This document shows, piece after piece, positions 1-34,025 of a stretch of DNA of 34,025 nucleotides. Source of the DNA: a virus; the IMG/VR virus record IMGVR_UViG_3300005253_000058, positions 1 to 34,025 of that record; one strand, given 5' to 3'. The position numbers and the translations under genes were made by a program. Position 1 is the first letter of the stretch. Every line of letters starts with the position of its first letter. The notes under the pieces were generated by a model. That model made no database searches, was not told where the DNA came from, and saw only the letters and a list, made by a program, of their open reading frames with translations.

Positions 1-121
1 AAAATACCGCCGTTAGCCCAATTTATACGGGATTGGTTCAATAAGCCTATTGTTCTGAACACGTGGAAAAATTCCGGTGAATCTGAATATCGCGGGTATA
101 GACCCAGAGATTGCGAAGTCG
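1..121. repeat. Terminal direct repeat, left copy (circular contig overlap)
   Basis: These 121 bases are identical to 33905-34025. The endolysin frame continues perfectly from the right end into position 1 when one copy is removed, so the repeat is most simply the overlap left when a circular or circularly permuted genome is assembled. A true short terminal repeat cannot be excluded from sequence alone. Confidence 0.95.
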
Positions 122-336
122 GTGCAGAACATAGTCAACACCGATTTGGGCGGGCGGTAGATTTTATAATCCCAGGTAAGTGGCCGCAAGAAATAATCAG
201 GGAGATACAAATTTATTATAAACAATTCAATGACGTGGGTTTAACTACTATCGAAAAAGATACACCTACCTGGGTTCATATTGATGTTCGCAGAACCCTT
301 AATCCAACAAAGCTTTTTGAGGTGCCATTTCAATGA
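1..336 (+). CDS. Endolysin, M15 family peptidase (C-terminal 111 residues; gene starts at 33797)
   Basis: This is the downstream part of a 147-aa gene that begins at 33797 and crosses the contig junction, so residue 37 starts at base 1. It carries the M15 (D-Ala-D-Ala carboxypeptidase/VanY-like) zinc signature: SQHRFGRAVDF at about residues 81-91 (H83, D90) and WVHIDV at about 127-132 (H129). Enzymes of this family cleave peptidoglycan cross-bridges and often serve as phage endolysins. I see no signal peptide or separate wall-binding domain, so release probably depends on the holin encoded immediately downstream, whose ATG overlaps the TGA stop. Family assignment is firm; the exact bond cleaved is inferred. 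Confidence 0.92.
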   Translation, partial: KIPPLAQFIRDWFNKPIVLNTWKNSGESEYRGYRPRDCEVGAEHSQHRFGRAVDFIIPGKWPQEIIREIQIYYKQFNDVGLTTIEKDTPTWVHIDVRRTLNPTKLFEVPFQ

Positions 337-686
337 TAATGTCAATATTAGGTTTCGCGGGCGATGTCATTAAGACCGTTTCGAATGGGTGGCTTGAGGA
401 AAAAAAGACCACAAAACTGGTCAGACTACAGCAGATAAAAGACACTTCAAACTGGGAAGCATTACAATCGAAAGCAAGTATAACGAGCTGGAAGGATGAA
501 TATTGGACGATTGTTTTATCCATCCCGGTTATTTTGGCATTTTTTCCGGGTATGGCTGAGTATATCGCCGCCGGGTTCGAAGTAATTAGTCAAATGCCAG
601 CCTGGTATCGGTATTGTGTTGTAATGGCAATCGGTGCCGCCTTTGGCGTAAAGCTGACCAAAGGTTTTATCGGAAAAGTAAAATAA
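333..686 (+). CDS. Holin, 3TM/GTA-like family
   Basis: A 117-aa membrane protein. The sequence WKDEYW (residues 53-58) just before a hydrophobic segment (about 58-73, ending in FFPG) is typical of the 3TM holin family seen in phages and gene-transfer agents. A second membrane segment lies at about 91-107, and the N-terminal 20 residues could form a third, amphipathic one. The start at 333 overlaps the endolysin stop; a second ATG at 339 is an equal alternative. It would form the inner-membrane lesion that lets the endolysin reach the wall. Position next to the endolysin supports the call. Confidence 0.82.
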   Translation: MIMSILGFAGDVIKTVSNGWLEEKKTTKLVRLQQIKDTSNWEALQSKASITSWKDEYWTIVLSIPVILAFFPGMAEYIAAGFEVISQMPAWYRYCVVMAIGAAFGVKLTKGFIGKVK

Positions 687-1009
687 TGAATTTTCTTTAC
701 TCACATTTCGAGCTTATCATTGGATTAGGGTTAAGCGTCTTGGGCGGGATTTTGACAATGTTGATCACTTGGTTTCGTCGGGCCATAAAAGAAGTAATTA
801 TGGCCGATATCCAAAAGCAATTCGCTTTAAAGACTGATATCAAAATTTTGAAAGTCGAAATCGAGAATAAGTATGTGACCCACAAGAGCTTAGATAATGA
901 GGTAAACCGAATTGAGGGCGCTTTAAGGCACGGCTTGAAGGATATCAAGACAGAAATACAGACACTTAATGATCGTCTGTTTAAACTCGTCTCCGAATCG
1001 ACTTCTTAA
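686..1009 (+). CDS. Membrane-anchored coiled-coil protein, lysis cassette
   Basis: A 107-aa protein whose ATG overlaps the holin TAA stop. One hydrophobic segment at about residues 9-28 is followed by a long charged region (about 35-107) with heptad-like spacing, so the protein is probably membrane-tethered with a helical coil outside or inside. The architecture fits an inner-membrane spanin or a DUF2730-like phage protein, and its place after holin fits lysis. No overlapping lipoprotein partner lies on the same strand, which weakens the spanin reading. Its 3' end overlaps the convergent minus-strand gene by four bases. Confidence 0.6.
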   Translation: MNFLYSHFELIIGLGLSVLGGILTMLITWFRRAIKEVIMADIQKQFALKTDIKILKVEIENKYVTHKSLDNEVNRIEGALRHGLKDIKTEIQTLNDRLFKLVSESTS

Positions 1010-1296
1010 GACGATCGCTTCGCTACAAATTCCCTAATTGGCTTGTGACATTCTTTACATCCAAAATAAAACACTTCACCACTAGCGATACGATAAGGCC
1101 CTTTGTACTTATCGACTTGAATTGAATGGCAATGCGGGCAAGCTTTTGAATATTTGCGGCTTTGGGCCGGGAATCCCGGCTTTTCTCTATTGGTATAACT
1201 GAATCCAAAATGCGTCGTTATTGGATAGGATCGAGCAAAAAAAGTGGCCTCTTTTTCATCTGGCAACAATTCTGGGATGGTAAATGTTCTTCGCAT
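1006..1296 (-). CDS. Small zinc-ribbon protein
   Basis: A 96-aa minus-strand ORF. The C-terminal half has CPHC (about residues 53-56) and CKEC (about 80-83), a CxxC...CxxC pair spaced as in zinc ribbons, with aromatic and basic residues between. The N-terminal 50 residues are unremarkable. The ATG sits directly after the TAA of the preceding minus-strand gene (TAA-ATG), with no evident Shine-Dalgarno, so translation is probably coupled. Function unknown. Together with its partner it forms a minus-strand pair next to the plus-strand lysis genes, as phage morons often do. Confidence 0.55.
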   Translation of the reverse strand: MRRTFTIPELLPDEKEATFFARSYPITTHFGFSYTNREKPGFPAQSRKYSKACPHCHSIQVDKYKGPYRIASGEVFYFGCKECHKPIREFVAKRSS

Positions 1297-1644
1297 TTAA
1301 GCACGAACACCGCAAGTAGAACATTTCCACCCGCCAATTTTGATCGAAATAAAAATCCATACAGGCAGCCAAAGACCAAAAGTGAGTAAAGATAAAATTA
1401 AATGCAAAATGTGGTTTGTCCCTTTTCGCCAGACCAAAACATTTTTATCACACACTTTGCAGTAACCGCCTTTTTCTTGTTTTGCCATAATTACCTCCAA
1501 ATTTAATACTGTGCCGCTACACTGATTCGAGGGGAGCGGACAGCCTTCGATTAAAGAGTCCCGAAGGTCATCGCTGTCGGTGATATATCCACACCCAGAC
1601 GCGAAGCAAGTTAAACAAAATCCCGCAATTAGCATTTTAGACAT
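1297..1644 (-). CDS. Lipoprotein-like leader in frame with a LITAF-like zinc/membrane domain
   Basis: Read from the ATG at 1644 (AGGGG six bases upstream) this encodes 115 aa. Residues 1-18 look like a lipoprotein signal, with a hydrophobic stretch ending FASGC. From an internal in-frame Met (position 1488) the last 63 residues form a compact unit: CKVC, a hydrophobic stretch containing HILHLILSLLTFGLW, then CSTC. Two zinc knuckles flanking a membrane-associated helix resemble LITAF-like domains found in many small phage and prophage proteins. The internal Met has a stronger ribosome site than the first, so the 63-aa form may be the main product. No stop separates the two parts. Function unknown. 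Confidence 0.5.
   Translation of the reverse strand: MSKMLIAGFCLTCFASGCGYITDSDDLRDSLIEGCPLPSNQCSGTVLNLEVIMAKQEKGGYCKVCDKNVLVWRKGTNHILHLILSLLTFGLWLPVWIFISIKIGGWKCSTCGVRA
1486..1498 (-). promoter_or_regulatory. Internal ribosome binding site for the 63-aa LITAF-like form
   Basis: On the minus strand the sequence reads GGAGGTAATTATG: a five-base Shine-Dalgarno match, five bases of spacing and an ATG. It lies inside the longer reading frame of 1297-1644 and in the same frame. It is better than the site at 1644 and suggests an independent internal start. Confidence 0.6.
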
Positions 1645-1683
1645 TTTAGACCCCTTGTTATTGATAACGGGGTATATACCCAA

Positions 1684-2011
1684 TTTAGAATTTTCTAAAC
1701 ATAGTTATATTTTAAGGTAACGTCTTCGAAAAAGGTAGCATATGCGATGAAGGCGCCTTTTTTATTTGGACGCCATGGGTTTTGAGGGGAAATCCATTTT
1801 GGAAGAAAGTAAGTTAGCCTCAAAATTGACAGCGCCAAACATAGTTAAGCGCCATTGGGACATTTACTACTTGCACCAGGTCATTACCATATTTCTGATC
1901 CATATAATCCACCTATCGATTTACTATTAAAATAGCCTTAAATTGTCAGGTGGTCAAATATGTTTGTAGAAACTATTTGACATAATAATTTTGTGATGGT
2001 ACCTTTGATTT
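1684..2011. other. Intergenic control region between divergent transcription units
   Basis: No convincing gene. Contents seen: an AAAAAGG (1729-1735) / CCTTTTT (1756-1762) inverted repeat that could be a weak bidirectional terminator; a 51-codon plus-strand ORF (1775-1930, hydrophobic C-terminus, no ribosome site); a 27-codon minus-strand ORF (1903 down to 1820) that does have AGGTGG five bases before its ATG; a leftward promoter-like pair with CTGACA on the minus strand near 1942-1947; and the operator and rightward promoter listed separately. The two mini-ORFs overlap on opposite strands, so at most one is real. Confidence 0.5.
1953..2005 (+). promoter_or_regulatory. Rightward promoter with palindromic operator over its -35 box
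   Basis: GTCAAATA (1953-1960) and TATTTGAC (1974-1981) form a perfect 8-bp inverted repeat with a 13-bp centre. Its right arm overlaps a consensus -35 TTGACA (1977-1982). Seventeen bases later TACCTT (2000-2005), preceded by TGG, could be an extended -10. A repressor on the palindrome would block polymerase. The first gene downstream encodes a Cro-like protein, so autoregulation is the natural inference. Confidence 0.6.
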
Positions 2012-2242
2012 ATGAGCAAAAAAATTAATGGGAAGCAAATTTATAAAGCCTGTTTAAACAAAAAGGGGGTCGGGTCCTGGGCACAATTTTCGTTTTGGTT
2101 CCAAACGCAAACAGGTGTGATTTTGACACAACAGACATTAAGTAATTACAAATGCGGCCGAAGTGTGCCGAGTTCGAATATGCTGATGGCGATATCAGAA
2201 TTTACCGGGAAGGCATTAGACTATTTTTATGGTCAAAAATGA
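2012..2242 (+). CDS. Cro/CI-like helix-turn-helix regulator
   Basis: A 76-aa protein. Residues about 36-56 (TQQTLSNYKCGRSVPSSN) have the recognition-helix pattern of XRE-family HTH proteins, and the length suits a Cro-type domain without an oligomerization arm. It is the first gene rightward of the operator at 1953-1981 and probably binds it. No Shine-Dalgarno precedes the ATG; if transcription starts 6-7 bases after the predicted -10, the mRNA would begin at or next to this ATG, making it leaderless. Without a visible CI partner or integrase, the protein more likely tunes early transcription than maintains lysogeny. Confidence 0.7.
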   Translation: MSKKINGKQIYKACLNKKGVGSWAQFSFWFQTQTGVILTQQTLSNYKCGRSVPSSNMLMAISEFTGKALDYFYGQK

Positions 2243-2246
2243 TATG

Positions 2247-2274
2247 TTTAAATCTAAAAGATTGTGGGTATAAT
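2247..2274 (+). promoter_or_regulatory. Promoter for the early operon / small peptide gene
   Basis: A perfect -10 TATAAT (2269-2274) follows TTTAAA (2247-2252; four of six matches to the -35 consensus) at 16-bp spacing. It begins five bases after the HTH stop codon and drives the 57-aa gene at 2304. Confidence 0.65.
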
Positions 2275-2303
2275 CTGCAATCAGGTTCGAAAGGAGGTGA
2301 GCT

Positions 2304-2477
2304 ATGAAATTATTCAAACGATTTGAGAAACCAAAATGGGCTGGTCCGATAGATTCAATTCCATTGTTGGGCGGGTATTGCATTCAAATATTCAAACGGC
2401 CAAAAAACCGAAATTGGGCTAAGAAACCGAATTTGAATTGGGATGAATCACAGACCGGGATTGTAAGATTGAAATAA
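2304..2477 (+). CDS. 57-aa basic Trp-containing peptide
   Basis: A short gene with an unusually good ribosome site (AAAGGAGGTGAG, then ATG) directly behind a consensus promoter and ahead of a hairpin, so it is very probably expressed and strongly so. The peptide is rich in Lys/Arg/Pro/Trp and has a loose internal duplication: FKRFEKPKWAGP near the start and FKRPKNRNWAKKP at about residues 30-42. No membrane segment or cysteine pair. A first-transcribed, highly expressed basic peptide suggests a host-takeover or nucleic-acid-binding role, but no family was recognised. Confidence 0.65.
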   Translation: MKLFKRFEKPKWAGPIDSIPLLGGYCIQIFKRPKNRNWAKKPNLNWDESQTGIVRLK

Positions 2478-2483
2478 AAATAA

Positions 2484-2520
2484 AACCGCCGTCATTTCCC
2501 GTTAAGTTTTGACAGCGGTT
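2484..2520 (+). terminator. Hairpin after the 57-aa gene
   Basis: AACCGC-c-GTCA (2484-2494) pairs with TGAC-a-GCGGTT (2510-2520), an 11-bp stem with one mismatch and a 15-nt loop. It is followed by TTATTT and not a clean U-run, so it may be an inefficient terminator or processing site that lowers transcription into the next genes. Confidence 0.5.
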
Positions 2521-2543
2521 ATTTGGAAAAAAAGGAATATACA

Positions 2544-2930
2544 ATGATTAGTTTAAACGATTTTTCAGCTAAGCGCAATAAACCACAGTTAGCAAAAGGC
2601 CACCAAAGCCGCGAAATTTTGAGAACCCTTCAAAGAGACAAAAGCGACGATAATCTGCGTCCAGAATTTAGGGCTATTTTTACCCTACTTGGAATGCAGC
2701 CATTAAAAATCAATATAACAGACGTGATTTTTGATAGGATTATTGGTCAGGAAAACGTCGGTACAGTTGATACCGATTTAGGCAAGGTAGTGTTTTGGAA
2801 TTATAGGGATATCCTTTATTTGAAGTTGAAAGGGACTAATACAATCAGAATCGCATCGGCTGATATCCGTCGAAATTTCATCAAGGATTTTGTACGGGAA
2901 TGTTTGGTCCCCGAAAAGGTCGGATTATGA
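2544..2930 (+). CDS. Hypothetical early phage protein
   Basis: A 128-aa soluble protein of unknown family. The ATG at 2544 has AAAGGA seven bases upstream; an in-frame TTG at 2523 would add seven residues but lies against the hairpin. The N-terminal 45 residues are polar and basic; the rest (about 45-128) looks like a small mixed alpha/beta domain. Its stop overlaps the next start (ATGA), making it the first gene of a coupled run that leads to the recombination genes. Confidence 0.6.
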   Translation: MISLNDFSAKRNKPQLAKGHQSREILRTLQRDKSDDNLRPEFRAIFTLLGMQPLKINITDVIFDRIIGQENVGTVDTDLGKVVFWNYRDILYLKLKGTNTIRIASADIRRNFIKDFVRECLVPEKVGL

Positions 2931-3346
2931 ACGTATTGGAATTTAAAAAATCAGTTGTTTCAAAATCGAAAATCAATACAAAAGACGTTACATTAATGGT
3001 CACAAAGGCGACAAATGCATATGGCATAATCGGCCCGGTCGACTTTTCCGGGAAGATTTTGGCTGATTGCAATCTATCAGGCTGGTACCACGCAAAGGAA
3101 AACTATGCGGAATCCATTTTAATCAATCCTGATTTTGGGCAATCGCTATTTGAAAGCTGTGATTTTTCAGGTGCAATCATTGTCGATCCCTTAGGGATTC
3201 CAATGTTTTATCGGTGCAACCTGGAAAACGCATTGTTCGTTAATTTTCCTACGGAACTGCCCTTTATTTTCAAACGCTGCAACGATGCAAAGGCGAAGTT
3301 TATCCGTAGTTCGGAATACACAATCAGGGAGGTTTGGGATGCATAG
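2927..3346 (+). CDS. Pentapeptide-repeat-like protein
   Basis: A 139-aa protein starting at the ATG that overlaps the previous stop. Between about residues 36 and 105 it has repeated hydrophobic/polar pentads such as DFSGK, CNLSG, CDFSG and CNLEN, the A(D/N)Lxx-like pattern of pentapeptide-repeat solenoids. Such proteins are right-handed beta-helices that can mimic DNA or act as scaffolds (for example gyrase-protecting Qnr/MfpA proteins). The repeats are few and degenerate, so a DNA-mimic role is only a possibility. The next gene overlaps its 3' end by eight bases. Confidence 0.6.
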   Translation: MNVLEFKKSVVSKSKINTKDVTLMVTKATNAYGIIGPVDFSGKILADCNLSGWYHAKENYAESILINPDFGQSLFESCDFSGAIIVDPLGIPMFYRCNLENALFVNFPTELPFIFKRCNDAKAKFIRSSEYTIREVWDA

Positions 3347-3539
3347 CAATTTACCGGAGGATTATGTCTACCCTTGGGAATCGATGTATGTGGAATGCGA
3401 CAATTGCGGGGATGAATACCACGAAGATTTTGAGTGCCACTATTGCAAAGAGCAATCCGAGATTGATGCTCATTGGGAATCATTGTCGGATTCTGAAAAA
3501 GATTTATCCATCAAAATGGCCGTTAGGGAGGTGGTTTGA
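3339..3539 (+). CDS. Small acidic zinc-ribbon protein
   Basis: A 66-aa protein with CDNC (about 19-22) and CHYC (about 32-35), a compact four-cysteine zinc knuckle, followed by an acidic helix. The ATG is preceded by AGGGAGG and overlaps the upstream gene; its TGA overlaps the next ATG. Function unknown. Confidence 0.65.
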   Translation: MHSNLPEDYVYPWESMYVECDNCGDEYHEDFECHYCKEQSEIDAHWESLSDSEKDLSIKMAVREVV

Positions 3540-3730
3540 TGGATAAACCAGAAAAACTAAAAGACAAGCATTTGGAATACTTGGACGCACTTAGGGAGTC
3601 AGGTGACACCAACATGTATGGGGCGCCATGGTTTCTTAGGGAGGAATACCCAGAATTAAACCGGAAAGAGTCCCATGAAATTCTCAAGTATTGGATGAAA
3701 AATTTTAAGTTGAAAAGCGAGGTTGCGTGA
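3539..3730 (+). CDS. Conserved small phage protein (LxYLDxLRESGxTNM type)
   Basis: A 63-aa protein. The pattern LEYLDALRESGDTNMYGAPW (about residues 13-32) followed by a helix ending in YWMKNF is one I recognise from many small phage proteins of unknown role, often close to replication or recombination genes. GGGAGG precedes the ATG, and both ends overlap neighbouring genes by one to three bases. Confidence 0.7.
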   Translation: MDKPEKLKDKHLEYLDALRESGDTNMYGAPWFLREEYPELNRKESHEILKYWMKNFKLKSEVA

Positions 3731-4602
3731 TGGAAGACAAACAGTTAATTCAATTTCAATCGATGGCAATTACAAAGGAGACAGTCAAGCTGCATATTTG
3801 CCCACTTGCGACTGACACCGAATTGGTAATGTTTCTGGAACTTTGCAAGCGAAGACGACTTAATCCGTTTATCAAAGAAGTCTATTTGATTAAATATTCG
3901 GAAAGTCAGCCAGCTTCAACGGTAGTTGCCAAAGATGTGTTTCTAACGAGGGCAAACAATATACCCGAGTACAGGGGGTTTAATGCCGGGGTTGTTTTAC
4001 TCAATAATAAAGGGGCAATCGTAAGGACAGCAGGTATTTTACTCCCCGACCATAAGTTGATTGGTGGTTGGTCAACTGTAAAACGGCATGAGCGTGAAGA
4101 CCTTGAAATTGAGGTCAACCTAGAAGAATACATAGGTAAAAAATCCAACGGGGAAATTAACAAGCAATGGAAATCTAAGCCGGTTACGATGATTCGAAAG
4201 GTTGCGCTAGTACACGGTCATCGTGAAGCGTTTCCGGAAGAATTTGGGGATATGTACGACGAATCGGAGCTTGGGGCCATGCAATACGCTGAGGTACCGG
4301 CGGCTGAGCCAAACAAGAAGGATGTGTCTCAGCCACAGTCAAAATTGAGCAACGGCAATGGTTCACAGCCGCAAAAGGGCACCCGAACAGAAAAGGGCGA
4401 CTCACTCGCTGATTCCATTATGGATATGGCAAACAAGATGGCGGGCGGAGACTTTACAAAATCTTGCGATATCTTAGAAAAACACTCTGTTTATCAAGGA
4501 AAAGGGCTTAGAACCCTTGAGGGCGCTTCGGACGGGCGCTTGTTCCACACAAACAAAAGCCTTTCGGTAGAATTTGACGCGTGGGAAAAACAAAATGCTT
4601 GA
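3730..4602 (+). CDS. RecT/Bet-family single-strand annealing protein
   Basis: A 290-aa protein. The core up to about residue 175 matches Bet/RecT family features: LNPFIKEVYLIKY (about 44-56), a K-D-x-F-L-x-R-A segment (about 68-75), and MIRKVALVHGHREAFPEEFG (about 154-173). These proteins coat single-stranded DNA and anneal complementary strands in phage recombination and replication. The C-terminal tail (about 190-290) is polar, Gln/Gly-rich and poorly conserved, as is common in this family. The gene overlaps the exonuclease gene by eight bases, forming the usual annealing-protein/exonuclease pair. Confidence 0.88.
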   Translation: MEDKQLIQFQSMAITKETVKLHICPLATDTELVMFLELCKRRRLNPFIKEVYLIKYSESQPASTVVAKDVFLTRANNIPEYRGFNAGVVLLNNKGAIVRTAGILLPDHKLIGGWSTVKRHEREDLEIEVNLEEYIGKKSNGEINKQWKSKPVTMIRKVALVHGHREAFPEEFGDMYDESELGAMQYAEVPAAEPNKKDVSQPQSKLSNGNGSQPQKGTRTEKGDSLADSIMDMANKMAGGDFTKSCDILEKHSVYQGKGLRTLEGASDGRLFHTNKSLSVEFDAWEKQNA

Positions 4603-5203
4603 TCCCAACTACTCCAAGGACTTGGAATTTGAGGAGGAAACCCACATTTACCGTTACAAAGGACGCCGGTTTATGTCGGTAACCCAGGTGCTTGAGACTG
4701 TTGGCATCAGCGACTTTTCGATGGTACCCGCGAAGATATTGGAACGGGCGCAAAACTATGGCACAGCGGTTCACAAGACGATCGAATTGTTCGAAAAAAA
4801 CGAGCTGGACGAGGACAGCCTAGACCTGCGACTGGTGGAGGTTTTGGAGCAGTGGAAGACGTTTAAAAAGGATCTGAATGTCAATATTCTACTCTCAGAA
4901 CAGAAATTGTTCTCACTCAAATATTGCTACGCCGGAACAATGGACGCAGTTCTCACACTCGATCATGGCCCAATCTCAATACTCGATATCAAAACAGGAC
5001 AGTCATACCCCTCACACCAAATACAAACGTCGGCCTACGAGCAATTGTGGCGCGAGAATCGATCAGACAAGCACCCCCGGTTAGTAAATCGGTACACGTT
5101 GCTAATCAGCGACGAGTCTTACCAATTGGTTCCCAACACAACCAAGAATGATCTAAACGTATTTCTGTCCGCCGTACAGGTGGTCAATTACAAAGGATCT
5201 TGA
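4595..5203 (+). CDS. PD-(D/E)XK exonuclease, partner of the annealing protein
   Basis: A 202-aa nuclease of the RecB/Cas4-like superfamily. Visible motifs: SVTQVL (about 28-33), GTAVH (56-60), E102 in a beta strand, YAGTMDAV with D117, ILDIKTG (129-135; D131 and K133 of the catalytic D-x-K) and QxQTSAYEQ (about 142-150). It probably resects double-stranded ends to provide single strands for the RecT/Bet-like protein. The ATG at 4595 was chosen over an in-frame TTG at 4574 because GGGA lies just upstream. Overlap with the upstream gene implies co-translation. Confidence 0.85.
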   Translation: MLDPNYSKDLEFEEETHIYRYKGRRFMSVTQVLETVGISDFSMVPAKILERAQNYGTAVHKTIELFEKNELDEDSLDLRLVEVLEQWKTFKKDLNVNILLSEQKLFSLKYCYAGTMDAVLTLDHGPISILDIKTGQSYPSHQIQTSAYEQLWRENRSDKHPRLVNRYTLLISDESYQLVPNTTKNDLNVFLSAVQVVNYKGS

Positions 5204-5204
5204 T

Positions 5205-5396
5205 ATGTCCACAAAAGGATTCGAACAACATAAAAGAGAATATCTTAGGGGAAAGCTATCTAAATTAAAAAAAGAGCAAATTGCTTTCTTTAATCGAATT
5301 TACGTTGGCATTGACGAAATTCCCGAGGACAAAATGGATTTTGCGGCATGTCAAATAGAAAATACAATTTTAAAAAATGAAAAAGGAGTTTTGTGA
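5205..5396 (+). CDS. Small basic phage protein
   Basis: A 63-aa Lys-rich, mostly helical protein beginning two bases after the exonuclease stop and overlapping the next start (GTGA). No motif recognised; a 'hypothetical, recombination-operon' label is all the sequence supports. Confidence 0.6.
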   Translation: MSTKGFEQHKREYLRGKLSKLKKEQIAFFNRIYVGIDEIPEDKMDFAACQIENTILKNEKGVL

Positions 5397-6094
5397 TTAT
5401 GACAATTGAAATTCAAACAGAGGTAAAACAGCAGGTCGATGAGGCGACACAGTTTGCGGACAACGCGACGTCACTAACGATAACCGATCAAAGGGAACTG
5501 GACGCCGCCGCGAACATCGTTAAGGAGGCCAAAACGCGATTCAAGGAGATCGACGAAAAGCGCAAGTCAATGACAGCGCCTTTGGACGAAACCAAAAGAA
5601 TAATAATGGATTTTTTTAGGCCGGTTTTAGATCAACTAAAAACGACCGAGTTGAGGATTAAAAGCGGCATGGCCGACTTTCACCGTGCGGAGATCGAACG
5701 GGAGCGCCGGGAATCCGAAAAAGCCAGGCTTGAAGCTGAACGGATAGAAGCAAAGCGCCAAGCGGCCCTTTTAAAACGGGCTGAAAAGGCGGAGCAGAAA
5801 GGGGATGATTCAAAAGCAGAGGCGTTAAAAGATCAGGCAGAACAAGTCTACGTCGCCCCGGCAGTAACTATGGCACCAGCAAAATCAGCCGGCGTATCTA
5901 TCAGCAAAGTTTGGAAATTTCGTGTTACCGATATCAACAAAGTTCCCAGGGAATACCTTGAAATCAATGAGATAGCGGTTAATAAGATGTGCCAGGTGGC
6001 TAAGTCTGTTGCCGGAGAAAAGCAAAAGGTTGATCACCTGATACAAGGGATTGAGTTTTACGAGGACATTAGAACCTCGGTGAGAACGGCTTAA
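5393..6094 (+). CDS. Coiled-coil protein of the recombination operon
   Basis: A 233-aa protein. Residues about 40-150 are a long charged coiled coil with RERRESEKARLEAERIEAK-type repeats; the C-terminal 65 residues (KVWKFRVTDINKVPREYL onward) form a separate small domain seen in many phage proteins encoded beside RecT/exonuclease pairs. Role unknown, perhaps a recombination accessory. Start uncertain: GTG at 5393 is four bases from AAGGAG and overlaps the previous stop; the ATG at 5399 is ten bases away. No signal or membrane segment. Confidence 0.72.
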   Translation: MIMTIEIQTEVKQQVDEATQFADNATSLTITDQRELDAAANIVKEAKTRFKEIDEKRKSMTAPLDETKRIIMDFFRPVLDQLKTTELRIKSGMADFHRAEIERERRESEKARLEAERIEAKRQAALLKRAEKAEQKGDDSKAEALKDQAEQVYVAPAVTMAPAKSAGVSISKVWKFRVTDINKVPREYLEINEIAVNKMCQVAKSVAGEKQKVDHLIQGIEFYEDIRTSVRTA

Positions 6095-6119
6095 ATAATT
6101 TTTGGAGGTAGTTAGACAA

Positions 6120-6641
6120 ATGTTTAAAGATATAAATGATGAATCGGTCAGAGCTTACGATCAACAGTTTTTAGATCGAGACTTAGGGAATGCTTCTATT
6201 GCAGTGGTGGCAAGTGTCGATAAGGTATACCAAAAAGGCGAAAAGAAAGACAAACCTTTCACTAACGTTACATATGAGGTGCTACAAGGTGATTTTAAAG
6301 GATCTAGGCTCACCATCAAATACGATCATACGGTTGAAGAAATCAATAAGAATACTGGCGACACATACGCCGGGGGCATACCTTTAATGCGCCGGATTGC
6401 GATTGCTTGCGGACACTACGAAGTAAAAGAAAATAACGAAAAACACGTAAAAAAAGAGGCCGGAGGTACATTTAATCCAGAGGCTTTGATTGGCAAAAAG
6501 TTTGTCGGCGACATCAAGACAAAAAAGAACGGGGATTACTGGAACTACAGGATTTTTAACGAGCGAGAGTTCGTAACCTTTCCGGAACCAATCCAAGACG
6601 ACCGGGACAAGATCGGAGGCCCCGACTTAGAGAATTTTTAA
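6120..6641 (+). CDS. DUF669-like phage protein, possible ssDNA-associated
   Basis: A 173-aa protein. The C-terminal part EALIGKKFVGDIKTKKNGDYWNY (split by positions about 121-143) resembles the conserved core of DUF669 proteins found next to phage recombination and replication genes; the N-terminal half is beta-rich (ASIAVVASVDKVYQKG...TNVTYEVLQGDFKG). An OB-like single-stranded DNA role has been proposed for such neighbours but is not shown by the sequence. The GGAGG at 6103-6107 is twelve bases from the ATG; an in-frame TTG at 6102 overlaps that GGAGG and is unlikely to be the start. Confidence 0.65.
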   Translation: MFKDINDESVRAYDQQFLDRDLGNASIAVVASVDKVYQKGEKKDKPFTNVTYEVLQGDFKGSRLTIKYDHTVEEINKNTGDTYAGGIPLMRRIAIACGHYEVKENNEKHVKKEAGGTFNPEALIGKKFVGDIKTKKNGDYWNYRIFNEREFVTFPEPIQDDRDKIGGPDLENF

Positions 6642-6644
6642 AAC

Positions 6645-6699
6645 TCAGCCATACGGCTGATATAGAGGCCCTAAGTTCCCCCCAATCTACTGGGGCCTC
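6645..6699 (+). terminator. Two hairpins after the recombination operon
   Basis: TCAGCC-atac-GGCTGA (6645-6660) is a perfect 6-bp hairpin immediately after the stop codon. GAGGCCC (6665-6671) pairs with GGGCCTC (6693-6699). Neither is followed by a U-run, so they may be 3'-end processing or Rho-type stop signals instead of an intrinsic terminator. Confidence 0.4.
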
Positions 6700-6707
6700 G
6701 CTATGAT

Positions 6708-6853
6708 CCGTATGAGTGGTAAAAAGTAAGCACCGATCACGCTTGGTTTTGGATGCAGCGGCAATGTGCCTTCCGTGCTGGGATGCGATGTTGTGACGGT
6801 GTCATCGTTGGGGTAGGGTGAAAGCCTCCCCTACAAAACAAACCACCATACGG
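6708..6853 (+). ncRNA. Candidate structured non-coding RNA (about 146 nt)
   Basis: A gene-free stretch whose ends pair: CCGTATG-a-GTGGT (6708-6720) with ACCAC-CATACGG (6842-6853), 12 pairs and one bulge. Inside, CACCG-a-TCAC (6731-6740) pairs with GTGACGGTG (6793-6801); within that, CAGCGGCA (6756-6763) pairs with TGCC (6767-6770) and GCTG (6777-6780). A separate hairpin GTAGGG (6813-6818)/CCCTAC (6829-6834) follows. Nested long-range pairing with a closing stem is what a folded RNA shows and random intergenic DNA rarely does. I do not recognise a known class. It ends 26 bases before a duplicated gene pair, so it may be a free RNA or a cis-regulatory leader. Confidence 0.55.
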
Positions 6854-6879
6854 GTCGCTTTATCGGATTGGAGGAACTA

Positions 6880-7155
6880 ATGGAAAACAAACTTGAGAAG
6901 TTGGTTGAAAACTTCATAAAAGGTTCATTTAAGTACGTGAATCAAATTGGCAATGAGATTAAAACTAGGGATGATATGTCTTGCGTGGGCGCGCACTTTA
7001 TGGGACTTGCCCAAAGGCTAGTTGTGACGTCTTGTTCTATGCTACGGCCAACTATCAGGGCCGGGACAATTGAAAAATTTTGCGGTCACGTAATGGATGA
7101 ACTCGAAGAAATAGAGAGCATCGCAAAAAGAAAGGCTAGCCAAAATGGAAAATAA
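6880..7155 (+). CDS. Small helical protein, first of a tandem paralogous pair
   Basis: A 91-aa protein aligning along its whole length with the next gene: MENKLEKLVENF versus MENKFEELVKTF, AHFMGLAQRLVV versus SHFMVVAQKLVI, and IEKFCGHVMDELEEIE versus IEKLCGHLLDDLITLE. Probably all alpha-helical. GGAGG lies six bases before the ATG, and the gene begins 26 bases after the candidate structured RNA. Family and function unknown. Confidence 0.75.
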   Translation: MENKLEKLVENFIKGSFKYVNQIGNEIKTRDDMSCVGAHFMGLAQRLVVTSCSMLRPTIRAGTIEKFCGHVMDELEEIESIAKRKASQNGK

Positions 7156-7429
7156 ATTTGAAGAGTTGGTCAAAACATTCAAAAACGATTGCCACACCAA
7201 AGCGCACGAAATTTGTTGCAAAATTCACAATGGGGAAACCGGCGCTTATATGGGTTCCCACTTTATGGTTGTTGCCCAAAAGCTTGTCATTATGGCCTGT
7301 GTTGTAATTAATCGAAAGGACAGAGTCGCAATGATTGAAAAATTGTGCGGTCATTTATTGGATGACCTTATAACACTCGAAAAAATTGAAAGAAAGGCCG
7401 ACCGAAATGGCACGCCCGATAAAAAATAG
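7145..7429 (+). CDS. Small helical protein, second of the tandem paralogous pair
   Basis: A 94-aa paralogue of the preceding gene, which it overlaps by 11 bases, with AAAGG upstream of its ATG. Divergence is moderate, so the duplication is old and both copies appear maintained. The pair might form a heterodimer. Its 3' end overlaps the replication initiator by 23 bases, placing the pair in the replication operon. Confidence 0.75.
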   Translation: MENKFEELVKTFKNDCHTKAHEICCKIHNGETGAYMGSHFMVVAQKLVIMACVVINRKDRVAMIEKLCGHLLDDLITLEKIERKADRNGTPDKK

Positions 7430-8510
7430 CGTTGATTATTTCTATATGAATACCAAGCCGTGTAAAACTTTGCGCATGCTGGAATCGAAATTCGGCAACG
7501 CTGGATTCGTATTCTTTTGGAAATTGTTTATGTTACTTGCAGAGGAAGACGGCCACTTTTATGACGCTAGAGACCCCGTTAATATGGAGTTTCTGGCCCA
7601 GGAACTATCGTTACCTGTAGTTTCTGTCACAGAAATGCTCGACACCTTGAGTTTCTGGACCAAGCTGGACCAAGTCGCTTGGGGCCATAAGCTGATTTGG
7701 TACCAAGGGTTCGTTGACTCCCTCAAAGACGTCTACGAGAAACGCAAGCGCCCGTTACCCACTTTAAAGGATGCAATCGAAAAAATAGGGGGTTTCTGTC
7801 CCAGAAACTCAAACACTATTGGGGTTTCTGTGACAGAAACTACACCTGACACCGGGTTTCTGGCCCAGAAATCCACAGAAAGTACACAAAGTAGAGTAGA
7901 GGAGAGTAGAGAAGAGGAAATTAAATCAGAGGAAATTTTAAAGGGCACCACCACCACTGATACTGTAAGAGTCGAGACGCCACAAAAATCAGAAGCGGAG
8001 AAGAAAACGGACAGTGGTGGTGTGCTTGGAAAATTTAAAGAGTATTTTTTCGGAATCGTTGATCAATATTGTGACGTGCGAATAGCCAAAAAGAAAGTCA
8101 AGACCAATAAAGCTATTTATAGGAATTCGACTTGGCTGAAATTCCAGGAAGCTTGCGCGGTTGGAAAGGAAGCTGCCGAGGGTCAACTCGACTCAATGCG
8201 AAGTGAAATTCAGGACTATGAGATCGAACAAAAAGAGAAGGCCCTTGTAGACAAAAAGAAAGCCGAGATAGAAGCAGGCGTGCGAAGATCTGCAAATAAA
8301 AAAAGATTGGACTTCGAAGAAAAAAAGCGCCGAATTTTTGAATACAAAAAGGACTTAAAGGGCAAATACAAAGCCGATTTAATGAACGAAGCGAAAAGAA
8401 AATTACCGGCAATTGTTCTGAACGCAAAAAACGCGCTTTTCGTTACCAAAAGCATCAACGACGCAATCGACGAAATCATTTGGGAGAGAATCGGGGATGA
8501 CGACGATTAA
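7407..8510 (+). CDS. Replication initiator, Lin1244/DnaD-like N-terminal domain
   Basis: A 367-aa protein. Residues about 1-110 (ARPIKNSVDYFYMN, then LESKFGNAGFVFFWKL and FLAQEL) match the winged-helix N-terminal domain of Lin1244/Lin1753 (DUF4373) and DnaD-type phage replication proteins. Residues about 125-205 are a low-complexity linker; the C-terminal 160 residues are a long charged helical region. The linker and part of the N-domain encode the iterons described separately, as the lambda O gene carries its own origin. It probably binds those repeats and recruits host helicase. ATG at 7407 was chosen because AAAGG lies upstream. Confidence 0.75.
   Translation: MARPIKNSVDYFYMNTKPCKTLRMLESKFGNAGFVFFWKLFMLLAEEDGHFYDARDPVNMEFLAQELSLPVVSVTEMLDTLSFWTKLDQVAWGHKLIWYQGFVDSLKDVYEKRKRPLPTLKDAIEKIGGFCPRNSNTIGVSVTETTPDTGFLAQKSTESTQSRVEESREEEIKSEEILKGTTTTDTVRVETPQKSEAEKKTDSGGVLGKFKEYFFGIVDQYCDVRIAKKKVKTNKAIYRNSTWLKFQEACAVGKEAAEGQLDSMRSEIQDYEIEQKEKALVDKKKAEIEAGVRRSANKKRLDFEEKKRRIFEYKKDLKGKYKADLMNEAKRKLPAIVLNAKNALFVTKSINDAIDEIIWERIGDDDD
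7589..7872. repeat. Probable replication origin: two triplets of phased 17-bp iterons
   Basis: Consensus GTTTCTGnnnCAGAAAC, itself palindromic. Copies: 7589-7605 (one mismatch), 7620-7636 (last base differs), 7651-7667 (left half only), then 7792-7808 and 7824-7840 (both perfect) and 7856-7872 (last base differs). Start-to-start spacing is 31, 31 bp in the first triplet and 32, 32 bp in the second, about three helical turns, so all sites face one side of the DNA. A purine-rich, A-rich tract (7880-7960) follows and could be the unwinding region. The repeats fall in different codon contexts, so protein selection does not explain them. Confidence 0.8.
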
Positions 8511-8559
8511 TTTATTTGAATCTCAGATCAAGTCTTTTTATTTTTGGAAGGTGGTAAAA

Positions 8560-8886
8560 ATGAGATTTTGTAAAAATTGTGGGCACGAAGCCACTTTAAA
8601 ATCGGACACAAAAGATATTCGATACATCTGCGAGAATTGCGGCCGCGCGGAAAAGGTAAAAGAAATGAAATTGGACAAAATTTATGCGTACATCGCGATG
8701 GATAATCAAGGCAATGAGGCTATTGTGGCTGCGTCAATCGGCGAAATCATTATGCCGCTCGTTATGGGTGACAGGTTGCGCGTCGAAAGTTATCGTGAAA
8801 TAGCTCTGGAAGTTGGGAGAACCGAAAATGTACCAATTAGATTGGTGGAATTCACTAAAAGGTCAGATATCGAGCGTGTTTACTAA
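8560..8886 (+). CDS. Zinc-ribbon phage protein
   Basis: A 108-aa protein with N-terminal CKNC (4-7) and CENC (27-30), each followed by G, a classical zinc ribbon, and an alpha/beta C-terminal domain. The ATG at 8560 has AAGGTGG upstream; an upstream in-frame ATG at 8497 would add 21 residues unlike a zinc-ribbon N-terminus. Role unknown; a nucleic-acid-binding function is a fair guess. Confidence 0.7.
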   Translation: MRFCKNCGHEATLKSDTKDIRYICENCGRAEKVKEMKLDKIYAYIAMDNQGNEAIVAASIGEIIMPLVMGDRLRVESYREIALEVGRTENVPIRLVEFTKRSDIERVY

Positions 8887-8902
8887 AAATGTGGAGGTGC
8901 TT

Positions 8903-9370
8903 ATGAAAAAGGACGAAATTTGGGAACCTAACCCGAGTCAAGATGACAAAAACGAAGGATTCGATGCGATTGAGAACCCGTCATATTATACCCAGGGATG
9001 TGAGATTCAGCCCAGGGATTTGTCGAACGATTGGGGCTTAACCGAGGAAGAGGGGGATTTTGTCAAGTATATGAAAAGAGCGGGGAAAAAAGACGATGAG
9101 TTGCTTGACGTCCAAAAAGGCCGTTGGAATCTTCAACGGGCGCTGCGATTAATGGAAAACCCCGTGAAGGGCACGCTAGGGATCACCAGTTGGGATGCTG
9201 CAAAAGACTGGGAATTAAGCTTTTTAAAAGGCAAGGCCCTTGAACAGGTGGAACTATCGAACAAAAAAGGCGGCGATGCAAAGAATCTTAGACGGGCGAT
9301 TGAGGCGCTAGATGCAGAAGTATTAAGACTGGAAGTCAAAGCTAAGACGCAGCCTGAATATGATGATTAA
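8903..9370 (+). CDS. DUF3310-like protein
   Basis: A 155-aa protein. NPSYYTQG near residue 28, followed by GDFVKYMKRAGKKDDELLDVQKGRWNLQRAL split over about 52-83, matches DUF3310 (P-x-H/Y-Y...N/D-x-x-K-Y-x-x-R...D-L-x-K-A/G-x-W-x-L), a common small phage protein of nucleotide-metabolism or unknown role. The C-terminal 65 residues are an added helical extension. GGAGG precedes the ATG. The stop overlaps the next start. Confidence 0.75.
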   Translation: MKKDEIWEPNPSQDDKNEGFDAIENPSYYTQGCEIQPRDLSNDWGLTEEEGDFVKYMKRAGKKDDELLDVQKGRWNLQRALRLMENPVKGTLGITSWDAAKDWELSFLKGKALEQVELSNKKGGDAKNLRRAIEALDAEVLRLEVKAKTQPEYDD

Positions 9371-9650
9371 ATGGCTCAAAAATAGGCTCCTAGCCAAAAA
9401 AAGGCGTCGAAAACAATTAACCCAACGGGTTAAGAGAAATGCCGAGCGGCGGCGGCGACTAAAAAGGGATGCAACACTCGAAAGGAAGGTGATCAGGATG
9501 GATAAATGCAGCAATTGTAAAGGTTCTGGAAAACAAGTATTCCATGGTCCATTTGAGTCAGTAGTGGGTCATTGTAACTTTTGCCAAGGTAGTGGCCGTC
9601 GAAAGGATCAAGTCGAGTGGTTTAGAAAGGTATGTGACGGTGATGGGTGA
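9360..9650 (+). CDS. Arg/Lys-rich leader in frame with a DnaJ-type zinc finger
   Basis: From the ATG at 9360 the frame encodes 96 aa: 46 very basic residues, then a 50-residue zinc-finger unit with CSNCKGSG and CNFCQGSG, the CxxCxGxG repeat of DnaJ cysteine-rich domains. An internal ATG at 9498 has GGAAGG eight bases upstream, whereas the first ATG has no clear ribosome site. The 50-aa product is therefore the safer call, with the basic part a fused or separately translated segment. The 22 bases around 9488-9509 closely resemble those around the start at 10370. Function unknown. Confidence 0.6.
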   Translation: MMIKWLKNRLLAKKRRRKQLTQRVKRNAERRRRLKRDATLERKVIRMDKCSNCKGSGKQVFHGPFESVVGHCNFCQGSGRRKDQVEWFRKVCDGDG

Positions 9651-10377
9651 ATACGCCGAACTGATTTTAAATGGGGATGACTGCGAAAGCTGTGGAATTT
9701 CATTTCACGACGAAGGACCAGGTTATCCAAGACGCTGCAAAGGATGTAAGGATGAATGTGACCGGGATGAAAAAACTGATTTGATGGAAATTTTGGACAA
9801 ATTTCTTTTAAAACCTGGCATAAATGTTTCTGAAAATGCACTCGAATTTTTTTCGGAGCCGTGGAGTGACGAAAAATATAGCTATTGGTCTGACGGAAAC
9901 ATAATTGCAAGAACACAAAAAATAGAAAAAATCACCAGAAAGTCGAAAATTGCATCCCAACGAATAACAGGATTCTCATTCAATGAACAAGAGTCGTTAT
10001 TTAGTCAACCGCCAAAAGTTGTTGAGAAAATATGTGATAAATGCGAAAACGGCATTGCGGAACCTGAAAAAACCTGTCCTGAATGCGACGGGCGCGGCGA
10101 TGTTATTGCCGAGACATCGTACAGCGATTACGAGGTGGAATGTGCAAGCTGCGGTGGAACCGGGGTGTCAACTGAGGTTCGGTGCAGGTGTCAGACAGAA
10201 GTCACAAAGGTTGGTCAGGAATTCATCCAGGATAGCTATCTCAGAATAATTTCTAAGCTTCCAAATGCAAATATTTTAAGGCGAAAAATAAAGACACTAG
10301 CGGGTATTCCGTTTATATTCGATGGAGGGCGCGGGTACGTTATGCCGGTTGTTAAAGGCGGTGATCGCGATGGATAA
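9643..10377 (+). CDS. Cysteine-rich DnaJ-finger-like phage protein
   Basis: A 244-aa protein. The N-terminus (GEYAELILNGDDCESCG, then CKGC) has a four-cysteine knuckle typical of many phage hypothetical proteins. Residues about 129-183 carry CDKC, CPEC-DGRGD, CASC-GGTG and CRC, a DnaJ-like zinc domain. The last 60 residues contain IPFIFDGGRGYVMPV, a motif I cannot place. There is no J domain, so it is not a DnaJ chaperone. Its ATG overlaps the previous stop. Binding of nucleic acid or unfolded protein is conceivable. Confidence 0.65.
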   Translation: MGEYAELILNGDDCESCGISFHDEGPGYPRRCKGCKDECDRDEKTDLMEILDKFLLKPGINVSENALEFFSEPWSDEKYSYWSDGNIIARTQKIEKITRKSKIASQRITGFSFNEQESLFSQPPKVVEKICDKCENGIAEPEKTCPECDGRGDVIAETSYSDYEVECASCGGTGVSTEVRCRCQTEVTKVGQEFIQDSYLRIISKLPNANILRRKIKTLAGIPFIFDGGRGYVMPVVKGGDRDG

Positions 10378-10552
10378 GTGCGAACACTGCCAAAAGGTTC
10401 AAGCCCTGGTTGATAAACAGGCCGAGGATTATGGACTTTGGTTTATATCGGAAAACATTGCTCAAGGTTATTTGCAAAGCGCCTTGAGGGAACTTCATTC
10501 GGTTATTGAAGGGGATAGGGACAAAAAACTTAACGGAGGTGACGCGTTGTGA
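10370..10552 (+). CDS. Small CxxC-containing phage protein
   Basis: A 60-aa protein beginning MDKCEHC, with a single CxxC and a helical remainder. Its start region (10360-10381) matches 9488-9509 at 19 of 22 positions, so the two share a duplicated ribosome site and first codons. It overlaps both neighbours. Function unknown. Confidence 0.6.
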   Translation: MDKCEHCQKVQALVDKQAEDYGLWFISENIAQGYLQSALRELHSVIEGDRDKKLNGGDAL

Positions 10553-10839
10553 ATAATGACGAAAAAATATTGCAATCGATAGCAAAAGGAATGCACGACG
10601 AGGTTATGGGTATTATACACCGGTACGCTAACCAAGTGGAAAACTCCGACTTATCCATTAACGATTTTCAAGCAGAGATATCGTTGCTGGCGGCTTCGAT
10701 CATCGCGGGGGTAGTAGAAACAATGCCAGACGACCGACGGAGGGAAATGTTTACGGCATCCATTGTGATCGCGGCGAACAAAATTCGTGATCGCGGAAAA
10801 ATCGATAAAATCTCAGTGGCGAGGGATTCCAAAAAATGA
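10549..10839 (+). CDS. Hypothetical helical phage protein
   Basis: A 96-aa protein starting at GTG (10549), which overlaps the previous TGA and has CGGAGG eight to nine bases upstream. Predominantly alpha-helical, with an alanine-rich stretch (SLLAASIIAGVVETM) that looks like a packed helix more than a membrane span. No family recognised. Confidence 0.6.
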   Translation: MNNDEKILQSIAKGMHDEVMGIIHRYANQVENSDLSINDFQAEISLLAASIIAGVVETMPDDRRREMFTASIVIAANKIRDRGKIDKISVARDSKK

Positions 10840-10958
10840 ATTTATCTAGGATTATGATGGTTACCATCACAGCTATTTTGGCAATCGGCGTTTTGGTTAG
10901 ATGGCTATGTAGAAAACACCATAGAATTGAACACGTCGGAAAATTTAATTGGGCCTGA
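10836..10958 (+). CDS. 40-aa single-pass membrane peptide
   Basis: Starts at the ATG overlapping the previous stop (ATGA), with GAGGGA upstream. A hydrophobic run from about residue 5 to 23 ends in RWLCRKHHR, a positive flank that predicts the N-terminus outside. Very short, but spacing and ribosome site support it. Function unknown. Confidence 0.55.
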   Translation: MNLSRIMMVTITAILAIGVLVRWLCRKHHRIEHVGKFNWA

Positions 10959-10990
10959 GCCGCCAAATAACTTATAAGATGGAGGGAATT

Positions 10991-11287
10991 ATGAAGGTTG
11001 ATTACGATAATAAAACGGACGAAATTTTCTTTTCGTATATCTCGTTACAAGATGGCTTTGTTTTCGAGAGTAGAATTCAAATTAGCAATGTTATTTCGTC
11101 ACTACTAAAATGTATCACCTATTCGACAGGCGATTATTATCAGCTAGAAATTGAATACAAAAACAACAAGATTGGTTTGATCGGGTTTAAATATTATTCG
11201 GAAGCGATGGCCGTTTTCGGCAAAATTGCTTTTATGGTGAATAGTCGAAAAGATGGCGAGATTTTTTGTGGTTGTGAGAGGGGTTGA
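10991..11287 (+). CDS. Hypothetical phage protein
   Basis: A 98-aa protein starting at the ATG behind GGAGGGAATT. Beta-rich, with Tyr/Phe residues throughout and no recognisable motif. Ends in the first copy of the recurring gene-junction sequence (11280-11292). Confidence 0.6.
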   Translation: MKVDYDNKTDEIFFSYISLQDGFVFESRIQISNVISSLLKCITYSTGDYYQLEIEYKNNKIGLIGFKYYSEAMAVFGKIAFMVNSRKDGEIFCGCERG

Positions 11288-11288
11288 G

Positions 11289-11558
11289 GTGAAAACGTCA
11301 AAAATCAAAACGATAAATTCAAGCCGGAAAAATCGTAACTGTGATTGGTGTTCAGAAATAATACGATCAGGGGATTCGTATAAATACTATTTCTGTTTTG
11401 GGGAAGGCACTTCAGTTTCAATGCATCCAGAATGCTTTGAGGCTATGGAAAATGATCCCAATAATGATCCCGATCACGACGAGTTTATATCTGGTTACAA
11501 CCCGAGAGGTTGTAACTGTGGATTTGATGTTGGTTGTTGTAAACAGGGAGGGGTTTAG
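11289..11558 (+). CDS. Cysteine-rich zinc-finger protein
   Basis: An 89-aa protein starting at GTG (11289), five bases after GGGG. CDWC (about 18-21), then a CF...HPEC segment (about 34-48), suggests a zinc site of PARP- or LIM-like spacing; the C-terminus CNCGFDVGCC adds a second cysteine cluster. The alternative start at 11253 lies inside the upstream gene and lacks a ribosome site. DNA-binding is possible but unproven. Confidence 0.6.
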   Translation: MKTSKIKTINSSRKNRNCDWCSEIIRSGDSYKYYFCFGEGTSVSMHPECFEAMENDPNNDPDHDEFISGYNPRGCNCGFDVGCCKQGGV

Positions 11559-11852
11559 GTGAAAAAGTTCAATTCTGAAAAAGATACAAAAATTATGAAA
11601 ACACCGAATTTAGATAAGGTTCAAGAAGTCTCGGATCAAAGCCACCAAATAGGCGAATTCTTAGAGTGGCTTGAAAATAACGATATAGTCTTAGCCCAAT
11701 TTCATCGGCCAACTCAACTGCCCGCAGATTGTTTAATGCCTTTAAACAAAAAAATAGAGGAAATTTTAGCAGATTACTTTGAAATTGACCTTGTTCAGAT
11801 GGAAAAAGAAAAATGTATGTTACTTGAAAAGTTAAGGGATGTCGCCAAATAA
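11559..11852 (+). CDS. Conserved phage protein (IGEFLEWL type)
   Basis: A 97-aa protein starting at GTG immediately after the previous TAG. The pattern SHQIGEFLEWLENNDIVLAQ (about residues 28-47) followed by LADYFEIDLVQMEKEKCMLL is shared by many small phage proteins of unknown function, found in early operons. Helical, acidic, no membrane segment. Preceded by GGGAGGGG. Confidence 0.65.
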   Translation: MKKFNSEKDTKIMKTPNLDKVQEVSDQSHQIGEFLEWLENNDIVLAQFHRPTQLPADCLMPLNKKIEEILADYFEIDLVQMEKEKCMLLEKLRDVAK

Positions 11853-11873
11853 AATCAAGGGAGTGAGTTCATA

Positions 11874-12209
11874 TTGAGTTCAGAATTAAAAAAATATAAT
11901 CATTTGATTGGCAAGAAATGTGATCTAGTTGATCCGTTAACAGGCATTATTTATGCTGCACAGATTAATAGAGTTTGGGGAATAGCCTTGTTCACAGGAC
12001 GACTACAAAGGCCCTGGGAAAAGCCACTTGAAGAACAAATTTTTTTGAACTTATCTGATGGATTTAGTTTTTCAAGATCAATGCATATTTTTTTCCGACC
12101 ACTCAAATACTGCACGAATTTTAAAACCGACGGAAAGTGGGAGAATTACCCGCATAAACCAGTAAATCGAATTTATTGGCCAGATTGTCACAAAAAGGAA
12201 GTGGTGTAA
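11874..12209 (+). CDS. Hypothetical phage protein
   Basis: A 111-aa protein whose best start is TTG at 11874, ten bases after GGGAG inside the repeated leader at 11847-11868. Residues about 11-45 (LIGKKCDLVDPLTGIIYAAQ) look like a small beta-barrel. No family recognised; the start is uncertain. Confidence 0.55.
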   Translation: MSSELKKYNHLIGKKCDLVDPLTGIIYAAQINRVWGIALFTGRLQRPWEKPLEEQIFLNLSDGFSFSRSMHIFFRPLKYCTNFKTDGKWENYPHKPVNRIYWPDCHKKEVV

Positions 12210-12353
12210 ATGAGAACCAGAAGAAGAGTTCAGAGTCGAAAGAGCCAACGGTACATGGCAATGGTGACTTTTGTTAATAAGTGGGTTTTAGTGTTCGGGA
12301 TTGGACTAATAATTTTATTTTCATTTGCTATGGTCACAGTTCAGGGAAGGTAA
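12210..12353 (+). CDS. 47-aa basic membrane peptide
   Basis: The ATG at 12210 follows the previous TAA directly, with AAAAAGGAAG upstream. The N-terminal 15 residues are strongly basic (RTRRRVQSRKSQR); one membrane span lies at about 25-42. A cytoplasmic N-terminus is predicted by the positive-inside rule. Function unknown. Confidence 0.5.
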   Translation: MRTRRRVQSRKSQRYMAMVTFVNKWVLVFGIGLIILFSFAMVTVQGR

Positions 12354-12386
12354 TTAAAATAAAATCAAGGGAGTGAGTGAATTTAG

Positions 12387-12548
12387 ATGAATAAATATTT
12401 TTGGTTATTTTCGATAGGAGCTATTTACACAGCTATCGCGTTCGGCGTATTTAGCTGGCGGCACCCACAGTGGAACGATATGCAGGGGTTTAAGCACTTG
12501 CCGGAAGTATTGACGTTTAGGAAGGTGGTTGATCATGGGCAAAGGTGA
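12387..12548 (+). CDS. 53-aa membrane peptide
   Basis: ATG at 12387 lies behind the second copy of the repeated leader (12357-12378). One membrane span at about residues 4-23, then a polar tail. It overlaps the next gene by 14 bases in a different frame. No family recognised. Confidence 0.5.
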   Translation: MNKYFWLFSIGAIYTAIAFGVFSWRHPQWNDMQGFKHLPEVLTFRKVVDHGQR

Positions 12549-12867
12549 TTTTGGGGTTCCAATTCGACGACTGCCGAAAATAACCGAATTCGATGATCCA
12601 AACATATTGTGGGACAAAGACAGTAATTATCTCGGGCGTATGTCGGACCGGATACCGGATGATCTCATTGATCGTTTTGTCTCGTGCATTAATGCCCTAG
12701 ACGGTATCCCCGACCCGGAAAAGACGGTTCCGAAGTTGGTAGATTGTATAAATGGGCTAGATGAACTATATGGAGCACTAATGGTAGAGGCGACGGAACT
12801 ATCTTCAGAAGTTCATAAAAAATTGATTGCTGCTCAAAAAGCACTGGAAGGGGTTTCGGGTGAGTAA
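12535..12867 (+). CDS. Hypothetical phage protein
   Basis: A 110-aa soluble protein with GGAAGGTGG upstream of its ATG. The N-terminal third is polar and Pro-rich; the rest is helical with an internal echo (FVSCINALDG and LVDCINGLDE). It ends in GVSGE, residues produced by the recurring junction sequence. Confidence 0.6.
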   Translation: MGKGDFGVPIRRLPKITEFDDPNILWDKDSNYLGRMSDRIPDDLIDRFVSCINALDGIPDPEKTVPKLVDCINGLDELYGALMVEATELSSEVHKKLIAAQKALEGVSGE

Positions 12868-13159
12868 AACAAACAGGACAATCAAAGATTTTGAGGAAGC
12901 GGTTATCAAAAAGAAAATTACCGAATGGTTTATTCGTAATTGCTTATTGTGTGAATATCCCTTGCGATTTGTGTTTTCTATCAAAGGTGAAAACGTATCA
13001 GTTGGGTTTGATGCTGGATGCGACTGCGTTCGTCAACGCGGGCCTATCCACAAAAGAAGAATGAAATCAGTCAAATACCAGTACGATTTACAATCGAATC
13101 GAAAAGTAATCGATGAATATGACCAATTTTGGGGATTTAACGGGGTTTCGGATGATTAA
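12860..13159 (+). CDS. Hypothetical cysteine-containing phage protein
   Basis: A 99-aa protein with a GTG start inside the junction repeat, overlapping the previous gene by eight bases. Residues about 30-60 contain CLLCEYPLRF and GFDAGCDC, possibly a metal site. It ends in GVSDD, again encoded by the junction repeat. Confidence 0.6.
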   Translation: MSKTNRTIKDFEEAVIKKKITEWFIRNCLLCEYPLRFVFSIKGENVSVGFDAGCDCVRQRGPIHKRRMKSVKYQYDLQSNRKVIDEYDQFWGFNGVSDD

Positions 13160-13475
13160 CAAATTACACATCACCTTAAATCGTCGCTGGTTCGAAATGT
13201 CACATCCAGGAGACGAGGATTTTTTGAAGGGGACGAAGCAGGAAGAATACCGGGAAATAAAGCCTTACTGGGAAACGAGACTGAAACCATTTATCGACAG
13301 CGGTGAGCCATTTATTGTGGTAGCGCGGAACGGATATCACAAGAATTCGCCAATGTTTCAACGAGCTTGCAAACGGGTTCGGATGGGACTACCAAAGCCA
13401 AGATGGACAGATCGGCCCGGCGTTGTTTGTTTTATTCTAGAATATGATCGGGATTATAAATGGGGTTTCGGATGA
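13152..13475 (+). CDS. ASCH-domain-like protein
   Basis: A 107-aa protein. HITLNRRWFEM near the start, EYREIKPYWETRL at about residues 32-44 and a terminal strand VVCFILEY match small phage ASCH-like proteins (K/E-E-Y-R-E-x-K-P-Y-W). ASCH domains are PUA-like folds that bind RNA or act on modified nucleosides. The substrate is unknown. The start lies in the junction repeat. Confidence 0.65.
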   Translation: MINKLHITLNRRWFEMSHPGDEDFLKGTKQEEYREIKPYWETRLKPFIDSGEPFIVVARNGYHKNSPMFQRACKRVRMGLPKPRWTDRPGVVCFILEYDRDYKWGFG

Positions 13476-13672
13476 TTGAAATTTTAGACTGGTTAAAATT
13501 ATTAATTTACCCGGCGTTTATTGCCTATTGTTGTTACTCTTGCGTTAAAGATTACTGGGAAGGGCGTGAAAGCAAAGCCCGTGCCCAAATAGCCGAAGGT
13601 GCGTTAAAACACGTCTTGCACGCGAAAACGAAAATAATATTTAATATTAAGGTTGGGGTTTCGGATGAATAA
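13472..13672 (+). CDS. 66-aa membrane-anchored protein
   Basis: Starts at the ATG in the junction repeat, overlapping the previous stop. A hydrophobic span at about 8-25 is followed by a charged helix; ends in GVSDE from the next junction repeat. Function unknown. Confidence 0.55.
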   Translation: MIEILDWLKLLIYPAFIAYCCYSCVKDYWEGRESKARAQIAEGALKHVLHAKTKIIFNIKVGVSDE

Positions 13673-13841
13673 AGAGATAATCTTTAAAGCTGCAAAAAAG
13701 AGAATAGATGCTCTGCAAGGACTTCTTTTGTGCTATCGAGTGGAAAAAAATCCAAGCATAAGATTGAGTAAAAATTTAGATACATCAAGAAAATGTTGGG
13801 ATAAAGTTTTAAAAGAATTTGAGGAGGTTTCTGATGAGTAA
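13665..13841 (+). CDS. 58-aa basic helical protein
   Basis: Starts within a perfect copy of the junction repeat and ends in EVSDE from the next, slightly degenerate, copy. Lys-rich and helical. No motif recognised. Confidence 0.55.
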   Translation: MNKEIIFKAAKKRIDALQGLLLCYRVEKNPSIRLSKNLDTSRKCWDKVLKEFEEVSDE

Positions 13842-14049
13842 ATTACTATTTTGCTTTCACAAATGGAATCGGGTGAAAGCTGTTTGTACCAATGTTAGCT
13901 ATAGTTACGTGGTTGTATGTCTCGAAAAGTGTAAAAAATGTGACAAAATTCGCACAACAAAAATCGGCAGTTTTCAGGCACCGAACGCCGCAAATATAAT
14001 TTGTGAAGCTGTAAATAAAATAATTTCAGACGGGGTTTCGGATGAGTAA
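13834..14049 (+). CDS. Small CxxC phage protein (HKW type)
   Basis: A 71-aa protein with FCFHKW (6-11) and CKKCDK (about 33-38). The HKW...CxxC pairing occurs in many tiny phage proteins and is probably a single zinc site. The start has GGAGG seven bases upstream. It ends in GVSDE from the last junction repeat. Confidence 0.6.
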   Translation: MSKLLFCFHKWNRVKAVCTNVSYSYVVVCLEKCKKCDKIRTTKIGSFQAPNAANIICEAVNKIISDGVSDE

Positions 14050-14230
14050 AATTATATTAGTGGTATTACTGGGGTTTGTCTTTATGCTAATTACTAATTT
14101 TGACTCTCCGAATGTGCAAAAATTAGGTATGACTATCAAGAAATGCTTGACGAGTAAAAGTATAAAAGCGTTATTATTTTTGTGGTTTTTTATACTAATT
14201 TCAATATTAATATACCCCCTTTATTTTTAG
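14042..14230 (+). CDS. 62-aa two-pass membrane protein
   Basis: Starts in the last junction repeat. Hydrophobic spans at about 4-18 and 43-60 flank a basic loop. Last gene of the long plus-strand operon; a strong hairpin follows 36 bases later. Function unknown. Confidence 0.55.
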   Translation: MSKIILVVLLGFVFMLITNFDSPNVQKLGMTIKKCLTSKSIKALLFLWFFILISILIYPLYF

Positions 14231-14266
14231 TGTTCTTTGACGATCACCCATACAATACAAAGTAGG

Positions 14267-14300
14267 TTGATGTGCATATTTCCCAAAATATGCACATCAA
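14267..14300. terminator. Perfect 14-bp hairpin at the end of the early operon
   Basis: TTGATGTGCATATT (14267-14280) and AATATGCACATCAA (14287-14300) pair perfectly around a six-base loop. No U-run follows. Its place between convergent genes favours transcription end formation or 3'-end protection; an operator is the alternative. Confidence 0.55.
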
Positions 14301-14489
14301 ATAAGATTTAAGTTCGAAATCGGGTATTTTTGATAAATACTTGTGTTCTCTGTCAAATAAAACGTTAACCTATAGCAACACCATAACCCTGTTGTCTATA
14401 CGCAACGCGTAAACGTTTTTCGGGTTTAGTTTACATCCCTGACGACATATACACTAAATCGTTATTTAGTTTACTTTTGAGAACTCAAA
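14301..14489. other. AT-rich intergenic region with small palindromes
   Basis: No gene seen. It holds GTATTT-ttgat-AAATAC (14324-14340), ACTAAAT-cgtt-ATTTAGT (14453-14470) and two copies of TTTAGTTTAC (near 14425 and 14466). These may be protein-binding sites or the 3' end of the minus-strand transcript from 14490-14684. Confidence 0.4.
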
Positions 14490-14684
14490 TTACCGAGGGA
14501 CAAGTTTTATTTTGAAGTTGCGCCGGACCCACTGCCAAAGTGAGACGGTAGAAGGGTATTCGATCTCACCATTCTTATTTTGAACCGGAAATTTTCTAGT
14601 GATCTTATTCCAACGCATATTACGGTTCAAACAGTTCTCGACCGTCTTTCCGTTGTAAGGGTATTTTTGTGGTCGTCCTCGCAT
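14490..14684 (-). CDS. AT-hook-like small basic protein, possible regulator
   Basis: A 64-aa basic protein. It begins MRGRPQKYP, an RGRP AT-hook-like core, and the rest is Lys/Arg/Asn-rich with VSLWQWVRRNFK near the end. The ATG at 14684 was chosen because the promoter's TATAAT ends only six bases upstream; the longer frame from 14711 would start upstream of that promoter. The transcript would then be leaderless. It faces the 110-aa gene across mirrored promoters, as a repressor facing the gene it controls would. A decayed copy lies at 15245-15327. Confidence 0.55.
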   Translation of the reverse strand: MRGRPQKYPYNGKTVENCLNRNMRWNKITRKFPVQNKNGEIEYPSTVSLWQWVRRNFKIKLVPR

Positions 14685-14690
14685 ATAAGC

Positions 14691-14762
14691 ATTATACACT
14701 AACATATTCATAAAATAAAACGGGATCTTTCAATTGGTATTATGTGAATATGTTAGTATAAT
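14691..14762. promoter_or_regulatory. Divergent promoters with mirrored boxes
   Basis: Rightward: TTGGTA (14734-14739), 17 bp, TATAAT (14757-14762). Leftward: TATAAT on the minus strand (14696-14691) with a poor -35. The 12 bases TGAATATGTTAG lie just before both -10 boxes in opposite orientations (one base before on the right, three before on the left), forming a large inverted repeat. One protein could therefore control both directions. Confidence 0.65.
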
Positions 14763-14787
14763 AAAAGTATAAAGAAAGGTGGTTGAA

Positions 14788-15120
14788 ATGAAAACAGAAA
14801 AAATAAGAGTTTGCTTAAATGAGGGATTGAACGAGTTAGAGGATGCTATTGATTATGAAATAGACCAAATTAATGTAAGAATTTTGAAATCTTATCATTA
14901 TGATATTTCAAGATTAATAATAAAAACGGAAAGCTGGAATTTAACCGCGATTAAAAATAACCTCAATAATATAATCGATGATTTAAAAGGCAACTCATTA
15001 ACAACTTTATTAGACGTAGTGCTCTCAGATTTCCAATATTGCTCAAAATTAATCCAACAGACGTTAAATGACCGCAAAGGTTTATCTTTGGATAATCAAG
15101 AAGATATTGGAAACGGATAA
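14788..15120 (+). CDS. 110-aa acidic protein of the accessory island
   Basis: A small acidic, helical protein (ELEDAIDYEIDQINVRIL near the start, many Asn/Ile/Leu/Asp) from markedly AT-rich DNA, unlike the neighbouring operons. It has its own promoter and an AAAGAAAGG ribosome site eight bases before the ATG; an in-frame GTG at 14779 is less likely. No family recognised. Size, charge, own promoter, facing a DNA-binding gene and lying 18 bases before CRISPR-like repeats make it a candidate anti-defence protein; this is inference from context only. Confidence 0.65.
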   Translation: MKTEKIRVCLNEGLNELEDAIDYEIDQINVRILKSYHYDISRLIIKTESWNLTAIKNNLNNIIDDLKGNSLTTLLDVVLSDFQYCSKLIQQTLNDRKGLSLDNQEDIGNG

Positions 15121-15138
15121 ATTTATTGGTATATTAGA

Positions 15139-15228
15139 GTTATTCCCCGTCAGGCGGGGATCAACCGATGTTTTTTACAATGTAAAGTTGTGGTAAATAT
15201 CTTTCCCTGCCTAAGCGGGGACTAACAC
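15139..15228 (+). CRISPR. Degenerate type I-E-like repeat-spacer-repeat unit (29-32-29)
   Basis: Repeat 1 (15139-15167) has CCCCG-TCAGG-CGGGG and ends ATCAACCG, one base from the E. coli type I-E 8-nt handle ATAAACCG. Repeat 2 (15200-15228) has CCCTGC-CTAA-GCGGGG, the exact I-E geometry of a 6-bp stem (one U-G wobble) and 4-nt loop, with handle ACTAACAC. The interval is exactly 32 nt, the standard I-E spacer length. No cas genes are present. It lies just downstream of, and probably in the same transcript as, the 110-aa gene. Possible roles are a phage mini-array using host Cas proteins or an RNA anti-CRISPR decoy. The 'spacer' contains the palindrome TTTACAATGTAAA, so a coincidental pair of hairpins is not excluded. 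Confidence 0.5.
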
Positions 15229-15244
15229 ACCAGGAAAGTCGTGA

Positions 15245-15327
15245 AACATTTTGAAATTGCGTCGAACCCACTGCCAAAGTCAGACGATTGGGGTATTTTT
15301 GTGGTAGTTACTTCTTTTAATAGGCAT
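15245..15327 (-). pseudogene. Decayed, internally deleted copy of the AT-hook-like gene
   Basis: On the minus strand an ATG at 15327 with AGGAAG upstream is followed by ACCACAAAAATACCC, matching the 5' part of the gene at 14684-14490. The sequence then jumps to CTTTGGCAGTGGGTTCGACG, matching its 3' part. About 110 bp of the middle are missing, the two pieces are in different frames, and a TGA stop interrupts the second. The intact ATG and ribosome site would give only 15 residues. Clear relic of a gene duplication flanking the 110-aa gene and the CRISPR-like unit. Confidence 0.75.
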
Positions 15328-15527
15328 AATTCTTCCTTTTATATAAAATTCCAACACTGAACGATCAAAATTACCTTTTTTTTTAGAAAAAGAACCCACA
15401 AACACCGTCGTTTATCATTTTCCTTTCAAGTGTAGAACAGTACCTTTTTTTAGACATAATGCGCTTGGGCTGCGATTCAAAGTATCGTATAGTGAATTTA
15501 GCGGTTTGTTTACGATCTGTTTGGGAC

Positions 15528-15585
15528 GAGGGGCATCGAGCAAGTGACTGGGTGGATAACGATCCATCCCCTTGCGTTGCCCCTC
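15528..15585 (+). ncRNA. 58-nt nested hairpin element
   Basis: GAGGGGC (15528-15534)/GCCCCTC (15579-15585), GCAAG (15540-15544)/CTTGC (15571-15575), GGG (15550-15552)/CCC (15568-15570) and TGGAT (15553-15557)/ATCCA (15562-15566) nest around an AACG loop, giving about 20 base pairs with asymmetric internal loops. It ends eight bases before an ATG (15594) that lacks a ribosome site. It could be a leader controlling that gene, a small RNA, or part of the coding sequence if translation starts at 15459. Confidence 0.5.
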
Positions 15586-15593
15586 TGACAACT

Positions 15594-15854
15594 ATGAATG
15601 AAATACTTGAATTAAGGCGGCGACACAAATTACCTGAAAAAATAGTCCGGTTTATTAATGGCCGGGCAATCTGCTTTAAATTCAATATCACTTCAAGCTG
15701 GGACGGTATGTTCTATGCTGATTATTTGAGCGGGGATGAATCAGCCTATTGCGGGAGTGGTGGCAGCCCTAAAACGGCGTGCGCGCGGCTTAAAATTGAA
15801 CTGTCCCATAAACCTCAAAGGGGTCGGGGGTCAGAGAAGGCAAAGTGGTACTAG
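15594..15854 (+). CDS. Hypothetical phage protein (86 aa; 131 aa if from 15459)
   Basis: The frame is open from 15459, but neither ATG has a ribosome site. The C-terminal part (ELRRRHKLPEKIVRFINGRA, then a beta-rich segment with SSWDGMFYADYL) looks like real protein, and its TAG abuts the GTG of the next gene. The first 45 codons coincide with a strong nested hairpin, so I prefer the shorter form. Family unknown. Confidence 0.5.
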   Translation: MNEILELRRRHKLPEKIVRFINGRAICFKFNITSSWDGMFYADYLSGDESAYCGSGGSPKTACARLKIELSHKPQRGRGSEKAKWY

Positions 15855-16031
15855 GTGAGATATTTCGTAGAATTAATATGTTGGTTGATTGGGCATAAGT
15901 GGATCGACGGAGGTACTACGGAACCGACAGGGGCACTCAATGCCTACACAAAAACCATATGTTGTCACAGGTGTGGGGTGATTCAAGAATTTACCCATTT
16001 TAAACCCGGAATCATCGTACTTTCGAAATGA
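15855..16031 (+). CDS. 58-aa CxxC phage protein
   Basis: GTG start directly after the previous TAG. It has GHKW (13-16) and CCHRCG (36-41), the same HKW...CxxCG arrangement as the small zinc proteins of the early operon. Its TGA overlaps the next ATG. Function unknown. Confidence 0.6.
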   Translation: MRYFVELICWLIGHKWIDGGTTEPTGALNAYTKTICCHRCGVIQEFTHFKPGIIVLSK

Positions 16032-16379
16032 GACTCACCGAAAATGAGTACAAACAACTCAGGAAATCAAGTAAAACTCCAATTCGTAATCCCAGGAAAA
16101 CCCGTGCCCTATGTTCGAACAACCCAAAAGCAAAAGTGGTACGACAAAAATTATCATCGGTATCAAGCCTATTCGAGGTTAGTTCAGGACTGTTGTTTGG
16201 CGGCAATTTCAAAATTGAAGTCGAAATCTATGGCAAGTCCCGAGCCGATGGCGACAACATCCTTAAAGGCATCCTCGACGCGCTGCAAGGGGTCGCTTAC
16301 GACAATGATCGACGATGCCGGGAAGGATCATTTAGATTTTGTTAAAGTGACCATTGAAAGTCTCCCACCAGAGGTATAA
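16028..16379 (+). pseudogene. rusA: RusA-like Holliday junction resolvase split between two frames
   Basis: Frame of ATG 16044 encodes the RusA N-terminus (LQFVIPGKPVPYVRTTQKQK, then a Tyr-rich helix) to about 16205. The catalytic core, SRADGDNILKGILDAL with the Asp residues that bind metal, and GVAYDND follow in the frame of ATG 16028 (about 16205-16310). The expected C-terminal strand (DHLDFVKVTIESL) is back in the first frame. Neither single ORF (105 and 111 aa) holds a whole enzyme. A one-base shift near the A-run at 16209-16216 and a compensating shift near 16310 would restore it. Either the gene is dead, the sequence has two indel errors, or frameshifting occurs. RusA would resolve recombination intermediates before packaging. 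Confidence 0.75.
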
Positions 16380-16413
16380 TACACCCAAGGCTCAACGGTA
16401 CGGGAGGTACATT

Positions 16414-16620
16414 ATGGTCAGTAATATTGGGCGCGTTGTCGAGCATAAAAGAATGGTTGTTGAACTGGTCCACGGTGAAAGAGTTGAGGTTGACGCAATG
16501 ATCGCATCGAATAACAAAATAATATTGAAGACTTTAACCGATTCGGGTATTAAAGAACGGATCGTGGATATGTTCGATGTGTTGGACGGATCATTCAAAG
16601 ATGAAACCGCTGGTTTTTAA
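16414..16620 (+). CDS. Small beta-rich phage protein
   Basis: A 68-aa protein starting at the ATG behind GGGAGGTAC. The N-terminal 50 residues look like an all-beta barrel (MVVELVHGERVEVDAMI...). No family recognised. Last gene before the late promoter and terminator region. Confidence 0.6.
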   Translation: MVSNIGRVVEHKRMVVELVHGERVEVDAMIASNNKIILKTLTDSGIKERIVDMFDVLDGSFKDETAGF

Positions 16621-16670
16621 AAACCCCGTCTGATGTAGTATTGTGAAAGTATAGTAATGGTCAACAAAGG

Positions 16671-16710
16671 AGCGGGGCGCTTCCGTCAAAAGGAGTGCCT
16701 CGCTTTTTTT
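16671..16710 (+). terminator. Intrinsic terminator before the small terminase gene
   Basis: AGCGGGGCGCTTCC pairs with GGAGTGCCTCGCT (13 pairs, two G-U wobbles) across GTCAAAA, and seven T's (16704-16710) follow directly. It separates early from late genes. The T-run touches the ATG at 16711, so late transcripts starting upstream must read through it or start inside it. Confidence 0.75.
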
Positions 16711-17073
16711 ATGGGTAAAAATAAAAAGAATAAGGGCGGAAGGCCCAAAATTGAGTTTGATGCCAAGGATTGGAAACGGATCGATAAGATGTGTGAAATA
16801 CAATGCACAGCCGAGGAAATTTCGGACGTAATTGGATGTTCTGTTGACACATTAGATCGTCGGGTTAAGGAAATTGGGGGGGTAAGTTGTGCGGAGTATA
16901 TAAAAAGTAAAGCGTCTTTCGGCAAAACGTCACTCAGGCGATCGCAGTGGAATATGGCTAAGCATAATACAGCAATGGCCATTTTCTTGGGTAAGAATTA
17001 TTTAGGGCAACGGGATCGAAACGACGACGACGACACCGGGCCAAGGGAAATAAAAGTAACCATAGGAGAGTGA
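16711..17073 (+). CDS. terS: Terminase small subunit
   Basis: A 120-aa protein. A basic N-terminus with GGRPK, a helix-turn-helix (TAEEISDVIGCSVDTLDRRV, about 30-49) and the terminal pattern SLRRSQWNMAKHNTAMAIFLGKNYLGQRD (split about 72-100) match small terminase or HTH packaging proteins of many phages. It would recognise phage DNA and load the large subunit. The ATG at 16711 follows the terminator; AAAGGAG is 15 bases away, and a frame from 16657 would translate the hairpin, so the start is uncertain. Confidence 0.78.
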   Translation: MGKNKKNKGGRPKIEFDAKDWKRIDKMCEIQCTAEEISDVIGCSVDTLDRRVKEIGGVSCAEYIKSKASFGKTSLRRSQWNMAKHNTAMAIFLGKNYLGQRDRNDDDDTGPREIKVTIGE

Positions 17074-17075
17074 CG

Positions 17076-17459
17076 ATGACAATTCAAAGAGTGGACCCCG
17101 GTGACGTGAATGAAATTCAGTTAAGCGCAGCAGGTCAGAGCGATTGGATAGCGTTAAAGACTGTGTACAACCCGTTCGAATGTTCGTTGACGCTCAGCAA
17201 AGGTGCCGCCGACGATCTTGAGGCAAGTGTCGAATACATCAACATACCGGATCCTGATGCTGGCCCTATACCAGCCGAAAGACTTCGAACGATCCAATTC
17301 TTAACTGACGGCGGACTCAAAAAACAAAAGATCGAATTAATTGGCGGTGTTGATTATCTTGATGGGCCGCTTGAATGGCCGGTGTCGCATATCCGACTTA
17401 ATGTGACCGCTTTTGCGTCTGGTACTGCGACGTTAACAGTATTGCAACCAGGTCGATAA
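17076..17459 (+). CDS. Putative virion or fibre-associated protein
   Basis: A 127-aa beta-rich protein between small terminase and a fibre gene. ATAGGAG lies upstream of the ATG. The sequence is Thr/Asp/Gly-rich, ending LNVTAFASGTATLTVLQPG, like a small jelly-roll. No family recognised; a structural role is inferred from context. Confidence 0.55.
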   Translation: MTIQRVDPGDVNEIQLSAAGQSDWIALKTVYNPFECSLTLSKGAADDLEASVEYINIPDPDAGPIPAERLRTIQFLTDGGLKKQKIELIGGVDYLDGPLEWPVSHIRLNVTAFASGTATLTVLQPGR

Positions 17460-17471
17460 GGGGGATTAATA

Positions 17472-18752
17472 ATGGCACTAACTGGAATTAATAGTTTAGC
17501 GGGAAGCGCGGGGGCGGGCGCACCTGTGTCGGCATTACTCGAAGTAGCAGACATTGCGGCACGTGATGCAATCGCTGCCCTCGATCGTTTTCAAGGGATG
17601 CGGGTACTTGTTCTCGATGCAAGCGCTGACGTGAATGTCGGAAGCGGTCGGGCGTTCTATCAATTAGGCGCGGGGCTAACTAATCTCGACTGGCTGAGAA
17701 TATCCGAAGAGGAAGCGATGGACCTCGACGATACTGACGGTCTGCCCCAAGGGGCGACCAATCTTTATAACCAAACCCACACTGGCGATGTGACCGGATC
17801 CATACTACTGACAATAGCCGCTAATGCGGTTGACAATACTAAGTTGGCGAATATGCCAGCGCTCACGATCAAAGGAAACAACACGGGCGGTCCAGCGGAC
17901 CCAATCGATTTAACGGTTGCGGAAGTAAACGCACTACTAGGGACTGCGCCAGCCCTTCTCACCACTAAAGGCGACTTGCTGGTACACAACGTAACTACCG
18001 AGGCTCGGTTTCCAGTGGGAACCGATGGCCAGGTAATTGTCGCGGATTCGGCTTCAGCCGAAGGCATGAAATGGGAATCAGCTATCCCAAACCCGGTAAT
18101 TCAGGTGGTTACGATAGCAATGGATGGCAATACGTCATTTTTTATAACATCCCAGCCTACTAGTCCAGCGGCCTTTGATGTATATCTAAACGGTCAACTG
18201 CGACTTCGCGGACTTGATTACACACAAACAGCATCGTTATTCACTTGGCTTGATCCTGGCGGGGTCACACTAAAAACGACAGATACATTGGTCCTTAGAT
18301 GGACCGATAACGCCCTTATCGCTAGCTCAGTAACAAAAGAAATCTTTATATCTGGGACGGATTATTCCGACAATAATGGTGACTATAGAGTCATAGCACT
18401 TTCTCAAAATGGAAGCCAGCGATTTACTTTTCATATTCCGAATGACTTTGCCAGCCTAACGTCGATTAAACTAATCGGAATTCCCAGCGCTGGCGCGGCG
18501 GGGGCGGCAAAAGACATTGATCTATCAAGCGAGTACGGGGCTATTGGCGAGGCATCAAATAATTTTACGGAAAGTGAGATCGCAACAACATACGATCTCA
18601 CCGGAACATCAGGCGAGATTACGGAAGTGCTTGATCTAAACGTTGTTTTGTCATCGCTGGCAGCGGGGCAGTTTATTGGGGTATTCGTCGATCACAATGG
18701 GATTGGCGGCGCTATAGATTATCTAGGCGTCAAGATCGTTTACAAAACATAG
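17472..18752 (+). CDS. Tail fibre-like protein
   Basis: A 426-aa protein. The N-terminus (VADIAARDAIAALDRFQGMRVLVLDASAD) is a motif common at the base of phage fibres. Residues about 165-200 (TTKGDLLVHN, ARFPVGTDGQVIVADS, EGMKWES) match the repeating shaft segment of many fibres. The C-terminal half is beta-rich and may be a receptor-binding tip. It lies between the terminase subunits instead of after the tail tip genes, an uncommon order. Confidence 0.7.
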   Translation: MALTGINSLAGSAGAGAPVSALLEVADIAARDAIAALDRFQGMRVLVLDASADVNVGSGRAFYQLGAGLTNLDWLRISEEEAMDLDDTDGLPQGATNLYNQTHTGDVTGSILLTIAANAVDNTKLANMPALTIKGNNTGGPADPIDLTVAEVNALLGTAPALLTTKGDLLVHNVTTEARFPVGTDGQVIVADSASAEGMKWESAIPNPVIQVVTIAMDGNTSFFITSQPTSPAAFDVYLNGQLRLRGLDYTQTASLFTWLDPGGVTLKTTDTLVLRWTDNALIASSVTKEIFISGTDYSDNNGDYRVIALSQNGSQRFTFHIPNDFASLTSIKLIGIPSAGAAGAAKDIDLSSEYGAIGEASNNFTESEIATTYDLTGTSGEITEVLDLNVVLSSLAAGQFIGVFVDHNGIGGAIDYLGVKIVYKT

Positions 18753-18761
18753 GGGGAAACA

Positions 18762-19007
18762 ATGGCGATTTATTCTTTTACTAGAGAACTTGAGTTAGGG
18801 GCTTACAACATAAACAATCGCGCTCGGGTTGATGGCAATGGAGACGTAATACACCTATGGGGTGAGATCGAAACGGCATTGCCAGGCAAAACGTCCAAGA
18901 TGACTTGCAATGGTATAAATGTGGATATCACGTCAGTTTCCGATTTATCTGCTGGTGACCAAACAACTTTAGCGACAGTCGTTAGCGATCATAAAAATAA
19001 TGTATAG
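18762..19007 (+). CDS. Small fibre-cassette protein
   Basis: An 81-aa protein with GGGGGAA upstream of the ATG, lying nine bases after the fibre gene. Beta-rich N-terminus, polar C-terminus. It may be a fibre chaperone or minor virion protein. No family recognised. Confidence 0.55.
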   Translation: MAIYSFTRELELGAYNINNRARVDGNGDVIHLWGEIETALPGKTSKMTCNGINVDITSVSDLSAGDQTTLATVVSDHKNNV

Positions 19008-19018
19008 GAGAGTTCACA

Positions 19019-19639
19019 ATGACAGTTGACATCAGAAAAGAACAGGTTGATTTTACCGATCAAGACTTATTGACCACGTCGCCGGTAACTCACGATATCC
19101 TAACGACAACCGATCAATTAAAGTCGGATACGATCAATGAAAGAACGACTAATGCCGGAGTAACTATTGATGGTCTTTTAGTTAAAGATGGGGGTATTAC
19201 ACTCGGAGGCTTCTTGGAAATTGGTAGCTTTGGCCTACAAAGGTCGGGCGAAAAAGTGCTAGAAACACAGTTTGTGGCAGTAAGCGGTGTTAATAATTTT
19301 AACATAAGCAATGCGGCAACAGGATTACCCCCGGCGCTTTCAGTAGTTGGATCTGATACAGATATAGGTCTGAATTTGGTAACTAAGGGGACCGGAGTTG
19401 TTCAAGCGAATAGTGTCGAAGTTGTAACGATAAGCGGCACACAAACACTTTCCAATAAGACATTTGAAGACAGCCTAGATATAGATAGCACGATCGGTAC
19501 TTTGATAATCGCCCGGATGACAACAACCCAACGGGACGCGCTAACTGCGGTCGACGGAATGATTCTATATAACACGACGACAACCGCATTCAATTTTCGG
19601 GAAAACGGGGCCTGGGTCGTTGGGTCAGGGTTAGCCTAA
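19019..19639 (+). CDS. Tail fibre-like protein, second
   Basis: A 206-aa protein. The C-terminus (TISGTQTLSNKTFEDSLD, then ARMTTTQRDALTAVDGMILY, NTTTTAFNFRENGAW) is the standard ending of many phage fibre or collar proteins. The first half is Thr/Asp-rich with GGITLGGFLEIGS repeats like a beta-helix. GGAGAG precedes the ATG. Probably part of the receptor-binding apparatus with the 426-aa protein. Confidence 0.72.
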   Translation: MTVDIRKEQVDFTDQDLLTTSPVTHDILTTTDQLKSDTINERTTNAGVTIDGLLVKDGGITLGGFLEIGSFGLQRSGEKVLETQFVAVSGVNNFNISNAATGLPPALSVVGSDTDIGLNLVTKGTGVVQANSVEVVTISGTQTLSNKTFEDSLDIDSTIGTLIIARMTTTQRDALTAVDGMILYNTTTTAFNFRENGAWVVGSGLA

Positions 19640-19692
19640 GCAACAAGTAATTGAAAAAAATTAGATAATGTTCAATTGTTATAGCGAGTTTT

Positions 19693-19866
19693 ATGGCTCA
19701 TTCAAAAAGACCTTTCAGGTTGGGACGGATTATAACTATTGAGCCAGTTGGAGGTGATGAGACTCAAAACTGCCGAGCCTATCGGTTAGCGCCACTGAGA
19801 CAGTTGGATCGAATAAAGTTTTGGAAACACCGGATTTATTCGGGTTTTCGCAACAAAATAAAATAG
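19693..19866 (+). CDS. 57-aa basic protein (tentative)
   Basis: Fills most of a 237-base gap. ATG 19693 has only a weak GCGAG upstream. The peptide is Arg-rich (HSKRPFRLGR, RLAPLRQLDRIKFWKHRI). Its TAG forms part of the next gene's TAGGAG ribosome site, which favours a real coupled gene. No family recognised. Confidence 0.45.
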   Translation: MAHSKRPFRLGRIITIEPVGGDETQNCRAYRLAPLRQLDRIKFWKHRIYSGFRNKIK

Positions 19867-19876
19867 GAGTGACCTA

Positions 19877-20161
19877 ATGAATATTGATTTACGTTTGCCT
19901 GTGAAAACACTAAAAGGGGAAGATCATCCGACCGAAACACTCGGATCAATGCTCGCCAATGAGCTTTCCTTTAAAGCGAAGGGAATGGACCCCATTAAAG
20001 CGTTTAATATTGCCGTTGCATTGACAGGAGATGGAGCAATGGAGATTGATTTGTCGGACCTGAAGTTAATTGAAGCTTTAGTTAGGGGAAGCGAACGAAT
20101 GACTACTTTGGTTCAAGGTCAGTTATTGATCGAATTAGATAAACAGGGCAGGGAAAAGTAA
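19877..20161 (+). CDS. Small phage protein upstream of large terminase
   Basis: A 94-aa helical acidic protein with TAGGAG nine bases before the ATG. The pattern DPIKAFNIAVALTGDGAMEIDLSDLKLI (split about 39-66) looks conserved among small phage proteins but I cannot name it. Lies six bases before the large terminase gene. Confidence 0.6.
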   Translation: MNIDLRLPVKTLKGEDHPTETLGSMLANELSFKAKGMDPIKAFNIAVALTGDGAMEIDLSDLKLIEALVRGSERMTTLVQGQLLIELDKQGREK

Positions 20162-20167
20162 AACTAA

Positions 20168-21523
20168 ATGGGCGGTCCAATCTCTATCAATTTCGGAAAA
20201 ACAATAGGCGGCCACCGTGGCCAGGAAGAAATTTGGAATGATGACCACCGCTTCATCGATATGATGATGGGACGGCGATGGGGCAAAGATTGGATCGCCT
20301 CAAAAAAGACTTTAAAAAACATATATCAACGCGATTTTTTATCGATAAAAGACCAAGAGATAAAATGCTCGATGCGGCGTAATATGCCACGTCTTTTGTA
20401 TTGGTGCGTTGCGCCCGATTACGCATTATGCCGCATTCAGATCAAAAAACTATTCGAAGTTTTACCCGATAGTCTGATTCAATATGACGGGAGCAGAGCA
20501 AGCCAGCCATTTCTATGGCTCTACCCTGAAATAAAATTAGAGTTCAAGTCAGCGGAAAAGCCCGAGCGATTAGTAGGGGAAGGGATTAACGGGCTTTATA
20601 TTACCGAAACAGCCCGCCTTAAAAAGAATGTATGGAACGATAATCTACGCCCCACCCTTGCCGATAAAAAAGGGTGGGGGTTATTTACCACTACCCCGCT
20701 GGGCCGCAACTGGTACATCGATGAAATCAGATCATTGGCCGAGCCAGGCGAGCATCACGACCCTGAGTGGATTGCTTATTACGGGAAAACAATCGAGAAC
20801 ACAAAGAACCCCAATTTAATCGATGAGGTAAATAAAGCGAAAAAGAGTATGCCTAAAAAATATTTTCTTCGCAATTATGAAGCGTGCCCGGATGCCTTTC
20901 AAGGTCAGATTTATGATGAATTCTCATATGACAAACACGTTCAAGACTTCGAAATCAACCTAGACAATTACAAGGTGATTATCGGCGGGCAAGACTGGGG
21001 CTACACTCACCACGGCGGATTCGTTATCATCGGCATAACTAATGATGATGCCGTTGATGTTTTAGAAGAGTATACGCAAGATCGTATTCCGGTCGTATCT
21101 GAAAACGAACACCAAGATACTTGGGTTAAGCGTGCCAAGGAAGCCGAAGAAAAATACGGCACCGAATTGTTTTATTGCGGACCGGATCAGCCCGTGTATA
21201 TTGCAGCTTACCGAGAAGCCGGGATCGATGCCACAGCAGCGAACAATAGTGTACACGCTGGCATTCAAACAATATCGACCCTAATGCACATCGACGAAAA
21301 TGGACACACCCAATTCCGAATACATAAAACCAATTGCAAGAGGCTCGCGAAATATCTACCCGCGTATAGTTGGCGCGAAGCCCGCGACGGGGAAATGAGC
21401 GAGGAGCCCGCGAAAGTGAATGATGACGAATGCGATATGCTCAGGTACGCCGTTTATAGCGCAGCAAGAAAATGGTTCAGGTATTTACCAGAGCAACGAA
21501 ATCAACATAGGGAGGCGGCGTGA
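20168..21523 (+). CDS. terL: Terminase large subunit
   Basis: A 451-aa packaging motor. ATPase: GRRWGKDW (35-42, Walker A), GLYITETAR (142-150, Walker B with E147), TTTPLGRNW (164-172, coupling motif). Nuclease: QDWGYT (D266), YCGPDQP (D330) and NDDECDMLRY (D410/D413), the three acidic positions of the RNase H-like fold. All catalytic residues are present. It cuts and translocates DNA into the prohead through the portal encoded next. Its TGA overlaps the portal ATG. Confidence 0.95.
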   Translation: MGGPISINFGKTIGGHRGQEEIWNDDHRFIDMMMGRRWGKDWIASKKTLKNIYQRDFLSIKDQEIKCSMRRNMPRLLYWCVAPDYALCRIQIKKLFEVLPDSLIQYDGSRASQPFLWLYPEIKLEFKSAEKPERLVGEGINGLYITETARLKKNVWNDNLRPTLADKKGWGLFTTTPLGRNWYIDEIRSLAEPGEHHDPEWIAYYGKTIENTKNPNLIDEVNKAKKSMPKKYFLRNYEACPDAFQGQIYDEFSYDKHVQDFEINLDNYKVIIGGQDWGYTHHGGFVIIGITNDDAVDVLEEYTQDRIPVVSENEHQDTWVKRAKEAEEKYGTELFYCGPDQPVYIAAYREAGIDATAANNSVHAGIQTISTLMHIDENGHTQFRIHKTNCKRLAKYLPAYSWREARDGEMSEEPAKVNDDECDMLRYAVYSAARKWFRYLPEQRNQHREAA

Positions 21524-23556
21524 TGCTGGGCCAATTAATTCGAAGAAGCAAAAATGCAATAGATGCCCTTCAAGGCAAGTCATTCTCGGATCAAAACAGA
21601 TTCTTTGAACAAAATTCAATCACCGCGAGTAGCAACTTTCGTAATTCGAAAGACTATTTAAACGCATATCAATTCGTTAGCTACGTAGGGCAAGCGAGCC
21701 AAATAGTGGCAAACGATATAGCGGCGCTGAAATTCCAAATATTAGACGATGATGGAAATGCGCTAGATAATGCTGAAATCAATGAATTTTTAAAGATGCC
21801 AATGCACGGCAAGGGGTACGCTAATTGGATGCAATTTATCATTTTGCATCTTTTACTTGATGGAAATGCCTTCTTAATCAAGCATTCCACTAATGCCCTA
21901 AGCCTAACGCGAGGGACTTTTGATGAAGCGATTGTTTTAAATCCTTCTTTGGTCGAAGTGATTAACAGAATCGGGGAGGAAGTCAGAGCAAGCCGAAACA
22001 CAAACGTTTCGCAAATTCTGGAATATAGAGTTGATTTTGGAAACAATTTCTTGAATGTACCAGCGCAAAATATCCAAAATATTATCCTTGCGGGACCCCA
22101 TAACTTAGCGCGTGGGATGGGCAAGATTCAACAGAATTCGAGCGTTCTTGATGCCGATCGATTTAGCTCGATATTCAATAATGCCTTTTTTCAGCAAGGG
22201 GCTAGTCCAAACCTATCGGTCAGCCCTGGCGTGGATATGGGGCTTAAGGAAATGCAGCTTTACGAAAAGCAATTCAGGGAAAAATACGAGGGGCTAAGCA
22301 ATTTGAACAAGACACTTATTATGCCGAAAGACTCCAAAGTCCAAGTGCTTAATTTTTCTCATCGTGATATGGAATTTATCGAGCAAAAGAAAATGACGCG
22401 CCAAGATGTATTCGGAATTTTCCAGGTCCCGCCGATTATATCCGGTATAATGGAAGATGCGAAATACGATTCAGCAGAAGAACAAAAGAAAGTCTATTAT
22501 GAGCTTAATTTACCTCGGATTTATACGCCGGTTGAAGACGCTTTAACATCTTTAATTAAAGAGATTGACCAGCGTGCGAACTTTAAAATAATTAAGCGCC
22601 AAACTATTGATCAAGAGAAACAAAATGTGATCGCAACAGATATGTTCGATAGAGGCGCAATCACTGGCAATGAATACCGAGAAATGGTCGGTAAACCTAT
22701 CGATCCAGACAGTCCAACCCTCAATACCCACTTTATCAGTTTCGGATTGGTTCCCGTTGACTTTGCGATTACCCCGCCACAGCCGATAAATAACCCCGGA
22801 AACGAGGAAAAACAGCTGGCCAAGACCGATGAAAAGGCGATTGGCCAAAAAGCATCATCCAGGCAATTGCAACTGCATCGACAAGCCCGGCAAACAAAAA
22901 TCCGAATTGAAAAAGAAATTCAGCGGTCGGTACTTAAGTTCTATAAACAGATGGAAAAACGCGCCATCGAAGGTTTGGAAAAGACCATCGAAGGCGTGCA
23001 AACAAAGGACGCCAACCTTGAGGACGTATTCAACTTCTCAGACGAACGCGATGCGGCTATTAAAGATAGCAAAAAGTTTTTCACATCTGCCTCGGTGTTG
23101 GCCCTAAAAGACTTTAACTCATTTTTTGGCGGTGATATCGATGCGACATTCGGAAATCACAAATTGCGGCTGGTCGTCGAAAAGTTATCCACAAGGTATG
23201 CCGACTTAACCATCAATACTCGTCGCAATGAGCTTAGGCGAATACTAGAAACCGGCGTGTCACAAGGATTGGGGATATCTGAAATCAAATCCAATATCCA
23301 GGGCCACTTTCAGACTCTTAGTGGAAAAGATGGATTCCGGGCCACAAGAATTGCCAGGACAGAAGCGAGCTATGCTTGGGACCAGGCCGCAAGGATAGGC
23401 TATGAAGAAATTGGGGTGCGCCAAATTGATGTCGTAGGATGCGAGGACGCACACGCGCCTTGGGATTGTAACCAATGTTGTTTCCCGTTGGGCAAGATCG
23501 ATAGCCTGAACCTTCATCCTAACCATACGGGAACGGTAGTACCGAATGGAATATGA
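21523..23556 (+). CDS. Portal protein fused to a MuF head-morphogenesis domain
   Basis: A 677-aa protein. Residues about 45-365 are an HK97-type portal (YVGQASQIVANDIAALKFQI, DGNAFLIKH, QNIILAGP, FGIFQVPPIISGIMEDA). A linker is followed by a MuF domain (about 600-677: GFRATRIARTEASYAWDQA, GCEDAHAPWDC, LHPNHTGTVVP). In many phages these are separate genes; here they are one chain. The portal forms the DNA channel, and MuF proteins are minor internal head proteins. The ATG at 21523 was chosen because AGGGAGG lies upstream. Confidence 0.92.
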   Translation: MLGQLIRRSKNAIDALQGKSFSDQNRFFEQNSITASSNFRNSKDYLNAYQFVSYVGQASQIVANDIAALKFQILDDDGNALDNAEINEFLKMPMHGKGYANWMQFIILHLLLDGNAFLIKHSTNALSLTRGTFDEAIVLNPSLVEVINRIGEEVRASRNTNVSQILEYRVDFGNNFLNVPAQNIQNIILAGPHNLARGMGKIQQNSSVLDADRFSSIFNNAFFQQGASPNLSVSPGVDMGLKEMQLYEKQFREKYEGLSNLNKTLIMPKDSKVQVLNFSHRDMEFIEQKKMTRQDVFGIFQVPPIISGIMEDAKYDSAEEQKKVYYELNLPRIYTPVEDALTSLIKEIDQRANFKIIKRQTIDQEKQNVIATDMFDRGAITGNEYREMVGKPIDPDSPTLNTHFISFGLVPVDFAITPPQPINNPGNEEKQLAKTDEKAIGQKASSRQLQLHRQARQTKIRIEKEIQRSVLKFYKQMEKRAIEGLEKTIEGVQTKDANLEDVFNFSDERDAAIKDSKKFFTSASVLALKDFNSFFGGDIDATFGNHKLRLVVEKLSTRYADLTINTRRNELRRILETGVSQGLGISEIKSNIQGHFQTLSGKDGFRATRIARTEASYAWDQAARIGYEEIGVRQIDVVGCEDAHAPWDCNQCCFPLGKIDSLNLHPNHTGTVVPNGI

Positions 23557-23571
23557 AAACCCCGACAGGTG

Positions 23572-23581
23572 TTGCTATAAT
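23572..23581 (+). promoter_or_regulatory. Extended -10 promoter
   Basis: TTGC-TATAAT (-10 at 23576-23581) is a perfect extended -10 element; no good -35 is seen. Transcription should start near 23588, one base before the ATG at 23589. AAACCCCG at 23557-23564 upstream is shared with 16621-16628. Confidence 0.5.
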
Positions 23582-23588
23582 GGGTGGT

Positions 23589-23726
23589 ATGAGCCAGGAA
23601 GATTTTGAAAAACTGAAAGCTTATTTGAAATCAAAAAGCGTTCCGAATTTTGGGGAAATCGTTTTGATATTCCAAAATCATAAGCTGGTTCGAGTTAAAA
23701 AAGAGGAAAGCCAAAAAATTAACTAG
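23589..23726 (+). CDS. DUF2292-like 45-aa protein
   Basis: FGEIVLIFQNHKLVRVKKEE (about 21-40) matches the DUF2292 core (a beta hairpin with V-x-I-x-x-x-x-G/H-x-x-V-x-I-E/K). These tiny proteins are common in bacteria and some phages; their role is unknown. The start may be leaderless; an alternative ATG at 23580 sits within the -10 box and is unlikely. Confidence 0.6.
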   Translation: MSQEDFEKLKAYLKSKSVPNFGEIVLIFQNHKLVRVKKEESQKIN

Positions 23727-23735
23727 GAGTGAAAT

Positions 23736-23993
23736 ATGGAAATTAAAATGGATATTGAATTAGGGTGGAAAGTCAGAGATGTTGTAAGCGATTTTTCAGG
23801 CATTGTTATCGGGATAGTAAGCTATCTAACAGGGTGCGACCAAGCATTGATAGTTCCGAAAACATCACAGGAAAACAAAAAAGAAGATTCTGTATGGATT
23901 GATATTCAGCGTTTAGAGCGGATTGGTGATTTTTGTTTAGAACTTGATAATAGCAAAAATGCAGGAAGCGATATGTCACCTCCGATTCGATAG
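23736..23993 (+). CDS. Small phage protein (KOW/SH3-like fold suspected)
   Basis: An 85-aa protein with TAGGAGTG before the ATG. VRDVVSDFSGIVIGIVSYLTGCDQAL (split about 13-38) and WIDIQRLERI match a small phage protein pattern in which a barrel-like core holds 'D-x-x-S/T-G-F/I...YLTGC'. Function unknown. It precedes a strong terminator. Confidence 0.65.
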   Translation: MEIKMDIELGWKVRDVVSDFSGIVIGIVSYLTGCDQALIVPKTSQENKKEDSVWIDIQRLERIGDFCLELDNSKNAGSDMSPPIR

Positions 23994-24038
23994 TAAACAA
24001 CAAAATTTAATAGCCCAATCGTCGCTGATTGGAAAACC

Positions 24039-24079
24039 AAAGGCGACCTGTTAGAGAAATCTAGCGGGTCGCCTTTTTT
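24039..24079 (+). terminator. Strong intrinsic terminator
   Basis: AAAGGCGACC (24039-24048) pairs with GGTCGCCTTT (24067-24076), with an inner TAGA-gaaa-TCTA stem closed by a GAAA tetraloop and six T's following. A smaller hairpin, CCAATC-gtcgct-GATTGG, lies just upstream (about 24015-24032). It ends the DUF2292 unit ahead of the protease and capsid genes. Confidence 0.9.
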
Positions 24080-24095
24080 GTTTAAAGGGATAAAT

Positions 24096-24800
24096 ATGGA
24101 ATATGAAATCAATATAAAACAAGACTGGATCGACAAGGCCAATGAATATGTCGCCCAAAAAGGATGGGACACCAAAGATGTCGCGGTCGTTAATGAAGTT
24201 AACTATGACGTCGAGGTAATGACTAAGGCTGACCACCCTGACGATGACGAAAGGGACGGCGTGAGAATAATGGGTTTTCTGTCGACGTTTAAAAATACAG
24301 ACCGGGAAGGCGATGTGGTTGCAGAGGGCGCTTTCGATCAATCCCTAGAGGACATTAAGAAGCGCGGCGGCAAACTTCCATTGCTATTTGACCACGTTAA
24401 CTCAACAGCGATGCAGGGTGGATCATTCGAAAAGTTCAAGGTCACAGAGCATGGCCTAAAATTCGAAGCGTTCATTTCGTTGACGCCTAACACTTCTCAT
24501 CAAATACAGCTAATCAAAGACGGCCACTTAAGCACATCTTCTATGAGTGGGCTGTTTAAATTTAAAGATGCTGGCGAGAGAGACAAAAAAGGACGTCGTT
24601 TCATTGAAGAGGTTGTTCTTTTTGAAGGCTCAATCGTATCAATCCCAGCAAACCCGAAAGCGACTTTTGTAATGAAGTCGCTAGATGATTCGGGCATTAA
24701 CAATGAAAGCGAAAAATCAAAGGAAGTACCTAGCGGGAAACCGAAGAAACTATCGGTCAGAGAAAAAGTCGAACAATCTTTACAACTAACGGAGGGTTAG
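24096..24800 (+). CDS. Prohead protease, HK97 S78 family
   Basis: A 234-aa serine protease. Motifs: GFLSTFKNTDREGDVVAEGAF (split about 60-80), LLFDH with catalytic H100, the LSTSSMSG segment (145-152) containing the nucleophile serine, and EEVVLFEGSIVSIPANP (161-177) with the supporting acid. It trims the capsid's N-terminal scaffold domain during maturation. AAAGGG precedes the ATG at 24096; an in-frame TTG at 24078 lies in the terminator. Confidence 0.9.
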   Translation: MEYEINIKQDWIDKANEYVAQKGWDTKDVAVVNEVNYDVEVMTKADHPDDDERDGVRIMGFLSTFKNTDREGDVVAEGAFDQSLEDIKKRGGKLPLLFDHVNSTAMQGGSFEKFKVTEHGLKFEAFISLTPNTSHQIQLIKDGHLSTSSMSGLFKFKDAGERDKKGRRFIEEVVLFEGSIVSIPANPKATFVMKSLDDSGINNESEKSKEVPSGKPKKLSVREKVEQSLQLTEG

Positions 24801-24802
24801 AA

Positions 24803-26155
24803 ATGAAATTAGAAGTATTTAAGGCGTATATTTTAAAGGGCTTATCAAGGGAAGAAATCTTTTCAAAGATTTTCGGAGACGACGAAAATGCGGACGTCGC
24901 AGAAGCAACGAAATTGTATTTAGCAGCTAAAAAAGCTATCGAAGCTGATGGCATTTTAGAATCAAAGGCCGCTGAAACCAAAAAAGCGGAAAACTTGAAA
25001 GTAGAGGCGAAAAAATTAGCCGATGCCGCTTTAAAAGAAATTCCAGTACAAAGCATTCTTGAAAAAGCGATTGAATCAGGCAAGGTCCAAGTTAAAGAAC
25101 CGAAAGACGCCTGGAAAAAAGACGTTGCCGACTACGTTAAAAACCTAGTGGTTTTGAAAAAAACAGGCAATCCGGTTGCGTTGAAAAACCTGCAAGACCT
25201 CACCGAGAGGGCAAAAAAGGTTCGAGAATCAATGGGCCTCAAAGCAACTTCGATTCGATCTGACTCGGACGTCGATGGTGGCTTTTTGATTCGTCCTGAA
25301 TTCGATATGGAAATGGATAAACTCATTTTCAAAAGATCGATGTTACTTGACGCGATTCAATTCCGAACAGGAAACGACAAAACTTTGATCGATGGTATTT
25401 CAAATTTCGATTTTACTTTCAGAGCAGATCAAGACACCGACTTCACCGAGACAAAACCAACCTTTACGCAACAAGAATTGAACTACCGTGAAGCTGGCGC
25501 GATCGTACCTGTGTCGAATTTTGCTTTGGAAGGGTCTGAATTTAATCTTGTTTCTGAGTTGCTAGAAAATGCAGCGGATGCGAACATTCGGTTGCTTGAG
25601 CCACTCATCACCACGGGAAATGTAGACGCGCCTGATAACGACGTCTTCGATGGCTTCCGCTTCCACGATGGCATCACTACACGAGCAAGTATTGCCGCTG
25701 GATTGGAAAGCAAAGACCTAACCAATGCTTACCTTGCCGCGCCGCCTCAAAGCCGACAAGACGGTAGTTTTGTACTTGATACACGCGAGCTGTGCTTGCT
25801 ACTTGAGGAACGGGACAACCAAAACCTTCCAATCGAAACGATTCTGAATATCAACGGGGCGTGGATTCACAAAAAAACTGGTCGCCCAATAATTGTTTCC
25901 GACCTTATGAGCCGAACCAACAACGCGTTGGTTGATAACTCGACTGGAACCGATGTTGGAGCCTTCTTTGTGCCTCTTAATCGATTCCGCATCTACCGAG
26001 ATGGAACAATGCAAGTCGATACCTCAGATCAAATTTTCTTCAAGCAAAATGCAATCGGACTCCGATTCATTACTCGGATTAAATGGGGAATCCCAAGCAA
26101 TTCTCGAAGCTCATTTGTTACTTTGACCGGCGTTAAGAACACACCAATTACCTAA
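24803..26155 (+). CDS. Major capsid protein with N-terminal scaffold (delta) domain
   Basis: A 450-aa HK97-fold protein. Residues 1 to about 150 are Lys/Ala/Glu-rich helical coiled coil, the built-in scaffold. DVDGGFLIRPEF (about 156-167) begins the mature shell domain, followed by capsid features such as ETKPTFTQQELNYREAGAIVPVSN (split). The protease encoded upstream probably cuts between the two. GGAGGG precedes the ATG. Confidence 0.92.
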   Translation: MKLEVFKAYILKGLSREEIFSKIFGDDENADVAEATKLYLAAKKAIEADGILESKAAETKKAENLKVEAKKLADAALKEIPVQSILEKAIESGKVQVKEPKDAWKKDVADYVKNLVVLKKTGNPVALKNLQDLTERAKKVRESMGLKATSIRSDSDVDGGFLIRPEFDMEMDKLIFKRSMLLDAIQFRTGNDKTLIDGISNFDFTFRADQDTDFTETKPTFTQQELNYREAGAIVPVSNFALEGSEFNLVSELLENAADANIRLLEPLITTGNVDAPDNDVFDGFRFHDGITTRASIAAGLESKDLTNAYLAAPPQSRQDGSFVLDTRELCLLLEERDNQNLPIETILNINGAWIHKKTGRPIIVSDLMSRTNNALVDNSTGTDVGAFFVPLNRFRIYRDGTMQVDTSDQIFFKQNAIGLRFITRIKWGIPSNSRSSFVTLTGVKNTPIT

Positions 26156-26170
26156 TAATTGGAATCAGCT

Positions 26171-26188
26171 CCCCCGCTTCGGCGGGGG
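26171..26188 (+). terminator. TTCG-tetraloop hairpin after the capsid gene
   Basis: CCCCCGC-TTCG-GCGGGGG is a perfect 7-bp GC stem with a stable UUCG loop. There is no U-run, so it more likely protects the capsid message 3' end or reduces read-through than fully terminates. Confidence 0.7.
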
Positions 26189-26209
26189 GGACTCATTTGG
26201 AGGAAAACA

Positions 26210-26515
26210 ATGAAACGATTACGAGTAGGATTAGTCCATCAAGGTAACAGCTACCAAGCGGGCCAGTTGGTCGAAAACAGTTCCGAATTAGATGCGATGG
26301 GGTACACAGAAGACGTCCCAAAATCTGAGGAAGCCAAATATGCCGGATTGACAGCATCTAGCATCAGTTTTGCAGTGCCTCAGAACAAAAAGCAAGTAGT
26401 ATCGCACGGAAAAGCTGTAGTCAAAAATGTGAGCGAAGATAAAAAGCAAACAAACGAACAAACAGTTGAAATACCGAAAGAATCAACCAGGGCAAAACCC
26501 AGTGAGCCTAGATAA
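26210..26515 (+). CDS. Small head-region protein
   Basis: A 101-aa protein. The first 45 residues (MKRLRVGLVHQGNSYQAGQLVENSSEL) look like a small beta domain; the last 50 are Lys/Glu/Ser-rich and probably disordered. GGAGGAAAAC precedes the ATG. The position between capsid and connector suggests a head accessory protein. No family recognised. Confidence 0.6.
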   Translation: MKRLRVGLVHQGNSYQAGQLVENSSELDAMGYTEDVPKSEEAKYAGLTASSISFAVPQNKKQVVSHGKAVVKNVSEDKKQTNEQTVEIPKESTRAKPSEPR

Positions 26516-26517
26516 CA

Positions 26518-27114
26518 ATGCCCACAAATTGCTATGCCACAGACCAAGAATTAGCCGATAAATTAGGGCTTGACTCCGACAAAAAAACTCGGTATCAGGC
26601 CCAAATTGACTCCGCAATCGAAACGGCATCGCGGATCATCGATACGCGCACACAGACATTTTTTTTCATCAAGACCCTCACAACAGAGGCAATAGATGTC
26701 AACGGTTATTCGATCAATGAACTCGAAATATCCCCGGCCTGCCGAAGCATAATTGCGTCAGCCCCGATAATCACTGTGACGGCATTGCTTGAAAGCGGCG
26801 TAGCACTGAGTGAAAAAACTGTATTCGCTGGCACGGGCGATTATTTTCTCAAAAAATCATTGGGACAAATTGTCAAGGCCAACGGTGGCCGGTGGTCAAC
26901 CGGAGATTTGGCGATATCCCTTTCTGGGACCATCGGGTACGCGGAAGTTCCAAAAGACATTCACGAAGTAGCCTTAACATTTGCCTCCGTTCTTACAAGA
27001 TTAGATAACAATGTCGTAGTGGATCAAGACGGAAATTCCGAAGGTATTTTACAGTCCATATTGCCTGAATGGCCTTTTGAATTACTAGATAAGTACAGGC
27101 GGCCAGTGATATGA
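26518..27114 (+). CDS. Head-tail connector/adaptor protein (gp6-like)
   Basis: A 198-aa protein. The N-terminal helices (CYATDQELADKLGL, IDSAIETASRIID) and terminal YAEVPKDIHEVALTFASVLTRLDN pattern resemble gp6-type connectors that extend the portal ring. Context (after capsid, before gp10-like gene) agrees. Overlaps the next gene by four bases. Confidence 0.7.
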   Translation: MPTNCYATDQELADKLGLDSDKKTRYQAQIDSAIETASRIIDTRTQTFFFIKTLTTEAIDVNGYSINELEISPACRSIIASAPIITVTALLESGVALSEKTVFAGTGDYFLKKSLGQIVKANGGRWSTGDLAISLSGTIGYAEVPKDIHEVALTFASVLTRLDNNVVVDQDGNSEGILQSILPEWPFELLDKYRRPVI

Positions 27115-27659
27115 CGGTAGTGCTGCAAGATAGAGAAATTAGGCGTTTTGTTAATGGCATCGAAAAGAAAGCTGCCCCGCTCCTCGACGGTGTCATTAAC
27201 AAAACGACTATTTTCTCATTGCGTCTTATTAAAACGACTTTGCCAAAACGTACCGGCAACTTACGAGGCTCATATCAGCAAAAAAAGTTGGCTAAGTTCA
27301 CCCGGTTTGTTTCTTCCCCCCTCAAGTATGCAGACAATGTCGAGGAAGGATCAAAGTCAAAAACAATTCGCCCTAAGACGAAGAAAGTTTTGACAATACC
27401 GATCAATAAAAACGTGCTGACGTCGACGGGCGCACAAATTAAGAAATCAGCACTGGATAGGTTATTCAGTCGCCTTGAAAATCCAAAGGGTAAAACCCGA
27501 CGACAAATACAGCAAGAAGTCGGAATCGTGTTAGCTAAGAAAGCGAACATTCCACCGATAAAAGGCCAAAAGAATTTCGAGCGAATAATTGAACCAAAAA
27601 CAACAGAATTTCTGGAAAAAGAGTTTGGCGATGCGGCTATTAAGTTGGGATTTACATAA
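27111..27659 (+). CDS. HK97 gp10-like tail completion protein
   Basis: A 182-aa protein. TTLPKRTGNLRGSYQ (about 42-56), then SSPLKYADNVEEGSK, is the hallmark of HK97 gp10-like proteins (P-x-x-T-G-x-L-R-x-S...YA-x-x-x-E-x-G). It usually caps the neck or closes the tail. The stop overlaps the next ATG. Confidence 0.85.
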   Translation: MTVVLQDREIRRFVNGIEKKAAPLLDGVINKTTIFSLRLIKTTLPKRTGNLRGSYQQKKLAKFTRFVSSPLKYADNVEEGSKSKTIRPKTKKVLTIPINKNVLTSTGAQIKKSALDRLFSRLENPKGKTRRQIQQEVGIVLAKKANIPPIKGQKNFERIIEPKTTEFLEKEFGDAAIKLGFT

Positions 27660-28153
27660 TGGGGGTGTACGTTGACGTCATTGAGGAATTCAACAACAGG
27701 CTTACCACGGCTCAAGGAAGTGGAAAAAAGCTTGAAAGAGTCAAGGAAGTCTTTGTGGGCCAAAGGACTCACATTGATACTAGTCTTGATATGCCATCCA
27801 TTACGCTGAGTATTTCATCTGGCGCGGAAGTTTTTTCAGGGCAAAATCGAAAGCGCGCATCGTTTGTGGTCGTAGTGTCGGTGATTGATCGGATCGTTAG
27901 CGAAAACGATAAAAATCTTTATTTTGATTCAATAGCGCAAACAGGATTTATGTTCCTGGTTGAAAGCGTTTTGGATGTCATTATGGAAACTACAACGCAA
28001 GCCCTAGACCCAAGACTAAATCAAAATAGCTACAAATCATCTGACCCAATTACGTTTGGAGAGGTCGAAAAATTCACCGACGGTTTTTTGAAGGTGGACA
28101 TTTTCGTCACGATTAACACTCGGGAGTATCTTATCAATGAGCGAAGCATATAG
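27659..28153 (+). CDS. Tail terminator-like protein
   Basis: A 164-aa protein of alpha/beta type in the position and size range of siphovirus tail terminators. The mid-region RASFVVVVSVIDRI and terminal FLKVDIFVTINTRE are strands of the expected sheet. Sequence motifs are weak, so the call rests mainly on gene order. Confidence 0.6.
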   Translation: MGVYVDVIEEFNNRLTTAQGSGKKLERVKEVFVGQRTHIDTSLDMPSITLSISSGAEVFSGQNRKRASFVVVVSVIDRIVSENDKNLYFDSIAQTGFMFLVESVLDVIMETTTQALDPRLNQNSYKSSDPITFGEVEKFTDGFLKVDIFVTINTREYLINERSI

Positions 28154-28165
28154 GAGGCAAAAATT

Positions 28166-28357
28166 ATGAAGTTAAAGCTAGTGGGCGCAAAGGAAAAATT
28201 ATTAAACGCTTTAAAAGGGGGAGTTGCAAAACGCGATGAGCCTTTCGAAGTGACCGATGAAGAGGGTAATTCGCTTTTATCACAAAACACCGCGACGCAA
28301 ATATTGTTTGAGGAAGTAAAAACAAAATCATCAAAAATTGAGGAGGAAAAACAATGA
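28166..28357 (+). CDS. Small tail-region protein
   Basis: A 63-aa charged protein with AGGAGGC before the ATG; it overlaps the tail tube start by four bases. No motif recognised. Confidence 0.6.
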   Translation: MKLKLVGAKEKLLNALKGGVAKRDEPFEVTDEEGNSLLSQNTATQILFEEVKTKSSKIEEEKQ

Positions 28358-29388
28358 CTTTCGTACAAGGTTGGCAAGGGTATATCGGAATAGGTAGTCA
28401 ATTAGCAGACTTATCTACAAAAGTAGCACCGACTGTCTTTCAAGATCCGTCGGAACCGGATGTTTCATTACACGAAGTCAAGCCGAATAAGGGGCTAGTC
28501 CCGGCTGTCAGAGGCGGGGTAACTCCCACTAATGCATCTGTCAAACGCGGATTCAAATCAGTTGAGGGCGGATTTTCTGGGCCTTTATATCCCGATGATT
28601 TATTTGATGGGATTATTTTCGCTATGCTAATGGGTAACAACCAAACAACCTCCGGGGATGCGACCAATGGATTTACCCACCAATTCGACGAGCCAGCGGC
28701 CGAATCCGATCACGCACAATTCGGATCGACAATACAAGTCTTAGTTGGAGGCGATGACAATACCAAGTTGCGGGAATTTCTTGGTTGCTTCCTTAACAAA
28801 TTGACTATTACCGTTCCCGAAGATGATGTGATTACGGCCGCTGGTGAGTTCGTTGGTAGAAGTGAAGATTTGCAGGGCGTTAAAGCTAGCCCATCGTTTA
28901 CACCTGTAAGCCCCTTCGAATCTTGGATGGCAAAATTAGAGATCGGCGCTGACCTTGGGAGTTTGTCGCCTGTCCAGTTCACTGATTTGACTTTTGAATT
29001 CACCAAAAATGTTTCGATGATATCTCAAAAATTGAATTGTACTAGATTCCCTGTAGGCCGTGTTTTATCCGGACCACCTGAAGTGCTTTTGAATTTCAAT
29101 GTGAAGTCAGAGGACAATATAACGCTGCAAAATATTTTCAAAAATGACGAAATAAAAGCGGTCCGATTGACATTAAAACACGACGTTTTGGCTGGAAGTG
29201 CTGGGGGAAGCGAATTTGACATAATAATCGATCTGCCACGAGTCACTTCCTTGACTACACCTGACAACCTGAACAATATTGGCGAGCTTGATTTGCCGGT
29301 ATCTTTATCGGCTTTTGATGATGGAACCATTGGATTCACTTCAAGAATCACAGTCAAAAACAGCGTTGCAGGAGCCTACGCCGTATAG
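28354..29388 (+). CDS. Major tail tube protein
   Basis: A 344-aa protein. The N-terminus (MTFVQGWQGYIGIGSQ), internal segments such as SVKRGFKSVEGGFSGPLYPDDL and the 'FTKNVS...SGPPEV' part match long phage tail tube proteins built from two tube-like halves. Good GGAGG before the ATG. It polymerises around the tape measure encoded next. Confidence 0.8.
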   Translation: MTFVQGWQGYIGIGSQLADLSTKVAPTVFQDPSEPDVSLHEVKPNKGLVPAVRGGVTPTNASVKRGFKSVEGGFSGPLYPDDLFDGIIFAMLMGNNQTTSGDATNGFTHQFDEPAAESDHAQFGSTIQVLVGGDDNTKLREFLGCFLNKLTITVPEDDVITAAGEFVGRSEDLQGVKASPSFTPVSPFESWMAKLEIGADLGSLSPVQFTDLTFEFTKNVSMISQKLNCTRFPVGRVLSGPPEVLLNFNVKSEDNITLQNIFKNDEIKAVRLTLKHDVLAGSAGGSEFDIIIDLPRVTSLTTPDNLNNIGELDLPVSLSAFDDGTIGFTSRITVKNSVAGAYAV

Positions 29389-29400
29389 GAGGGGCACCCA

Positions 29401-31161
29401 TTGGTCGAAAAAAAAGCCAGTTTATTAATAGGACTTAAGGACCGAACATCCAAAGGACTTGCGCGAATACGTGCGGGATTAGGAAAGCTTACCAAGGCGG
29501 CAAAGCTTGCAGCCGTTATTGGGATCGCTGCGCTTGGCGCTGCCCTTATCAAAGCCACAAAGTTAGCGTCGATCCAAGAGGACGCTATCAATAGCCTCAA
29601 TGAGGCAATGAAAAACAACGGCGAGTTTACCGAGGAAGCTTCACAGGCGGCCCAAGACTTTGCCGCTGAACTTCAAAAAGTAACCACTTTTGGCGATGAA
29701 TCCATCATTATGGCGCAATCTCTTCTAGTCAGATTAGGGGGCTTGTCAGGCGAAGGACTTGAAAACGCGACAAAAGCCACGGCCGATATGGCCGCCGCGC
29801 TTGGTGTCGATCTTAGTACAGCGGCGACATTGGTCGGTAAAACACTCGGATCGTCAACCAACGCACTAGCGAGATATGGCGTGGAAGTCACTGGTGCAGT
29901 CGGCAGCCAAGAGCGTTTAAACTCATTAGTCCAGAATGCAGCGACACTATTCGGAGGGGCAGCGCAAGCGGAAGCGCAAACATTTTCAGGCCAAATACAA
30001 TCCCTTCAAAACAGATTCGGCGATCTATTTGAAACAATCGGCTTTCAAGTCATACCGATAATTCGGGATGGCATCCTGCCATTGATCGATAAATTCTTTA
30101 AGGTACTTGAAGGTGGTGGATTAGAGCGTTTTATAGTTGCTATCAAAACAACTTTTATCAAAGTTCAGACTGAAATAAGAATCGCTACCGAGATATTCAA
30201 GGAGCTAATCGCAGCTCCATTTAAGGCTTCCACTTATACAGTCATTTTCAATGGATTAATCGAACGGATTAAAAAAGTGTTTGGGATTCTCGCAAACATA
30301 TTTAAAAGAGGTGCTAAAGCGACAATAAACGCCATACGTGAAATTGTGGATGAGGAAAAAAACGAACAAGTTTCACTTGCGGACGAAATTGCTACAATTC
30401 GAGAGGAATCAAACGATAAGATACTTGAACTTAATCAACAATTATTGGAAAAAAAAGGAGAGCAGAATACAGCGGAGGTCGAACAGGAACGCGAAAAACA
30501 AGCCGCACTCGCCGAAATATTAGAACAGACCAGGGCGCAAAAGCTAGCCGCAAAGGAAAAGGAAAAAGAGGCCGAGGAAGCAGACAAGCAAGCGGAAAAA
30601 GAAAAAGTAACGGCCGAAAAACAAAATGCGGACGCGATCAAAAATACCGCGCTAAGCCTTACCGATGCCCTTGTTTCGAACGAATCAAATAAAGCAAAAG
30701 CCGTGGGGGCAGTCCTTAAACAGCAGCTTAATAGTCAGATTGATGCATTCGCCGCCGCTGAAGTTGGCAAAGCGACGGCGGGGGGGCCGCTTTCGTTTGG
30801 TGCGACACTTGCTTTAATCGGCCCAATCATCGCGTTTGCAACAGCAGCAAAAGCAGCAGTCGGCGCAATTCAATTCCACCAAGGCGGTGTCGTCGGGGGA
30901 TCGGGTGGGGTAGAAGCCAATTTCAATAGACCACTTCGGTCAAACGAGCAAAGGGCGATACTGCAAGAGGGTGAGCGCGTATTAACCCAGGCGACCAATG
31001 AGCAACTGAGTTCTACACTGACTAAACTGAGTGCGAAGCTAGACCGGATGGACGGCACCGGCGGGTCTATTGTTCTGCAAGTAGATGGAAAAGAAATCGC
31101 ACGGGCAGTAGCGCCATTTCAGGATTCATTTCAACAATTAAGAAGGGCAGGATCAGTATAA
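29401..31161 (+). CDS. Tape measure protein
   Basis: A 586-aa protein starting at TTG with AGGAGGGG upstream. The N-terminal 55 residues include a hydrophobic, Ala-rich helix (about 33-53). The middle (about 70-200) has the MAQSLLVRLGGLSGE and ALGVDLSTAATLVGKTLG features of tape measures; about 310-415 is a Glu/Lys-rich coiled coil, followed by hydrophobic helices and the QFHQGGVVGGSGG segment near 490. Length suggests a moderately short siphovirus tail. No tail assembly chaperone gene precedes it. Confidence 0.88.
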   Translation: MVEKKASLLIGLKDRTSKGLARIRAGLGKLTKAAKLAAVIGIAALGAALIKATKLASIQEDAINSLNEAMKNNGEFTEEASQAAQDFAAELQKVTTFGDESIIMAQSLLVRLGGLSGEGLENATKATADMAAALGVDLSTAATLVGKTLGSSTNALARYGVEVTGAVGSQERLNSLVQNAATLFGGAAQAEAQTFSGQIQSLQNRFGDLFETIGFQVIPIIRDGILPLIDKFFKVLEGGGLERFIVAIKTTFIKVQTEIRIATEIFKELIAAPFKASTYTVIFNGLIERIKKVFGILANIFKRGAKATINAIREIVDEEKNEQVSLADEIATIREESNDKILELNQQLLEKKGEQNTAEVEQEREKQAALAEILEQTRAQKLAAKEKEKEAEEADKQAEKEKVTAEKQNADAIKNTALSLTDALVSNESNKAKAVGAVLKQQLNSQIDAFAAAEVGKATAGGPLSFGATLALIGPIIAFATAAKAAVGAIQFHQGGVVGGSGGVEANFNRPLRSNEQRAILQEGERVLTQATNEQLSSTLTKLSAKLDRMDGTGGSIVLQVDGKEIARAVAPFQDSFQQLRRAGSV

Positions 31162-31949
31162 TGGCGGAATCAGAAAACCCAATATTTTTGAACAAAAGTG
31201 AAATCAGCGACGTTTCAGAAATCACCGATAACGGGTCCACAACGGACGCTGTAAAAATAAGACTACTCGATCGAAATGACGAATTAAAATACCGTTTAGT
31301 TGGCGTGACTACTGGGGACAGAATAATAACGTGGACCCCGCCAGCTTCGGCAACAATAAGTCGAATATGGATTCAAAACTGTAATTTTGAAGATGTTGAT
31401 ATAACGTTTAATGGCGGGTCTAATTTTTCACCGGCGATTAGTCTTACCGGAAATGCCGACAAGCATCTTTATTTTGAGTTTGCAGACCAGGCAGTCAATA
31501 CGGTCGAAATCACTGTCGGAAATATTTTCGGAGGCGGTAGCGGACTCGCTACTGCGGGGGAAATCTACATAGGAACCGAACGTTTTCAGGTCGGCGCAAA
31601 CTTGGGTTCGGATCGGCTCGAAGCGCTTCCGGATGTGGCGCAAACTATTTTCACACTAAGCGACAATACTAAACAAAAAGTATTTATCAGGCGTACAATT
31701 GATTATCAATTTGATTTACTGGCGATATCAGACTCGGATCGTCAAAATTTTGTTGATCTTTACGAACTTAACAGGTCTGAAACATTCGGATTTATTCCCC
31801 GTCCAATCCCGAACGCTACCGGGTGGGACGGACTGGCGGGGCACTACAATTGGATCAATGCAGCCGACTTTGTGAACTACACGGACGGATTTTTCATTAA
31901 CGGTTTCGACATTAATATCAGATTGGGCCAAGCCGGGGGGTTTGATTAG
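31161..31949 (+). CDS. Distal tail-like protein
   Basis: A 262-aa beta-rich protein directly after the tape measure; starts overlap (taATGg). The segment QKVFIRRTIDYQFDLLAI, then FGFIPRPIPNATGWDG, suggests a tail-tip component. Gene order supports distal tail; motifs are weak. Confidence 0.6.
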   Translation: MAESENPIFLNKSEISDVSEITDNGSTTDAVKIRLLDRNDELKYRLVGVTTGDRIITWTPPASATISRIWIQNCNFEDVDITFNGGSNFSPAISLTGNADKHLYFEFADQAVNTVEITVGNIFGGGSGLATAGEIYIGTERFQVGANLGSDRLEALPDVAQTIFTLSDNTKQKVFIRRTIDYQFDLLAISDSDRQNFVDLYELNRSETFGFIPRPIPNATGWDGLAGHYNWINAADFVNYTDGFFINGFDINIRLGQAGGFD

Positions 31950-33205
31950 TGACGACCTTAGACGAGTTTGTTAAACGAGGTGCAAAAACTGCATATAGGC
32001 GCGTCGAAATAAAGCGCGTTAAAACGGATGGGACCTACGAAGCCGACTGGTTTGATATCACCCCTTTCATCGTCAACTTCGGGACGATAGCGGAATCATA
32101 TAGCGACAATATCATAGTCGGGGAATACCAAATCCACAATTTGACGATATCGGTTGATAATTCACGGCGAAGGTTTAACCCTGAAACGGATTCGGAAAGC
32201 ATATTTTTAAATTTTAAGACCCGGATAAAAACAAGGTTCAGGATAGAAACCGGCTTCATTGACCGCGACGACAATGATTCTGAGGTGCTTGGTAGGCGAT
32301 TTTATGGCATCACGTTTTCAGAGCCGCAAAATAGCGACAGTGGACGAGTTAATTTTTCCATAGCCTCAATATTAAAGGTCTTTCAACTATATCCCGCGAC
32401 CGGCATAGTGACGACGTCTGCTGCGGTATCTGTCTTAATGGAACGACTGACTGAGCGTACCGAAAATGCTGTAAGGATTTTTGACCAATTTTTTGAAGGC
32501 GCGAGTGATGCGGTCAGGTACCAAATTCAATCAAGCAGCACCGTAATTACTCCGATTATCAATGACAATGAAACCGTCTGGGATAAGATGACGGACTATT
32601 CCCTTTACGAATTCTACTACCCCTCGGTAACAAATGATGGCAATTTTCAATGGAGGGACCGGGTCGAAACCGGCGGTACAATATTCAAATTCAACGGTGG
32701 AAATAGCTTCGATAACGAATTCGGCATAAATATCGTCCGGATTCTTAGCGAGGTTCCGGGCGTTGACCAAACTTGGACACGGGTCACCATAGAGTTTGAT
32801 GATGATATGTTTTCAACTTCATTGACCAGCTGGACGCCAGGCGACGGGAGTACACAAGACATATTCGGCGAGCGAACATATGAAAGGACTTTCAAAGAAT
32901 TGACGTCCGGAACATCGGCCACAATCGCCGACACAATAAGAGCCAACACACAAACGCCAAAGCGCCGCTGGAATATCTCGACGAGCTTCATACCGCATCT
33001 AAATTTGAATGATAAAGTAGAACTCAATTACACCGGCGATATAATCAGCGATGGTTTCATTCTCGGCCTATCCGTATTGAACGGGCCTGATGTTTTGGGT
33101 GGATCCGTCGGCGCGATAAATTTAGAAAATGTGATCACAAAAATTTCGGGATTCTCGATCAATCTCGATACATTCGCAACACAATTTGAATTAACGGAGG
33201 TTTGA
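31949..33205 (+). CDS. Tail hub/baseplate-like protein
   Basis: A 418-aa protein with a GTG start overlapping the previous TAG. RRVEIKRVKTDGTYEADWFDIT and later VWDKMTDYSLYEFYYPSVTNDG resemble tail-associated hub proteins, which attach fibres and open the tip. No lysozyme or peptidase motif seen. Confidence 0.62.
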   Translation: MTTLDEFVKRGAKTAYRRVEIKRVKTDGTYEADWFDITPFIVNFGTIAESYSDNIIVGEYQIHNLTISVDNSRRRFNPETDSESIFLNFKTRIKTRFRIETGFIDRDDNDSEVLGRRFYGITFSEPQNSDSGRVNFSIASILKVFQLYPATGIVTTSAAVSVLMERLTERTENAVRIFDQFFEGASDAVRYQIQSSSTVITPIINDNETVWDKMTDYSLYEFYYPSVTNDGNFQWRDRVETGGTIFKFNGGNSFDNEFGINIVRILSEVPGVDQTWTRVTIEFDDDMFSTSLTSWTPGDGSTQDIFGERTYERTFKELTSGTSATIADTIRANTQTPKRRWNISTSFIPHLNLNDKVELNYTGDIISDGFILGLSVLNGPDVLGGSVGAINLENVITKISGFSINLDTFATQFELTEV

Positions 33206-33206
33206 T

Positions 33207-33797
33207 ATGGGACTACCAGCGCTTTTTGTAGATGGGAACGTTTTAAACGCGGCAGAACTTAATGACTGGATGAATGAACGGGATGGAATATTATTTCCTA
33301 TTAGCCCGTCAACCCGAAATCCGGAAACACTAGTCCACAATTTGGGTTCGGCATCGTTCGAGTGGAACCAGTTTTTTGTCGCGACCATCAACGCAACCTT
33401 GCAAGTGAATTTACCGGCTGCCGCTAATATAGATGTGGACGGGACTAGCTTAGAAACATTATTGGAGGATAACGTGATAGATTCAGTCGCAACGGACCAA
33501 ATCGGAAGCTTGGACACTGTAGGGAGTGGTGTGTTACTAAACACAACTTTTACCAAAGTCGAGCAAGATAAAATATGTCGTTTCTATGTTGAAATGGAAC
33601 CAGCCACGTCAGCAGATATTGACGTGACGGTCGGAACCGAAACGCGGCGTTTCGGCGGGAATAACGCAGGCTTTGTAAGCTCGAATGATTGGTGGGATTT
33701 GACACAATTTGCAAACGGTTCGGTCGTCTTAAAAGTCGAAGTCATTGGCGTGGGCAATGCTGCGGTCAATGCGAGATTCTACAGAAATGCATTTTGA
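33207..33797 (+). CDS. Tail tip or fibre protein
   Basis: A 196-aa protein starting after ACGGAGGTTTG. The N-terminus PALFVDGNVLNAAELNDWM is a recurring segment at the base of phage tip and fibre proteins; the C-terminal half is a jelly-roll-like beta domain. The stop overlaps the endolysin ATG (TGATG). Confidence 0.65.
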   Translation: MGLPALFVDGNVLNAAELNDWMNERDGILFPISPSTRNPETLVHNLGSASFEWNQFFVATINATLQVNLPAAANIDVDGTSLETLLEDNVIDSVATDQIGSLDTVGSGVLLNTTFTKVEQDKICRFYVEMEPATSADIDVTVGTETRRFGGNNAGFVSSNDWWDLTQFANGSVVLKVEVIGVGNAAVNARFYRNAF

Positions 33798-34025
33798 TGC
33801 ACGATATTAAGTATCCTGGCTGCGATAATATTTGGCTTTGGGAGCTTATGCCCCAAAAAGTGTATGAACAATATGGAGCGAAGTGCATTTGGTTCATAGA
33901 TCCCAAAATACCGCCGTTAGCCCAATTTATACGGGATTGGTTCAATAAGCCTATTGTTCTGAACACGTGGAAAAATTCCGGTGAATCTGAATATCGCGGG
34001 TATAGACCCAGAGATTGCGAAGTCG
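33797..34025 (+). CDS. Endolysin, M15 peptidase (N-terminal part; continues at 1-336)
   Basis: First 76 residues of the 147-aa lysin, the last 121 bases being the repeated overlap. The ATG overlaps the previous stop. The N-terminal 36 residues (33797-33904) occur only here; an annotation made on the left end alone would miss them. Confidence 0.9.
   Translation, partial: MHDIKYPGCDNIWLWELMPQKVYEQYGAKCIWFIDPKIPPLAQFIRDWFNKPIVLNTWKNSGESEYRGYRPRDCEV
33905..34025. repeat. Terminal direct repeat, right copy
   Basis: Identical to 1-121; see the left copy. Removing it gives a 33,904-bp circle in which all genes are intact except the RusA gene and the AT-hook relic. Confidence 0.95.

Follow-up and report, generated by a model that had tools for sequence, protein, structure and literature searches.

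A degenerate type I-E-like repeat-spacer-repeat unit carried by a virus, a candidate decoy RNA for host Cascade

Anatomy of the unit

What would a virus do with a single, worn copy of a CRISPR repeat-spacer-repeat, placed between its genes? The question is raised by an intergenic stretch (no listed ORF covers 15139-15228) of the viral record IMGVR_UViG_3300005253_000058, the whole of which, 34,025 nucleotides, is called here the window. The unit is made up of a repeat (R1), a spacer and a second repeat (R2) of 29, 32 and 29 nt, with the repeats in direct orientation and a period of exactly 61 nt. This is the layout of two degenerate repeats that a first-pass annotation, made from the sequence only, had described at this position, save that R1 is better taken as 28 nt (15140-15167) than as 29; positions 1-29 of the covariance model used below align to 15140-15167. 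The parts are as follows.

15139-15167, plus strand: R1, a type I-E-like repeat, GTTATTCCCCGTCAGGCGGGGATCAACCG (rank 1-2 with the I-E matrices, covariance model E=3e-6, fold)
15168-15199, plus strand: spacer or pseudo-spacer, 32 nt, self-complementary (z -2.61), with no known target in the target searches
15200-15228, plus strand: R2, a degenerate type I-E-like repeat, TCTTTCCCTGCCTAAGCGGGGACTAACAC (best of ~68,000 positions with the partner matrix, E=0.017, sole positive offset)
15160-15220, plus strand: predicted Cas6e product of 61 nt, comprising an 8-nt handle, the spacer and a stem-loop (from the known cutting of Cas6e 3' of the stem, and the fold)

The R1 stem, as folded, has six pairs (CCCCGU/GCGGGG, 15145-15150 with 15154-15159) and a triloop, CAG. 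Its handle, ATCAACCG at 15160-15167 (AUCAACCG as crRNA), is intact and differs from that of E. coli, ATAAACCG, by one base, as had been noted before. R2 keeps a 6-bp stem (CCCUGC/GCGGGG, 15205-15210 with 15215-15220) and a 4-nt loop, CTAA (CUAA in RNA), and half of its handle is lost, decayed to ACTAACAC (also given as ACUAACAC). The stem changes in R1 and R2 are both C-to-U, each leaving a G.U pair; for R2 the first-pass annotation had already described the stem, the loop and this change correctly. Identity between the two repeats is 15/29 without gaps and 71% with gaps. To make one crRNA, the handle of the upstream repeat and the stem of the downstream repeat are required, and an intact R1 handle followed by an intact R2 stem is precisely this polarity. 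The context GGGG^A, that of the Cas6e cut site, occurs twice in the unit. In the full fold of the unit R1 pairs with R2, and the local hairpins are not formed.

Type I-E repeats or a plain hairpin

A repeat matrix was built from I-E units of other viral contigs and used to scan both strands of the window (~68,000 positions). R1 and R2 were the two best sites of all, both in direct orientation. The training loci had been chosen with the core of R1 only, so that for R2 the test is independent; R2 scored 20.6 in direct orientation against 5.5 at its best reverse-strand site, and R1 16.7 against 10.0. At +61 the pair score was 39.8, where 200 dinucleotide shuffles reached at most -6.1 and other real loci at most -8.1, and over offsets of 30-119 nt from R1, +61 alone gave a positive partner score. 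The covariance model, run over the whole window, found R1 with E=3e-6 and R2 with E=0.017. Set against what defines an I-E repeat (ca. 29 nt, a GC stem of 6-7 bp and an 8-nt 3' handle near ATNAACCG), R1 has every element and R2 the stem and half of the handle, and the 61-nt period in the same orientation is that of I-E arrays. The matrix ranks, the covariance model and the pair score at +61 strongly support the view, already advanced in the first-pass annotation, that the unit at 15139-15228 is a type I-E-like repeat-spacer-repeat. Elsewhere in the window, a perfect I-E-like stem-loop (CCCCGCCGAAGCGGGG) with no handle lies within an ORF at 26172-26187 (minus strand) and is probably due to chance.

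The whole unit also folds as one hairpin (-44.9 kcal/mol, z -5.3), and the similarity between its arms is greater when inverted (score 29) than when direct (score 22); for these reasons it was first taken as an ordinary inverted repeat. On such an account the unit would not derive from CRISPR at all but would be an 88-nt inverted repeat (a terminator, an RNA-stability hairpin or a small palindromic element) with arms close enough to palindromes to pass for direct repeats, and its position just 3' of a stop codon would suit this. We consider this very improbable, and an inverted repeat, terminator or mobile palindrome was rejected, because the arms resemble I-E repeats in direct orientation, by the scores given above, because the period is exactly 61 nt, and because cross-spacer folding of the same kind is seen in ordinary I-E units (mean gain -7.0, sd 4.7 kcal/mol, the window unit reaching -12.9). 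Since ordinary palindromic I-E units cross-fold too, the long hairpin, strong as it is, is only a by-product. Besides, there is no U-run 3' of the unit and no second copy of it in the window; as for an intrinsic terminator of the upstream 110-aa gene, the unit lies outside the terminator-like sites and has no T-run after 15220.

The spacer

No further copy of the spacer is present in the window. Its comparison with phage and plasmid sequences, a check proposed in the first-pass annotation, gave no significant match, and none was found in IMG/VR over the first 23 positions with the flipped-out bases ignored. The best phage match, in Bacillus phage KonjoTrouble (22/23 nt, E=0.08), is preceded by ATA, which is no clear I-E PAM. 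When the spacers of 13 similar viral units were pooled and compared with phages, there was one marginal match (E=0.06). The self-folding of the spacer (z -2.61) ranks second among 97 I-E spacers, only that of another viral unit (L012, see below) being higher. The notion that hairpin spacers are a trait of divergent viral units as a class was unsupported, with a mean z of -0.30 in 16 divergent units and of -0.14 in 80 near-identical ones. Self-folding is more in keeping with a decoy than with a guide, though this is a single spacer and the property is no class trait.

Genomic context, host and relatives

The first 121 bases of the 34,025-base record are the same as the last 121, as in a complete circular assembly. 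The gene order runs from a recombination/replication module through a small-gene block to RusA, terminase, portal, capsid and tail genes, and the unit sits, together with a 110-aa gene, in a low-GC stretch between gene blocks. The features around it are these.

14490-14711, minus strand: divergent 73-aa ORF, with a truncated second copy at about 15248-15310, also minus strand (shared LWQWVRRNFK frame)
14734-14762, plus strand: promoter-like site of the 110-aa gene, TTGGTA-N17-TATAAT (10/12, best in the stretch)
14788-15120, plus strand: 110-aa gene, an orphan, predicted helical and of no family, possibly co-transcribed with the unit
15107-15135, plus strand: promoter-like site, TTGGAA-N17-TATATT, with extended -10 (9/12 consensus matches)

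The stop codon of the 110-aa gene is 18 nt upstream of the unit, which makes co-transcription of the two plausible. Alternatively, transcription of a short RNA could begin at R1 from the promoter-like site at 15107-15135, which is 3 nt away, but such matches are frequent in this AT-rich stretch. The fold predicted for the 110-aa protein from its single sequence was too weak for a structure search (pLDDT 61.5), and IMG/VR yielded no homologues of the 131-aa, 110-aa and replication proteins. The copies of the 73-aa ORF share a 39-nt stretch (90%) and lie on either side of the 110-aa gene and the unit, which suggests that the cassette was duplicated or acquired. The divergent promoters that separate the 73-aa gene from the 110-aa gene are spanned by a 23-nt inverted repeat (87%, 14695-14760), probably an operator. 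The window has repeats of other kinds as well: a 21-nt palindromic repeat (GGGGTTTCTGTCCCAGAAACT) occurs five times at 7586-7873 within the replication-initiator gene (likely origin iterons), and a 23-nt motif, GGGGTTTCGGATGAGTAAA, occurs six times at 12847-14051, where successive small genes begin.

The search for cas genes was a search for Cas6e, and none is encoded in the 34,025-base record. The nearest cellular relatives of its TerL, 30-33% identical, belong to Brevibacillus, Paenibacillus and an Omnitrophota MAG. In the hunt for a host, Cas6e was absent from all five genomes searched, and the I-E repeat pattern was absent from 300 Bacilli genomes and from 14 genomes of the phylum of the Omnitrophota MAG. 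Neither was the unit present in any related phage locus, the relatives compared being distant or not covering the site, and the relatives identified by TerL and TerS do not have the accessory region in common with the window.

Similar units in other viral contigs

We scanned IMG/VR for the I-E core with the pattern CCCCG-N4..6-CGGGGATNAACCG and retrieved 81 stretches; a control pattern with a shuffled handle gave 6, so that most occurrences of the I-E motif in viral DNA are genuine. Many of these stretches depart from normal arrays and consist of just two divergent I-E hairpins, or a few. The distance between them is often exactly 61 nt, the last handle is often decayed, and Cas6e is absent from 17 of the 19 such records checked. 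Decay of the terminal repeat is common in host arrays too, and last-handle decay alone is therefore no phage-specific mark. Compared with the other viral I-E repeats collected, R1 is at best 83-88% identical.

A 27-kb viral contig, IMGVR_UViG_3300017963_000668, resembles the window in its divergent I-E triloop repeats with AT-rich spacers; it differs in having four units (L032, 2817-2900, and L007, 26-97) with irregular spacing (about 59, 61 and 48) and the handle ATGAACCG/A. In other arrangements an I-E-like hairpin (CCCCGGCCTCCGGGGATGAACCG) comes only tens of bases after the end of an I-C/I-B-like repeat (...GCGTGGATTGAAAT/C), namely in L012 (about 300-470), L081 (about 2060-2250) and L019 (about 1470-1660, minus strand), L012 and L019 having a second hairpin further on at +60/61. 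They may be repeat-mimic cassettes that combine several subtypes. L024 (4447-4618) has four divergent I-E-like triloop hairpins in a row with a 49-nt period, i.e., with spacers of ~20 nt, and the spacing is 50-53 nt in L017, L022, L030 and L038; units with such periods of 49-53 nt could act as decoys with short spacers, or else as guides of the CreR type.

Possible roles of the unit

We believe, tentatively, that the unit is most likely a degenerate, phage-carried mimic of one I-E repeat-spacer-repeat that would serve as a Racr-like decoy loaded by host I-E Cascade. The unit would be transcribed during infection and host Cas6e would bind and cut at both conserved stems, releasing a crRNA-like RNA composed of AUCAACCG, the 32-nt pseudo-spacer and the stem-loop, which would then occupy host Cas6e and Cascade. 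As the spacer is self-folding and without known target, the loaded complex would be non-productive, that is, a decoy and by function an RNA anti-CRISPR. Several observations point in this direction: the identity and register of the repeats, the enrichment of the motif in viral contigs over the control, the existence of similar two-repeat units at +61, the absence of Cas6e from the window as from most of those records, the intact R1 handle and the pairing of both stems, and a spacer that folds on itself and for which no target was found. To these can be added that RacrIE1 and RacrIE2, which are I-E repeat mimics, inhibit a type I-E system (PMC10651486). Against a decoy are that no relative was found with the unit, the limited likeness of R1 to other viral I-E repeats, the pairing of R1 with R2 in the full fold (though ordinary I-E units tend to do likewise) and the fact that structured spacers are no class trait of such viral units.

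Much the same picture might result if the phage had taken up part of an I-E array, from a host or from a phage, that no longer has a function and is drifting: the repeats are only 71% alike, half of the R2 handle is gone and no relative was found in which the unit is kept. However, in such a decaying remnant one would hardly expect both stems to be fully paired, the R1 handle to be intact and the register to be exactly 61 nt, and idle DNA is rarely kept by a 34-kb phage; we regard this explanation as unlikely. Nor do we expect, although the chance is not negligible, that the unit is a working guide, a one-spacer mini-array that would use host Cascade against a competing phage, a plasmid or a host gene. 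An R1 handle, a 32-nt spacer and an R2 stem suffice for one crRNA, and virus-borne mini-arrays in such a role have been published (PMC11656645; PMC6858448), but phages, plasmids, IMG/VR and the phage itself gave no target for this spacer (best E=0.08, with ATA in place of a clear I-E PAM), which is moreover self-folding and flanked by degenerate repeats. CreA typically has two degenerate repeats (PMC9458426), and a partly complementary crRNA-like RNA might lead host Cascade to repress the adjacent divergent promoters or the host cas operon. The sequence AAT-ATGTTNNT, with 6/7 seed bases, is indeed found at both divergent promoters (14698-14708, minus strand, and 14747-14757, plus strand), but it does not exceed chance significantly (5 occurrences in the window against 3.1 expected) and both promoter copies belong to one inverted repeat. 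With no linked Cas6e, and with the second repeat the more diverged where in CreTA it is the first (PMC9458426), a CreA/CreR-like regulator seems highly unlikely.

To go further along the lines of the decoy, some phage RNAs might form a class of their own that mimics an entire degenerate crRNA unit instead of a single repeat, with divergent, recombination-stable repeats and a self-folding pseudo-spacer that jams loaded Cascade. Here such an RNA might even control the pair of divergent promoters beside it by way of Cascade and thereby let phage genes sense host CRISPR activity. We offer this as a long shot.

Relation to known systems

Racr elements, or SRUs (Camara-Wilpert et al. 2023, PMC10651486; including RacrIE1 and RacrIE2), share several properties with the unit: they are phage-borne, intergenic and without linked Cas6e, with a well-kept I-E-like repeat that has stem and handle, and a promoter-like site just 5'. 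They consist of one repeat, whereas the unit has two and a spacer. SRUFinder drops candidates with a partial repeat nearby (none may lie within 100 bp), and R2 is 61 nt downstream of R1. The unit is not solitary and is therefore no standard Racr/SRU candidate, so that the solitary repeat units invoked in the first-pass annotation do not describe it. The Racr survey uses 90% identity to a known repeat, and R1 reaches at best 83-88% among the repeats collected here. Virus-borne mini-CRISPR arrays (PMC6858448; PMC11656645), which use host Cas proteins, also combine one spacer with two repeats in a virus. Their repeats, however, equal those of the host and most of their spacers match related viruses, while the repeats of the unit are far from near-identical (71% with gaps, 15/29 ungapped) and no target was found. 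CreA of CreTA (PMC9458426) has two degenerate repeats around one spacer-like sequence, as here, but it is cas-linked and matches the toxin promoter, whereas the record has no Cas6e and its promoter match is not significant; the polarity of decay is opposite as well. The unit is best called a new form of phage-borne CRISPR repeat mimicry.

The survey of repeat mimics retains solitary repeats and sets aside arrays and repeats with partial-repeat neighbours, and two-repeat degenerate units consequently fall between its filters. Whether such RNAs act as decoys or as guides is a question open to direct testing. Since similar units without Cas6e recur in IMG/VR, phage RNA-based interference with type I-E CRISPR may go beyond what has been catalogued.
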